Below, one piece after another: positions 1 to 64,000 of a DNA stretch of 64,000 nt. The position numbers were made by a program, and so were the translations under genes. Location of the stretch: contig JANYEA010000153.1 of NCBI GenBank assembly GCA_025363385.1, positions 1 through 64,000 on the forward strand, read 5' to 3'. A model generated the notes under the pieces. It saw only the letters and a list, made by a program, of their open reading frames with translations, was not told where the DNA came from and searched no databases. This DNA comes from Bacteroidota bacterium (GTDB lineage: Bacteria > Bacteroidota > Bacteroidia > Chitinophagales > Chitinophagaceae). How positions within the stretch are numbered: position 1 is the first letter of the stretch; every line of letters starts with the position of its first letter.

Positions 1-72
1 ATTCAAAAATCAGAGGCTTTTTCAGTGCCCTCACAAATGGATGCTCTCTTTTTTTATGTGCACCCCAAATAA
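1..72 (+). CDS. C-terminal end of a truncated upstream CDS (…IQKSEAFSVPSQMDALFFYVHPK*)
   Basis: Frame 1 is open from the window edge to TAA at 70-72; too short to assign a family. Confidence 0.35.
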   Translation: MQKSEAFSVPSQMDALFFYVHPK

Positions 73-136
73 TTGAGTAAATTTGCTATCTCTCTGAAGA
101 ATTTATTCCGTTTAATTATTACAAGAAATTCATCCT

Positions 137-2815
137 ATGAAAACGAATTCATTCCTTAAAATAAATCTTGTATTAATGGCTTTGATTTCTGGCACCTTCA
201 TTGGAAATGCCCAAAAAGGCAACGGTAGTTATCGCATTGAAAATGATAGAATAATTCAAGGGAAATATCAAGCGAAAGCTGAAAACGATCGTCATATTAT
301 CAGTAATTATGAGAGCCAGGCAAATCTTTATCAACCTGCTGATATCAGTTTTAAATTTGCTATTAATGGAAGAGACAATGAAATGAAATCTGGGCAAGAC
401 CATCATTTTACTGTAACTGCAATAAACGGCTATTCAGAAACACCATTAATTGTATTTGGGCAACAACTAAAACAACCGCATTCTTCTAAAGAATATTTAC
501 AACCGAATACCAAATTGAAAATCCGATTAGATGCTAGGGAAATTTTAAAACAATTCTCAGAAAAAGGGTTTTATACCTGTTTCAATGAAACAAAAATTTA
601 TAAACAAGACTTTAAGGGAATCTATATAGCGGGTGGTACATTACCTATGATTTGGGACTTCGATAATTTGATTCACAAAGGTTTATTATTGATGAAAGAT
701 CCCGACGGAGATGGCATTTTTGAGACAGAATTGTTGTTGAACGCTAAAAAAGACCAGAAAGAAATTGCTAACGAATGGAAACTTACAAAAGACATCAGTG
801 GATTCCCTCAATTTAAAAGTGAGTTTATGCTTGCTAATGCCATCTACAATATGTCGCTCGAGGAGATGATTAAAGCCGTTGAACCCGATAGTACTTTTAG
901 AACAGGAAAAGAATGGGCCGGGGTATGGACAAGGGATATTAGCTACTCAATTATTTTGTCGATGGCGCACTTACAACCCCAGGTAGCTAAAAATAGTTTG
1001 CTCAAAAAAGTAAATAAGAAAAAACGTATCATTCAAGATACTGGAACCGGTGGAGCTTACCCGGCATCAACAGATCGAATGATATGGGCAGTTGCATCAT
1101 GGGAAGTTTATACTGCAACTGGTGATAAACAATGGCTTGAATTAGTGTATGAAATAGTAAAAAATAGTATTGATGATGATTTACAGAATTGTTATGATCC
1201 ATTAACAGGAATGGTGAAAGGTGAATCCTCATTTCTGGATTGGCGCGAACAAACTTATCCAAAATGGATGCAACCTGCCGATATTTTTGAAAGTGAATGT
1301 TTAGGAACTAATGCAGCACACTACCAGGCAAACAGGGTACTAAGCATGATGGCAAAAGAATTAAAACATTTTGAAGTTTCTAAACAACACGAAGTAATAG
1401 CTGCGAAAATAAAAAACGGGATCAACAAATGATTGTGGTTACCTGAAAAAGGTTACTATGCCCAATTTATATATGGCAGGAATCATAAAATAGTTTCCCC
1501 AAGATCAGAAGCACTTGGCGAAGCTCTTTGCATTTTGTTTGGTATAGCAAATACCCAAAAATCTGCTAGCATCATTGCTTCTGTTCCACAAACCGAATTT
1601 GGAATAAGTTGTATTTTTCCACAAATACCCAATATTCCTCCCTATCATAATAATGCAGTATGGCCTTTTGTGCAAACCTATTGGGCACTGGCATCTGCAA
1701 AAGCCGGAAATGAAAATGCAGTAATAGAATCTATCAAAAGTATTTACCGCCCTGCTGCACTATTCTTAACCAATAAAGAAAATTTTGTAGCAGATAACGG
1801 TGATTATGCTGGCACTCAAATTAATAGTAGTAATATGTTATGGAGTTTATCTGGGAACATTGCCCTGATTCAAAAATTGATTTTTGGTATTCGTTTTGAG
1901 ACAGACTCTTTAACCTTCCAACCTTTTGTTCCATCGATATATTCTGGCTTAAAAACCTTGAAAAATTTTGCTTACCGAAAAGCTGTATTAGATATACAAT
2001 TGGAAGGAACAGGTAATACCATCCAATCATTTTTAGTAGATGGTATCGTTCAGGCAGGAAATAAAGTACCTGCAAATATTCTTGGTAAACACCAAATTCT
2101 GATCAAATTAAATAACCGACCATTTAGTCCTAAATCCATCAAAAAAAATTATAACTATACAACTGTTGCAGCACCTCAAATTAAATTAGAGAAAAATAGT
2201 CTAACATGGAATACAGTTGAAGCCGCGGTATCTTATAAAATACTTTTAAATGGGTTGCTTATTGGAAATACAAATTCTAATTCCTATCCCATTATAGCAA
2301 ATAAGTATGGAGAATACCAAGTAATTGCAATGGATAAGAAACAAGTTCCTTCTTTTGCAAGTGAGCCGATTGCATTGTATAACAATAAAACAACTTTAGT
2401 TATAGATGCTGAATTATCGAATCCAATATCAAATTTAAAATATCAAGGCTTCAACGGTAAAGGTTTTGTAGAAACAAGTAAAACAGTGAATAGTATTTTG
2501 TTATTCCCTGTTGAAATAATGAAAGATGGCATGTATGCGATAGATTTTAGATATGCAAATGGAAATGGACCTACCAATACCGAAAACAAATGTGCTATAC
2601 GATCCTTACTAATTAATGACGAAGCAAAAGGCACCATAATATTACCTCAGCGAGGTGTAAAAGAGTGGAGCAATTGGGGATTTAGTAATAGTGTTCAATT
2701 GAGCCTAAAAAAAGGGCAGTACCAAATACAATTAAGTTTAAAAGATTTTAACGACAATATGAATCTGGAAATCAATCAGGCAATGATTGATCAAATCAGA
2801 ATTACCAAACTTTAA
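137..2815 (+). pseudogene. Six-hairpin (alpha/alpha)6-barrel glycosidase-like protein interrupted by an in-frame TGA at about 1430-1432
   Basis: ORFs 137..1432 and 1433..2815 are in the same frame and abut. The N-terminal half has a signal peptide and a GTGGAYPASTDRMIWAVASWEVY…FLDWREQTYP region; the second half continues with LWLPEKGYYAQFIYGRN…SPRSEALGEALCILFGIA. No start/RBS-like spacing between them. Confidence 0.7.
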
Positions 2816-2818
2816 AAT

Positions 2819-2855
2819 AAAAAAGGAAAAAATCAAACTAATTTTTTCCTTTTTT
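2819..2855. terminator. Bidirectional intrinsic terminator between convergent genes
   Basis: Perfect 14-bp stem AAAAAAGGAAAAAA / TTTTTTCCTTTTTT with 9-nt loop between stops at 2815 (+) and 2878 (-). Confidence 0.75.
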
Positions 2856-2877
2856 AAACATTATAAATGTAGGTTCA

Positions 2878-5286
2878 CTACTCAATATACTTTACGCTTC
2901 TTGCCAATTTCCCATTTGAATTAATGCCTTCTAAAACAATTTGTAATTTTTTACTTGAATCGTTGTTGTAAAATTCAATTTTAACCCTTGGGCTTCTTTT
3001 ATTAGTTAGTACGAATGGGTTCCAATAAAGGGTAGTTCTATTATCGGCATCAAAGTTGCCAGTGGGATTTTCGTAATTAGGATTATAAAATTCTTTAAAA
3101 ACTGAATACCCTCCTAAAACAGTATTTTCCATACCCTTGCTATTCTCAGAGCCCCCTCTGCTATTCTTGCCTTTTTTTGTATAAATAGCTACTGCTCCGC
3201 CACTGCCACCACCCAAAGAACCAAAAAATGGAGGCCTGATTGCTTTAACATACGCTATATCTGAAATTGGCAGCGAAAGAATCAAATCTAGTGGTGTGCT
3301 AATTTCATTTAAAAAGAAGTCTGTATTAGACCCTCTCCATGATGCGGATGCCTGGGCCCCAGCAACAGAGATCTGTAATCCGGCCACTTTGCCTTGCAGA
3401 TAAGTTAAGATATTGATTCCACCCATTGCACTTGGATCATTGGTTAAATCAAAAGATGTACCATCAAATCCTGAGAACATGCCACTTGTGTATTTCTCAT
3501 CCAAAACCTGGAGTGGCGATTTTGATTTGGATTTTACAATTACTTCCTGCAAAGTGGCAGATGCCATTTGCTTTTTTAACTTTTCTTGTTCCAATAAATA
3601 ATAGTTCAATTTAGCACGAGCCATACTATCACTCCAATTATTTTGAGTACCTATAGAACCCATAGAAATTTTCTTGAAATCCTGTTTCAATAATCCATTT
3701 TCAAAATGAACCTGTGTGATATCTGTGAGTTTATTATTTCCATTAAACCCATAAAAGATGCGAGAAGTGTCGTAGTAAAAAATGGATTTATCTTCAAAAG
3801 TTCCATCCTTTAGAATGGGTACAAATGCAAATTTCTTACTACTGTCTTTTCCTGCTATCACTAAATTTAACATTAATTCACTCGAAAGTTTCGTAGATGA
3901 ACTCCCAAATACCTTACCGGTAATTTTCATAAAATCAGTTTCGCGTGGATATTTCAAAATAGGAAGTGTACCTGATTTTATTTTATCCCAATCAAATTTT
4001 CGCCAACCATTAGTCAACATCACCAAATCTAAATGAGCTGCAATACTATCCGCATCACTAGAAAAATAATAAGCAGGCTGAAATACTTTTCCCCGAATTT
4101 CATTACATAATAAAAAATCAGAATAAATATTTTGCTGCTCTGGTAATACAATAGAAGCATCCGTAATTGAGATAGACATATTTGCAGCTGAGGTATCTGT
4201 AACCAACACTTCAATCACATTTTTACCCCTCTTATTCATATTACTTAGCTGTACCGATAATTTTGCATTGAATTCATGCAACCTGTTATTTACAAATAAA
4301 ATTCTTTCTGCTAGTGGTAACCAATCGCTTGTAAATAAAGAAAATTGAACAATCCCTGTAGGCAATTCATCAATTGGTAATCCAGCTCTTTGCACCTGAC
4401 GCTCCTCTCCCTTAAAATCAACTGTATATATTAAATGCTGATTTTGATGAACCAATAATTTCATTTGTTTATAATTCTGAGGCACATCCAAGGTTCTTTC
4501 TACTTGTGCATATGCCTTTTCATTGTCCATACTGAGCTTCAGTATCACTCCATCTTTTTTGGCAGGATTGATTGCGGTTACCCCTTTTTGAGCATTTTCA
4601 TCCGTCCAACTTAATTGGTAGTTTTCTCCCGCTATTGGCTTTAACTGAAATACCCCCATCCCATCATGTACTACTTTTAATGTGTCGAGGATTTTATTTT
4701 TATCATTGATTAAAAATCCTTTTACCAAAACAGGAATACCAGAACCATTGGTTGCCTTGAAAGCAACTTTACTATTTAATCCATTCACCAATACACCCCC
4801 TTCCGGGAAAACCTCTACTCTTGTTTTAGGGGATATCATTGTTTTTGTTTTTGTAATAACTCCTGAATTAATTGGAATTGTTTTTTCATATAAAAAAACA
4901 CTATCCTCATTCAACATCCAACGTGTAAATGCTTTTATGCGTAAAAAATCGCCTTTATAATTTGCGGGCACTTCAAAACTGCCCTTTGTAGAGGATTGAA
5001 ATAGAGGTGCAACTGTTTGTTTAATATAATTACCACTTGTATCGTACCACACCACATAAATATTCTTACTTACAGTGGTAAATTCAGAGCCAGTTAATAC
5101 ATAGAGTTTATAAAATATGGTTTCTCCTGTATTGTAAATAGTTCTATCAAAATGGATATGGATTTTTTCACTGGGAAATTGCTCTTCATAAACGCTTAAG
5201 ACAGAGTCATAAACTTGAGCATGCACTTTTGACACAAATAAGCTTAGAATTAATAAAGCAAAACAATTCAATACTATTTTTCTCAT
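2878..5286 (-). CDS. Secreted MG2-like/TonB-receptor plug domain protein without a beta-barrel
   Basis: 802-aa ORF with signal peptide; early region FDRTIYNTGETIFYKLYVL (macroglobulin-like); late region LTYLQGKVAGLQIS…IAYVKAIRPPFFGSLGGGSGGAVAIYTKKG (plug-like). Confidence 0.75.
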   Translation of the reverse strand: MRKIVLNCFALLILSLFVSKVHAQVYDSVLSVYEEQFPSEKIHIHFDRTIYNTGETIFYKLYVLTGSEFTTVSKNIYVVWYDTSGNYIKQTVAPLFQSSTKGSFEVPANYKGDFLRIKAFTRWMLNEDSVFLYEKTIPINSGVITKTKTMISPKTRVEVFPEGGVLVNGLNSKVAFKATNGSGIPVLVKGFLINDKNKILDTLKVVHDGMGVFQLKPIAGENYQLSWTDENAQKGVTAINPAKKDGVILKLSMDNEKAYAQVERTLDVPQNYKQMKLLVHQNQHLIYTVDFKGEERQVQRAGLPIDELPTGIVQFSLFTSDWLPLAERILFVNNRLHEFNAKLSVQLSNMNKRGKNVIEVLVTDTSAANMSISITDASIVLPEQQNIYSDFLLCNEIRGKVFQPAYYFSSDADSIAAHLDLVMLTNGWRKFDWDKIKSGTLPILKYPRETDFMKITGKVFGSSSTKLSSELMLNLVIAGKDSSKKFAFVPILKDGTFEDKSIFYYDTSRIFYGFNGNNKLTDITQVHFENGLLKQDFKKISMGSIGTQNNWSDSMARAKLNYYLLEQEKLKKQMASATLQEVIVKSKSKSPLQVLDEKYTSGMFSGFDGTSFDLTNDPSAMGGINILTYLQGKVAGLQISVAGAQASASWRGSNTDFFLNEISTPLDLILSLPISDIAYVKAIRPPFFGSLGGGSGGAVAIYTKKGKNSRGGSENSKGMENTVLGGYSVFKEFYNPNYENPTGNFDADNRTTLYWNPFVLTNKRSPRVKIEFYNNDSSKKLQIVLEGINSNGKLARSVKYIE

Positions 5287-5454
5287 TATGGCTAAATTAA
5301 TAAATTCCCGGTTTGCAATTTGTTAAACAAATGGGATTGATTAAAACAAAAATACCCCCGAAAACACAGGGGCATTTTAATACTGTATATTTGATTAATA
5401 CCAATTCATAGAATCCACATAGTACAAACCCTCCTAAATTAGTTATAAGATCGT

Positions 5455-5670
5455 TTATTCAACAACCAGTGGGTTTCTTCTGGTTGGAATTACCGTTTGT
5501 TCATCATCACTTAAATATGCCCAGAACTCGTATAACGCAAAAATATCACCTGGTATCTTTGGAGTATTTGGTTCTCCATTACGCTCATATGAGCCTAATA
5601 ATTCTCCATGATACTTCAACTCTGATAATTTCTCTTCTAGGGTCAATAACTTAAATTGCTCGATTGTCAT
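5455..5670 (-). CDS. Hypothetical protein (71 aa)
   Basis: Isolated ORF in its own intergenic interval; soluble composition MTIEQFKLLTLEEKLSEL…. Confidence 0.6.
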   Translation of the reverse strand: MTIEQFKLLTLEEKLSELKYHGELLGSYERNGEPNTPKIPGDIFALYEFWAYLSDDEQTVIPTRRNPLVVE

Positions 5671-5768
5671 AATTCTGGATAAATTTTAAATGTCTTTCAG
5701 CCCGCAATCTAATAAGAAAAACACAAATAGATCTTAAAGCTTATAAATTTAAGCTATCAAACTAATTT

Positions 5769-7475
5769 TCATCTTTTTTTTGCTTCATTAATTGCGTGAT
5801 CCACCGCCCTAGCCGTAATTGCCATATAGGTAAGAGAAGGATTTTGTGTAGAAGTGGAGGTCATACAAGCTCCATCGGTTACATACACATTTTTACACTG
5901 GTGTAACTGATTAAACTCATTTAATAAAGAGGTTTTAGGGTCCTTACCCATTCTCACCCCCCCCATTTCATGAATATCCAATCCAGGGGCTGCTTTAGAA
6001 TCAGAAGTGCTGATATTTTTAAAACCTGCCTTCGTATACATTTCGGTCATTTGTTCTAAAAAGTCCTTCACCATTTTTTCATCATTATCATCATAATCAA
6101 CCTGAATATTCAATTGTGGTATACCCCAGGGGTCTTTTAAACTTGGATCTAGGCTTACATGGCTTGCTTCTTTAGGAATAGTTTCACCCATCATGTGCGA
6201 ACCTACATGCCATGGGCCTAAGTCCTTTTTAGCAAGTTGATCCTTCAATTCTTTACCAAAACCCTCTGTATTTCTCTTAATATAACGACCCGACGAAAAT
6301 CCTGCCGCATATCCTCTTAAGAAATCCGTCTCCTGTTTCTCTACATTTCTGAATCGAGGCAAATAAGCACTTGTGGGTGATCTTCCATCTGTAGTAGAAT
6401 CCATAAATCCTTCATACTCTGCGTTGATTCTTGCACGATAATTATGAAATGCAATAAACTTACCTAATAATCCAGTATCGTTTCCTAATCCATTGGGGAA
6501 TCGATTTGAAGTAGAATTTAGAAGTAACAGATTGGTATTAATTGCCCCGGCATTCACAAAGATCACTTTGGCATAATATTCTACCATTTCCTTAGTTTGG
6601 CTATCTACCACACGAACACCCGTTGCACTTCCTGCCTTCTCGTCGTAAATAATGGAATGCACCACAGAAAAAGGGCGAAGTGTTAAATTGCCCGTCTTTG
6701 CAGCCCAAGGAATAGTTGAAGAATTGCTACTAAAATATCCTCCAAATGGACATCCTCTTTGGCACAAATTTCTATTCTGGCATTGCCCCCTACCTTGCTC
6801 TACATGAATTGGATTGGGTTTCGTTAAATGGGCACATCTCCCATATATTAAATGACGTCCAGAATAATTTTTTTGGAGTACTTCTTTAAAATAATGATCT
6901 ACACAAGTAAGTTCTAAAGCCGGTAGGAACTCTCCATCTGGCAGATGTGCCAATCCATCTTTATTCCCTGAGATCCCTACAAATTTTTCCACATAACTAT
7001 ACCAGGGTGCAAGGTCTTTATACCTGATTGGCCAATCAACAGCAAAACCATCTCTTGCCGGCCCCTCAAAATCAAAATCACTCCAACGTTGGGTTTGTCT
7101 AGCCCACATCAATGATTTACCTCCTACCTGATACCCCCTGATCCAATCAAATGGCTTGCCTTGTATATAGGGATGTTCCTGATCTTTTACAAAAAAATGA
7201 GCCGCATCTTCGCGAAATGCATAACACTTGCTAATAATAGGATTGGCATCTGTGATTTCCAATGGCATTTGTAAATGATGTTCAAATTCCCATGGCATCA
7301 TATTGGTGGTTGGATAATCCTTTAAATGTTCTACATTTCTTCCTCTTTCCAAAACAAGCGTCTTCCAGCCTTTTTCAGTGAATTCTTTTGCTGCCCAGCC
7401 ACCGCTCATTCCAGAGCCAATTACGATGGCATCAAAGCTTCTATTTTTTGCAGAACCATTAGCATTCTCTCCCAT
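5769..7475 (-). CDS. GMC family oxidoreductase
   Basis: 568 aa; FAD-binding DAIVIGSGMSGGWAAKEFTEKGWKTLVLERG; C-terminal NVYVTDGACMTSTSTQNPSLTYMAITARAVDHA; Cys cluster CQNRNLCQRGC. Confidence 0.93.
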   Translation of the reverse strand: MGENANGSAKNRSFDAIVIGSGMSGGWAAKEFTEKGWKTLVLERGRNVEHLKDYPTTNMMPWEFEHHLQMPLEITDANPIISKCYAFREDAAHFFVKDQEHPYIQGKPFDWIRGYQVGGKSLMWARQTQRWSDFDFEGPARDGFAVDWPIRYKDLAPWYSYVEKFVGISGNKDGLAHLPDGEFLPALELTCVDHYFKEVLQKNYSGRHLIYGRCAHLTKPNPIHVEQGRGQCQNRNLCQRGCPFGGYFSSNSSTIPWAAKTGNLTLRPFSVVHSIIYDEKAGSATGVRVVDSQTKEMVEYYAKVIFVNAGAINTNLLLLNSTSNRFPNGLGNDTGLLGKFIAFHNYRARINAEYEGFMDSTTDGRSPTSAYLPRFRNVEKQETDFLRGYAAGFSSGRYIKRNTEGFGKELKDQLAKKDLGPWHVGSHMMGETIPKEASHVSLDPSLKDPWGIPQLNIQVDYDDNDEKMVKDFLEQMTEMYTKAGFKNISTSDSKAAPGLDIHEMGGVRMGKDPKTSLLNEFNQLHQCKNVYVTDGACMTSTSTQNPSLTYMAITARAVDHAINEAKKR

Positions 7476-7500
7476 AAAATATTTTGTATTTTTTAAATGA

Positions 7501-8028
7501 TTAGGCTTTTACACAACCATGAAACCGTCCAGGTATCTGTTCGTAGATCTGTACGTTGGTCATGAAATATTCCGAGCTGGTATAGGCATAAAGTGCAAGG
7601 CCTTTTGCCTTTTGATAAAACACAAAAAGGGTGTCTTTTCTATTATCCCTTAATTCAATAGACTTAATCATTTTTTCGCGCTGTGCAATAGTTGCCCGGT
7701 TGAAAAATTGGCCAGTCTCTTTTTGAGAAAAAAGATTTAATTCATTAATTCCTTTCACTACTTCTTCCTGATCATTCTTCGGAGTACAGTCATCAAGTAT
7801 TTTCCAAGCAAAAAGATCCAGATGCAAACTTGTAGCTCCAGGGGTATCTGTTTCAGGAATAATAGTTGCGAATAAACTAGCAAAAGCAGCTTCCTGATCT
7901 GGGCTAATGTGAAGTTGCTTTAAGGGAATTCCTGATTTTTGTTTATCAAATAAACAGGAAGGGGCGAGTGCTGCGGTTGCAGATACAAACAGTATCTGTT
8001 TCAATAATGATCTGCGGTGAATAATCAT
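7501..8028 (-). CDS. Gluconate 2-dehydrogenase subunit 3 family protein, Tat/lipobox-like N-terminus
   Basis: 175 aa directly upstream of the GMC gene; HRRSLLKQILFVSATAALAPSC; characteristic FASLFATIIPETDTPGATSL. Confidence 0.88.
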   Translation of the reverse strand: MIIHRRSLLKQILFVSATAALAPSCLFDKQKSGIPLKQLHISPDQEAAFASLFATIIPETDTPGATSLHLDLFAWKILDDCTPKNDQEEVVKGINELNLFSQKETGQFFNRATIAQREKMIKSIELRDNRKDTLFVFYQKAKGLALYAYTSSEYFMTNVQIYEQIPGRFHGCVKA

Positions 8029-8125
8029 GGCAAGTAATTGTTCCTACAATTTACGTGCAATTCATATCAAAAAATAAAAATCGAAAAAAATTTTTAAAGA
8101 TATATCCAAACGATATTTAAGTTAA

Positions 8126-8365
8126 TTAGGCTAGAATTGGTTCAATACTTTTATCTATGGCAGACAGTATTCCCTCTACTAAATCATCTAAAGTATCTGA
8201 TCTATCTTTTAAGGTTGTTCGGCTACTAAAAATATGGTTGGGGAAATGTTGAACAAAGAAACTTGAATATGATTCAAATTCCCAATAAACAAAATTTCCT
8301 CGCAATAAACCATTGATTCTTTTGCCTTTTATTTCTGCTTGCACAGGTATCGAAAAGAAATTCAT
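8126..8365 (-). CDS. Hypothetical protein (79 aa)
   Basis: Stand-alone ORF; no recognised family. Confidence 0.5.
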   Translation of the reverse strand: MNFFSIPVQAEIKGKRINGLLRGNFVYWEFESYSSFFVQHFPNHIFSSRTTLKDRSDTLDDLVEGILSAIDKSIEPILA

Positions 8366-8581
8366 AGGTTAATAAGTTTATTCAAATGTACAAGCCTTCG
8401 GTCATGCCAACTTGTAGTAGTATTCCCAAAGTATTACCGCTAAAACACCCAATTTTTTCCTATTTTCTATCTATTATCCTGCTAATATCAATATCAAATT
8501 ACAATGTATAACTAATTCGACTTTAACGTATTATATAAGTATAAATGAGAAATGATACCTTTACCCTTCAAATTTCAATTT

Positions 8582-8866
8582 ATGAAAACATACAGTGCTT
8601 CTCGTATATCTGAAGGCAATAAAATATTTCCTTGTGTTATTTCAATTGATGATCAGGCAGTAACCTTTACATTACCTGGGTTTTTCAATGGTAAAGAAAC
8701 AACAATACCCATGAGTAGAATTTCGTCTGTAGATATAGAAACTCCATTGATTGGTTATTCTACCATTATCATTGAAACAACAGGCGAGGGTAGTATACGA
8801 GCGCACGGATTTACAAAGTCGGAAGTAAAAGAAATGAAAAAAGATATTTTATCTAAAGTTCTTTAG
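8582..8866 (+). CDS. Hypothetical small soluble protein, possibly PH-like
   Basis: ORF 8552..8866; internal ATG at 8582 (MKTYSASRISEGNK…) preferred; beta-rich ending with an amphipathic helix. Confidence 0.55.
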   Translation: MKTYSASRISEGNKIFPCVISIDDQAVTFTLPGFFNGKETTIPMSRISSVDIETPLIGYSTIIIETTGEGSIRAHGFTKSEVKEMKKDILSKVL

Positions 8867-8977
8867 ACTTTATTCTACGGAGATTCTCTTGATAGTAAAA
8901 TAGTTTTATATACTATCACAATACATGATAGATAATTTTATATCGCATCAATAGCAAAATGTTGCAATATAAAATTT

Positions 8978-9997
8978 ATGAAAAATGCCATTCCCATTTT
9001 TGTTTTTGTAATTTTCCTTTTATTTAAAAGCATTGCTATTTTAGCTCAGGAGCCATTCAATACAGACATTCGTTTGTCAAATAGTAGCAGAAATCCAGCA
9101 CTTACAGGGATTCAGGTTGATGACTTGAAAATCGGAATTTGTTATCATCACCAAATCAAAACATGTTTAGTTCCATATAGATCTTTACAAATTCAAATAG
9201 AATCTAGATTTAAGAGAAAGGAATCCGAAGATGGTTTTACTGCGGGGGCATTAATCAGATACGATGAAGCAGGAAACAACCAATTAAAAAGAGCACAGTT
9301 TCTTCCAGTGCTAAACTTCCATAAATCATTAAGTGAGATAAAGGTCTCTTACCTGAGTTTTGGTTTTATGACTGGTATTTATAAAACTCAGTTTGATCCT
9401 TTTAACTTGCCAACTATTAAAAATTATCATCCAATTCCCTTTGCCCCTAATGATCCTGTAGCCCAAAAAGTATTAGCAAACAGTAGCAGTTATTTTGATT
9501 TTTCTACCGGGTTTAGTTGGTATTCTGATTTAAATCCTCAAGTTTCTATTAATCTGGGTGCTGCTCTTTTTCACTTCAGTCAAAATGCGTGGAAGCAGGA
9601 ATTTACAATTCCTAAAATACCCCGAGAATGGGTACTCAATAGTAGTATTCAGCTTACAGAAAAATCCTACTCTGTAAAGTTACTCAACGACATCAGAATA
9701 AATAAATATGGAACTACACTATATTCAGCTTTAATTGGGGGCATTCCAATTTGTGAAAATTTATTAAATCAATCTTCTGAAATCCAATTGGGGGCATTTT
9801 ATAATTCAAACAAGGAAATATCACCCGTTCTTTCAATCAGTTGTCCAGGTTTTTTAATATCGGTCAGTTACAATATTTTAATGCAAAATAGAAATAAAAT
9901 ACCTGTATTAGAAAATGCTATTGAATCAAATCTAGTGTTTCATATCAATACGCATAAAAGAAATACTGATTCTGAAAAAATGCGGTGCTACTTTTAA
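8978..9997 (+). CDS. Type IX secretion system PorP/SprF family membrane protein
   Basis: 339 aa with signal peptide; FNTDIRLSNSSRNPALTGI, SSSYFDFSTGFSWYS and beta-strand periodicity typical of PorP/SprF. Confidence 0.75.
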   Translation: MKNAIPIFVFVIFLLFKSIAILAQEPFNTDIRLSNSSRNPALTGIQVDDLKIGICYHHQIKTCLVPYRSLQIQIESRFKRKESEDGFTAGALIRYDEAGNNQLKRAQFLPVLNFHKSLSEIKVSYLSFGFMTGIYKTQFDPFNLPTIKNYHPIPFAPNDPVAQKVLANSSSYFDFSTGFSWYSDLNPQVSINLGAALFHFSQNAWKQEFTIPKIPREWVLNSSIQLTEKSYSVKLLNDIRINKYGTTLYSALIGGIPICENLLNQSSEIQLGAFYNSNKEISPVLSISCPGFLISVSYNILMQNRNKIPVLENAIESNLVFHINTHKRNTDSEKMRCYF

Positions 9998-10019
9998 AGA
10001 ACTGGAATGATAGTATCTT

Positions 10020-11186
10020 CTATTTCCTTTTAGCTTTTTCCCACAATACTGATTGATTTGAAGAAAGGTACCTTTTTATACCAGCAAAAACTGCATAATT
10101 CATCATGCAGAAATAATAGGGAATAAAAAATAATTTTATTTTAATTGATCTGGATTGCATCATCCAGCCTAAAATAGCAAATCCATAGAATAACACCTGA
10201 CCAGCTAATACTATATAATACTTCACGTCTCCATTTAGAGCGATTACAATATACCAGTTTAACAAAAAACAAAAAATCATTAAAAATGGAGTTATTGTCC
10301 ACCTGAGTATACGGTGACTTAAATATTGAAAGCTCAGAATGGGATGTCTCAATGGATTTAATAATGCAGAAAGCCTTAAAAATGATTGTATCCCACCTGC
10401 CGCAATTCGAATTTTTCTTTTTAATTCTTCTGTTGTATTGGCAGAGGCATTTTCAGTTGCATAAGCATCTGGTTCATATACAATCCGATAACCCTTTTCA
10501 GCAATCAACATAGAAATCATAAAATCGTCTAACAAAGTATCTATAGGTACGGGAATATATAAAGAGGTCTTTACACTAAATAACTCTCCGGCAGCACCCA
10601 CAACAGAAAATAATTCAGAATCCCAAGCTTTTAACTTTGATTCATATTTCCAATAAAAGCCCTCTCCTGCGGTTGCATCTCCACTATCATCAATTTGAAC
10701 CCTTTTTTCACCGGCAACAGCACCCACAGTAGAATCCTGAAAATGTCTACAAATATTCAATAATGCTTTTGTATTTAAGAGTGTATTTGCATCTGTAAAT
10801 ACTACAACATCCGTTTTCACTTCCAGCATTGCCCGATGAACTGCCACAATTTTTCCGGATCTTTCAGACTGATGCATTAATTGAATAGCTCCATATTTAG
10901 AAATAATCTCCGGGGTTTCATCTGTTGATCCATCTGTTATAAAAATATATTGAACCTTTTCTGCAGGATATTCTAAAGCTAGCGTGTTTGTGATTTTTTC
11001 TTCTATACAATAGGCTTCATTATATGCTGCCACAACTAATGTTACAGTAGGAAGATTATAATTATTATTGAAAGTTTTTTTCTTTCGAAAAACGCGTAAA
11101 ATTTTTACTATAATAAATAGAAGAATACCATAACCGATATAGGTATAAAAAATAATAAAAAGACATAACCAGAATATCGTTTGCAT
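10020..11186 (-). CDS. Glycosyltransferase family 2 membrane protein
   Basis: 388 aa; VTLVVAAYNEAYCIEEKI, FTDANTLLN, C-terminal TM helices. Confidence 0.92.
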   Translation of the reverse strand: MQTIFWLCLFIIFYTYIGYGILLFIIVKILRVFRKKKTFNNNYNLPTVTLVVAAYNEAYCIEEKITNTLALEYPAEKVQYIFITDGSTDETPEIISKYGAIQLMHQSERSGKIVAVHRAMLEVKTDVVVFTDANTLLNTKALLNICRHFQDSTVGAVAGEKRVQIDDSGDATAGEGFYWKYESKLKAWDSELFSVVGAAGELFSVKTSLYIPVPIDTLLDDFMISMLIAEKGYRIVYEPDAYATENASANTTEELKRKIRIAAGGIQSFLRLSALLNPLRHPILSFQYLSHRILRWTITPFLMIFCFLLNWYIVIALNGDVKYYIVLAGQVLFYGFAILGWMMQSRSIKIKLFFIPYYFCMMNYAVFAGIKRYLSSNQSVLWEKAKRK

Positions 11187-11190
11187 AAGC

Positions 11191-12105
11191 TTATTTTAAT
11201 TTATATCCTAATGAATTACTATCTACCCTATTAGTAATATTCCACCAAATAGCCCTTAACAGAATTAATATAAAACCGAAATTACCTTCTTTTATATAAT
11301 GTATGATATTTCTAGGTGTTACTAAAAATAAAAAATGAAAAGAAAAAATCAACCTTTGAAAAACATTTGCATTTCTCCTGCTAAAAAGTATTCTATTCCG
11401 ATTCATAAAATATTCTTTCAAGGGGCTTTTCTGACCAACAGAAACCGATTCTTTATGATAGATCAAAGCTTGCATATTTAGCCTGATCTCGAATCCGGCT
11501 TTTTTAATTCTAGCCCCCCAATCCATCTCCTCGTAATACAGAAAATAATTTTCATGCATCAAACCTGCTTTCTCAATCGCCTCTTTTGAAATCATCATTG
11601 CAGCACCATGACCAAACCCTGTATTACCTGTTAAATAATCATACTGACCATTATCTATTTCGAATTGACCAATACACGCATTCCTTGCTGTAAAATAATT
11701 CATTTCTGTATAACCTGCATATTGCAGGGTATCTGGCTGCTGAAAGTATTTGATTTTGGGAGAAACCATTCCTGCTTTAGGATAGTTCTCAAAATCTTGT
11801 ACCAATGTATTAACTAGCCCTTTCGTAAATTCAGTGTCATTATTAACCAAAAAAAATAGGTCCCCCTTTGCCTTGGAAATTCCGAGATTATTGCCTCCAG
11901 CAAATCCAAGATTCACTTCCGACCGATAGAATTGAACAAAAGGGTATTTTATTTTCCAATTAGGAATCGGGTTTATGGTGCTTGCATTATCAACTACAAT
12001 GATCTCATAATTATTGTAATCATTCGTTTGATAGAACGCATTTAAGAATTCATCGGTAACATGGCTATAATTAAAATTGACCGTAATAATGGAAACAAGT
12101 TTCAT
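11191..12105 (-). CDS. Glycosyltransferase family 2
   Basis: 304 aa; VSIITVNFNYSHVTDEFL, FYRSEVNLGFAGGNNLGI, LVNNDTEF (rhamnosyltransferase-like). Confidence 0.92.
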   Translation of the reverse strand: MKLVSIITVNFNYSHVTDEFLNAFYQTNDYNNYEIIVVDNASTINPIPNWKIKYPFVQFYRSEVNLGFAGGNNLGISKAKGDLFFLVNNDTEFTKGLVNTLVQDFENYPKAGMVSPKIKYFQQPDTLQYAGYTEMNYFTARNACIGQFEIDNGQYDYLTGNTGFGHGAAMMISKEAIEKAGLMHENYFLYYEEMDWGARIKKAGFEIRLNMQALIYHKESVSVGQKSPLKEYFMNRNRILFSRRNANVFQRLIFSFHFLFLVTPRNIIHYIKEGNFGFILILLRAIWWNITNRVDSNSLGYKLK

Positions 12106-12113
12106 ATCAATTT

Positions 12114-12959
12114 TTATGTCAATAAATTAGTATCAATCCAGTCTAATACTTTTGAATCAATATTTGTGTCAAATTTCCTTGCGAAAAATTTACCCGAATT
12201 ACTAAGATCATCAATGTCTTGTATCGTTAAAATTTTGGGGCTTGCTCCACCTAAAGTCCAATCAATATACCGAAGATTATTATTCGTTAGTTGATCCTTA
12301 AATTTAGAACTATACAAAATAGAATGAAATAAGATCTCATCACTTCCCCAGGTAAGCGCAAAAAAGCGTTTAACATGGGGGTTTGATTGTAAGTAATGAA
12401 CGATGTATTCAATATGCTCAATTGTAATGGTAAACCATTGCGATCTGCCAACATAAGTTAAATCTTTTGGGGGTGTTCTTTTAGGCAAACAAAAATTCAC
12501 TAAAATTTCTATTAATGTTTTACCGGGGAATGAAAAATCTGTTAAGTGAAATTTTTCTAGTCTAGGGATTGCTTCGTTCCATTCTTTATAAATAGGATAA
12601 AACTCCATAAATGCTTTTCCCTGATTCTTAGTTAAGAAAAGAGACATCGCTTCATTGGTCATTAAAGGATAATCTTGTCCGCTGATTAATGACACATATT
12701 GGTTACTATCAAAATGCGGAAGAATTTCAATGAAGCTATTCACCATACTTTGCACCATACTATAAGCACCCCAACTAACTTTTACCCTATTTTTAATAAA
12801 AACAACATTCGATAAGTTTTGATATTCCTCAAATAAAGAGATATCAATTTTAAGATCGAGGTGAAGAAAAATAGTTGCATTATCTGAGCTTAATCTATTG
12901 ACAAGTCTTCTAAGCTGACTAGTATTGGTATGAATCAATATAAGAAAAACTGAATTCAA
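12114..12959 (-). CDS. GT14-like beta-1,6-N-acetylglucosaminyltransferase (core-2/I-branching family)
   Basis: 281 aa; ILIHTNTSQLRRLVNRLSSDNATIFLHLDLK, VSLISGQDYPL, TWGSDEILFHSIL. Confidence 0.83.
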   Translation of the reverse strand: MNSVFLILIHTNTSQLRRLVNRLSSDNATIFLHLDLKIDISLFEEYQNLSNVVFIKNRVKVSWGAYSMVQSMVNSFIEILPHFDSNQYVSLISGQDYPLMTNEAMSLFLTKNQGKAFMEFYPIYKEWNEAIPRLEKFHLTDFSFPGKTLIEILVNFCLPKRTPPKDLTYVGRSQWFTITIEHIEYIVHYLQSNPHVKRFFALTWGSDEILFHSILYSSKFKDQLTNNNLRYIDWTLGGASPKILTIQDIDDLSNSGKFFARKFDTNIDSKVLDWIDTNLLT

Positions 12960-13026
12960 ATTATTGAGTTACTTGGGTGATTATGAATATAGTGGTTTTC
13001 ATTTATGCGAATAAAAGATTTTAAAA

Positions 13027-14226
13027 TTATCGTTTTTCAACTTCCCATTTTGAAACCGCTTTATCTATTTCTAACACACAATTTTCCCAAGTATGAGTTG
13101 ATGCAAATTGGCGTCGCTTATTTTTCATGTCAATATTATTGCTCTTCAAACCCTCTTCTATCATGTGCACATAATCTTCTTTCGTTTGAGCCAAATAACA
13201 AAAATCCTTAAAAATATCCATGGCTTCTGTTTTAGTAGCAACTACAGGCTTTCCTACTGCAAGGTATTCATCAATCTTTCTCGGATAGTTGCCAATGGTA
13301 ACTTGATTCACAATTTGCGGATTGATGCATAAATCAAATACATTAATGTAAGCAGGTAGCGAAGAAGCATCTTTTGAACCAAGAAAATATACGTTGCTTA
13401 GTTGATGTAATAATGAAGATTTAAATTGATCGTCTTCAGGACCAACTAATACAATATTCCATTCTGGCCTAGCTGTAGCGATATGATGAAGTATTTCGAT
13501 ATCAAGGCGAATACTTTGTAATGCACCTACGTATCCAATAATAGGAGCTTTAATTGAAATCATATCCAGTGGAACAATATCTTCATCACAATTCGAAAAT
13601 ATTTCAAGTTCGCATCCTTGTCCTACATAGAAAGACTGGCTATTATATTGTCTGCAATAATCAGCCAGATAGGTTGAATTGGCTACACAGATATCTGAGT
13701 CTGCAATTAGTTCTGGTTCTAGTTTAGTACCGTGTAATTTCCAATAGTCGACCGCCAACATAAAATCGCGGGAATAATAAACACTCACTGCTGGTTTTAA
13801 AAAATATTTCAAATGAAAAGAACGAAACATATCGTTATCATTAAATAAAATATAATTTTTGAAGTCAAGTTTCTCAATTGCTTTTAAAATAGCTTTTGCA
13901 AAAAGTCTATTATTTCTTTTATTTATTAATTCAAAAATTCTTTGCGAATTTATCCAATTAATTGACTCTATTACTTCATCGGGAAACAGATTCCACAAAT
14001 TATCCTTTATACTAATCAATCCAGGTTCAGTTCCTCTTACAATAGCAACTCTCTTAAGTATTTTTGGATCTTTTTTGCCACGAAATTTACTAATTCGATC
14101 TAAGGGAGAGTTCACATATAATACACGATTATATTTACTCCATTCTAGGGCTATATTTTTACAATTACTACCAATAGATGTATCCCAGGGCTGCTGACCT
14201 ACAATAATAATATCTCTACCCATCAT
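13027..14226 (-). CDS. Glycosyltransferase (GT4/TuaH-like)
   Basis: ORF to 14271 but the start is probably MMGRDIIIVGQQPWDT near 14226, just after the upstream gene; PIIGYVGALQSIRLDIEIL, KIDEYLAVGKPVVATKTEAM. Confidence 0.88.
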   Translation of the reverse strand: MMGRDIIIVGQQPWDTSIGSNCKNIALEWSKYNRVLYVNSPLDRISKFRGKKDPKILKRVAIVRGTEPGLISIKDNLWNLFPDEVIESINWINSQRIFELINKRNNRLFAKAILKAIEKLDFKNYILFNDNDMFRSFHLKYFLKPAVSVYYSRDFMLAVDYWKLHGTKLEPELIADSDICVANSTYLADYCRQYNSQSFYVGQGCELEIFSNCDEDIVPLDMISIKAPIIGYVGALQSIRLDIEILHHIATARPEWNIVLVGPEDDQFKSSLLHQLSNVYFLGSKDASSLPAYINVFDLCINPQIVNQVTIGNYPRKIDEYLAVGKPVVATKTEAMDIFKDFCYLAQTKEDYVHMIEEGLKSNNIDMKNKRRQFASTHTWENCVLEIDKAVSKWEVEKR

Positions 14227-14230
14227 TTTA

Positions 14231-15742
14231 TTAGCATTTCCCATCGGCCGCAAGGTTTTGCTGCTGATCAATCCTATAAATAGATACCATCAAAGCAACC
14301 GCCAAAAAGAATAATACATTTGATGGATATTGTACAATTGCTTGTTGAGGGAAATTACCAATATTCCAAATGAATACAATTAACACAACTGCTAAAGAAT
14401 AGCTTTTTAATTGCGGATCAATGATTTTAAAATAATTATTGATCCCTGTTTTGAGAATCACAAATATCATCAAACTAAAAAGCAATAATCCAACCCACCC
14501 TAATTCAACAGTAGTTCTTACATAGCCACTATCTGGCTGGAAAGTTCCTAAGAATGAATTTGGCGAAAAACGGGCTCCCCATTCTCCTGTAGCTCCTAAG
14601 CCACCACCGAAGGGATGACTATATACATAGGGCTTAATTTTAGCCTGATTCTCTTCACGTAACTGGTAAGAAGCATCTTGTTTAGGTCTGAAAGCTGTTT
14701 GGAATCGGAGTATATTTTGGTTCGAAGTTGGCATTACTATAAGAAATCCAATAAATAAAAATGCTCCTAAAGTGAACATCAATATTTTTTTATTGAATTT
14801 TAAAATGGCAAAAAGAATTAAGGCAATAGGCAAAAGTGGATTTGCTGCCCTAGTACCTGAAAAAATCATTGCATTTAAAAAGAAAAAAGCCAAAAAGGCT
14901 AAAATTACTTTTTTATATCTTTTCATTGGACCAGTAATCAACGCCATGCATAAAATACTTCCAGTAGCCATATTATAAGCAAAAGTTACAGGGTCTGAAA
15001 ACATGGAAAATTTTCTCCAGTGGCCTGCCAGAAATAAAAGCCCAGCGAGATCGGGATTGGTATCTAGCCAATTTTGCTCAACTGCATCAAACCCAATATA
15101 TTCCTGCTTAAAAGCGTAACAAGCAGCTATAAACGACCAAAAAATCCACCATTTCAGAATTGTTTTAATAAACTTTTTTGTGCGTATATTAAATACAAAA
15201 ATAAAATACATGAGTGTAACTAAGGCTACTGTTCTAACTGTATATAACCATGCTAGTTTCGACGCAGCTGCTGGATTTACCGCTTGCATTAAATTATAGA
15301 GAACCCATATTAATATAAATATGCTAATATTATTATTGAATACCTGCCACTCTTTTTTTTGTTTCATTTGAATGAACAGCCCTAAAATAAATAAAACAAG
15401 CATACCATCCATCAAGGTTCCCAATGGAAAACTTCCAATCAAATATCTTGAAAGCCAAGCCATAATATATGCCAATGTTATATAAACTATTATTCCAAAT
15501 GCAGGGTTCACTAAAATAAAAAATACAAGTAATGGAGTCACTAAAGAAATAATCGTAACAAGCCCAACCATTATACCATATAATGCGGTTGCATACGCTA
15601 ATGCAGTTGACAGTATCACAAATATCAAAAATACTAACCAACCTGAATAATTATCAATTAGCAGTTTTCTCCTCAGAAATTTGCCAATCGATCTTTTAGA
15701 TTGATTATTAGAAGGGTCAATATTTAAAGTAAGATTTTCCAA
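14231..15742 (-). CDS. O-antigen ligase/Wzy polymerase-like multi-TM protein
   Basis: 503 aa, about 10+ TM segments; periplasmic loop SHPFGGGLGATGEWGARFSPNSFLGTFQPDSGYVRTTVELGWVG. Confidence 0.88.
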   Translation of the reverse strand: MENLTLNIDPSNNQSKRSIGKFLRRKLLIDNYSGWLVFLIFVILSTALAYATALYGIMVGLVTIISLVTPLLVFFILVNPAFGIIVYITLAYIMAWLSRYLIGSFPLGTLMDGMLVLFILGLFIQMKQKKEWQVFNNNISIFILIWVLYNLMQAVNPAAASKLAWLYTVRTVALVTLMYFIFVFNIRTKKFIKTILKWWIFWSFIAACYAFKQEYIGFDAVEQNWLDTNPDLAGLLFLAGHWRKFSMFSDPVTFAYNMATGSILCMALITGPMKRYKKVILAFLAFFFLNAMIFSGTRAANPLLPIALILFAILKFNKKILMFTLGAFLFIGFLIVMPTSNQNILRFQTAFRPKQDASYQLREENQAKIKPYVYSHPFGGGLGATGEWGARFSPNSFLGTFQPDSGYVRTTVELGWVGLLLFSLMIFVILKTGINNYFKIIDPQLKSYSLAVVLIVFIWNIGNFPQQAIVQYPSNVLFFLAVALMVSIYRIDQQQNLAADGKC

Positions 15743-15745
15743 AGA

Positions 15746-15886
15746 TTAGGTTAACATTTTAAAAATAATGGCTAACTGAATTATTATTACAAAAGCAATA
15801 GCAACTTTTCTAGTAATCGCTTGAATTCTAGCTTCTGCGAGTTTATCTGATTCTGCTTTTATTTGTTGCCTTGGAATTGTACGCAT
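15746..15886 (-). CDS. 46-aa single-pass membrane microprotein, absent from the supplied ORF track
   Basis: Read on the minus strand: MRTIPRQQIKAESDKLAEARIQAITRKVAIAFVIIIQLAIIFKMLT*. Fills the gap between the GT stop (15892) and the wzy start (15742) with 5- and 3-nt spacers. Confidence 0.72.
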   Translation of the reverse strand: MRTIPRQQIKAESDKLAEARIQAITRKVAIAFVIIIQLAIIFKMLT

Positions 15887-15891
15887 TGCAA

Positions 15892-17076
15892 TTATTTGAG
15901 TTCTTCAATTTTTTTATCATGAAAATGTCGTGTTGCCACAGAAATTTCATTTGCACTTTTCATTTTCATTAAAGATAATACCTGCATATACATGAATTTA
16001 GGTATCCCTCTTAATGAAGCATAAATTCTTTTATCTGCATTCGACAAAATAAGTGCTAAAAGAAATCCTAGTATAAAGAAAAGGAATCCCAAAAACCAAA
16101 TGAATGATTGCATTGGGAAGATGAAAATATCAATTGTCATACAAAAAACAGATAACAATAAAAAAATGAATAAAGGAGGCCTCAAAAGAACTAATCCAAA
16201 TAAGAATTGATTCCAATTAAACTCAATGATTCCTTTCACTGCTATCGTAAACCCAAATTTAAAATACCTGAACCAGGTATTAATCCAACGAGCCCTTTGC
16301 TTAACAAGTTGATCCGACCGTGATGTTTTTTCATCATAAACGATTGCATTTTCAGCAAACGCAATTCGATGACCTCTTATAACAATTTCTTTTTGCAAAA
16401 TTTTATCAAACCCCGCACCCGTAATATCAAGATGTTCTAAGCATTCTTTATACAAAGAAGTGGTAAAAGCCATACCGGAACCATCTAAAGTTGCGGATGA
16501 TCCGGCTTGAAATAAAATTTTACCAGAATAAAAATGATAATAAATATCTCTAGCCGCATCCAAACATGCGATAATAGTATCTAAATTTTTAGCACTTCGC
16601 AAACCTTGAACCGCACTAAATCCATTATCAAAATAAACATTTAATTCATCCAGATATTCAGGTTCTGCTAAATTATCACTATCAATAATGGTTATTCTAT
16701 TATGCGCTCGTTTAAACCTGTTTATTGCATAAAAATGAGAACGGGTATTACTAGATAAGGTAGTTTCAGGTTTTAATATAATAACCCGTTCATCTTCAAA
16801 ACTCAATCCGCTAATATCACAATTATCTGCAACAATATAAATCAGGTATTTTTTGTATTTCAAAAGAAGCAGAGATGAAACAACAGGTATTATTGTATTT
16901 ATCTCTTCGTATGCAGTTATAATAATTGCATAGTCTGCATCTTCTGTTGATTTATTTATTTTCCTTGACTTTGGAACTATTAAATAAATCAAAAAAATCA
17001 ATATGGGGAATACTAAATTATAGCCGATTAAGATTTGAACTATTTGCCATAATAGCATCAAGTTATGAATGTCCAT
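15892..17076 (-). CDS. Glycosyltransferase family 2 (processive/cellulose-synthase-like)
   Basis: 394 aa; YAIIITAYEEINTIIPVVSSL, ITIIDSDNLAEPEYLDEL, QRARWINTWFRYFKFG (QxxRW). Confidence 0.92.
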   Translation of the reverse strand: MDIHNLMLLWQIVQILIGYNLVFPILIFLIYLIVPKSRKINKSTEDADYAIIITAYEEINTIIPVVSSLLLLKYKKYLIYIVADNCDISGLSFEDERVIILKPETTLSSNTRSHFYAINRFKRAHNRITIIDSDNLAEPEYLDELNVYFDNGFSAVQGLRSAKNLDTIIACLDAARDIYYHFYSGKILFQAGSSATLDGSGMAFTTSLYKECLEHLDITGAGFDKILQKEIVIRGHRIAFAENAIVYDEKTSRSDQLVKQRARWINTWFRYFKFGFTIAVKGIIEFNWNQFLFGLVLLRPPLFIFLLLSVFCMTIDIFIFPMQSFIWFLGFLFFILGFLLALILSNADKRIYASLRGIPKFMYMQVLSLMKMKSANEISVATRHFHDKKIEELK

Positions 17077-17108
17077 TACAAATCATTATTATTGATGAAA
17101 ATCGATGA

Positions 17109-19265
17109 TTAGTTTTTTGTAATCTTACCATTTTCATCTCTATTAAATATCCAGCCAATAAATTTTTCTTTCAATCCTGTTAAATAATCAACACTTTGCT
17201 TTGTTTGAAGTGTAATTTTTCCACCTGATTCAAATACTGTAAGTACTTTCTCAGAAAATAATATCCACTCTTTAGATTTATTAAAGGAGTTTAAACTTTC
17301 AGATTCAATAATTATGATGTCAAAATCTTCTTTTAATTGGTCAAGTTTCAATTCGATATTCTCTGAACTGCTTAATTCCAATAAACTTGCATCAGTTCCC
17401 CTATTACCCATTACTACAATTTCATTTTTAGCCCTGTCGGAATTCAATAATTTTTTACCTGACAAATAATCATCAATAAAAAACTCAGTTTCCGTTTCTT
17501 TTGTGATAACTGGACTTGAAAAATTGCCATCTATCAATAAAACACGCTTTTTTATTTTCAAAAAAGCATAGGCCAAACTCATGGAGAAGAATGATTTACC
17601 CTCACCACTCGTTAAACTATTGATCAATAAAATTTTGGATTTACCCATTTCATTCTCAATCTCAAATCTGCAAGACCGCAACATTTCCCTGAATGCTAGC
17701 ATACTTGCATTTTCTTTAACAGATTCTCCCCATAATGCCTTAAGCTGAATTAAAGAATTCCCCAACAATGGTATTGAACCTAAAACAACCTGATTGGTAC
17801 TATCTGCAAGTTCGCTCGAATTTGAAATTGAATTATCAAAATAAAATACAATGAATAAACCAAGGAGCACTAAAATCAAGCTAACCAAAACAGATACAAT
17901 AACTAATAATATCTTTTTGGAAGCAAGCGCTTGAGAAGGAACACCTACTTCAATTTGTTTTAGTGAAATGGCTAAGCTAGACTCTAAGCTTGATTGATTA
18001 TACCGATTTTGAGCATCCAGGTACTCCCTGCTAGCGATGTCAATAGCACTTTCATAATTTTGAATAGCGGCTTCATGGGGCACTAACACATCATACTGTT
18101 TGTTCAGGCGATTTATTTCATTTGTAAGCGTTGACAAACTGAATTTTGCTAAATCGTAATCTAATTCCAATTTCGCTTTTTGCTGAACAAGGCTTTCTTT
18201 AGAGCTTTGTGGATTCGAAATATATTTATCACTCGCAAGTTGAATTTGAGAGTTGGCTACATTTTTTGCAGAATCGATTTTGTGTTTAATCTTTTCGTCG
18301 TAATTACTCTTAATATATTCATCAGACATATTCAACAAAAACTGCTTTGTGGATGCAATTTGCTGATTAATCGGAACTACAGATGCTTCGAAATATTTTC
18401 TATCTTTTGGATTGAACTTTTCTTCAATATTTTTCAAAGCACCTTCATAAGAAGCAATGTCTTTTTCAGCAGATTGCTTAGTGGTTTGATAATTATTTAA
18501 TTGAGTAAATAAACTCTTAGCCTCTTCACTAGTATTTAGTATCCTATTTCTAACCTTATAAGATTCTAGCTCACCCTTTAAACGTGCCAACTCTGCACCC
18601 TTTTTACTTAAAAGTGTATCTAAAAAATTTACCTTTTTTTGATTATTGTTTTTTATAAAATCAGAATAGTAGGCAATGAATTCTTCATTCGTTGCATTCA
18701 CTACATATGCCGATAAATAAGGATTATCAGAAGTGAAAAACACATCTATATAGTCACTATTATTGGGGCGAAAAATAAGCAGATTCTTTTTAATTTCTTC
18801 ATAGCTATAGCCCATGCTTTTGATAACTTTTATCAAACCTTTTTCGTCTTCATTATAAGGATTTAATGGAGATTTATCGGCATAGTGCTTTTTATATACC
18901 TCAATTGCGTGGGTAATGGCAGATTCATTTAGCTCTTTCAGTAGTTTACTTTTCTTTCTAAAGGGAACTGAATCTGTAAGGTCATGAATCATTAATCGAT
19001 AAGAAACCTGGTCGGAAACTTTTTCAAGTCGCATCATTTCAAGAAGGTTTCCAAACTCAATATTGATTTTATTTTCCTGAAATCCTTCTTTAGAAAGCAC
19101 TTGCTGACTTTGATCAACTAAACCAGTCGACATTCTAGCATGAGATTCATAACTGTCGGCTAAATTTTTAACCAAAAAGAAAGAAACTATTAATGTAACC
19201 ATAGGAACTCCAATGATCAACCATTTTCTTTTGCCTAAAAGCTTAATAAATTTTGCTACTTCCAT
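17109..19265 (-). CDS. Wzc-like polysaccharide chain-length determinant/tyrosine-autokinase-like protein
   Basis: 718 aa; N-terminal Wzz TM, coiled coil, second TM (ILLVIVSVLVSLILVLLGLFIVFYFDN), P-loop SLTSGEGKS; Walker A' and B motifs diverged and no C-terminal Tyr cluster. Confidence 0.88.
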   Translation of the reverse strand: MEVAKFIKLLGKRKWLIIGVPMVTLIVSFFLVKNLADSYESHARMSTGLVDQSQQVLSKEGFQENKINIEFGNLLEMMRLEKVSDQVSYRLMIHDLTDSVPFRKKSKLLKELNESAITHAIEVYKKHYADKSPLNPYNEDEKGLIKVIKSMGYSYEEIKKNLLIFRPNNSDYIDVFFTSDNPYLSAYVVNATNEEFIAYYSDFIKNNNQKKVNFLDTLLSKKGAELARLKGELESYKVRNRILNTSEEAKSLFTQLNNYQTTKQSAEKDIASYEGALKNIEEKFNPKDRKYFEASVVPINQQIASTKQFLLNMSDEYIKSNYDEKIKHKIDSAKNVANSQIQLASDKYISNPQSSKESLVQQKAKLELDYDLAKFSLSTLTNEINRLNKQYDVLVPHEAAIQNYESAIDIASREYLDAQNRYNQSSLESSLAISLKQIEVGVPSQALASKKILLVIVSVLVSLILVLLGLFIVFYFDNSISNSSELADSTNQVVLGSIPLLGNSLIQLKALWGESVKENASMLAFREMLRSCRFEIENEMGKSKILLINSLTSGEGKSFFSMSLAYAFLKIKKRVLLIDGNFSSPVITKETETEFFIDDYLSGKKLLNSDRAKNEIVVMGNRGTDASLLELSSSENIELKLDQLKEDFDIIIIESESLNSFNKSKEWILFSEKVLTVFESGGKITLQTKQSVDYLTGLKEKFIGWIFNRDENGKITKN

Positions 19266-19990
19266 TATTTAATTTCTGATAGTTTTTTACCTACAATTGT
19301 TTCAAGACTTGCTTTTGCTATTAAAAGGTTTGCCTCAGCATCGATTACTTTTTTCCGGCCATCTGATTCATAAATCAAAGCCCTTGTAAAAGTTTCAAAG
19401 GTCACTTCACCTTTTTCAAATTTGTATCTAGCCTCTTTTACAACACTTTCTGCCTCAATAGCAATTTTACTTTCAACCCTAAGCAGCACTGAGGTTTGAA
19501 CAAATTTGATATAACGCGCCTTTACTTCACCTTCTAAAATGTTTATTGCTTCTTGTTTTCCAAGTTTTGCCACTTCCAACTCTTCTTTAGATGTTTTAAC
19601 CAAATAAGGCTTTTGCAATAGATTTCCAATATTGATATATAATCCAATCTGAAAACCAGAAAGGGTAGGTTGATTTAAACTCGTTGAACCTCCGGTTGGA
19701 CTATAGTTTAATGTGATCGAGAAAATGTCGAACCAAGAAACATTTGCTTTTTGAATATTAATATTAGCTAGGTCAATTCTCTTTTGATTGATTTTTACAA
19801 TCACATAATTATTCTTAGCTATGTCAATTAACTTATTCAAATAAGTGCCAGAGACTTCAGGCATCATCGTTTCCTGTGCTTTCAACTTAGTAAAAGAGTT
19901 CGCAATTATCAAAATAATAGTTACGGAAACGAACATTTTTAACCTAGCTGAAATTAACTTAAACCTCATTTTATTTGCTTCAACTCCCAT
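19265..19990 (-). CDS. Half-length TolC-family outer-membrane protein
   Basis: 241 aa including a signal peptide (start may be 19969); one TolC-like repeat …YLNKLIDIAKNNYVIVKINQKRIDLANINIQKA…ARYKFEKGEVTFETFTRALIYESDGRKKVIDAEANLLIAKASLETIVG. Confidence 0.78.
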   Translation of the reverse strand: MGVEANKMRFKLISARLKMFVSVTIILIIANSFTKLKAQETMMPEVSGTYLNKLIDIAKNNYVIVKINQKRIDLANINIQKANVSWFDIFSITLNYSPTGGSTSLNQPTLSGFQIGLYINIGNLLQKPYLVKTSKEELEVAKLGKQEAINILEGEVKARYIKFVQTSVLLRVESKIAIEAESVVKEARYKFEKGEVTFETFTRALIYESDGRKKVIDAEANLLIAKASLETIVGKKLSEIK

Positions 19991-20086
19991 ACAGAATAAT
20001 CTTTTAAAGGTGCTAATTGTTTAAACCTAAATCAACCCCATTTCTGCCTTTAAAAGCAGCAGGTAGTAAATTTAAAATCTATAAAT

Positions 20087-20175
20087 TAAAAATAATATTT
20101 AAAGATAATGAATAACCCTAACTATATAGCGTTTTATCAACATCTAATCACTTTAACGTTTAAATATTATTTTTA
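20087..20175. repeat. Perfect 17-bp inverted repeat in the divergent EPS intergenic region
   Basis: TAAAAATAATATTTAAA (20087-20103) and TTTAAATATTATTTTTA (20159-20175), 55-nt spacer. Confidence 0.8.
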
Positions 20176-20232
20176 TTTAAATAATGCCTTAAAACATATT
20201 AAAATTTAACTTTAAGCTTTTAAATCAAACTA

Positions 20233-20850
20233 ATGTCGCTAAAAGCAGCCATCAAAAGTAACCCTAGAATCAAAAAATTGATCCATTGGATGCTCATTCC
20301 TTCTGGAGAAGCTAGGCCTAGATTTTGGGTAAAGCTTTTTATCAACCCTTTTTTTCATCAAACAGGTAAAGGATCACAAATTAGATGGCATACAAGAATG
20401 GATGTTCTACCCTTTAATAAATTTGTACTTGGTGCGTCTTCTACCATTGAAGATTATTGTACTATCAACAATGGTGTAGGAGATGTTATCATTGGAAATA
20501 ACACTTTAATTGGCATAGGGAATACCATAATAGGGCCAATAACAATTGGGAATAACGTGATCTTTGCCCAAAACATAGTTGCTAGTGCCTTGAACCATGA
20601 ATATCGTGATCCTAATATTCCCATAAGCAAGCAACCCATTAATACTGCAGCAATTACCATTGAAGATGATTGCTGGATCGCAGCAAATTCTGTTATTACA
20701 GCAGGTGTTAGAATTGGCAAACACAGCGTAATTGCAGCAGGCGCAGTTGTAACAAAAGACGTTCCCCCTTTTTCAGTAGTAGTGGGAAACCCCGCCAAAA
20801 TTTTAAAGAAATTCGATTTCGATTCGGGAATCTGGGAGAGGGTTAATTAA
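20233..20850 (+). CDS. Hexapeptide-repeat (LbetaH) acyltransferase
   Basis: 205 aa; repeated [IV]-x4-GDVIIGNNTLIGIGNTIIGPITIGNNVIF…IAANSVITAGVRIGKHSVIAAGAVVTKDVPPFSVVVGNPAKIL. Confidence 0.93.
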   Translation: MSLKAAIKSNPRIKKLIHWMLIPSGEARPRFWVKLFINPFFHQTGKGSQIRWHTRMDVLPFNKFVLGASSTIEDYCTINNGVGDVIIGNNTLIGIGNTIIGPITIGNNVIFAQNIVASALNHEYRDPNIPISKQPINTAAITIEDDCWIAANSVITAGVRIGKHSVIAAGAVVTKDVPPFSVVVGNPAKILKKFDFDSGIWERVN

Positions 20851-22064
20851 ACATTTTCTTTTTGGAAAAGTGCCGGAATTGTTCTTAAAATAAGTATGAT
20901 GTCATTTAAAAAACTATTATTTTTTGCATAGATATTATCTAAAAGAAGACGCTCATTTTCATGCATTTTTCCGGTGCCCCTTTTTTCAACCTGCCATAAT
21001 CCGGTAATTCCCGCAGGCGCTAAAAACCGAAGTGCATATTTATCAGTAGTTAATTTTTCAGCTTCATACAAGGGTAAAGGCCTGTTACCTACAATACTCA
21101 TATCTCCAATTAAAACATTCCAAAGCTGAGGCAATTCATCAATACTGCTTCTTCTGATTAATTTACCTACTCTTGTCATACGGGGATCATCTTTAATTTT
21201 AATAAATGTGGAATCCCGATTATGAATTTTCTGCTCCATATATTCTTTCTCACACATCTGAACCGTATCTGAATAAATAGGAAATTGACAGTCTTCTCCC
21301 ATTGATTTGCAATCTTCACAAAGAAACTCGCAATATGGCTCCCCATCTATTTCTTGTTGATGATGCTTGCTTTTTGTATACTGATTAAGGTGTTTCAGAT
21401 CCTTTAACTTTTTATCAGAATCTAAAAACATAGATCGAAACTTATAAAATTTAAAAATATGATAACCCCTTCCTACTCTAAAAGAATAATAAAATACTGG
21501 GCCCTTTGATTCCAAACGAACTAAAAAGCCTACTACAATAAAAATGGGCGCTAATATTATCAGTGAAGTGCCAGATACAATAATATCAAAAAGACGCTTT
21601 ACAAATGGCGTCCGATATTTTACTGTTTCGTCATCATTTATCCTCTTGGACTTATGAATTTCCACCCAATTTTCAATAATAAAGTTGAACCTTAATTCGA
21701 AATTTTCAATCTTAAAAGGTGTATGGAATATTTCAGCAACTCCAGCCTGGAGTGCGATTTTCATAATTTTATCATTCCAATGCTTACAAATGATTATGAA
21801 AGGTATGTGTAGGTTTTTTTTATTTTTTAATACCTCTAATAATGAAACCCCAGATGGCGACATAACTTCACTCTGACTAATCACAGCTAATACATTCCAT
21901 TCATTTTGATTCCAATGCTCTAATAAATCAATCCCATTTTTGAAAGAGATCAGTTTAGCATCCTTTAAATAACTTTGAGAAAGCATTTGCTCTACTTCTG
22001 CATTGCAATTAACCAATGCAACAACTGACAATTTGGATGGAACTGAATATGAAAGATCTGTCAT
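20847..22064 (-). CDS. Priming sugar transferase (polyprenyl glycosylphosphotransferase) with N-terminal degenerate receiver-like domain and Cys-rich insertion
   Basis: C-terminal KRLFDIIVSGTSLIILAPIFIVVG, FYKFRSM, RSSIDELPQLWNVLIGDMSIVGNRPLP; N-terminal about 130 aa resemble a receiver fold; insertion CEFLCEDCKSMGEDCQFPIYSDTVQMC. Confidence 0.9.
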   Translation of the reverse strand: MTDLSYSVPSKLSVVALVNCNAEVEQMLSQSYLKDAKLISFKNGIDLLEHWNQNEWNVLAVISQSEVMSPSGVSLLEVLKNKKNLHIPFIIICKHWNDKIMKIALQAGVAEIFHTPFKIENFELRFNFIIENWVEIHKSKRINDDETVKYRTPFVKRLFDIIVSGTSLIILAPIFIVVGFLVRLESKGPVFYYSFRVGRGYHIFKFYKFRSMFLDSDKKLKDLKHLNQYTKSKHHQQEIDGEPYCEFLCEDCKSMGEDCQFPIYSDTVQMCEKEYMEQKIHNRDSTFIKIKDDPRMTRVGKLIRRSSIDELPQLWNVLIGDMSIVGNRPLPLYEAEKLTTDKYALRFLAPAGITGLWQVEKRGTGKMHENERLLLDNIYAKNNSFLNDIILILRTIPALFQKENV

Positions 22065-22079
22065 ATTATATCAATAAAA

Positions 22080-22481
22080 TCATATTAGATGGCCCGTTCT
22101 TCTTAGAACTACCTTAATTCTAGCTTCTAATTCTTTAGGGTTGAATGGCTTAACAATAAAATCGTCTGCTCCAGCATCCAAACATTTTACAATCATTTCT
22201 GTGCTTTCTTCTCCAGATAATACCATTACAGGAATCGATCTGAAAAAATTACTCCCTTTGATTTGCTTGATAAATTCAAAACCGCCCAACTTTGGCGTTT
22301 TTAAATCTGTTATAATGATATCAGGAATATTTCCATTTTGCAAATATGAAAAAGCCTCTAACCCATCAGAAAAAATCTGTAACTGAAACAGATTACTAAA
22401 ATATTTAGAAAGGATCGATTGCATAAACTTATCATCTTCTACAATAACCATCTTTAATGCATGTGAACCAATAATTGACAT
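22080..22481 (-). CDS. Stand-alone response regulator receiver domain protein
   Basis: 133 aa; VIVEDD, IIITDLKTPKLGG, VMVLSGEE, GADDFIVKPF: all receiver active-site residues present. Confidence 0.94.
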   Translation of the reverse strand: MSIIGSHALKMVIVEDDKFMQSILSKYFSNLFQLQIFSDGLEAFSYLQNGNIPDIIITDLKTPKLGGFEFIKQIKGSNFFRSIPVMVLSGEESTEMIVKCLDAGADDFIVKPFNPKELEARIKVVLRRTGHLI

Positions 22482-22602
22482 ATTAAACTTTATTGATTAT
22501 TGAAATTGTCTTAAGATTTCGGGTGTAAAGGTATATTTCCCTACACAAAAAAAATTAAAATAATGTACACATATCTTTATAATGCAATTTTTTGACCAAA
22601 AA

Positions 22603-22635
22603 TTGTCAATTAATTAATATTAAATTAATTAACAA
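22603..22635. repeat. Imperfect AT-rich inverted repeat upstream of the response regulator
   Basis: TTGTCAATTAATTA (22603-22616) versus AAATTAATTAACAA (22622-22635); two mismatches. Confidence 0.4.
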
Positions 22636-22873
22636 TAAATACATTATTCTTTTTAAAACATTAAAATTATTCATAACTGACCATTACACACGAAAAAGGT
22701 TCCTCACGATATAATTGATTCAGAATGGGCACAAGTTAATAAAAAAATCTTCCTTGAGATTTGCATTGTTTCCTTAATAATTACATAAAAACAGCTCTAT
22801 TAAGTCAAACTTTGCTTAGTTGCTTTGAAGCATTCCTTGTAAATTAGGATCAGCAAATCGATGAAATCCATTT

Positions 22874-24382
22874 ATGAAAGCACTATTATGCAAAAACTAT
22901 GGGAATTCGCAAAATTTAGTATTCCAGAATATTGAAGATCCCCAAATATCAGATAAACAGGTATTGATTTCTGTAAAAGCATGCGGAGTTAATTTTCCCG
23001 ACAACCTAATGATACAGGGTAAATATCAGTTTAAACCCAGTTTCCCATTTGCACCAGGTGGTGAAGTATCCGGTATAATAATAGCTATTGGCAAAAAAGT
23101 TACCCATTTTTCAATTGGAGCAAGAGTTTTAGCTCTATGCGGATGGGGTGGCTTTGCTGAACAAGTTGCGGTTGACGAAAACCGTGTTTTCCATATTCCA
23201 GATCAAATCGATATGATTACGGCTGCAGGAACTTTATACAATTATGGTACTTCCTATTATGCCCTGAAACAAAAAGCCGCTATTAAGCCTGGCGAAACAA
23301 TCCTGATTATAGGTGCTGCTGGAGGTGTGGGACTGGCTGCTGTGGAATTAGCTAAAGAAATGGGTGCCATTGTAATAGCTTGTGCCTCTTCAGATGAGAA
23401 ATTAAAGATTTGCAAGACAAAAGGGGCAGATTTTATCATCAACTATAAAAAAGTAAATTTAAAGGAACAAATTCGGGAAATCACTAAAAACAGTGGGGTT
23501 GATATTGTATATGATCCCGTAGGAGGAGAATATGCTGAAGCAGCCCTCAGAACTATGGCCTGGAACGGTAGATACCTTATTATAGGATTTGCCAGTGGTC
23601 AGATACCTCAATTGCCCTTTAATTTACCTCTATTAAAAGGTTGTTCAATCATTGGCATTTTTTGGGGCAGCTTTGCTGAAAAAGAACCCCAGGAGAATCT
23701 TAAAAATATGGGGGAACTAGTACAATGGTTGATTTCTGGAAAAATTAAACCACATATATTTAAAATTTACCCATTAGAAAATGCAGCAGATGCACTTCAA
23801 GATTTACAGGATCAAAAAGTAATTGGCAAAGCAATTATAAAACTGGGAAATTGGATAGAACCCAAGTTAATAGACACCAGTAATAAACTTAAATCTGATA
23901 TTGATCAAGAAGAAATTTTACTTCCCGTTGTAAAGTTTAAAAACAAATTTGAACTTAAAAAAAATATCGGAAGAGAACTTGGTAAAACAAACTGGCTAAC
24001 TATTTCACAAGAAAGAATTAACCAATTTGCAGGAGCTACACTTGATTTTCAATGGATTCATATAGATCCAGAAAAAGCAAAAACATTTCTTCCAGGTGGT
24101 AATACTATTGCACATGGCTATCTTACAATGTCGCTTGTGTCATATTTTGTGTACCAACTTATTTCTATTGAAAATGTAAATTCATTATTAAATTACGGAA
24201 TTGATAAAGCCAGATTCATCTCACCCGTTCCAGTAGAAAGTATCATTCGAATGTCTGCCAGTATTAGTAATGTAGAAGAATTACCGAATGGAAGTATTAA
24301 ACTTTTCTTGCACTGTATTATTGAAATAAAAGGGCAAGAAAAACCAGCTTTTGTTGCTGAGATTATCAGTATGGTTTTTTAA
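22874..24382 (+). CDS. Zinc-type alcohol dehydrogenase/quinone oxidoreductase-like protein fused to a MaoC-like hydratase domain
   Basis: 502 aa; N-terminal MDR fold (GETILIIGAAGGVGLAAVELAKEMGA), C-terminal LGKTNWLTISQERINQFAGATLDFQWIHIDPEKA…GGNTIAHGYLTMSL. Confidence 0.9.
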   Translation: MKALLCKNYGNSQNLVFQNIEDPQISDKQVLISVKACGVNFPDNLMIQGKYQFKPSFPFAPGGEVSGIIIAIGKKVTHFSIGARVLALCGWGGFAEQVAVDENRVFHIPDQIDMITAAGTLYNYGTSYYALKQKAAIKPGETILIIGAAGGVGLAAVELAKEMGAIVIACASSDEKLKICKTKGADFIINYKKVNLKEQIREITKNSGVDIVYDPVGGEYAEAALRTMAWNGRYLIIGFASGQIPQLPFNLPLLKGCSIIGIFWGSFAEKEPQENLKNMGELVQWLISGKIKPHIFKIYPLENAADALQDLQDQKVIGKAIIKLGNWIEPKLIDTSNKLKSDIDQEEILLPVVKFKNKFELKKNIGRELGKTNWLTISQERINQFAGATLDFQWIHIDPEKAKTFLPGGNTIAHGYLTMSLVSYFVYQLISIENVNSLLNYGIDKARFISPVPVESIIRMSASISNVEELPNGSIKLFLHCIIEIKGQEKPAFVAEIISMVF

Positions 24383-24415
24383 ATCATACTATTACATTCA
24401 ATAAAAAATTTAAGC

Positions 24416-26221
24416 ATGGCTAAGTATACAAGCATGGAATTTCTACGATTTATTTTATTTGAAGTTCACCATGTTGAAACACTTTTCGAATACGAAAAAT
24501 TTTCTCATCTTGATTCTGAACAAGCATGGATGATTGTGGAATCTGCTAAACAATTAGCAGATCAAGAAATGTTCCCATACTTCAAAATATTAGATGAAAA
24601 TCCCGCATCCTACGACGGGAAGGGAGGTGTTAAAACACACCCACAATTAAAAAAAATAATTCAGGGTGCAGCTGCTCAAAGCTGGATTGGGGGCTCCGCA
24701 AAATTTGAACACGGCGGCTTACAATTACCTGAAATGATTTTTAATACGGGCCATCATATATTTCAATCTGCTAATAATAGTGTTCAAGGCTATCTTGGTC
24801 TTTCTACAGGCTCTGCAGATCTTATTAATAGTTTTGGGAATCAATTACAAATTGAAACTTATGTTCCACCAATCTATGAAGGCCGTTGGCAAGGTACAAT
24901 GGCATTGACTGAACCTCAGGCAGGAAGCTCTCTTTCAGATATCTCCACAAGTGCAAAATCAACTGAAAATGGGTATTACTTAGTGAAGGGGCAAAAAATA
25001 TTTATTTCCGGGGGGCAACATGAGGCAGTAGAAAACTTTGTTCATCTTACCCTCGCAAGAATTGAGGGAGCACCAGCTGGAGTAAAGGGAATTTCATTAT
25101 TTATTATTCCAAAATACAGACCTGAAAAAGATGGCAGCTTAACCTATAATGATGTGTATTGTGCAGGAGATTTTCAGAAAATGGGGCAAAGAGGATATGC
25201 CACAACACATTTGTCATTTGGCGATAACGATGATTGTAGGGCGTATTTAGTTGGTGAACCACATAAAGGACTTTCCTACATGTTTCAAATGATGAATGGC
25301 GCCAGAATAAGTGTTGGGCAATGCGCAGCATCTGTGGCAATGGCAGCGTTTCAGTCTTCCTTGCAATATTGCCTAGAAAGACCTCAGGGAAGATCTGCTT
25401 CAGAAAAGGACCCAACGAAATCACCTACACTTATTATAAACCATGCTGATGTTCAAAGAATGTTATTTACTCAAAAATCAATTGCAGAGGGGTCTTTATC
25501 GCTAGCGATGGAGTGTAATAAATTATATGATCAGGTAAATGGCAGTTCCGGAGAAGTAAAAGAGAACCTTCTGTTGCTTTTAGAGCTACTTACCCCAATT
25601 GTAAAAACATATGCTTCTGAACAGGGAAGCCGTTCTGCTTCTTTGGCCATTCAAACTTTGGGAGGATATGGATTTACCACTGATTTCCCAGTACAACAAC
25701 ATTATAGAGATTTAAAAATAATGTCTTTATATGAAGGTACAACCGGCATACAATCATTAGACTTATTGGGAAGGAAAGTAACCATGCAAAATGGTAAGGC
25801 TATAAAGCTCTTAATGAATTCAATTGAAAACGACTTAAAGTCATCTTTACATTTTGAAACCTTGATCCCTTACTGTACAACTTTAAGCAATGAATTGAAA
25901 AGGATGGAACGTGTACTGGAAAATCTTTCCCGGTATTTACAGAAAGGGGAAGTGGAAAGATATCTTTCTGATGCAACAGTTTTTATGGAAATGGCAGGGT
26001 ATATCATCATTGCTTGGCAGTGGTTGAAAATGGCTTCGGTTTCTGCAGAAAAAATTAGTGAATCAGACTTTAAATCCAATAGTCAATCCTTTTACAAGGG
26101 GAAAATTCATACAATGGAATTCTTTTTCAAGTACGAATTGCCTCATGCTGAAGCCTGTGCAAAAACACTTGAAGATCTGCATACACTAACAAATGTTAAA
26201 AACCAGGAACTTTTTCATTAA
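24416..26221 (+). CDS. Acyl-CoA dehydrogenase
   Basis: 601 aa; GTMALTEPQAGSSLSDISTSA, GQKIFISGGQHE, IQTLGGYGFTTDFPVQQHYRDLKIMSLYEGTTGIQSLDLLGRK. Confidence 0.95.
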   Translation: MAKYTSMEFLRFILFEVHHVETLFEYEKFSHLDSEQAWMIVESAKQLADQEMFPYFKILDENPASYDGKGGVKTHPQLKKIIQGAAAQSWIGGSAKFEHGGLQLPEMIFNTGHHIFQSANNSVQGYLGLSTGSADLINSFGNQLQIETYVPPIYEGRWQGTMALTEPQAGSSLSDISTSAKSTENGYYLVKGQKIFISGGQHEAVENFVHLTLARIEGAPAGVKGISLFIIPKYRPEKDGSLTYNDVYCAGDFQKMGQRGYATTHLSFGDNDDCRAYLVGEPHKGLSYMFQMMNGARISVGQCAASVAMAAFQSSLQYCLERPQGRSASEKDPTKSPTLIINHADVQRMLFTQKSIAEGSLSLAMECNKLYDQVNGSSGEVKENLLLLLELLTPIVKTYASEQGSRSASLAIQTLGGYGFTTDFPVQQHYRDLKIMSLYEGTTGIQSLDLLGRKVTMQNGKAIKLLMNSIENDLKSSLHFETLIPYCTTLSNELKRMERVLENLSRYLQKGEVERYLSDATVFMEMAGYIIIAWQWLKMASVSAEKISESDFKSNSQSFYKGKIHTMEFFFKYELPHAEACAKTLEDLHTLTNVKNQELFH

Positions 26222-26314
26222 TGTTTTACTTAATACTAAACTATCCACAACTTCAAAACATTAGATATTTACACAGTTGAATAACTACCTTTATCGCTAT
26301 AAATTGGAAGAAAT

Positions 26315-27289
26315 ATGCTTAAAGTTGGCGTTTTTGGAGTGGGACATCTTGGAAAATTTCATCTCAATAATTGGAAAGAAATTGAGGAAGTGAAAATTGT
26401 TGGATTTTTTGATCCAAATAATGACAATGCAAATCAGGTGATTGAACAGTATGGCCTGAAACGTTATATGGATGAAGATAAACTCATGGACGCCTGTGAT
26501 ATTATTGACGTCATCACTCCTACCGACCACCATTATGGAGTATGTATGCAGGCCATAAGAAAAGGGAAACATGTGTTTGTAGAGAAACCACTAGCAAATA
26601 CAATCCAGGAAGGAAGAGACATTGTAAATATTGTGAGGGAAGCAAATGTAAAAGTACAAGTTGGTCACGTGGAAAGGTTTAATCCTGCCTTTTTAGCATT
26701 AAAAGATATGAACCTAAATCCTATGTTCATTGAGGTTCATAGACTAGCACAATTTAATCCTAGAGGAACAGAAGTCAGTGTAATACTTGACCTAATGATT
26801 CATGATATTGATATTATATTGAGTCTCGTTAAAAGTGATGTAAAACATATTTCAGCAAGTGGTGTAGCAGTAATGACGGACACTCCAGACATAGCAAACG
26901 TTCGTATAGAATTTAATAACGGCTGTGTAGCTAATTTAACAAGTAGTCGAATTAGTATGAAGAAGATGCGTAAAATGCGACTTTTTCAACCAAACTCCTA
27001 TATAGGAATTGATTTTCTTGAAAAGAAAACAGAAATCATCAAGTTGAAACAACCAGAAGACACAAACGTTTTCTCCTTTGATATTGAAACGCATAACGGA
27101 AAAAAAACAATCGCAATTGCAAATCCTATTATAAACCAACAAAATGCAATTAAATTAGAATTAGAATCATTTGTAGATTCCATTATTACCAATTCTCCTA
27201 CAGTTGTTAGTGAAATAGATGGATTTCTTGCAATGGAGGTTGCACACCAAATACTGGAAAAAATTAATAGTACCAGTATCCTGGTTTAA
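26315..27289 (+). CDS. Gfo/Idh/MocA family oxidoreductase
   Basis: 324 aa; KVGVFGVGHLGKFHL, GKHVFVEKPLANT, VQVGHVERFNPA. Confidence 0.94.
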   Translation: MLKVGVFGVGHLGKFHLNNWKEIEEVKIVGFFDPNNDNANQVIEQYGLKRYMDEDKLMDACDIIDVITPTDHHYGVCMQAIRKGKHVFVEKPLANTIQEGRDIVNIVREANVKVQVGHVERFNPAFLALKDMNLNPMFIEVHRLAQFNPRGTEVSVILDLMIHDIDIILSLVKSDVKHISASGVAVMTDTPDIANVRIEFNNGCVANLTSSRISMKKMRKMRLFQPNSYIGIDFLEKKTEIIKLKQPEDTNVFSFDIETHNGKKTIAIANPIINQQNAIKLELESFVDSIITNSPTVVSEIDGFLAMEVAHQILEKINSTSILV

Positions 27290-27293
27290 ATGA

Positions 27294-28685
27294 ATGGAAA
27301 ACAATTTTAGGAATAGCACCATTTATGCACTTAGTGATTATATATTTTCCATAATCAGTTGGTTTCTATTTAAAAGTGTTGCATTGCCCATTCAATTTTT
27401 TTTCATATCAGCAAACTCATTTTTTTCCAATCAATTCATCAAAGAATTTCTTTTAATACCCGCAGTATGGGTTTCCTGGTATTTATTATTAGGCAGTTAT
27501 CAGAAATCACTTTATCAAAAATCAAGATTAAACGAATTAACAGATACCATTCTCAATTCTTCATTAGGTTTACTTATTATTTGGATGCTCAACTTTCCAA
27601 ATAATAGCGTTGCATTTTTAAGTATTTATTTACTTATCCAGTTTTCTGTTATTTTTATTGGCAGGGCCATTATTTTAGAAAGAGTTAAAAAAGATATTAT
27701 TCAAAAAAGAGTGTTCTTCAATACACTTTTTATTGGAAATAATGCAAACTCCGAAACCATTTACAAAGAACTTATCAAAAACTTTTCTTATCTGGGCTTT
27801 AAACCAATTGGATATTTGGCTTCTAACGAAGATTCGAAAAACGGGTTAAATAAATATTTGAAGTGTTTAGGTGATGTTAGTGATTTACACAAAGTAATTG
27901 ATGAAGAAAAAATAGATCAAGTAATTATTTCTGTTGATAAAAAACAATATTTAGAAGCAGAAATCATAATCAATTCATTGATTGAAAAAGAAGTGCATAT
28001 CAAAATCGCACCCAACATGATTGATATCATATCTGGATCAGTTAAAACCAATAACGTATTTGGTGCTACGCTTATAGATTTGGAAAATGAATTACTTCCT
28101 CATTGGCAACAAAACATAAAGCGTCTTTTCGATATTTGTTTTTCCATATTCAATCTTCTCATTTTAAGCCCCCTATTGTTTTTAGTTGCTATAATTACAA
28201 AATTAACTTCCGAAGGAAATATCATATATTCACAAGAACGGGTTGGACTTAAAGGCAGGACTTTTCATATCTATAAATTTAGGAGCATGAATGCTCATGC
28301 AGAATCCAATGGTCCAGCTCTTTCTTCCGACAATGATATACGCATTACAAAATGGGGAAAATTTATGCGTAAATGGCGAATCGATGAATTGCCACAATTA
28401 TGGAATATTTTGACTGGTAGCATGAGTTTTGTTGGGCCAAGACCAGAAAGAAGAATTTATATTGATGCCATTTTAAAAAAAGCTCCTTATTATCGTTTTT
28501 TACTTAAAGTCAAGCCTGGGCTTACTTCCTGGGGAATGGTTCAATTTGGCTATGCTTCCTCTATTTCCGAAATGATTGAAAGAATGAAATATGACCTTAT
28601 GTATATAGAAAATATTTCGCTCTTGCTCGACTTTAAAATAATGATTCACACTATTCGCATCATACTTTTAGGAAAAGGCAAATAA
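27294..28685 (+). CDS. Exopolysaccharide biosynthesis polyprenyl glycosylphosphotransferase
   Basis: 463 aa; N-terminal TM helices; KRLFDICFSIFNLLILSPLLFLVAI, HIYKFRSMNAHAE, RIDELPQLWNILTGSMSFVGPRPERR. Confidence 0.94.
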   Translation: MENNFRNSTIYALSDYIFSIISWFLFKSVALPIQFFFISANSFFSNQFIKEFLLIPAVWVSWYLLLGSYQKSLYQKSRLNELTDTILNSSLGLLIIWMLNFPNNSVAFLSIYLLIQFSVIFIGRAIILERVKKDIIQKRVFFNTLFIGNNANSETIYKELIKNFSYLGFKPIGYLASNEDSKNGLNKYLKCLGDVSDLHKVIDEEKIDQVIISVDKKQYLEAEIIINSLIEKEVHIKIAPNMIDIISGSVKTNNVFGATLIDLENELLPHWQQNIKRLFDICFSIFNLLILSPLLFLVAIITKLTSEGNIIYSQERVGLKGRTFHIYKFRSMNAHAESNGPALSSDNDIRITKWGKFMRKWRIDELPQLWNILTGSMSFVGPRPERRIYIDAILKKAPYYRFLLKVKPGLTSWGMVQFGYASSISEMIERMKYDLMYIENISLLLDFKIMIHTIRIILLGKGK

Positions 28686-28712
28686 TCATTCAAAGAAGTA
28701 TTTAAGATACCA

Positions 28713-29645
28713 ATGGGAACCCAAATCCAGATACTACATTCGAAAGAAATTGATCCTGAAAAATGGGATCATTGCATAAACAATAGCAGTAACTCATTGA
28801 TATATGCTGGATATAATTATCTTACTAATCAATGTATCAACTGGTCGGGATTAATCATTAATAATTATCATACAGTTCTCCCTTTACCCTGGAAAAAAAA
28901 ATGGGGAATTAGATATATATATGCTCCTGCTTTTATACAACAATTGGGATTTTTTGGTAACCTCGTTGATCTACCTATTACACAAATCATGGATAGAATT
29001 AAAGAATTTGCAAAATTTGGAGACCTTTTTTTAAACTACCAAAATAAAGAACTTTTATCAAATCTGGATTTTGTTGAAAAGACAAATTATATCTTAGGCC
29101 TTGACAATTCTTATCCAAAAATTCATTCTAACTACGCACAGGATTTACTTAAAAACTTACAAAAATCAGAGAAACACAACCTTCAATACTTACAAACTGT
29201 TTCTATCGAAAACACAATCGAACAATTTCAAATTAATTACCAGAATCGCTTTCCTCAATTCAATACAAAAACTTTTCAGAACTTAAAAAACACCTGCAAA
29301 GAGCTTGCAGAAAATAATCAATGTTTTACTCGTTCCGTTTGTTATGAAACAACTGATCAAGTTATTTCAACAGCACTTCTATTAAGAGATAATAAACGAC
29401 TTTATCTTTTACTAAATAGCACTAGCTTAACTGGCAGGTCATTATCAGCAAATCATTTTTTGATAGATAGTATTATAAGGGAATATTGTGAAGAAGCACT
29501 TATTTTCGATTTTGAAGGATCTGAAAGAAAAGGGATCAAAGACTTCTATCAATCATTTCAACCAATAAATCAACCTTATTTTCATGTTAGATTTAATAAT
29601 CTCCCTTTCTTAATTAATCTGATTCGAGCCTTATGGATAAAATAA
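28713..29645 (+). CDS. GNAT/FemAB-like acyltransferase-fold protein
   Basis: 310 aa; C-terminal LIFDFEGSERKGIKDFYQSFQPINQPYF resembles GNAT/FemAB-like proteins in Bacteroidota EPS loci. Confidence 0.6.
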   Translation: MGTQIQILHSKEIDPEKWDHCINNSSNSLIYAGYNYLTNQCINWSGLIINNYHTVLPLPWKKKWGIRYIYAPAFIQQLGFFGNLVDLPITQIMDRIKEFAKFGDLFLNYQNKELLSNLDFVEKTNYILGLDNSYPKIHSNYAQDLLKNLQKSEKHNLQYLQTVSIENTIEQFQINYQNRFPQFNTKTFQNLKNTCKELAENNQCFTRSVCYETTDQVISTALLLRDNKRLYLLLNSTSLTGRSLSANHFLIDSIIREYCEEALIFDFEGSERKGIKDFYQSFQPINQPYFHVRFNNLPFLINLIRALWIK

Positions 29646-29690
29646 AACCCAAAAACTCATTTGCAGTTAAATCTCTCAGATATTCTACTT

Positions 29691-29960
29691 CTAAATAAAT
29701 GCAGTACCTCCTCCCAGTATCACTGCAGAAGAGGGAAGCAAGGAAATATAAAATTATCGATTGGCCGTTTTTAATTCTCGAATTCCAGTAAATGCTTTGT
29801 CTTTGTAGAACAACGGACTTAAAATATCGCTCATATCTTTATTACCTTAAAGGCTATTTGCAAATTTTGCAACTGCATTATCATTAGCATCAGCACTTGA
29901 AATTCCACTTACAAAAAAGAAAAACAAAACTAGTAATTTAAAAACCCGGTTTGGATACAT
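29691..29960 (-). pseudogene. Possible decayed small secreted protein gene
   Basis: Minus-strand reading frame MYPNRVFKLLVLFFFFVSGISSADANDNAVAKFANSL*GNKDMSDILSPLFYKDKAFTGIRELKTANR*FYISLLPSSAVILGGGTAFI*: signal peptide, then in-frame TAA at 29847-29849 and at 29754-29756. Confidence 0.4.
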
Positions 29961-30009
29961 GATTTATTTAATATCAGGAATGTGACTACTTATATTCTTT
30001 AGAATTGCA

Positions 30010-30555
30010 TTAGATCTTCATCCTTTCAACAACTTCAATCCCTGAATTAGGATCAATCCCTTTTAATTCAACATATTCAATATTTGGCACCCAGAAAGAA
30101 CCACCATTCACTCTAATAAAAACTTGTTTTAAAATAGCTTGCTGTTTATTAATATCTGTAAAAACATAGAATTTATTATCAGTCGACTTCTTCAAATACA
30201 TAATCTTCTTTTTATAAGAAACAAAATGAATTTCATAATTTTCTTTACTAATCATTTTAGATTTTATTCCATAAGCAAAATTTCTTTGAATATAATTCAG
30301 GTCGTCGTGTTGCCCTTTTTCTGCATAGCGAATCCAAAAAACATGCACAGGCTCATCTTCATTTAATACTCCATTTTTAAAGTTCAACTCATAAATCAAC
30401 GTATTGATATTTGGGTCTCTTTGCATAAAAAAAAGCTGATTCGCATTTCCAGATGGAGTTGGATACCTTGTATCTCTTTGGGCAAATCCTTGCTTTGTAA
30501 TCATAAGTAGCAGCAAAAAAAACAATATAACAGAATATTTAATAAGAATTCTCAT
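30010..30555 (-). CDS. DUF4833 domain-containing secreted protein
   Basis: 181 aa with signal peptide; LFFMQRDPNINTLIYELNFKNGVLNEDEPVHVFWIRYAEKGQHDDLNYIQRNFAYGIKSK. Confidence 0.8.
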   Translation of the reverse strand: MRILIKYSVILFFLLLLMITKQGFAQRDTRYPTPSGNANQLFFMQRDPNINTLIYELNFKNGVLNEDEPVHVFWIRYAEKGQHDDLNYIQRNFAYGIKSKMISKENYEIHFVSYKKKIMYLKKSTDNKFYVFTDINKQQAILKQVFIRVNGGSFWVPNIEYVELKGIDPNSGIEVVERMKI

Positions 30556-30689
30556 GCTAATTTGCTTACCTCTTTTTTCAATATTAGTTTACTGAATGAA
30601 GAGATGGTTTTAGAAAAGGAAATATCAGTAAATTTAAGAACAAACCTTCAAAATATTTTTCGTTCATCTTTTTCTTAAAGATTGTCTTT

Positions 30690-31373
30690 TTATTTTATGG
30701 GCTTCATTACTGCAAAATAGATCTCAGAACGTATTTCAAAACCCAATCCAAGATATAAATCAATTGCACGTTGGTTATCCTGCCGTACGTGCAAAAAAGC
30801 AGATTTACCAGATCTTAGTATTTGTAATAAAAGATGATTTACCAAAGCAGCAGCATAGCCTTTTCCAGAACATGATGGATGTGTACAAACTGCACTTATT
30901 TCAGTAAACTTTGAAAGATGTAACCGTTCTCCTGCCATTGCCACTAATTGGCCATTTTCAAATACACCTACATAATTGCCAAATTCGATAGTTCGCTGCG
31001 TAAAAGGCCCCGGCTTTGTTAGTGCAGTTAATTCTATCATTGAGGGTATATGTTCGTTGCCAAGAGCTTGTATGGCAACTTCAGATCCCAAAAATGGTTT
31101 CAGGTTAGTGCATATCAATTGATATAACCCAAGAGAAAAAATCAATTCAAAATTCCCAGAAAGAACAAAAGGCTTAGCTACCAAAGTTGAAACTGTTCTT
31201 CCAGCTGGTAAAAAGTTGAAAAGGTTTTGCTGAGATGCAAATTTCCAATTTGGTAAGGCAACAAAAGGTGAAACTTCGGGAGTAAAAATGGCAATGGTTT
31301 CTGTTCCCTGGTTCATTTTTACATCTATACTATTCAGCGAATGCCAAATTGGATTATTTAATGTATGAATCAA
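30690..31373 (-). CDS. GNAT family N-acetyltransferase
   Basis: 227 aa; VCTHPSCSGKGYAAALVNHLL, FLHVRQDNQRAIDLYLGLGFEIR. Confidence 0.9.
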   Translation of the reverse strand: MIHTLNNPIWHSLNSIDVKMNQGTETIAIFTPEVSPFVALPNWKFASQQNLFNFLPAGRTVSTLVAKPFVLSGNFELIFSLGLYQLICTNLKPFLGSEVAIQALGNEHIPSMIELTALTKPGPFTQRTIEFGNYVGVFENGQLVAMAGERLHLSKFTEISAVCTHPSCSGKGYAAALVNHLLLQILRSGKSAFLHVRQDNQRAIDLYLGLGFEIRSEIYFAVMKPIK

Positions 31374-31425
31374 TTATTCTTATATTAATGAAATTCAAAG
31401 ATAACCTTGTAAATGAAAATAAAAT

Positions 31426-31462
31426 AAAAAGCTTCATCCATTCATGTAAGAATAGATGAAGC
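31426..31462 (-). terminator. Intrinsic terminator at the end of the hydrogenase structural operon
   Basis: Minus strand: GCTTCATC-N16-GATGAAGC followed by TTTTTATTTTATTTTC, 3' of the hyaD stop (31489). Confidence 0.75.
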
Positions 31463-31488
31463 TCCTTTAATACAAAATAAGTATTCAG

Positions 31489-31971
31489 TTAAACCAGCAC
31501 TGTTTTATCCTGAAGTTGATTGGCAAGTGCTAATACTTTTTCAATTAAAACTGGTATGGCTTTCTGAACTACCGGTGTAAGTTCAATCCCTTGTTGCTGT
31601 ATCGATTCTATACTAACCACGAATAAATATATTTCCGGCATTTTATCCATTAACTGCAGTGCGTTTACCATGTCTCGTAAACCAATATCATGAGTACTCA
31701 TGGCCCTTGGAAAATCTTTGGCAAATTTTGGTTGTATTAATCGAATGGTTCCAGGTTCATTATTATCCAAAGTTGCATCAATTAATATTACTTTTTCGTG
31801 CACTTCAAAAAACTCGAGCAAATGAAACCCGCCAGTTCCTCCGTCCACTACATCAATAGTATCTGCGATGGGTAACTTTTGTAAGGCTAATGCAGTTTGC
31901 ACACCTACCCCTTCATCACCCATTAAGTAATTCCCTATACCCAAAATTAAAAGGTCAGACATCTTTATCAT
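31489..31971 (-). CDS. hyaD: HyaD/HupD-type hydrogenase maturation endopeptidase
   Basis: 160 aa; LILGIGNYLMGDEGVGVQTALAL, VDGGTGGFHLL, DATLDNNEPGTIR, THDIGL. Confidence 0.93.
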   Translation of the reverse strand: MIKMSDLLILGIGNYLMGDEGVGVQTALALQKLPIADTIDVVDGGTGGFHLLEFFEVHEKVILIDATLDNNEPGTIRLIQPKFAKDFPRAMSTHDIGLRDMVNALQLMDKMPEIYLFVVSIESIQQQGIELTPVVQKAIPVLIEKVLALANQLQDKTVLV

Positions 31972-32702
31972 GCTTTATTTTTTGGTTCGTTAGGAGTATG
32001 GTGCTCTTCGTTTTGGAATACTTCTTCTTCAATAAATTTCCATCCACCGCCCATACTACTTATTTCACCGCGGCCTTCAACATAGTCGTGATAAAAAACA
32101 AGATATACATGTATTACAGCGAAAAGAATAAAGAACCACATTGACCAATGGTGAACGGTTCTGATAAAACTATCTCCACCAAACATAAATGGCACCCATG
32201 CAAATAATTTTGGTAACCACCATGTACTCATGGATGCATATAAACCAAAGCCCGTTAAACACTGCACCAAAAATGCTAGGAAAGTAAAGAAGTAAATAAA
32301 ACCTGCCATCGCATTGTGTCCAATGCTGATATGTTCTTTCCCACGCATCATCAGGATATCGATTTTAAAGACATGCCACATTTCTCTAAAGAATTTTTTG
32401 GAAGTTGGTATGAACTGATTCCAGTTCGCATATTTATTCCCCACAAATCCCCAATAAATTCTAAACAGAAAATTGAAAAAGAAAATATACGATGCGATAA
32501 AATGTGCCACACGAACCCAACCCATTGTAAATTGATTGGCTGCTTCCTGGTGGCTTTGTATTGCCAATGGATTAGCAATAAAAAAACCTGTAATGATGAG
32601 TACAATAATTGCCAAGGCATTTAACCAATGATAATAGCGAACTGGCAATTCCCAAACATATACACGACGCAACCGATGAACATGCAAAAATTTCGTTTTC
32701 AT
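31968..32702 (-). CDS. hyaC: [NiFe]-hydrogenase b-type cytochrome subunit
   Basis: 244 aa; VYVWELPVRYYHWLNALAIIVLIITGFFI, FVQCLTGFGLYASM, RTVHHWSMWFFILFAVIHVYLVFYHDYVEGRGEISSMGGGWKF; ATGA overlap with hyaD. Confidence 0.95.
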   Translation of the reverse strand: MKTKFLHVHRLRRVYVWELPVRYYHWLNALAIIVLIITGFFIANPLAIQSHQEAANQFTMGWVRVAHFIASYIFFFNFLFRIYWGFVGNKYANWNQFIPTSKKFFREMWHVFKIDILMMRGKEHISIGHNAMAGFIYFFTFLAFLVQCLTGFGLYASMSTWWLPKLFAWVPFMFGGDSFIRTVHHWSMWFFILFAVIHVYLVFYHDYVEGRGEISSMGGGWKFIEEEVFQNEEHHTPNEPKNKA

Positions 32703-32727
32703 CCGTTAATTTTTAATTGTTAATGAA

Positions 32728-34452
32728 CTATTCACCCACTACACTAATTCTGCTGATGGTTTTACCATCTTCGTCATATAAGTGAACACTACAAGCCATG
32801 CATGGGTCGAAACTATGAATGGTTCGCAGAATTTCTAATGGTTGTTGTTCGTTAGCAACCGGTGTATCAATCAATGATGACTCATAAGCTGATAATTGTC
32901 CCTTACTATCTCTTGGAGAAGCATTCCATGTTGTTGGAACCACTAATTGATAGTTAGAAATTTTCTGGTCGTCTATATTAATCCAGTGTGCAAGAGCACC
33001 ACGTGGCGCTTCTGCATGACCCACACCAAAAGAGTGTTTAGCCCAGGTTGCAGGATCGAAATTGCTGGTTTCAGCCATTTTAACATCCCCTTTCTTAATA
33101 TTGGAAATTAATTGATCAAAGAATTCTAAAGACCATTGTGCAGTTAATACACTTTCTAATCCCCGTGCCGCTGTTCTTCCCAAAGTAGAGAACAATGCAG
33201 TAATTGGAACATTCAAATCTTTCAGAGCCTTATCAACTACTTCTTTGAATTCAGGTCTGCCACTAGCATAACCAACTAACATACGGGAAAGTGGTCCTAC
33301 TTCCATTGCATGACCTTTCCATCTGGGTGTTTTGAGATAACTATATTTCTCTTTGGTATTCAAATTCTGGAAAGGAGGTTTAGGGCCAGAGTATTTGATA
33401 TTAGTTTCACCTTTCCAAGGATGTAATCCAACATCATTTCCCCCTTTGTATTCATACCAGGAGTTGGTAATGAATTCTTGTACTTCATCGTCTTTGCGTA
33501 AATCTACTTCATGAAGTTTACTGACATCTTTATTCAAAATAGCACCTGCAGGGAACTTATATCCATTCGCGTCTTTGATACCATTAGTTGGCAAATCACC
33601 ATACACTAAATAATTGCCCAAACCTCCACCAATACTTCCCCAATCTTTATAGAATGAAGCGATAGCCATTAAATCTGGAATATATACCTGCTCTATGAAT
33701 TCTTTACCTTGCTTCAGTAATTGTTCTACTTCTGCTAACCTTTCTGCATTGATACCACTTACATCATCAATCCCAATGGAACAAGCCATCCCCCCTACTA
33801 AATAGTTTGGATGGGGATTTTTACCACCAAAAATTGCATGAACTTTTACAATTTCTTTCTGCCACTCTAGTGCTTCTAAATAGTGGGCTAGTCCGATTAA
33901 ATTAACTTCAGCTGGTAATTTATACGCTGGGTGGCCCCAATATCCATTTGCAAAAATGCCCAATTGGCCACTAGCAACAAATTTTTTAACCCTTGTTTGA
34001 ATATCGCTAAAATATCCTGGAGAGCTTTTAGGCCATTTTGATATACTCTGAGCTAATTCTGACGTTTTCTTTGGATCTGCCTGCAAGGCATTTACCACAT
34101 CAACCCAGTCCATTGCATGCAAATGATAAAAATGCACCACATGATCGTGCATATATAAGGCACAGAACATAATGTTACGAACCAATTCTGCATTGGCAGG
34201 AACATTGATACCTAAAGCATCTTCTACACAACGTACAGAAGCTAATGAATGTGTGGAGGTACATACGCCACATACCCTACCTACAAATGCCCATGCATCT
34301 CTTGGGTCACGGCCTTTTAAAATTTCTTCAAGCAAACGTACCATGGTGCCGCTGCTAAAAGCATCTTTGATTTTACCATTTTCGATATCTGCTTCAATGC
34401 GCAGGTGTCCTTCTATTCTGGTAATTGGGTCTACAACTATTCTCTTACTCAT
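32728..34452 (-). CDS. hyaB: [NiFe]-hydrogenase large subunit
   Basis: 574 aa; VDPITRIEGHLRIE, RVCGVCTSTHSLASV, C-terminal SFDPCMACSVHLYDEDGKTISRISVVGE with a cleavable tail after DPCxxCxxH. Confidence 0.97.
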   Translation of the reverse strand: MSKRIVVDPITRIEGHLRIEADIENGKIKDAFSSGTMVRLLEEILKGRDPRDAWAFVGRVCGVCTSTHSLASVRCVEDALGINVPANAELVRNIMFCALYMHDHVVHFYHLHAMDWVDVVNALQADPKKTSELAQSISKWPKSSPGYFSDIQTRVKKFVASGQLGIFANGYWGHPAYKLPAEVNLIGLAHYLEALEWQKEIVKVHAIFGGKNPHPNYLVGGMACSIGIDDVSGINAERLAEVEQLLKQGKEFIEQVYIPDLMAIASFYKDWGSIGGGLGNYLVYGDLPTNGIKDANGYKFPAGAILNKDVSKLHEVDLRKDDEVQEFITNSWYEYKGGNDVGLHPWKGETNIKYSGPKPPFQNLNTKEKYSYLKTPRWKGHAMEVGPLSRMLVGYASGRPEFKEVVDKALKDLNVPITALFSTLGRTAARGLESVLTAQWSLEFFDQLISNIKKGDVKMAETSNFDPATWAKHSFGVGHAEAPRGALAHWINIDDQKISNYQLVVPTTWNASPRDSKGQLSAYESSLIDTPVANEQQPLEILRTIHSFDPCMACSVHLYDEDGKTISRISVVGE

Positions 34453-34476
34453 ACAATTATTTTGTATAATTAGGTA

Positions 34477-35607
34477 TTAAGATTTTAATTCGTGTTCGCT
34501 TTGCTTGCCTTCTTCCTCAAGGCCTAGAATCAGTTTTTTCTTGCGTACATTAGTCATTACAGCATGTCCTGCTAAAGCAGCTGCAGTAACACCCAGTGCC
34601 ACTTTTCCAACTGTATCTGCATTGGCTTCAATTCCAAATCCAGCAAAGGATGAACCTCTTTCATATAATCTGCCATTATCCCAATAGTTTTCTTCACTGC
34701 AACCAATACATGGGTGACCAGATTGTATTGGAAAACTTGTTCCATTATTCCATTTCATCACACCACAGGCATTGTAAGTAGATGGTCCTTTACAACCTAC
34801 TTTGTATAAGCAATATCCTTTTCTGGCATTTTCATCATCAAAGGTTTCTACGTATAGTCCTGCATCATAGAATGGTCTACGATAACAAGTATCGTGTACA
34901 CGTTTGCTATAGAACGCTTTAGGGCGACCTAATTTATCCAATTCAGGTATACGACCGAATGTAAGTAAGTGTACAATTACACCTGCCATCACTTCTCCAA
35001 TTGGAGGACAACCGGGTACTTTAATAACAGGTTTACCTTTTACTAATTTATGTATAGGAGTTGCTTTAGTTGGGTTTGGTTTAGCCGATTGTACACAACC
35101 GTTGCTGGCGCAACTTCCCCAAGCAATAATTGCCTGAGCGTTTTCAGCTGCTTCTTCCAATATTTGAAGAGAGGTTTTACCACCAATCATGCAATAAACA
35201 CCATCTGCTCCCATTGGAACGCTGCCTTCTACACAAAGGATATATTTGCCCTTGTATTTAGTCATGGTGTCTTGCAAACATTTTTCAGCTTGAAATCCAG
35301 AAGCTGCCATCAATGTTTCAGTATAATCTAATGAAATCTTATCTAGCAGAATATCTGCTACAATAGGATGTGAGGATCTGATAAAACTCTCACTGCAACA
35401 GGTACATTCTTGAAAATGTAACCAGATTACAGGAAGCCTTGGTTGAGTTTCAAGTGCTTTTGCAACCTGACCCATCGCTGAATTTTCAAGACCGATAAAG
35501 GCAGTCATCATACTTACAAACTGAAGAAAGTCGCGTCGGCTATAACCCTTACGTTCTACCTCTTCATAATAAGTAGGCTGTTTCATTGGAACAAGCTCGT
35601 TAGACAT
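34477..35607 (-). CDS. hyaA: [NiFe]-hydrogenase small subunit, group 1d-like (six-Cys proximal cluster)
   Basis: ORF extends to 35703; start preferred at 35607 (MSNELVPMKQ…) placing the Tat motif YSRRDFLQFVSMM near the N-terminus; ECTCCSES, WGSCASNGC, C-terminal TM anchor. Confidence 0.96.
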   Translation of the reverse strand: MSNELVPMKQPTYYEEVERKGYSRRDFLQFVSMMTAFIGLENSAMGQVAKALETQPRLPVIWLHFQECTCCSESFIRSSHPIVADILLDKISLDYTETLMAASGFQAEKCLQDTMTKYKGKYILCVEGSVPMGADGVYCMIGGKTSLQILEEAAENAQAIIAWGSCASNGCVQSAKPNPTKATPIHKLVKGKPVIKVPGCPPIGEVMAGVIVHLLTFGRIPELDKLGRPKAFYSKRVHDTCYRRPFYDAGLYVETFDDENARKGYCLYKVGCKGPSTYNACGVMKWNNGTSFPIQSGHPCIGCSEENYWDNGRLYERGSSFAGFGIEANADTVGKVALGVTAAALAGHAVMTNVRKKKLILGLEEEGKQSEHELKS

Positions 35608-35664
35608 ATGTGTTGGTTTTAATTGGTAAATGCACTTACAAAGTAGTGCACTCTTAAAAGTTCC

Positions 35665-35706
35665 AACATGATTGTTATCACATAGATTTATGACTTTAAT
35701 CATGTT
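35665..35706. promoter_or_regulatory. Candidate operator: 9-bp inverted repeat in the hya/hyp divergent promoter region
   Basis: AACATGATT (35665-35673) and AATCATGTT (35698-35706), 33-bp centre-to-centre spacing; midpoint about 75-79 nt from each flanking start codon (35607 and 35760). Confidence 0.55.
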
Positions 35707-35759
35707 AATTGGATAGCTGTTTTGTTACATTGCAATAGAAATCATATAAACTCTTCCGT

Positions 35760-35951
35760 ATGAAAAAAATAACTGCATCTCTGGCACTATTGTTACCAGC
35801 AATTACATGGGCACATCCTGGTCATGGCGAAACCGATGGTTACACGATTATTCATTATTTTTCTGAGCCACAACACGCGATCATCACTTTAGGTGTATTG
35901 GCAGCTGTAACGGTGTATATTATCAGAGAACGCAGAAAGGGCAAATCCTAG
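35760..35951 (+). CDS. 63-aa single-pass membrane protein with His-rich exported segment (HPGHGE…), first gene of the hyp operon
   Basis: MKKITASLALLLPAITWAHPGHGETDGYTIIHYFSEPQHAIITLGVLAAVTVYIIRERRKGKS; 15 nt before hypA. Confidence 0.85.
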   Translation: MKKITASLALLLPAITWAHPGHGETDGYTIIHYFSEPQHAIITLGVLAAVTVYIIRERRKGKS

Positions 35952-35966
35952 TAAAGAAGCGCTCCC

Positions 35967-36311
35967 ATGCATGAATTATCCATTGTAATGAGCATTGTTG
36001 ATTTGGCTACAAAAGAAGCTGCCAAACATGATGCAACGATTATTGAAGAGATAGAATTAGACATCGGTTGCCTCACGGGCCTTGAAATGGATTCATTCGA
36101 ATTTGCTTGGAAACAAGGCGTAAAAAGAACTATATTAGAGAATGCTAAAAAAAAGGTAAATAGAATTGAAGGAAGGGCTAAATGTTCTGACTGCAATACG
36201 TATTTTCAAATGGAGCAGTTATTCGACAGTTGCCCCAATTGCAATAGTCATTTGGCAGAGATTATCAGTGGAAAAGAATTAAAGTTAAAAACCTTAGTAT
36301 TACCGGATTAG
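35967..36311 (+). CDS. hypA: Hydrogenase nickel incorporation protein HypA
   Basis: 114 aa; MHELSIVMSIVDLA; zinc-site cysteines CSDCNTYF…CPNCNS. Confidence 0.96.
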   Translation: MHELSIVMSIVDLATKEAAKHDATIIEEIELDIGCLTGLEMDSFEFAWKQGVKRTILENAKKKVNRIEGRAKCSDCNTYFQMEQLFDSCPNCNSHLAEIISGKELKLKTLVLPD

Positions 36312-36330
36312 AAGATTAAAATAGAACTAT

Positions 36331-37071
36331 ATGTGTGCAACCTGCGGGTGTGGACCCACTTCTCACCACGAACACGACCATGGGCATAGTCATGAGAATA
36401 ATCAAAAAACGGGCAGAAACATTGTTGATGTTGAACAGGATATCCTGCAAGAAAACAATTTGTTAGCAGCAAGGAACAGAGGCTTTTTTGAAGGCCGAAA
36501 TATCCTAGCCATTAATTTAGTAAGCTCTCCGGGATCTGGCAAAACCAGTTTACTTGAGAGAACCTTAACAGATTTAAAAACAGAACTTACATTTGCTGTT
36601 ATTGAGGGTGATCAGCAAACAGCAAATGATGCTGATAGAATTCATGCCACTGGCACGAAAGTTACACAAATCAATACCGGCAAAGGCTGTCATTTAGATG
36701 CCCATATGGTATTGCATGCTATGCAGGGAATGAAATTACAAGCCGACAGTATTTTATTTATAGAGAATGTAGGTAATTTGGTTTGTCCTGCGATGTTCGA
36801 TCTAGGTGAACAGGAAAGAGCTGTTGTAATCAGTGTAACAGAAGGTGATGATAAGCCGCTAAAGTATCCTGATATGTTTCATTCTTCTACACTTTGCATC
36901 ATTAATAAAACAGACCTACTCCCTTATGTTAAGTTTGATGTAGAAAAAGCAAAAGAATACGCCAAGAAAGTAAATCCTTCTTTAGAAATTATCGAACTAA
37001 GTTGTACCAGCGGAGAGGGCATGCAACAATGGTATCAATGGTTAAAAAGTAAAGTATTAACGCCTGCTTAA
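36331..37071 (+). CDS. hypB: Hydrogenase nickel incorporation GTPase HypB
   Basis: 246 aa; MCATCGCGPTSHHEHDHGHSH, LVSSPGSGKTSLLERTL, INKTDLLPY. Confidence 0.97.
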   Translation: MCATCGCGPTSHHEHDHGHSHENNQKTGRNIVDVEQDILQENNLLAARNRGFFEGRNILAINLVSSPGSGKTSLLERTLTDLKTELTFAVIEGDQQTANDADRIHATGTKVTQINTGKGCHLDAHMVLHAMQGMKLQADSILFIENVGNLVCPAMFDLGEQERAVVISVTEGDDKPLKYPDMFHSSTLCIINKTDLLPYVKFDVEKAKEYAKKVNPSLEIIELSCTSGEGMQQWYQWLKSKVLTPA

Positions 37072-37081
37072 AAATATTTCC

Positions 37082-39379
37082 ATGCAGGCTTTTCATATTC
37101 ATATCACTGGTTTAGTTCAGGGAGTGGGCTTTAGACCCTGGGTTCATAAATTAGCATCAACTTATTCATTGGATGGGTATGTAAATAATGGACTAGATGG
37201 TGTTCATATTTATTGTTCAGGCAAGGAATCAGATATAATAGAATTCTATCAAACCCTGATAGATCGACCTCCAGTTCAGGCATTGATTACTTCACACCAA
37301 ATTATGCCCTATTCAACAACTTTGGAAAAAGGTTTCTATATTCAAAAAAGCGATACAAAAAATAGAGTTGATTTACTAATCACACCAGACATTTCACTTT
37401 GCGAGGATTGCAGAAGAGAAATCAAAACAATCGGTAACAAAAGGTATCAATACCCATTTACTACCTGTGTAAATTGTGGTCCAAGGTATTCAATTACAAC
37501 CCGGTTTCCATACGATCGCGAAAACACAACCATGAATGCATTAAGACAGTGCACAAGTTGTAAAACTGAATATGAAAACATAAGAGATAACCGTTATCAT
37601 AGCCAAACAAATAGCTGTGCTGAATGCTGTATAGAAATGCATCTTTACAGTTATAATGGTAATGAAATAAAGTATGAGCAAAGAGATTATTTAGAAAATT
37701 TAGTTGCCTATTTAAGTGAAGGGAAAATACTTGCCGTAAAAGGAATTGGAGGCTACCTGCTTTTATGTGATGCTACCAATGAAAATACAATTATCAAATT
37801 AAGGGAAAGAAAATATAGACCCAGTAAACCATTCGCCATTTTATATGCCGATATAGAAATGGCATTTGCAGATTTAGCTATTAGTCCTTTGGAATTAACT
37901 GCACTAAAAGACAGGTCAGCACCAATTGTAATCTGTTCATTAAAAACCTATCCCGAAAATGGTATTTGCGCCGATCGTATTGCACCAAATTTACATTGTA
38001 TCGGGGCGATGTTGCCTTCTACAGCATTACTTCAATTAATCGCCGACAAATTTGGGAAGCCCCTAATTGCCACATCTGCTAATATTAGCGGCTCTCCTAT
38101 CATATACAAGGATGCAGACGCATTGCGGTGGCTTTCAACGATTGCTGACTTCATTCTAACATACGACCGTGAAATTGTTGCACCACAAGATGATTCTGTT
38201 ATACAAATCAGTAATCGTGGTCAAAAAATAATTCTAAGAAGAAGTCGCGGACTTTCACCAAATTATTATCCAATTACATTTTCAAAACTGCCTTCTAATA
38301 CCCTTGCCATGGGAGCAGAATTAAAAGCAACTTTTTCTATTTCTAAAAACCAGATGCTTTTTATTAGTCAGTTTTTAGGCGATCAGGAATCTGTTGAATC
38401 ACAAGACAGTTATGATGCTGCATTAGATCATGTTTCTGGTTTATTACACTTTATACCAAAGCAAATCTTAATCGACAAACATCCTCGCTATTATGTTTCT
38501 GAAAAAGGTTTAATGCTTTCTCAAAAACTAACTGCCCCACTTTATCAGATACAACATCATGAAGCACATTTTTCAGCTGTGATGGCTGAGAATAAATTAC
38601 TCGATTTAAAAGAACCCATACTAGGTATTATTTGGGATGGTGCTGGATACGGAACAGATGAACAAATTTGGGGCGGAGAGGTTTTTATTTACGACCAGGG
38701 TGAAATTAAAAGAACAGCTCATCTCAAATATTTTCCACAGTTAATGGGCGATAAAATGAACAAAGAACCCAGGCTTTCTGCATTGAGTATTTTACAAAAT
38801 TTACCACTTGCGCAAAACCTGATTCAAAAACATTTTACGCCACAAGAATGGACCTATTATCAGCAAGTTATAAGGCAACCTGATTTAGTTTATACCAGCA
38901 GTATGGGAAGATTAATAGATGCTGTTGCTTGCTTATTAGGATTAATGCCGGTATGTTCATATGAAGGAGAATCTGCAATGCTTTTAGAAGCATTAGCCAA
39001 AAAATGTAAGAGCCGAACCTACGATTATTACCACTTACCTTTGAATGACGGTGAATTTGATTGGACTGTATTGATTTACGAATTGATTCACGATTGGTCT
39101 CAGAAAGAAGCAAACGAAGTAATAGCCTGGAAATTTTTCTATTCGTTAGCAAAAGCAATTGCAAGAACAAGTAATCATTTTTTTATAGATAAAATTGCTT
39201 TTAGTGGGGGTGTTTTTCAAAACGCATTGTTAGTTGATATGATCATAGAAATTCTTCAACACAAGAGACAGCTTTATTTTCATGTTCAATTAAGCCCGAA
39301 TGACGAATGTATTAGCATGGGACAAATTGCATGGTACAGTAAATTTGGAGAGCATAATATAAACGAGAATTCAAATTAA
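37082..39379 (+). CDS. hypF: Carbamoyltransferase HypF
   Basis: 765 aa; acylphosphatase GLVQGVGFRPWVHKLA; zinc motifs CEDCRREI, CVNCGPRYSIT; QHHEAHFSAVMAE; FSGGVFQNALL. Confidence 0.97.
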   Translation: MQAFHIHITGLVQGVGFRPWVHKLASTYSLDGYVNNGLDGVHIYCSGKESDIIEFYQTLIDRPPVQALITSHQIMPYSTTLEKGFYIQKSDTKNRVDLLITPDISLCEDCRREIKTIGNKRYQYPFTTCVNCGPRYSITTRFPYDRENTTMNALRQCTSCKTEYENIRDNRYHSQTNSCAECCIEMHLYSYNGNEIKYEQRDYLENLVAYLSEGKILAVKGIGGYLLLCDATNENTIIKLRERKYRPSKPFAILYADIEMAFADLAISPLELTALKDRSAPIVICSLKTYPENGICADRIAPNLHCIGAMLPSTALLQLIADKFGKPLIATSANISGSPIIYKDADALRWLSTIADFILTYDREIVAPQDDSVIQISNRGQKIILRRSRGLSPNYYPITFSKLPSNTLAMGAELKATFSISKNQMLFISQFLGDQESVESQDSYDAALDHVSGLLHFIPKQILIDKHPRYYVSEKGLMLSQKLTAPLYQIQHHEAHFSAVMAENKLLDLKEPILGIIWDGAGYGTDEQIWGGEVFIYDQGEIKRTAHLKYFPQLMGDKMNKEPRLSALSILQNLPLAQNLIQKHFTPQEWTYYQQVIRQPDLVYTSSMGRLIDAVACLLGLMPVCSYEGESAMLLEALAKKCKSRTYDYYHLPLNDGEFDWTVLIYELIHDWSQKEANEVIAWKFFYSLAKAIARTSNHFFIDKIAFSGGVFQNALLVDMIIEILQHKRQLYFHVQLSPNDECISMGQIAWYSKFGEHNINENSN

Positions 39380-39408
39380 CTTTATTACACCATCACAAAT
39401 CAATCATT

Positions 39409-39681
39409 ATGTGCTTAGCTATTCCCGGAAAAATAATTGCCATCACCGATCAACTTGATGAAACTTTTAGAAAAGGAAAAGTGTCATTTGGCGGTATCAT
39501 GAAAGAAGTGAGTCTTTATATGGTTCCTGAAGCCGTGGTGGGTGACTATGTGTTAGTTCATGTGGGTGTTGCCATTAATATTGTGGATGAAGAAGAAGCC
39601 AAGCTCACATTTAGCTATTTAAAGAGTATGGGAGAAGTAGAAGAATTAGACGCTCCTGATTCCATAAAAAATAATTCATAA
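39409..39681 (+). CDS. hypC: HypC/HybG/HupF family hydrogenase formation chaperone
   Basis: 90 aa; MCLAIPGKIIAI; VGDYVLVHVGVAINIVDEEEA. Confidence 0.97.
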   Translation: MCLAIPGKIIAITDQLDETFRKGKVSFGGIMKEVSLYMVPEAVVGDYVLVHVGVAINIVDEEEAKLTFSYLKSMGEVEELDAPDSIKNNS

Positions 39682-39683
39682 GC

Positions 39684-40781
39684 ATGAAATTTTTATCAGA
39701 ATATCGCGACCCGCAATTGGTTCAAGATTATATTCAGGAAATACATCGAATTACTACCAAGAGTTGGACCTTAATGGAAATTTGTGGAGGTCAAACACAT
39801 AGCCTGGTAAAAAATGGCATATTGGATATGTTGCCTGAAAAAATTACTATGGTACATGGCCCGGGCTGCCCGGTCTGTGTTACTAGTGTTAGTGTGATAG
39901 ACGAAGCTGTTTGGCTAGCGGAACAACCCAATCATATTTTATGTTCTTTTGGTGATATGTTAAGAGTACCTGGCAGCAAGAAAAGTTTATTAGAAGCAAA
40001 GGCCGAAGGTGGAGATGTTAGAATTTTATATTCACCTTTAGAAGCCGTAGAATTAGCAAAACAAAACCCTTCAAAAGAAGTGATTTTTTTTGCAGTGGGT
40101 TTTGAAACCACAGCACCCGCAAATGCGCTCAGCGTGGTACATGCAGCACAGCAACAAGTACTTAATTATAGTATACTAGCATCTCATGTACTTGTTCCTC
40201 CGGCAATGGAAGCTATTTTAAGTGATGAAGCAAATGTGATAGATGCATTTTTAGCAGCAGGACATGTTTGTACTATTATGGGATTAGATGAATATTATCC
40301 AGTTGCAGAAAAATATCAAATACCAATTGTGGTAACAGGCTTTGAGCCAGTTGATCTTCTACAAGGAATTTTAATGGCACTAAAACAATTAGAAAAGGGA
40401 GAACATACCGTAGAAAACCAATATTCAAGAGCTGTTTTAAGAGAGGGCAATAAAATGGCAAAAGAAACCATTGAAAAAGTCTTTTCCATTAGCGATCGAG
40501 TTTGGAGGGGAATCGGGTCTATTCCCCAAAGTGGTTTTGAAGTAAATGAACGCTATAAATGGTACAATGCCAGATTGAAATTTCATATTGATATCCCATT
40601 TGCTGAAGAAAATAAAGAATGTATTAGTGGAGATATCATGAAGGGTTTAAAAAAACCAAAACAGTGCCCGAATTTTGGAATCAAGTGTAAACCGGAACAC
40701 CCACTTGGTGCACCAATGGTTAGTAGCGAAGGTGCATGTGCTGCCTATTATCATTATAGTTCAGATACCATTATTCAATAA
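39684..40781 (+). CDS. hypD: Hydrogenase formation protein HypD
   Basis: 365 aa; MEICGGQTHSLVKNGI, VHGPGCPVCVTS, FFAVGFETTAP. Confidence 0.97.
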   Translation: MKFLSEYRDPQLVQDYIQEIHRITTKSWTLMEICGGQTHSLVKNGILDMLPEKITMVHGPGCPVCVTSVSVIDEAVWLAEQPNHILCSFGDMLRVPGSKKSLLEAKAEGGDVRILYSPLEAVELAKQNPSKEVIFFAVGFETTAPANALSVVHAAQQQVLNYSILASHVLVPPAMEAILSDEANVIDAFLAAGHVCTIMGLDEYYPVAEKYQIPIVVTGFEPVDLLQGILMALKQLEKGEHTVENQYSRAVLREGNKMAKETIEKVFSISDRVWRGIGSIPQSGFEVNERYKWYNARLKFHIDIPFAEENKECISGDIMKGLKKPKQCPNFGIKCKPEHPLGAPMVSSEGACAAYYHYSSDTIIQ

Positions 40782-40846
40782 CTTATTGTTTGATTCTAAA
40801 ATTGAACCAATTGACAAATCAAAATAGTTTTCAGTTATCCTGTCCC

Positions 40847-41866
40847 ATGCCAAAATTCGATTTTGATGTAATTACACTTGGTCATGGTAGCGGCGGTTTA
40901 TTAACCCACCGATTATTACAAAGTGGTGTATTTGATATTTTAAAAAATGATATGCTCGATCAGCAACATGATGGAGCAAGTTTTACGTTAGAAGGCAAAA
41001 CAGCATTTAGTACAGACAGTTATGTGATCTCTCCTATTTTTTTTCCTGGTGGAAATATAGGGGAACTGGCAGTGTATGGTACCGTAAATGATCTTGCCAT
41101 GTGTGGAGCAGAAGCAAAATATCTCTCATTGGCATTTATTATTGAAGAAGGAATGACCATGGAATCTTTCTGGATCGTTTTAAACGGTATTAAACGGGCA
41201 ATAGACAAAGCCGGGGTAAAAATTGTAACAGGAGACACTAAAGTGGTTGAAAGGGGTAAAGGAGATCAAATATTTATTAATACATCTGGAATTGGAATAG
41301 TACACCCAAAGGCCCAAATTCATCATAATCGGATAAAAGTTGGGGATCAAATTATACTCAGTGGAAATATTGCCCAACACGGAATTGCTATCATGAGTAA
41401 GAGAGAAGGACTAACATTTGAAACAGATATTGTTAGTGATTCAAATAACCTTAATCATACCATAATTGGTTTGATAAGTGAATTAGGAGAAGATATTAAA
41501 TTTTTGCGCGATCCCACTAGAGGTGGCCTTGCTTCTGTATTAAACGAATTAGCAGAAATCAGAAAACTAGGTTTCGTGATTGATCAAAATAGCATCCCTA
41601 TTGACGATCAGGTTGAAGGAGCCTGTGAAATGCTTGGCCTTGATCCACTTTATGTGGCTAATGAGGGATTATTTGTGGCAATAGTTAAAAAAGAGGTAGC
41701 TCTTAAAGCCTTATCAATATTACAGAAAGATGAGAATGGCATACATGCTAGAATCATTGGCGAAGTAACCGATGCACATGCAGGTAAGGTAATGATGAAA
41801 AGTAGAATTGGTGGACATCGAGTTGTGGGTTATTTAACTGGTGAACAATTACCAAGAATCTGCTAA
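40847..41866 (+). CDS. hypE: Hydrogenase expression/formation protein HypE
   Basis: ORF from 40790 (TTG); ATG at 40847 preferred (MPKFDFDVITLGHGSGG); FLRDPTRGGLASVLNELA; C-terminal PRIC. Confidence 0.96.
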   Translation: MPKFDFDVITLGHGSGGLLTHRLLQSGVFDILKNDMLDQQHDGASFTLEGKTAFSTDSYVISPIFFPGGNIGELAVYGTVNDLAMCGAEAKYLSLAFIIEEGMTMESFWIVLNGIKRAIDKAGVKIVTGDTKVVERGKGDQIFINTSGIGIVHPKAQIHHNRIKVGDQIILSGNIAQHGIAIMSKREGLTFETDIVSDSNNLNHTIIGLISELGEDIKFLRDPTRGGLASVLNELAEIRKLGFVIDQNSIPIDDQVEGACEMLGLDPLYVANEGLFVAIVKKEVALKALSILQKDENGIHARIIGEVTDAHAGKVMMKSRIGGHRVVGYLTGEQLPRIC

Positions 41867-41983
41867 TGCTTTTTAAAAGTTAAGATTTATCATCCCAATT
41901 TACAATGCTATTATTTGAATGAATAGTGCTATAACAGAATTTAATAATTAATTACTGTTGTAACACCATTTAAAACAAACGAT

Positions 41984-43483
41984 ATGCCACAGCCAAAACC
42001 TCATTTTAAGCCCCAATACGATAATTTTATCGGTGGGCAATTTGTACCTCCTGTTAGCGGAGTTTATTTCGAAAATGCTAGTCCAATTGACGGCAAAGTA
42101 TTTACCAAAGCTGCCAGATCTGGCAAGGAAGACATCGAATTAGCACTTGATGCAGCTCATCTGGCATTCAACACCTGGAGTAAAACATCAGCAGCTTATC
42201 GAGCCTCGGTACTCAACAAAATTGCAGATTGCATGGAAGCCAATCTTCCTTATTTGGCTACCATAGAAACAATCGACAATGGTAAACCAATTCGTGAATC
42301 TGTGAATGTAGATCTTCCCCTTTGCATCGACCACTTCCGTTATTTTGCAGGAGTAATACGTGCCGAAGAAGGATCCATTTCTGAGCATGATGAAACTACA
42401 GTTAGTATTGTTATGCATGAGCCCTTGGGTGTAGTTGGACAAATCATACCCTGGAATTTTCCATTACTGATGGCAGTTTGGAAAATAGCACCTGCCCTAG
42501 CTGCGGGTTGTTGTGTGGTAGTAAAACCAGCAGAGCAAACTCCCACTTCGATTATTTGCTTAATGGAATTGATCAAAGATATTGTTCCCCCAGGTGTAAT
42601 AAATATTGTAACAGGATTTGGACCAGAAGCTGGTAAGCCCCTTGCTCAGTCTCCTCGTATTTCAAAAGTTTCATTCACAGGTGAAACAACTACCGGAAGA
42701 TTAATTATGCAATATGCCTCAGAAAACCTGATTCCCGTTACTATGGAATTGGGAGGTAAATCGCCTAATATTTTCTTCCCTTCAGTGGCAGACCATGATG
42801 ATGATTTCTTTGACAAAGCAGTGGAAGGCGCAGTGCTATTTGCAGTAAATCAGGGTGAGGTTTGTACCTGTCCTTCACGCATCTTGGTGCATGAAAGCAT
42901 TTATGAAAAGTTTATGAGTAAAGTAATTGAAAGAACGAAAGCTATCAAAATTGGTAATCCGCTTGATGCCGATACTATGATGGGAGCTCAAGCTTCAAAC
43001 GATCAATACGAAAAAATACAATCCTATTTGAAGCTAGGCAAAGAAGAAGGCGCCGAATTACTTTGCGGAGGAGAAGCCAATAAATTAGAAGGTGAGCTGG
43101 CTGGTGGTTATTATATCCAACCTACTCTTTTTAAAGGTCATAATAAGATGCGCATATTTCAGGAAGAAATATTCGGGCCTGTTGTATGTGTAACCACATT
43201 CAAAACCACCGAAGAAGCCATTGCCATTGCAAATGACACATTGTATGGATTAGGTGCTGGTGTATGGACAAGAGATGCACATGAATTGTATCAGGTACCT
43301 AGGGCTATTCAAGCGGGCCGTGTTTGGGTAAATTGTTACCATGCATATCCTGCACACGCACCATTTGGAGGCTATAAAAAATCTGGATTTGGAAGAGAAA
43401 ACCATAAGATGATGCTGGGTTATTATCGCCAAACTAAAAACATGCTGATTTCTTATAGCAAGAAGAAGCTTGGCTTTTTTTAG
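41984..43483 (+). CDS. Aldehyde dehydrogenase family protein
   Basis: 499 aa; [41 protein letters not shown]. Confidence 0.96.
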
Positions 43484-43507
43484 CGGCAATAGCAAGTAGT
43501 CGTGATC

Positions 43508-43542
43508 AAATACCGGTAAGATTTTCTTATCGGTATTTTTAT
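43508..43542 (+). terminator. Hairpin between the ALDH and DUF779 genes (terminator or attenuator)
   Basis: AAATACCGGTAAGA-TTT-TCTTATCGGTATTT then TT; 14-bp stem with one wobble, 3-nt loop. Confidence 0.65.
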
Positions 43543-43552
43543 ATCTTTAAAT

Positions 43553-43927
43553 ATGATTGCAAGGGTAACAATTAGTGAAGAAGCAAAGTTAGTAGTTAAA
43601 GAATTACAACTAAAATTCGGGGAACTTATGTTTCACCAAAGTGGTGGCTGTTGTGATGGATCTCAACCCATGTGTTTTGAAAAAGGCGATTTCATTTTAG
43701 GGAATAGCGATGTTTGTTTAGGAGAAATTGAAGGCTGCGAATTTTGGATGAATAAAGATCAATTTGAATATTGGAAATATACACAACTAAATATTCATAT
43801 TACAAAAGGAAGAGGGTCTAGTTTTTCATTAGAAATACCAATGGGCTTACGTTTCCTTACACAATCAAAAATATTTACGGAATCTGAATTGCAAAATTTA
43901 GTGCCAATAAGGTGGATCGAAAATTAA
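43553..43927 (+). CDS. DUF779 domain-containing protein
   Basis: 124 aa; LMFHQSGGCCDGSQPMCFEKGDF; adjacency to ALDH is typical. Confidence 0.92.
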   Translation: MIARVTISEEAKLVVKELQLKFGELMFHQSGGCCDGSQPMCFEKGDFILGNSDVCLGEIEGCEFWMNKDQFEYWKYTQLNIHITKGRGSSFSLEIPMGLRFLTQSKIFTESELQNLVPIRWIEN

Positions 43928-44850
43928 TTATTTAAATTAAGTTGTTGGTATTGCCTTGGAGTTATTCCTTCATGTTGTTTGAAAGCTCTTATAAAATAAT
44001 TGCAATCGTCGAACCCTACTTCGTAAGAAACATTTTTAATAAATATATGCTTGTCTTTCAATAGTCTTTTGGCAAGTTTAATTCTCTCTAATACAATAAA
44101 TTCAATTGGGCTAATACCGAGTTCTGTCTTGAACATTCTATACAAAGAAGCTGAACTCACACTCGCTAATTTTGCAATTTCAGGTAGAAATAATTTGGTA
44201 TGAATATTCTGCCGAATATAACCGATGATGAATGATAAATGCGGATGGGTTTTATTCAAATCTCCATCTCGCACTTCTTTTAAATTTTGACATTGTGCAA
44301 TATGAATCAACAATTCCTGTAAGGTTAAATCTGCTAATACATCCTTTGATACAGAAGTGCTTTGACAAATATTAATCAGTTTATGAACCGTGAATGCCAA
44401 TTCTGCATTATTGTAAAAAAAGGAATTTCGTTCATCTAATTTCCAATAATCGCTACGCCCTTCTTTTGGATATTTTTCATTGAGTAGTTGAAGTGTATCA
44501 AGTATTTTTTTATTATCGATGGCAAGGGCTAAACATTGGGTTGGATTTTCCATAGCTGCTTCTGGAAAATCAATGATCATTTCTACATTTGCCGGAACTA
44601 TTACAGATTCTCCAGGTAGATACTCAAAACCAGGCTGATCAAATAATCGCATTACTTTTTTACCACGCAACATACTGGTAACTACTAAGTCATTAAATCG
44701 AAGGGAAACTAGCTCAGATTGTTGGTAGGTTTCAAATAAGTTAAGTTCACAGTTTTCTAAATTATAAATCGTTCTGTTCTCCACTAAGGTTTTTAAGGAA
44801 AACTCTTTCGACAAAGCTGGGGTGATGGGCACTATTTTATTAGGCAACAT
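43924..44850 (-). CDS. AraC family transcriptional regulator
   Basis: 308 aa; C-terminal two-HTH region LPEIAKLASVSSASLYRMFKTELGISPIEFIVLERIKLAKRLL…VSYEVGFDDCNYFIRAFKQHEGITPRQYQ. Confidence 0.95.
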   Translation of the reverse strand: MLPNKIVPITPALSKEFSLKTLVENRTIYNLENCELNLFETYQQSELVSLRFNDLVVTSMLRGKKVMRLFDQPGFEYLPGESVIVPANVEMIIDFPEAAMENPTQCLALAIDNKKILDTLQLLNEKYPKEGRSDYWKLDERNSFFYNNAELAFTVHKLINICQSTSVSKDVLADLTLQELLIHIAQCQNLKEVRDGDLNKTHPHLSFIIGYIRQNIHTKLFLPEIAKLASVSSASLYRMFKTELGISPIEFIVLERIKLAKRLLKDKHIFIKNVSYEVGFDDCNYFIRAFKQHEGITPRQYQQLNLNN

Positions 44851-44947
44851 GCTTCTATAATAGCTTTAGGCAGGTGAACAATCGTTTTACCTCTTAAAGA
44901 TATTCTTTTGAAAATACAACACCAATAAAATCATTGTGCTGTTTTCG

Positions 44948-45463
44948 TTAAAATGAAGTACCAATTTGGAGGGCAGAACCTATACTTCCTGACTTATCAT
45001 TTCCAAAACGGGCAGGTATTCCAAGAGCAATATAATAGCTATTGCTTTTGGCCTTATAAATAGTTTTCGTGAATACTGGTGTAAAACCATATCGTCCTGT
45101 AGTTTCAAAAGCTGCTCGTGCTGAAATTCTGAATCCATGCCCTATATCAAATACAAGACCTGGATGAAATAACACATTATACATTTTTGAACTCCCATTC
45201 TCAGATTTTATAAATGGAATTATTTCTACAGAAAAAGCAGTTTTAGAATTTTTCCAAAAATTTATACCAAAAGGAAAACCAACTGAATAATAATCCCTAA
45301 AATTCACAGCAGTTTCTTCTCTACTTAAGGTAACTAATGGATGTAAGACTCCGAAGAACCCGGTAATTTTGATAAAGTTGTTGGGAGTTGTATTTTGTGC
45401 TTTGGATGTAAGAACACAAAATATACTAAGCATAAAAAGCAGGTACTTAACAATACGCATCAA
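44948..45463 (-). CDS. Hypothetical outer-membrane beta-barrel-like protein
   Basis: 171 aa with signal peptide and terminal alternating pattern SIGSALQIGTSF. Confidence 0.6.
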   Translation of the reverse strand: MMRIVKYLLFMLSIFCVLTSKAQNTTPNNFIKITGFFGVLHPLVTLSREETAVNFRDYYSVGFPFGINFWKNSKTAFSVEIIPFIKSENGSSKMYNVLFHPGLVFDIGHGFRISARAAFETTGRYGFTPVFTKTIYKAKSNSYYIALGIPARFGNDKSGSIGSALQIGTSF

Positions 45464-45539
45464 TTCTATTTTAATTTAGAATCGAAAATAACAAAACTCT
45501 ATCAAATTAGTATACTAATAAATAAATTTCTAATCAGCT

Positions 45540-46517
45540 TTAATTGGGCGTAAATTTTACAACTTCATTTTTTATAGGTTTGAAGGTTCTGATATAAGCA
45601 TAAAGTGCTTTCATATCCGATTCTTTCATATTACGATACATCATCCATGGCATAACGGAATTGATAGTATTCTTTTTTATTGTAGGATTTTGGTAACTAC
45701 TATCGTTAAAATGTTTAAATTTTTGAACAAAGTCAGCCATGCTAAGTTTTCCTATCCCCGTTTCAATATCGGGAGTAATATTCGCGGATCGAACCACCCC
45801 TCCTGATCTAATGGCAAATTCAAAACCTCCGGCCAACTCCATTCCAACTATTGGTGCACCTTTTTCTTTTTTTGTATGACATTCATTACAAGCAGCCGCA
45901 GTAAATATATATTGTCCATAGGCCAGCACATTATTGGTATCAGGTCGAATGGAGTAAGTAGCTTTTTGCGGAATTGTATTCAGAATAAAATTCATTGGAA
46001 AATCTGGCACAGAAGGGGGTACAATATGCTCAATTGGTTTTAAGGTTCTGATATAAGCAATGATCGAATACAAATCTTCTCTATCTAGTTTCCCATAATT
46101 GGGATGCGGCATAACAGGAAATAATGCTTTACCTTTTTTGTCAACACCAGATCCTATTGCTCTTAATAATTCTCCATCGGTCCAATTTGATAAGGCCGCA
46201 GGTGTAATATTTCTTGCATGAAAACTACCTGGAAAGCCATATTTCTGATCAAAAATTTCACCACCTTTTCCTTCCGTGCCCTCTATAATAGGGCCTGAAA
46301 ATTGATTCCAGTCGCGTGTTGAGTGGCAGTCAATACAAACCGTTACACAATTGGCCAAGTATTTGCCTCTTGCAATACGCTCCGGAGTTCGGTCTATAGT
46401 TATCTCCTCCGGCTTTCCAACATTGGGCAATGCAATCTTGATATAGGCAGATAATCCAAAAATGGATATGAGAATTAAAGCAACAAAGGATAATACTACT
46501 TTTAAGATTTTTTTCAT
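45540..46517 (-). CDS. Diheme cytochrome c
   Basis: 325 aa; N-terminal TM/signal and two haem motifs CIDCH and CNECH. Confidence 0.92.
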   Translation of the reverse strand: MKKILKVVLSFVALILISIFGLSAYIKIALPNVGKPEEITIDRTPERIARGKYLANCVTVCIDCHSTRDWNQFSGPIIEGTEGKGGEIFDQKYGFPGSFHARNITPAALSNWTDGELLRAIGSGVDKKGKALFPVMPHPNYGKLDREDLYSIIAYIRTLKPIEHIVPPSVPDFPMNFILNTIPQKATYSIRPDTNNVLAYGQYIFTAAACNECHTKKEKGAPIVGMELAGGFEFAIRSGGVVRSANITPDIETGIGKLSMADFVQKFKHFNDSSYQNPTIKKNTINSVMPWMMYRNMKESDMKALYAYIRTFKPIKNEVVKFTPN

Positions 46518-46610
46518 AAGTGGGGTTCTTGATTTTGAATGTAAAATATTTCATCAAAAAATGTCCCCAAATCGGATTATAATAACATTAAATTTTTTAT
46601 TTATACAAAA

Positions 46611-46647
46611 AATCTGCAAATGGTTTCTAAGAAGAATTCATTTGCAG
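46611..46647 (-). terminator. Intrinsic terminator downstream of fabV
   Basis: Minus strand CTGCAAATG-N16-CATTTGCAG followed by ATTTTTTG. Confidence 0.7.
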
Positions 46648-46670
46648 GATGAACATTTAATAAATATTTA

Positions 46671-47864
46671 TTATTCCACTAATCCAGTAATTGGCAAGTT
46701 CTCATCAGTATCTAAACTATAATCGATTCCATCTAAACCAAAACCAAACAAACTTAAAAATTCGGCTTTATAACCATCCAAATCGCCTATCGATGGAAGT
46801 GTTTCGGTACTTGCTTTTGACCATAGTTCAGCAACTTTATCTTGAACTGATGTTAACATTTCCCAATCATCAATTCTAATTCTCCCTTTTTCGTCAACTG
46901 GTATTGCGTTATTAGTATATAAACGATCTTTGAAGAGTCTCTGAATCTGTTCGATACAACCCTCATGATTGCCATCTTTTTTCATTACTTTATATAACAA
47001 TGAAATATACAATGGAATCACTGGTATTGCAGAACTAGCCTGTGTTACTAGGGCTTTATTTACAGAAACGTAAGCATTCCCACCAGTTGGTTTCAACTTA
47101 TCTGCAATTTTAAAAGCGGTTTCTTCTAAATGATCTTTTGCTCGGCCAATAGTACCTTTTCTGTATACTGCTTCTGTAAGTGAAGGGCCAATATAAGAAT
47201 AGGCTAAAGTGAGTGCATCAGGCGCCAAAATATCCGCTGCTTTCATCGCATCAATCCACATTTCCCAATCTTCCCCTCCCATAACAGCTACTGTATTTGT
47301 AATATCTTCTTCAGTACAAGGTTCAATAGAAATTGAGGAAACAATTCCTGTATGAAAATCAACCGTTTTATTGGTATAGGTTTCTCCAATGGGTTTTAAA
47401 ACAGATCTATGCAAAACTCCTGTAACAGGATGCATTCTTACAGGTGAAGCCAAACTATAAATTACCAAATCTATCTTTCCCAGATCCTTTTTAATCAGGT
47501 CGATGGTTCTTTGTTTGATAACATTAGAAAATGCATCTCCATTAATACTTTTTGCATATAACCCAGCAGCTTCTGCATGTTTTTGAAAAGCGGCACTATT
47601 ATACCAACCTGGAGTTGCCGTTTTACTATCAACTGGGGGCTTTTCAAAGAAAACCCCAATTGTAGCTGCATTAGATCCAAAAGCAGCAGTAATCCTCGAA
47701 GCAAGGCCAAAACCTGTGGAAGCTCCAATAACCAACACATTTTTGGGTCCTTCAATAGCTCCTTTCGATTTTACATACGCAATCTGGTTCACAACATTTT
47801 TCTCACAACCTTCTGGGTGCGCGGTCAAACAAATAAATCCACGCATACGGGGCTCTATAACCAT
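46671..47864 (-). CDS. fabV: Trans-2-enoyl-CoA/ACP reductase FabV
   Basis: 397 aa; MVIEPRMRGFICLTAHPEGCEKNV, NVLVIGASTGFGLASRI, LAYSYIGPSLTEAVYRKGTIGRAKDHLE. Confidence 0.95.
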   Translation of the reverse strand: MVIEPRMRGFICLTAHPEGCEKNVVNQIAYVKSKGAIEGPKNVLVIGASTGFGLASRITAAFGSNAATIGVFFEKPPVDSKTATPGWYNSAAFQKHAEAAGLYAKSINGDAFSNVIKQRTIDLIKKDLGKIDLVIYSLASPVRMHPVTGVLHRSVLKPIGETYTNKTVDFHTGIVSSISIEPCTEEDITNTVAVMGGEDWEMWIDAMKAADILAPDALTLAYSYIGPSLTEAVYRKGTIGRAKDHLEETAFKIADKLKPTGGNAYVSVNKALVTQASSAIPVIPLYISLLYKVMKKDGNHEGCIEQIQRLFKDRLYTNNAIPVDEKGRIRIDDWEMLTSVQDKVAELWSKASTETLPSIGDLDGYKAEFLSLFGFGLDGIDYSLDTDENLPITGLVE

Positions 47865-47969
47865 AAAATTTTTATTCGTCTATTGAATTAAAGAAAGGCA
47901 CGTTGAATTGCATTACAGCTTGTTAACCGCCTATTTAGTTTTAAAATACCGGAGCAAAAGTAGCAGAAA

Positions 47970-49520
47970 TTAGTGAACTGCGGTAACATTCACCTGCTGA
48001 ATTCCATCGAGGGTTAATTCGATATGACGATCATGTGCTTTATTAGCATATTCGCTGATAATTTCAAGAATATCATAGTCAACAAAATGAGACTCGGATC
48101 CATCAATAGTTAGGCAACTATATTCTGGAATTTGATCAAGTGTTTTGCGAAGCTGTACTTTATTTAAAAAAGTAACATTACTATTTAATTTAATAATAAA
48201 ATATACCGTTTCATGTTTCTTTATTTTAGTGATCCGATACTCTGTCTTAAAATTGTTTCGAATGATATAATAAATTGAGATCAGCAAGCCAATACTTACA
48301 CCTACCAACAAATCGGTCACTAATATCACTAAGATCGTAATTACAAAAGGGATAAACTGTTTTCTGCCTAAGCTCCACATATTTCTATACAGTTTGGGCT
48401 TAGTTAGATTATACCCCGTAATTAAAAGAATAGCTGCCAAAGATGCATAAGGAATTTTATTTAATAAAAAGGGAACAAATAACACTGCCAATAATAAAAA
48501 CAAACCATGAGTAAAAGCCGACAATTTTGTTCGTCCTCCTGCATCCACATTGGCCGCTCCCCTAACTACTACAGCTGTCATTGGAATAGCACCAAGTAAC
48601 CCACAAAGCATGTTCCCAATTCCTTGTGCAATAAGTTCTCGATTTACAGGGGTTATTCGATTTCTTTTGTCTAATTTATCAATTGCTTCAGAACACAATA
48701 ATGTTTCTAAAGTGGCTAGTAAACCAATTATAAAACCATCTTTCCAAATCTCTAAGTTTTTAAATAAAAATTCAAATTTTGGAAAGTTGATATCGCTAAA
48801 AATATTCATAGGAATATTCACGAGTTGGGTTTGTTTTAAAGGCAACCCGCATTTCAATTCTGAAAATAAAAGGTTGAGAAAAATTCCCACTACAACAACT
48901 AATAGTGGAGCAGGTATCAACTTGAATTTTTGTGCAAATTTCAGTTGCATCAAAACCATTAACGATATTGAAATCAAACTAATAAGTAAAACACTACTTG
49001 TGATGTGTTTACTAAATGCAGAAATGTTCCCAAGAATATGCTCATGTGTAAACAATTTTAAAAAACCACTGGTCCAGAAATCGGGCTGGTCGTACCCTAA
49101 CGCAAGGGGAATTTGTTTTGAAATTAAAATAATTCCAATTGCTGCAAGCATCCCTTTGATAACTGAAGATGGAAAATAGTTTGCAATTACTCCTAGCTTT
49201 AATAAGCCTAAAACCAATTGAAAAAAACCCGCAATAATTACAGATAATAAAAACACTTTAAAGTCGCCTAAAGAGAAAATAGAAGCAGCCACAATAGTTG
49301 TTAATCCTGCTGCAGGGCCTGATACTCCCAATTGAGAGCCACTTATCAAAGACACAACTAGCCCACCAATGATTCCCGATAACAAGCCAGCATAAAGGGG
49401 TGCTCCAGATGCTAGTGCAATTCCCAAACATAACGGCAATGCAACCAGAAACACAGATAAGCCAGCTGGCAAATCGTGCTTCATCCAAATTAGTCGATAG
49501 TATTTAATCTTTCGCCTCAT
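47970..49520 (-). CDS. SulP family inorganic anion transporter with C-terminal STAS domain
   Basis: 516 aa; HDLPAGLSVFLVALPLCLGIALASGAPLYAGLLSGIIGG; STAS LTIDGSESHFVDYDILEIISEYA. Confidence 0.94.
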   Translation of the reverse strand: MRRKIKYYRLIWMKHDLPAGLSVFLVALPLCLGIALASGAPLYAGLLSGIIGGLVVSLISGSQLGVSGPAAGLTTIVAASIFSLGDFKVFLLSVIIAGFFQLVLGLLKLGVIANYFPSSVIKGMLAAIGIILISKQIPLALGYDQPDFWTSGFLKLFTHEHILGNISAFSKHITSSVLLISLISISLMVLMQLKFAQKFKLIPAPLLVVVVGIFLNLLFSELKCGLPLKQTQLVNIPMNIFSDINFPKFEFLFKNLEIWKDGFIIGLLATLETLLCSEAIDKLDKRNRITPVNRELIAQGIGNMLCGLLGAIPMTAVVVRGAANVDAGGRTKLSAFTHGLFLLLAVLFVPFLLNKIPYASLAAILLITGYNLTKPKLYRNMWSLGRKQFIPFVITILVILVTDLLVGVSIGLLISIYYIIRNNFKTEYRITKIKKHETVYFIIKLNSNVTFLNKVQLRKTLDQIPEYSCLTIDGSESHFVDYDILEIISEYANKAHDRHIELTLDGIQQVNVTAVH

Positions 49521-49589
49521 ATAAGTTTTAAAGATAACGCTTTCGGCATCTGAGGGTACTGATAAAAGTCAGTTCTGATAAGGTTGCAA

Positions 49590-50060
49590 TTATTTTACTT
49601 TTTGATCATTGATCTTTTGAATGTGTTCAAGGATTTCCAAAATCATTTCATTTTGATTTTCTAAATGTTTTAAAATGATTTCGATCTCGTTTTCGGATTT
49701 CTTATTAATTGCAAAATCTTCTTCCGCTCTGATTTCTGAATGGCGTGACTGTAAATTCTGACCAACCATGATCAATGGCATCAATAATATTTGAATCATA
49801 TTCGAAATGAATAGCCAGAGTACAAATGCAGGATAGGGATCAAATCGAAAAGAAATCGGAGCTAGTGTATTCCAACTTAACCAACCGATTGTCCAGAATA
49901 AAATCAGCCCAAAAAAGCCCATACTTCCCACATGCTCTGTAATCCATAAAGCCATTTTATTGATTCTAGTAAGGTGCGCACGATGATTAGAATTTACATT
50001 TCGAATTGGCCTGCTTGTTCTGATTATTTCTTCGAAGGAGGGTACATCTATATGTTTCAT
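49590..50060 (-). CDS. DUF1003 domain-containing membrane protein
   Basis: 156 aa; MGFFGLILFWTIGWLSWN…FDPYPAFVLWLFISNMIQILLMPLIMVGQN. Confidence 0.9.
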   Translation of the reverse strand: MKHIDVPSFEEIIRTSRPIRNVNSNHRAHLTRINKMALWITEHVGSMGFFGLILFWTIGWLSWNTLAPISFRFDPYPAFVLWLFISNMIQILLMPLIMVGQNLQSRHSEIRAEEDFAINKKSENEIEIILKHLENQNEMILEILEHIQKINDQKVK

Positions 50061-50076
50061 AATATCACATTTTCAT

Positions 50077-50856
50077 TCAGGCATGTTTCTTTGACCAACT
50101 AATTCTTCTTCCCACAATTAGTTTCATCACTAATTTATCAGTTGCTTCTGAAAGTCCAAAACCAGGGCCAAAATTGAGCTCCCATTTGGGATCAAGATAT
50201 AAATCTGCCACAACAAAAATAGCATGGTTCTGTTGAGGCAGTTTTTCAAATTGATTGAGTGGGCCAAGGTCTCCATAATATTCCAGTCCCAAACTATATT
50301 TCGAAGAAGCGGCAAAAGCAGTTTTAATATTAGGTGCAAAGGCTGGTGTTTTATTAATATCATTTCCCATAAATGCAAATCCCAGAGTAGGATTCAAACA
50401 GAGATAAAACTTCCCAATCGTTTTATCAATAATTGGCCGGAGTTCCATACTAAAAGTTTCGGGTGCATATTCCTGTTTCTGCCAACCAATTTCAGCAGAA
50501 AGACTTAACCCTACAGGTAAATGCCAACTTTCCGGTGCAGCTATTCGGGGTCGCAAGTGAGTTCCAATAATTTTCAAGCCATAGTTTGGAGTATAGTTTG
50601 TAAAAAGGTAAAATCCAAGTTCAAAATTATCTGTTATTCCATGCGTAATCTCAATTGTTTCGTGAACTGAATGATTAGAAGGTAAAACTCCATTTACTAA
50701 ATCTTTATTCCCATTAAATGTATAATTACTATGCAGTTCAAACATAGTTTGTCCTTTAGTCATAGTTGGTGAACCATACACCTGGATCTCATAATTTTCT
50801 TGTGCATTTCCTATGAAAAAAAATATGCTGAATAGTAAAAACAGGATCTGCTTCAT
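50077..50856 (-). CDS. Hypothetical secreted/outer-membrane protein
   Basis: 259 aa with signal peptide; ITHGITDNFELGFYLFTNY, beta-barrel-like. Confidence 0.65.
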   Translation of the reverse strand: MKQILFLLFSIFFFIGNAQENYEIQVYGSPTMTKGQTMFELHSNYTFNGNKDLVNGVLPSNHSVHETIEITHGITDNFELGFYLFTNYTPNYGLKIIGTHLRPRIAAPESWHLPVGLSLSAEIGWQKQEYAPETFSMELRPIIDKTIGKFYLCLNPTLGFAFMGNDINKTPAFAPNIKTAFAASSKYSLGLEYYGDLGPLNQFEKLPQQNHAIFVVADLYLDPKWELNFGPGFGLSEATDKLVMKLIVGRRISWSKKHA

Positions 50857-51254
50857 TTCTTTTTTTTCTTTACAGCTTCTTTGGCTGTTTTTTTATCAAT
50901 ATTTACCTGAGCACGATATTTCACTATTTCTGTAACCAGTTTAACAGGCAGGGGTTTATCCCATTGAAATTGAAGTGTTGCCATCCCTGTTTGGTAGGGT
51001 TCGATCTTTTCCTTAAAATATAACATAGCATCCTTCATCGCATAAAAACCTAAATGGTTTTTAAATGCAGCAAAATACACCAACATACCATGGTATTTGT
51101 ATGCTGGCATAGAATAGCTAATTACTTCTTCTGCCTGTGGCGCAGCCTTACCAATTGTTTTACGAATTTGTTCCAGCTTAGGTCGCATAAATGCCTCTTG
51201 CAAAGCAATATAAGCGTCAATGCTTTGGGGTTTATTTTCCTTCAACATTGCCAT
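50853..51254 (-). CDS. DUF1801 (iron-chaperone YdhG-like) protein
   Basis: 133 aa; IRKTIGKAAPQAEEVISYSMPAYKYHGMLVYFAAFKNHLGFYAM. Confidence 0.92.
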   Translation of the reverse strand: MAMLKENKPQSIDAYIALQEAFMRPKLEQIRKTIGKAAPQAEEVISYSMPAYKYHGMLVYFAAFKNHLGFYAMKDAMLYFKEKIEPYQTGMATLQFQWDKPLPVKLVTEIVKYRAQVNIDKKTAKEAVKKKKK

Positions 51255-51276
51255 TAGTTATATTTAAATTGTTGTT

Positions 51277-52215
51277 TCATTTGGCAGGGGTAATGATGAT
51301 ATTTCTATATTCAATCGGACCGTGGTCGCCTTGTATAAATAATGGACCAGCTTCACCTTCTTTACTATCCAAAGCTCCGCCTGTAATCCCAGGAATCACT
51401 GCGCTACAGATCACGGTTTTGCCATTTGCAATAACTGTTACCGTTCTTCCTATCAAAGTAATATCGTAGGTCTGCCACTCACCTGCATCTTTAGCTACCA
51501 TTTCATTTGGAGGTAAAAATCCATAAATGGCGCTGAACTGATCGTTCCAAGGAAAAATTCCTTTGCTATCCACAATTTGCACTTCATATCGACCTCTTAA
51601 ATACACACCACTATTACTGCCTTTGGGGTATTTAAACTCAACGTGTAATTTAAAATCGTTGAATGTTTTATTGGAAATTAAATTCGATCCAGATTTTGAG
51701 CTTGTTAAAACACCTTCTTTAACTGTCCACTGATTCGTACCTTCTGCATGCCATTCATTCATATCAGACTTTCCAATTAAGGTAATAGGAGCACCCCAAA
51801 CAGGTGGAGCAGTTCTATCTAAACCTGGAGCACGGGTACCAGAGAAACTATAATTTTTACCATCTGTGAATTTCATGGTACCTACAATCATACCAGCGGC
51901 AATATCACCTTCAAATTCCATATTACCGGTACCTGGTTCCCATTGTGGAGGTATGGAAAAACTGAAATGCGAATTTGTTAACTTAATCTCTGCAATAGGC
52001 CTTGCACTTCCAAATGCATATACAAACCTTCCAATTAATGTACGTGTACCCGAATGTTGTACTTCTAACCATGATGGCAACTGCTTGCCATCTTTTGCAA
52101 TTACCAGATCCCATCTTCCCTCTAGAGGAGATCCCTCAAATTTCGCATTAGCAGAACCTGCAATACAAAAAACTGCCACAAGCAATAAGGCTTTCATTAT
52201 TTGAATATTTTTCAT
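51277..52215 (-). CDS. DUF1080 (3-keto-disaccharide hydrolase-like) protein
   Basis: 312 aa with signal peptide; FKLHVEFKYPKGSNSGVYLRGRYEVQIVDSKG…GPLFIQGDHGPIEYRNIIITP. Confidence 0.93.
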   Translation of the reverse strand: MKNIQIMKALLLVAVFCIAGSANAKFEGSPLEGRWDLVIAKDGKQLPSWLEVQHSGTRTLIGRFVYAFGSARPIAEIKLTNSHFSFSIPPQWEPGTGNMEFEGDIAAGMIVGTMKFTDGKNYSFSGTRAPGLDRTAPPVWGAPITLIGKSDMNEWHAEGTNQWTVKEGVLTSSKSGSNLISNKTFNDFKLHVEFKYPKGSNSGVYLRGRYEVQIVDSKGIFPWNDQFSAIYGFLPPNEMVAKDAGEWQTYDITLIGRTVTVIANGKTVICSAVIPGITGGALDSKEGEAGPLFIQGDHGPIEYRNIIITPAK

Positions 52216-52257
52216 TTTGAACTGTTTTGATTCTTTAAGACATTGAATTTAATAAAT

Positions 52258-52683
52258 TTAATTCTCTTCTACATAGTTTTTAAAATTATTAAGGATTGCC
52301 TGCCAGCCAGCTTTTTGCATATCTGCTGAATTCTCTGTTTCAGGTTCAAAGGATTCTAAAATTCTGGTATCATCTCCTTCTGAAATAAAGGCAACAGATA
52401 CTTTTCTATTATCACCTAATGTATATTCAAGAAGTTGATTCTCTTTTACAGTATCATACACACCCCAAAAATCAAAACTAAAACTAGCATCTTTCGCGGC
52501 CATCGTATAAGAAAATTTACCTCCTACCTGTAAATCATTTTCGGCCTTTGGAGTATGCCAATCAGGAGAAGCATTGTTCCAATTCACCACGTGCTCTGGA
52601 TCTGTAAAATATTGCCAAACAACCTCCACAGGTGCTAAGATTTTGGATTCTATTTGAATAGTATTTTGTGTAGACATGATCAC
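52258..52683 (-). CDS. SRPBCC/AHSA1-like domain protein
   Basis: 141 aa; IESKILAPVEVVWQYFTDPEHVVNWNNASPDWHTPKAENDLQVGGKFSY. Confidence 0.93.
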   Translation of the reverse strand: MIMSTQNTIQIESKILAPVEVVWQYFTDPEHVVNWNNASPDWHTPKAENDLQVGGKFSYTMAAKDASFSFDFWGVYDTVKENQLLEYTLGDNRKVSVAFISEGDDTRILESFEPETENSADMQKAGWQAILNNFKNYVEEN

Positions 52684-53366
52684 GTATTTTTTTCTTCCAG
52701 TATGGTTGCTGCAAGCAGCAAGTCAACTGGTCTTGTTATTTTAATATTGTTATATTCACCTTCAATCAAAATTACTTTTCCTCCGGCAGCTTCTATAACC
52801 GAAGCTTCATCTGTAAAGGCAGGATCATATTCTAGTTTAAATGCAGGTAATAACAATTCAGTCTGAAAAGTCTGCGGCGTTTGAATAATTCTCACTTTAT
52901 CTCTATCCGCTACTTTATTAAAATCAGCTTCTATTATTCGAATACTATCAGTTGCCGCAACTGCAGGTATTGCGCTCCCATTTTCCACTGCTTGTTTATA
53001 ACAACGATGAATTAGATCAACAGATACCAAACACCTTACACCATCATGAACAAATACGACCCCTTTTTTATCAATTAAGGATAATCCCTTTTTCACAGAA
53101 TCAAAACGAGTAGACCCCCCTGCAATGATTTGTACTCTTTTAGGATCACTTAATTGGGGTAACAAATCTTTTCCCATCCCTATAAATTCTGAAGGTAAAA
53201 CCAAAATAACCTGAAGATCCTGATATGCCTTCAAGAATTGTTGTACCGTATGCCAGAGAATTGGCTTGTCTTTTAATAATAAAAATTGTTTGGGAATTTC
53301 AGCACCCATTCTACTGCCGCTTCCCCCCGCCACAATAACCGCATATTTTAGCAATGCATTTTCCAT
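52680..53366 (-). CDS. ispD: 2-C-methyl-D-erythritol 4-phosphate cytidylyltransferase
   Basis: 228 aa; AVIVAGGSGSRMGAEIPKQFLLLKDKPILWHTV, VFVHDGVRCLVS, FTDEASVIE. Confidence 0.95.
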   Translation of the reverse strand: MENALLKYAVIVAGGSGSRMGAEIPKQFLLLKDKPILWHTVQQFLKAYQDLQVILVLPSEFIGMGKDLLPQLSDPKRVQIIAGGSTRFDSVKKGLSLIDKKGVVFVHDGVRCLVSVDLIHRCYKQAVENGSAIPAVAATDSIRIIEADFNKVADRDKVRIIQTPQTFQTELLLPAFKLEYDPAFTDEASVIEAAGGKVILIEGEYNNIKITRPVDLLLAATILEEKNT

Positions 53367-53375
53367 GAAATCAGT

Positions 53376-54371
53376 TTAGGTCAACAACAACTCGCATTCT
53401 TCTAAAAACAAAGATTTATTAATTGCTGCCGTGCCAACTTCTTCGCAAACCAAGCCGCCAGCAATATTTGCCATTTCAGCAGCAAGGTGCATATTTTTTG
53501 TTGCTGCAAATACAAGAGAAGCAACCGCAATTACAGTATCTCCCGCGCCACTTACATCAGCAATATTTCGTACATGTGTAGGAATGATACGGGCATCATT
53601 TTCCATTTGATAAAAAACACCTTTTTCAGATAGGGTAATAAACGAAATTTTATGTTTTATTGCACTTTGCAGAGACTGATGCATTCTATTTAATGTAGTT
53701 AAATCAATTTGCTCTATTAATAAATTCAAACCCTCTTTCACTTCTTTTAAATTAGGTTTAAAAATATCTACCTGTTTAAAAGATAAAAAATTCTTTCGTT
53801 TAGGGTCTACCGATGTAACAATTCCAAACTCTTTACAAAGTGTAATTATTTTTTCAATCAATTTTTCGGTTAACACACCTTTGTTGTAATCTTCAAAAAT
53901 CAACACATCGGGCTTATCATTTTTAAAACAAAGCTGCACCGCATCAAACAAAGCAGTTTCCATTTCTGCAGTGATATCATGGGTATACTCCGCATCCAAT
54001 CGCATCATTTGTTGATTGCGACTCATGATACGTGTTTTATTAGTTGTGATTCTTTCTTTCGAACTAACTAAATAATGAGTATCTATTTGATGCCCTTTCA
54101 ATAAGGATATTAAATCTTTTCCATCATCATCGTCCCCTATTACAGAAATGACTGTTGTATGCGCACCTAGAGCTGCTGTATTTAATGCAACATTAGCGGC
54201 TCCTCCTACCCTTTGTTCTTTTTTGTCAAGAGACACTACCGGCACGGGAGCTTCCGGAGAAATGCGATCTGTATGACCCCACCAATACGTATCAAGCATT
54301 ACATCACCTATAATAACCACTTTCAATTGATCAAACTGATGAAACAGTGCTTTAAAATCTGTTGAAGACAT
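53376..54371 (-). CDS. PfkB-family kinase, D-glycero-beta-D-manno-heptose-7-phosphate kinase-like (HldE/RfaE domain I)
   Basis: 331 aa; VVIIGDVMLDTYWWGHTDRISPEAPVPVV, RVGGAANVALN, DVSGAGDTVIAVAS. Confidence 0.93.
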   Translation of the reverse strand: MSSTDFKALFHQFDQLKVVIIGDVMLDTYWWGHTDRISPEAPVPVVSLDKKEQRVGGAANVALNTAALGAHTTVISVIGDDDDGKDLISLLKGHQIDTHYLVSSKERITTNKTRIMSRNQQMMRLDAEYTHDITAEMETALFDAVQLCFKNDKPDVLIFEDYNKGVLTEKLIEKIITLCKEFGIVTSVDPKRKNFLSFKQVDIFKPNLKEVKEGLNLLIEQIDLTTLNRMHQSLQSAIKHKISFITLSEKGVFYQMENDARIIPTHVRNIADVSGAGDTVIAVASLVFAATKNMHLAAEMANIAGGLVCEEVGTAAINKSLFLEECELLLT

Positions 54372-54374
54372 ATA

Positions 54375-55811
54375 TTATTCAGGTCTTTTTTGATTATTCA
54401 CGGCAATATAATAAAGGGGTACACCTAATGCTGTGATCCCTAATCCCCATAATGAATAAGTGGGCGATGCCCATACAAGCCCTACACAGAAAAGGATTCC
54501 CATTATTATATATATCAAAGGTAATACGGGATATCCAAATGCTTTATAGGGTCTTTCTACATTTGGCAATTTTTTACGAAGTATGAAAATACCTATGATT
54601 GTTAAAATATAAAATATAACAACCACAAAAGAAACCATGGTTAAAAGGTCTCCATATTTTCCACTTAAACATAATAGTGATGCAACCACACACTGAATCC
54701 ATAACGCATATTCTGGTACTGCATTTTTATTTAGTTCACCTGTTTTCTTAAAAAATAATCCATCTTTTGCCATCGTATAATACACCCTTGCACCTGCTAA
54801 GATTAATCCGTTATTGCATCCAAAAGTTGAAATCATAATCATTACAGCAATCACAATAGTTCCAGCATTTCCAAAAATAGCATTAGCTGCAGTTACTGCC
54901 ACACGATCATTTTCTGCGTAAGCAATTTGTTGCAGAGGCAACACATTCAAATACATCAGGTTTGCAGTAACATAAATTAATGTTACAATGAGTGTTCCAA
55001 AAAATAAGCTGAGCCCAATATTTCTTTGAGGGTTTTTAATTTCGCCGGCAATGAAAGTTACATTGTTCCAGCTATCGCTACTAAAAATACTACCTACCAT
55101 GGCTGCTGAAATTGCTCCAATCAAAACTGCGCCAGATATAGGTTGCCAGCTAGTAGGCTGTAATACACCAGCAGAATTTTTAGAACCAAGATCTTGCACC
55201 GCAGTAAAAGCATTATGCCAATTCTCTGACCAAAAACTCTGCTTGGCTAACAAAAATCCAAACACAATTAATCCAAAAAGCGACACCAATTTTGTTACAG
55301 TGAAAGTGGATTGTATTATTTTTCCTCCCTTCACACCTCTCGTGTTACTATACGTTAAAAACACAATGAGTGCAATTGCTAAAAGCTGTGCAGCAGAAAT
55401 TTTTAAGAACCCAAAGTCAACTAAAATATTACCCTCTCCCACAGCAGGAATTAAATAAGCGGTAAACCTTGCAAATGCCACTCCTACTGCAGCGATAGTT
55501 GCTGTTTGTATCACGGAAAAAAAGCTCCAGCCAAATAAAAAGCCAACTAATGGATTATACGCTTCTTTCAAATATACATACTGACCACCTGCTTTCGGAT
55601 ACATCGCACTTAACTCTCCATAGCTAACAGCTGCGGTGATGGTCATAAATCCTGTAATTAACCACACAAGAATAAGCCATCCGGCACTTCCTACATTTCT
55701 TGTAATATCAGCACTTACAATAAAAATTCCGGATCCAATCATTCCTCCCGCAACAATCATGGTTGCATCGAATAGTCCTAATGTGGGTTTAAATTGGGCA
55801 TTTGTACTCAT
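54375..55811 (-). CDS. APC family amino acid permease
   Basis: 478 aa, 12 TM; DATMIVAGGMIGSGIFIVSADI. Confidence 0.93.
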   Translation of the reverse strand: MSTNAQFKPTLGLFDATMIVAGGMIGSGIFIVSADITRNVGSAGWLILVWLITGFMTITAAVSYGELSAMYPKAGGQYVYLKEAYNPLVGFLFGWSFFSVIQTATIAAVGVAFARFTAYLIPAVGEGNILVDFGFLKISAAQLLAIALIVFLTYSNTRGVKGGKIIQSTFTVTKLVSLFGLIVFGFLLAKQSFWSENWHNAFTAVQDLGSKNSAGVLQPTSWQPISGAVLIGAISAAMVGSIFSSDSWNNVTFIAGEIKNPQRNIGLSLFFGTLIVTLIYVTANLMYLNVLPLQQIAYAENDRVAVTAANAIFGNAGTIVIAVMIMISTFGCNNGLILAGARVYYTMAKDGLFFKKTGELNKNAVPEYALWIQCVVASLLCLSGKYGDLLTMVSFVVVIFYILTIIGIFILRKKLPNVERPYKAFGYPVLPLIYIIMGILFCVGLVWASPTYSLWGLGITALGVPLYYIAVNNQKRPE

Positions 55812-55842
55812 AAAAAAAATCCCGCTTTTAAGAACGGGATTT
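55812..55842 (-). terminator. Intrinsic terminator after the OmpH-like gene, U-tract abutting the permease ATG
   Basis: Minus strand AAATCCCG-TTCTTAAAAG-CGGGATTTTTTTT directly followed by ATG (55809-55811). Confidence 0.75.
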
Positions 55843-55868
55843 GAAGATAATAAATATGATTGAAGTTC

Positions 55869-56453
55869 TTACTTCTTCTTGTATTGACTATTCAGACCTA
55901 CAATCAGATCTCCAGTAATATTGTATGCTGTGTCTTTTAAATAAATTAAATCAGGAGAGTTAGTCATGATATATGAAAACCCTTTATCCTTATTGTAATC
56001 TTTCAAAAAGTCTTCAATTTTCTTTTTTACTTCCTGCAAACGCTTAAAACTTTCGTTTTGTAATTCTTGATTCATCATCTGCTCTTTATTCTGAAAAGTT
56101 TTTTCCATTTGAGACAGTTCTTGTTGTTTTCCAGCAAGTTCAGCCTGAGTCATACCCTGAGCAGTTTTTTGTAGCTCCTGGTATTTAGCAACAAAAGTAT
56201 TTTTCATTTCAGCTAACTGGCGACCATTATCTTGCTCTTTACCACGCAAAGTATTTCTCACTTCTTTGAAATACTCGTAATGGTTTTCAATTGAATCCAT
56301 TTCAAAATAACCGATCTTAAAATTACCTGAAGCTACAGCACTATTAGAAGTAGTGACAGGTGACGTGGTTTTTTTAGAAGAAAAATGCAAGTAAAATAAA
56401 ATGGCTATTGCAATAGCCAAAGCAGTATTTATGTAAAATGACGAATTTTTCAT
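55869..56453 (-). CDS. OmpH/Skp-family periplasmic chaperone-like protein
   Basis: ORF to 56498; start at 56453 (MKNSSFYINTALAIAIAILFYLHF) preferred; IGYFEMDSIENHYEYFKEVRNTL, coiled coil, GFSYIMTNSPDLIYLKD. Confidence 0.9.
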   Translation of the reverse strand: MKNSSFYINTALAIAIAILFYLHFSSKKTTSPVTTSNSAVASGNFKIGYFEMDSIENHYEYFKEVRNTLRGKEQDNGRQLAEMKNTFVAKYQELQKTAQGMTQAELAGKQQELSQMEKTFQNKEQMMNQELQNESFKRLQEVKKKIEDFLKDYNKDKGFSYIMTNSPDLIYLKDTAYNITGDLIVGLNSQYKKK

Positions 56454-56561
56454 GAACCTTTTTTTTAAATAATGGGGGGTAGAATACTTTCTGTTCAAAA
56501 TAAAAGTAGGAAGTTTTTACACTCCCTACTTTCTTAGTTTATTTATTAACAGAACTATCGC

Positions 56562-59500
56562 TTATTCTTCCTCATCAAAGCTCATCGCTTCGCGGGTTGT
56601 AGCTAATACTTCGTATTCTTCTTTGCTTCCAACAATCATATTGTCAAACTCTTTCTGACCAGAACCTGCAGGGATCAAATGACCCGTAATTACGTTCTCT
56701 TTCAATCCCAACATTAAGTCTGTCTTACCTTGAATGGCAGCCTGACTCAATACTTTGGTTGTTTCCTGGAACGACGCAGCTGAAATCCAACTTTGTACAC
56801 CCAAAGAAGCTTTCGTAATACCCAACAATACCGGAGTAGCCGTTGCAGGTTTTGCATCCCTTACTTCTACTAGTTTCTTGTCGCTTCTACGAAGGATAGA
56901 GTTTTCTTCACGGAATTCACGAACTGTAACAATCTGACCAGCTTTGAATTTGCTGCTTTCGCCAGCTTCAGTTACTACTTTCTTGTCGTAGATACGGTCG
57001 TTCTCTTCGATAAAGTCGAAGCGATCTTCCAGGTCTTCCTCTAAGAATTTAGTATCACCAGCATCAACGATTTCAACCTTCTTCATCATCTGACGAACGA
57101 TCACCTCAACGTGCTTATCATTAATCTTCACACCTTGTAAACGGTATACCTCTTGGATCTCGTTTACAACGTATTCCTGAACAGCGAATGGTCCTTTGAT
57201 GGTTAAGATATCTGCAGGAGCAATTTGTCCGTCAGACATCGGTGTACCCGCTTTTACAAAGTCGCCATCCTGCACCAGAATCTGGCGTGTTAAAGGAACT
57301 AAGTATTTCTTTACCATTCCGTCTCTAGACTCAACGATGATTTCTCGGTTACCACGTTTCACATTACCAAAAGCAACTACACCATCAATTTCACATACAA
57401 TCGCAGGGTTACCTGGATTACGTGCTTCGAACAATTCAGTTACACGAGGCAGACCTCCAGTGATATCTCTTAATTTACCTAACACACGTGGTATTTTCAC
57501 CAACACCTGTCCGGCTTTTACATCATCACCTTCTTCTACTCCTATATGCGATCCAACTGGTAAGTTATAGTGTTTGGTTTCTTTACCACCTTCTACAACA
57601 ATTGTTGGGATCTTGGTTTTGTCTTTTGTTTCAATAACTACTTTCTCTCTGTGACCAGTTTGTTCATCTGCTTCATCACGGTAAGTAACACCATCGATAA
57701 CATCAGAGAACTTAATAACTCCGTTTACTTCCGCAACGATTACGTTGTTGAATGGATCCCAGGTACAGATAGTATCTCCTTTCTTAACAACCATTCCGTC
57801 TTTCACGTTTAAAGTTGCGCCGTAAGGAACGTTATTTGTTATCATTAAACGATCGTTCTTCACGTCCATGATACGAACCTCACCGGTACGACCAATTACG
57901 ATACGAACTTTATTTCCTTCGTTATTGATAGCATCTACCGTTCTCAAACCATCGAATTGAATTGTACCATCAAACTTAGCGTTCAAGGTGGATTCGATAT
58001 TAGAAGAACCGGCAACACCACCCACGTGGAAAGTACGTAATGTTAACTGTGTACCAGGTTCACCAATTGATTGTGCTGCGATGATACCTACTGCATCACC
58101 ACGTTGTGCAATGTATCCAGTAGCTAAATTCTTACCATAACATTTTACACAAACACCACGCTTCGCTTCGCAGGTTAAGACAGAACGAATTTCAACAGTT
58201 TCAATACCACTGTCTTCAATTTGTTTTGCGATATCATGAGAAATTTCTTCACCAGCAAGGATGATCAATTCTTCCGTTACTGGGTGGTATACATTATGTA
58301 AAGAAGTACGGCCTTCAATTCTATCAGACAATGGTTCAATCACATCTTCATTATCTTTTAATGCTGATGTTGCATTTCCACGTAATGTACCGCAATCATC
58401 ATCTGCAATAACAACGTCTTGAGATACGTCAACCAAACGACGAGTTAAGTAACCCGCATCCGCTGTTTTCAAGGCAGTATCCGCAAGACCTTTACGAGCA
58501 CCGTGTGTGGAGATAAAGTAATCCAATACGTTTAGTCCGCCTTTAAAATTCGATAAGATTGGATTTTCAATTACCTCAGAACCAGAGCTTCCACTCTTAC
58601 GTGGTTTCGCCATCAATCCACGAATACCTACCAACTGTTTAACCTGTGTTTTACTACCACGGGCTCCAGAATCCAACATCATGTAAACAGAGTTGAACCC
58701 TTGTTTATCAGTAGCCATTTCTTTAATCAAGGTTTCTGTGATACGTGTATCTACACGGCTCCAGATATCGATTACTTGGTTATAACGTTCGTTATTTGTA
58801 ATCAATCCCATATTATAGTTTTCCCAAACTTCGTCTACTTCTAATTTTGCATTATCCAATAATTGGTCGCGCAAATCTGGAACAATCAAGTCGTTTACAC
58901 TGAAGCTCAATCCACCACGGAATGCCATACGGAATCCAAGTGTTTTGATATCATCCAGGAACTTAGCAGTTTTTGGAACGTCAGTGATTTTGATGATATC
59001 TCCGATAATTTCACGAAGATTTTTCTTGGTCAACAATGCATTGATATAACCAACTTCTACAGGTACATTCTGATTAAACAGAACGCGACCAACTGTTGTA
59101 TCTATCAATTTCAAGCCTAGTTTACCATTCTCACGCACCATTGTTCTTACACGAATGTTGGCATGAAGATCTACTACTCTTTCATTGTATGCTATCACAA
59201 CCTCATCCATGTTGTAAAAAGCCATTCCACCACCCTTCACAATTTCTGTGTCGGTTGTTTTCTTACCCTTGGTCATGTAATACAATCCCAATACCATGTC
59301 CTGAGAAGGAAGGGTGATTGGTGTACCATTTTGAGGGTTCAAAATATTGTGTGAAGACAACATCAATAACTGGGCTTCCAAAATCGCTGCATTGCTCAAA
59401 GGCACGTGCACCGCCATCTGGTCACCATCGAAATCGGCGTTGAACGAAGAAGTTACCAATGGGTGTAATTGGATTGCTTTTCCTTCAACAAGTTTTGGTT

Positions 59501-60845
59501 GGAAAGCCTGGATTGATAAACGGTGCAATGTTGGGGCACGGTTTAGCATGATCGGATGGCCTTTCAAAATATTTTCTAAGATATCCCAAACAACTGCTTC
59601 TTTGCGATCTACTAATTTCTTAGCGCTCTTCACAGTTTTTACGATACCTCTTTCAATTAATTTGCGAATAACAAATGGCTTAAATAATTCCGCAGCCATA
59701 TCTTTTGGTAAACCGCACTCGTGTATTTTCAATTCAGGTCCTACAACGATTACAGAACGTCCAGAATAATCCACACGCTTACCTAACAAGTTCTGACGGA
59801 AACGTCCTTGCTTACCTTTCAATACATCGCTCAATGATTTTAATGCGCGTCCACCCTCTGCTTTAACAGCATTTGATTTACGGCTATTATCGAACAAAGA
59901 ATCGATGGCTTCTTGTAACATACGTTTTTCATTACGTAAGATTACTTCAGGAGCTTTGATCTCTAACAAACGCTTTAAACGGTTGTTACGGATAATTACG
60001 CGACGGTATAAATCATTCAAATCAGAAGAAGCGAAACGGCCACCATCCAATGGTACCAATGGACGCAATTCTGGAGGAATAACAGGAATATACTGCATTA
60101 CCATCCACTCAGGGCGGTTGGTGATACGAGTACTAGCATCACGGAATGATTCCACTACGCTCAAACGCTTTAAGGCATCTGCTTTACGTTGTTGAGAAGT
60201 TTCAGTTGCTGCTGCATTACGCAATGAGAAACTCAAACCGTCCAAATCAATTCTTTCTAATAGAGCGTGAACTGCTTCAGCACCCATTTTAGCTATGAAT
60301 TTTTGTGGATCATCATCAGGTAAATACTGATTTTCTTTTGGCAAATTATCCAAGATATCTAAGTATTCTTCTTCAGTAAGAAGATCACCCATATTCATGT
60401 CCTTGATACCACCCTGAATAACCACATATCTTTCGTAATAAACGATAGTTTCTAATTTCTTAGAACTCATTCCTAACAAATAACCAATCTTGTTGGGCAA
60501 ACTTTTGAAGTACCAGATGTGAACTACTGGAACTACTAATTTGATATGACCCATGCGCTCGCGGCGCACTTTCTTTTCAGTTACTTCAACACCACAACGG
60601 TCACACACGATGCCCTTATAACGGATACGCTTATACTTTCCACAAGCACACTCGTAGTCCTTTACTGGTCCGAAGATTCTTTCACAAAACAAACCATCAC
60701 GCTCCGGTTTATAAGTACGGTAGTTAATGGTTTCAGGCTTTAGCACTTCACCAAAGCTTCTTTCCAGAATACTATCTGGAGAAGCCAGACTGATAGTGAT
60801 CTGTGAAAAAGTTGGCCTCGGTTTGTTATCTCTTTTGATTGCCAT
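56562..60845 (-). CDS. rpoC: DNA-directed RNA polymerase subunit beta'
   Basis: 1427 aa; [40 protein letters not shown]. Confidence 0.99.
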
Positions 60846-60897
60846 ATTGCTATTGAGAATTTGTAGATTAATATTTTTTAATACTGTTTGGAATCAG

Positions 60898-60934
60898 AAA
60901 GTGGATCATCGCTTTTAGTGCGATCATCCACTTT
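60898..60934 (-). terminator. Stem-loop in the rpoB-rpoC intergenic region (partial terminator or RNA-processing site)
   Basis: AAAGTGGATCATCGC-TTTTAGT-GCGATCATCCACTTT: 15-bp arms with one mismatch, poor U-tract. Confidence 0.6.
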
Positions 60935-60944
60935 CATTCCTATC

Positions 60945-63900
60945 TTATTCGAACTTTAAATCAAGTCCTAATCCTCTCAATTCATGTACCAATACATTGA
61001 ATGATTCAGGAACACCCGGACGTGGGATATTATCTCCCTTCACAATGGCTTCGTACGTTTTAGCACGGCCAATGATATCATCCGATTTGAGGGTTAACAA
61101 TTCCTGTAAGATATTAGCTGCACCATATGCTTCCAGTGCCCAAACCTCCATCTCACCAAAACGCTGACCACCAAACTGTGCTTTACCACCCAACGGTTGT
61201 TGAGTAATCAAACTGTATGGTCCGATTGAACGGGCGTGCATCTTATCATCAACCATGTGGTGTAGTTTGATCATGTAAATCACACCCACAGTGGCTTTCT
61301 GATGGAAACGCTCACCTGTTTCACCATCGTATAAATAAGTATGTCCATTTCTAGGAATTCCAGCCTGAACACAGTACTCTTCGATTTGTGTAGTTGAAGC
61401 ACCATCGAAAATCGGTGTTGCAAACTTCACGCCTAAACGCTTACCAGTCCATCCTAAAATGGTTTCATAAATCTGACCCAAATTCATCCTTGAAGGCACC
61501 CCAAGTGGATTCAATACGATATCTACTGGTGTTCCATCTTCCATGAATGGTAAGTCTTCAGCACGTACAATTTTTGCAACAATACCTTTGTTACCATGGC
61601 GACCCGCCATCTTATCACCCACTTTCAACTTACGCTTAACAGCCAGATAAACTTTAGCAAGTTTCAACACACCAGCTGGTAATTCATCACCAATTGAGAT
61701 ATTGAATTTCTCACGCTTGTATCTACCTAACTCTTCATTAAACTTAATGCTGTAGTTGTGTAATAAAGTGTTAATCTGATCATCCGTTTTTGCATCAGCA
61801 GTCCATCCCAAAGGATTTACGTTTTGATAATCGATTGTTGATAAATTCTTTTGATTGAATTTAGCACCCTTCCCAATTAGCATTTCTCCGAAATTATTGC
61901 TAACACCTGTAGATGATTTGTCTTTCAACAAAGTCTGCAATTTATCTAACAACAATTCTTTGATTGATTCAACATTCTGCTGATGAACTTTCTCCACTTT
62001 TTCTAACTGTGCTTTTTCACGAATCTTTCCGTTCTTATCTTTCTTAGCACGTTGGAATAATTTTTTATCGATTACAACACCTTCAGTTCCGTTTGGAGCT
62101 TTCAAAGAAGCATCTTTTGCATCACCGGCTTTGTCTCCAAAGATGGCACGCAATAATTTTTCTTCTGGTGTTGGATCTGATTCACCTTTTGGAGTGATTT
62201 TACCAATCAAGATATCGCCTTCCTTAATGGTAGCACCAATACGGATAATACCATTCTCATCAAGATCTTTAGTAGCATCTTCTGAAACGTTAGGAATATC
62301 TGGAGTTAATTCTTCTTCACCCAATTTAGTATCGCGAACTTCTAATTCATATTCTTCAATGTGAACAGAGGTAAATAAATCTTCACGAACTACTCTTTCA
62401 CTAATTACAATCGCATCTTCAAAGTTGTAACCTTTCCATGGCATGAATGCCACTTGTAAGTTTCTTCCTAAAGCGAGTTCTCCATTTTGAGTAGCATATC
62501 CTTCAGTTAAGAAATCACCTTTTTTAACTTGCTGACCTTTCTTCACAGCTGGGCGAAGATTGATACAAGTTGCCTGGTTCGTTTTCATGAACTTAGTAAG
62601 TGTATACACTTGTAAGTCATCATTAAAGCTCACTAAACGATCTAAGTCATTTCTATCGTAACGAACATGAATATGATTAGCATCTACAAATTCAACCACA
62701 CCATTACCTTCAGCGTGGATTTGAATACGTGCATCGCGTGCAGCTTTTCCTTCCAGTCCGGTACCCACAATAGGAGCTTCCAAACGGATTAATGGAACAG
62801 CCTGACGTTGCATGTTAGATCCCATCAAGGCACGGTTAGCATCATCATGTTCTAAGAAAGGAATCAAAGAAGCACTCAAACCAACAATTTGGTTAGGAGC
62901 TACATCCATAAATTCTACTTCTTCTTTATCAAGGATTGGGAAGTCGCCTGTTTGACGAGATACTACGCGATCTTCAGCAAAAGCACCATCCGCTTTTAAC
63001 GGTGTGTTACTTTGTGCAATCTTTGCAGAGTCTTCCTCTTCAGCACTTAAGAAAGTAAGGGTATCCATATTTACTTTACCAGCTTCTACTTTACGGTAAG
63101 GGGTTTCAATGAATCCCATATCGTTAATAGCAGCGTGTACGCAAAGTGTAGAGATTAGACCGATGTTTGGTCCTTCAGGGGTTTCAATAGTACATAAACG
63201 ACCGTAGTGCGAATAGTGTACGTCACGAACCTCGAAACCAGCACGCTCTCTGCTCAAACCTCCTGGTCCAAGTGCGGAGATACGACGCTTGTGCGTGATC
63301 TCACTCAATGGATTGGTTTGGTCTAAGAATTGAGATAACTGAGAAGTACCGAAGAATGAGTTAATAACAGAAGATAATGTACGCGCGTTGATCAGATCAA
63401 CAGGTGTAAATACCTCGTTATCACGAACATTCATACGCTCACGGATTGTTCTAGCCATACGAGCCAAACCAACACCGAATTGAGCATACAATTGCTCACC
63501 CACTGTACGAACGCGGCGGTTACTCAAATGATCGATATCATCGATCTCAGCTTTACCGTTGGTTAAGCGTACCAGGTACTTAATGATTTCAATAATATCA
63601 GGCTTAGTTAATACCTTCTTTTCCAAAGGATATTCCAAACCTAATTTACGGTTAATCTTATAACGACCAACTTCTCCTAAATCATAACGTTTGTCGGAGA
63701 AAAATAATTTATCAATAATACCACGAGCAGTTTCATTATCAGGGGCATCAGCTCCACGCAATTGGCGATAGATATGCTGAACCGCTTCTAGTTCACTGTT
63801 AGAGGTATCTTTATTTAAAGTGTTGTATATGATTGCATAGTCGCCACCAACGTTTTCTTTTTGAATAAATACGCTCTTCACTTCCATCTCTATGATGGTT

Positions 63901-64000
63901 GCGATGGCTTCTTCATCCAAAACGGTGTCGCGTTCCATCACAATCTCGTTACGCTCGATGCTCACTACCTCACCAGTATCTTCGTCTACAAAATCTTCTA
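60945..64000 (-). CDS. rpoB: DNA-directed RNA polymerase subunit beta (5' end outside the window)
   Basis: Frame remains open past the listed 63965 start (…[31 protein letters not shown]); [43 protein letters not shown]. Confidence 0.98.

Follow-up and report, generated by a model that had tools for sequence, protein, structure and literature searches.

Wzy polymerases are difficult to express and assay. The closest described systems are the SEDS polymerases RodA and FtsW, which require PBP2 and FtsI, respectively (PMC10449877, PMC8078798). The isolated transmembrane (TM) helix of PBP2 stimulates RodA (PMC10449877), and the TM segment of FtsI is seemingly enough for FtsW activity in vitro (PMC8078798). 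PMC10920833 groups the SEDS enzymes (GT119) and the ligases (GT121) into a single clan that also includes several families of Wzy and keeps its conserved residues on the outer face of the membrane; for the BP-Pol class, it cites only one member that has been characterized experimentally. No small subunit of WaaL or Wzy enzymes was mentioned in the literature searched, nor was one found by a term search of PMC10920833. We propose that one clade of Wzy enzymes (Wzy_C, WaaL/RodA-like) from Bacteroidota and a neighbouring class has such a partner, a small single-pass inner-membrane subunit that is dedicated to the clade and probably obligate. We put the probability of this reading at about two in three.

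The window, i.e., the whole 64,000-nucleotide stretch of DNA analysed (contig JANYEA010000153.1 of a Chitinophagaceae bacterium), contains a minus-strand operon. It encodes a Wzy-type polymerase of the O-antigen ligase family (Pfam Wzy_C, PF04932; 14231..15742, 503 aa, TTG start), whose match to Wzy_C scored 41.4 bits (cut-off 31.7), and, upstream, a GT2 glycosyltransferase (Glyco_tranf_2_3; 15892..17076). The operon also contains genes for a Wzc-like chain-length determinant/tyrosine autokinase (17109..19265, 718 aa), an outer-membrane efflux-type protein (OEP, PF02321; 19265..19990, 241 aa), a GT1-family glycosyltransferase downstream of the Wzy gene and overlapping its end (13027..14271; its TuaH-like match was below the curated cut-off), a Branch (Core-2/I-branching) glycosyltransferase (12114-12959), two more GT2 glycosyltransferases (11191-12105 and 10020-11186), and a polyprenyl-phosphate sugar-1-phosphate transferase (Bac_transf; 20847..22064), which presumably initiates the pathway. 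Based on this set of genes, the operon is a polysaccharide export locus of the Wzy type. As to whether the predicted activity of the Wzy_C protein is that of a polymerase, which would join repeat units, or of a ligase, which would transfer them to lipid A-core, the operon context (the Wzc-like protein, OEP, and several glycosyltransferases) suggests a polymerase. Beside the operon, the window encodes a pair consisting of a GMC oxidoreductase and gluconate 2-dehydrogenase subunit 3, and a PorP/SprF (type IX secretion) protein (coordinates 5769-8028 and 8978-9997).

The space between the upstream GT2 gene and wzy is filled by a small gene on the minus strand (15746..15886), with the ATG at 15886-15884, 46 codons (15886-15749), and TAA at 15748-15746. 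The GT2 stop ends at 15892 and is followed by 5 nt (15887-15891) and the ATG; the TAA is followed by 3 nt (15743-15745) and the TTG start of Wzy at 15742. The microprotein and Wzy ORFs share a frame, with TAA and one further codon between them. These coordinates agree with the initial annotation, which had described an ATG-to-TAA ORF with 5-nt and 3-nt junctions in this gap, and the 46-aa product, MRTIPRQQIKAESDKLAEARIQAITRKVAIAFVIIIQLAIIFKMLT, has the charged N-terminus (with an MRTxP motif) and the single TM helix noted there. It ends with F-K-M-L-T. Relatives' loci were collected with a Wzy query, which yielded three Chitinophagaceae/Bacteroidetes MAG loci, and with a GT2 query, which yielded same-genus genomes. 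Conservation and dN/dS, the check suggested in the initial annotation, bore the ORF out: a 46-codon ORF was kept in frame between the same gene pair in five relatives (L001, L002, L003, L005, and L006), and of the 15 pairs formed by the six closest sequences, 12 had a finite dN/dS, of 0.10-0.60 and mostly 0.1-0.4, while dS was saturated in the remaining three. Over all pairs of this six-sequence group, differences at codon positions 1, 2, and 3 numbered 240, 139, and 334, and amino-acid similarity was 8.6 s.d. above that of column shuffles. Other groups gave dN/dS values of 0.03-0.27. Judged by these sequence comparisons, the ORF is a genuine protein-coding gene under purifying selection. A divergent 49-codon version, with a probable TTG start and a TAATG overlap with wzy, was found at L012/L013. 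In the draft genome G038 (L005), wzy is frameshifted soon after its start, probably due to an assembly error or because the gene is broken.

The initial annotation concerned one ORF, and this scope was too narrow, for the microprotein belongs to a family that spans at least two classes. Its members are 29-60 aa long (median 42 aa for 116 members), with one C-terminal TM helix and a C-terminal F-x-K-x-x-F-[FL] motif. In 104 of the 116 members, this Lys occupies exactly the fifth position from the C-terminus, and Phe is favoured around it (78% at -2, 83% at +3). In the window member, which ends with K-M-L-T and is without the F-[FL] ending of most members, the corresponding residue is K43, the fourth from the end. 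Within the taxonomic family, a profile made from eight microproteins had matches in 31 of 299 genomes (17 genera), and almost all of these matches are immediately 5' of the Wzy gene. Order-wide, an ORF of 31-55 aa with a single TM helix and a terminal K-x-x-F-[FL] is present immediately 5' of Wzy even at loci missed by the profile, and a strict pattern (an upstream hydrophobic small ORF with the terminal K-motif) was found at 77 of the 90 Wzy loci from this order versus 0 of 73 non-wzy control genes. Distant members were recognised by position and motif, not by E-values, and the genomes surveyed include drafts. Profile matches within long ORFs (L062, L269-L275) were dismissed as chance TM matches. 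No Pfam family matched the microprotein; NCBIfam gave one chance-level match, in one of 31 members, and otherwise none; and the best match among PDB sequences had an E-value of 0.28. As far as these sequence libraries go, the family is new to all three. An unannotated 34-aa member, MSDNKFSNDRILEITVTTFSVFIILLLFLKIIFF, is encoded on plasmid CP139022.1 of Flammeovirgaceae bacterium SG7u.111 (L248, about 2870-2970), immediately 5' of O-antigen ligase WPO38835.1. Two divergent microproteins of family f15 (L106 and L116) end with FLWIV(L/W)LA, Trp replacing the conserved Lys region; they are natural variants in which the role of the Lys could be probed.

Wzy loci from class- and phylum-wide searches were scanned upstream for the microprotein, and the Wzy sequences were used to build trees with FastTree, including a further tree without other-class rows; the trees show one clean split. 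In the tree of 179 Wzys, a single branch with a support of 99 has 125 Wzys on one side, the clade, and 54 on the other. Each of the 125 comes from a genome with a microprotein gene, which is most often located immediately 5' of wzy; none of the 54 adjoins a microprotein gene. Among rows selected by Wzy, which are free of microprotein bias (five profile-chosen loci also recovered by Wzy searches were counted, and the remaining 19 were left out), the microprotein is adjacent in 95 of 101 cases, and the other six genomes carry it elsewhere. The only row inside the clade scored as lacking an upstream microprotein (L229) is the tandem twin of a microprotein-bearing Wzy (L244) located 0.5 kb away. 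Genome-wide profile scans revealed no small-ORF match in the 40 genomes whose only Wzys are outside the clade, nor in 20 genomes that lack a strong Wzy match. As a positive control, 21 of 30 microprotein-positive genomes were detected, all beside wzy; the profile thus misses about one-third of positives, and the negative scans are strong, not absolute. The closest Wzys outside the clade (L233-L235, from another class) have no microprotein adjacent, and scans of their genomes were likewise empty. The genome of the window itself offers a contrast: a second Wzy_C gene on the same contig, outside the window (G000:C8:79284-80633; L100), is of the microprotein-less clade and is not preceded by a microprotein gene. 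By this distribution, the microprotein was gained once, together with the Wzy clade, with no loss seen. Since the microprotein accompanies the Wzy branch in every examined genome of that branch, a dedicated helper subunit is probable.

The microprotein stop and the Wzy start overlap or are 20 nt or less apart in 93 of 116 loci, and in 37 of 116 loci Wzy has a non-ATG start (TTG or GTG) right at the microprotein stop. Because such starts are frequent, the Wzy starts of the clade are likely misannotated in some genomes. Linkage is not universal. In at least three genomes, the microprotein gene is unlinked to wzy: it is 72 kb away in G556 (L260), on a different, large contig in G568 (L261), and unlinked in G350 (L246), a genome chosen by its microprotein. 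In a further genome, G453 (L258), the microprotein is on another contig and near a contig end, so the linkage is ambiguous. One gene separates the microprotein from wzy in G652 and G948, and in G100 (L088/L259), which has two wzys in tandem, one microprotein is located ahead of the first. Other tandem wzys have one microprotein 5' of both (G1125; L244/L229) or between the two (G477; L096). The unlinked microproteins of G556 and G568 each adjoin a long ORF, similar in sequence in both genomes and perhaps a glycosyltransferase. The 5' neighbours vary, and include methyltransferase-, acetyltransferase-, and sulfotransferase-like genes and flippases (assigned by eye, except for one flippase that Pfam confirmed). 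A methyltransferase-like gene, apparently of the FkbM type as judged by eye, follows GT2 and precedes the microprotein-Wzy pair in several relatives (L073, L076-L084), same-genus genomes among them. An apparent rule that GT2 loci without wzy have no microprotein was rejected as an artefact of 1.5-kb flanks: at least in G017, such a methyltransferase-like gene separates GT2 from the microprotein-Wzy pair.

AlphaFold2 modelling of the Wzy partner alone (503 aa) gave a pLDDT of 91.4 and a pTM of 0.88. A read-through fusion of the microprotein and Wzy (551 aa, TAA read as G), modelled with paired rows from the window and 25 other loci with TAA alone between the frames, gave a mean pLDDT of 89.7 and a pTM of 0.87. 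In the fusion model, the microprotein is a single helix from residue 5 to residue 46, with a pLDDT of about 95-97, and the linker (49-81) is disordered. The small pTM drop corresponds to a contribution of about 0.7-0.9 per microprotein residue, a value that comes from arithmetic on rounded numbers, not from PAE, and assumes an unchanged contribution of the Wzy core. The drop would be easier to explain if the microprotein helix were confidently placed. In Foldseek searches with both models, the best match was WaaL 7tpg_B (E about 1e-5; for the Wzy model, E 1.1e-5 and TM 0.63 by target), followed by RodA-PBP2 and FtsWIQLB; the predicted fold of the Wzy partner is therefore WaaL/RodA-like. A PDB sequence-profile search with Wzy produced only spurious aquaporin matches, and the fold search was used instead. 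Residues R243, R298, R346, R362, H376, and E413 of the Wzy partner are invariant or nearly so; in a GT-C1 polymerase, conserved Arg residues and a His or acid that activates the acceptor would be expected on the outer face. Mutual information between the microprotein and Wzy was 0.26 versus 0.16 or less in within-family shuffles, an excess that subfamily structure (phylogeny) explains equally well.

According to the positive-inside rule, the basic N-terminus of the microprotein would be in the cytoplasm. Its TM helix may pack against Wzy within the membrane, which would leave the -F-x-K-x-x-F-[FL] tail on the periplasmic side, the site of conserved catalytic residues in clan GT-C1. Packing could stabilise Wzy or hold it in an active state, in the way that the TM helices of PBP2 and FtsI act on RodA and FtsW, and the near-overlapping stop and start codons would let both proteins be made together. 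The precedent of SEDS helix partners and the common clan of SEDS enzymes, ligases, and Wzy families lead us to propose the microprotein as the minimal helix partner of this clade. The related microprotein-less Wzy clade has a similar TM profile and works without the microprotein; the Wzy fold thus does not depend on it intrinsically. A bolder version, which we regard as tentative and rather doubtful, is that the enzyme of this clade is a two-component Wzy, whose second part of 30-50 aa would complete or gate the periplasmic undecaprenyl-diphosphate site with its Lys/Phe tail, as a minimal counterpart of the large bPBPs of SEDS enzymes.

The alternative that we take most seriously, while considering it unlikely, is that the microprotein serves the pathway and not Wzy itself, as a small adaptor that connects Wzy with the export complex (Wzc-like protein and OEP) or with a flippase, or as a Wzz-like chain-length modulator, and that it tracks the Wzy clade because this clade defines the type of pathway. 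Co-occurrence would also fit a partner of the pathway branch, as direct and indirect partners are inseparable by co-occurrence alone, and a Wzc-like autokinase and OEP are indeed encoded upstream in the window operon. However, upstream neighbours are highly variable among loci while adjacency to Wzy is kept. The same variability bears on the upstream GT2 glycosyltransferase as the partner: GT2 adjoins the microprotein in the window, as it does in many members of the same family, but a GT2 orthologue is within 1.5 kb in only 34 of 110 microprotein loci, and the microprotein stays with Wzy where a methyltransferase-like gene intervenes. By linkage, Wzy appears to be the partner, and a GT2 subunit is disfavoured to the point of being highly improbable; GT2 is a neighbour, not a phylogenetic partner. 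The suggestion of the initial annotation, a real accessory subunit of the polymerase or synthase, therefore stands as regards a real protein (conservation) and a link to Wzy (phylogeny and co-occurrence) and falls as regards the synthase, while a physical subunit is what we infer.

We think it very unlikely that the ORF is a translational-coupling leader, a cis element that opens the Wzy start or allows re-initiation there and whose peptide is incidental. The tight junctions and non-ATG Wzy starts would suit such a leader, but the amino-acid sequence and the Lys are conserved, and polysaccharide operons of sister-clade Wzys are equally tight without a microprotein. Where the gene is unlinked to wzy or one gene away, coupling is impossible, and the unlinked copies exclude a purely cis translational role in the genomes concerned. 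Hardly credible, in turn, is a split Wzy whose detached first TM helix is the microprotein, perhaps joined by stop-codon read-through. The shared frame in the window, with TAA and one codon in between, invites this idea; across 114 loci, however, the frame is the same as that of Wzy in 45 and different in 69, and the microprotein is thus not a read-through domain. In addition, the two ORFs have separate start codons, unlinked copies exist, sister-clade Wzys have no additional N-terminal helix, and a natural microprotein-Wzy fusion was not found. To the idea that the ORF arose by chance in the short space between two genes we give virtually no credence: its length is under the usual ORF cut-offs, but the frame is conserved across many genera, and dN/dS, the K-motif control, and the Wzy-clade split all speak against chance.

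A dedicated subunit of the Wzy clade thus remains our preferred reading. If the whole clade does need an unannotated microprotein, annotation-based heterologous expression and gene-cluster transfers omit a required part; gene finders miss the 46-aa protein, which was below the 60-aa cut-off of the ORF track behind the initial annotation. SEDS, ligase, and Wzy enzymes would also be unified as GT-C polymerases able to depend on a partner TM helix.

CydX of cytochrome bd and KdpF are proteins of less than 60 aa that span the membrane once; their genes adjoin that of the large subunit and easily escape annotation. The microprotein resembles them in size, single TM helix, and gene position, while the enzyme class is different; sequence similarity was covered by the library scans. 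The 503-aa neighbour shares the Wzy_C family with the WaaL O-antigen ligase (PDB 7tpg; CAZy GT121, clan GT-C1; PMC10920833), and its model matches 7tpg_B. In contrast to WaaL and Wzy enzymes as described in the literature searched, where no small subunit is mentioned, the present clade has a microprotein throughout. The nearest functional parallel is the TM helix of PBP2 or FtsI on RodA or FtsW (PDB 8tj3, 6pl5/6pl6, 8p1u, and 8bh1), a single-TM partner, like the one proposed here, of a polytopic, Und-PP-dependent GT-C polymerase whose fold is related according to Foldseek. No sequence relationship to PBP2 or FtsI was found, and the likeness would be one of proposed working mode, including a putative contact. 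While PBP2 and FtsI have large periplasmic transpeptidase and pedestal domains, the microprotein is without them and ends four to five residues past the conserved Lys, almost at the membrane.
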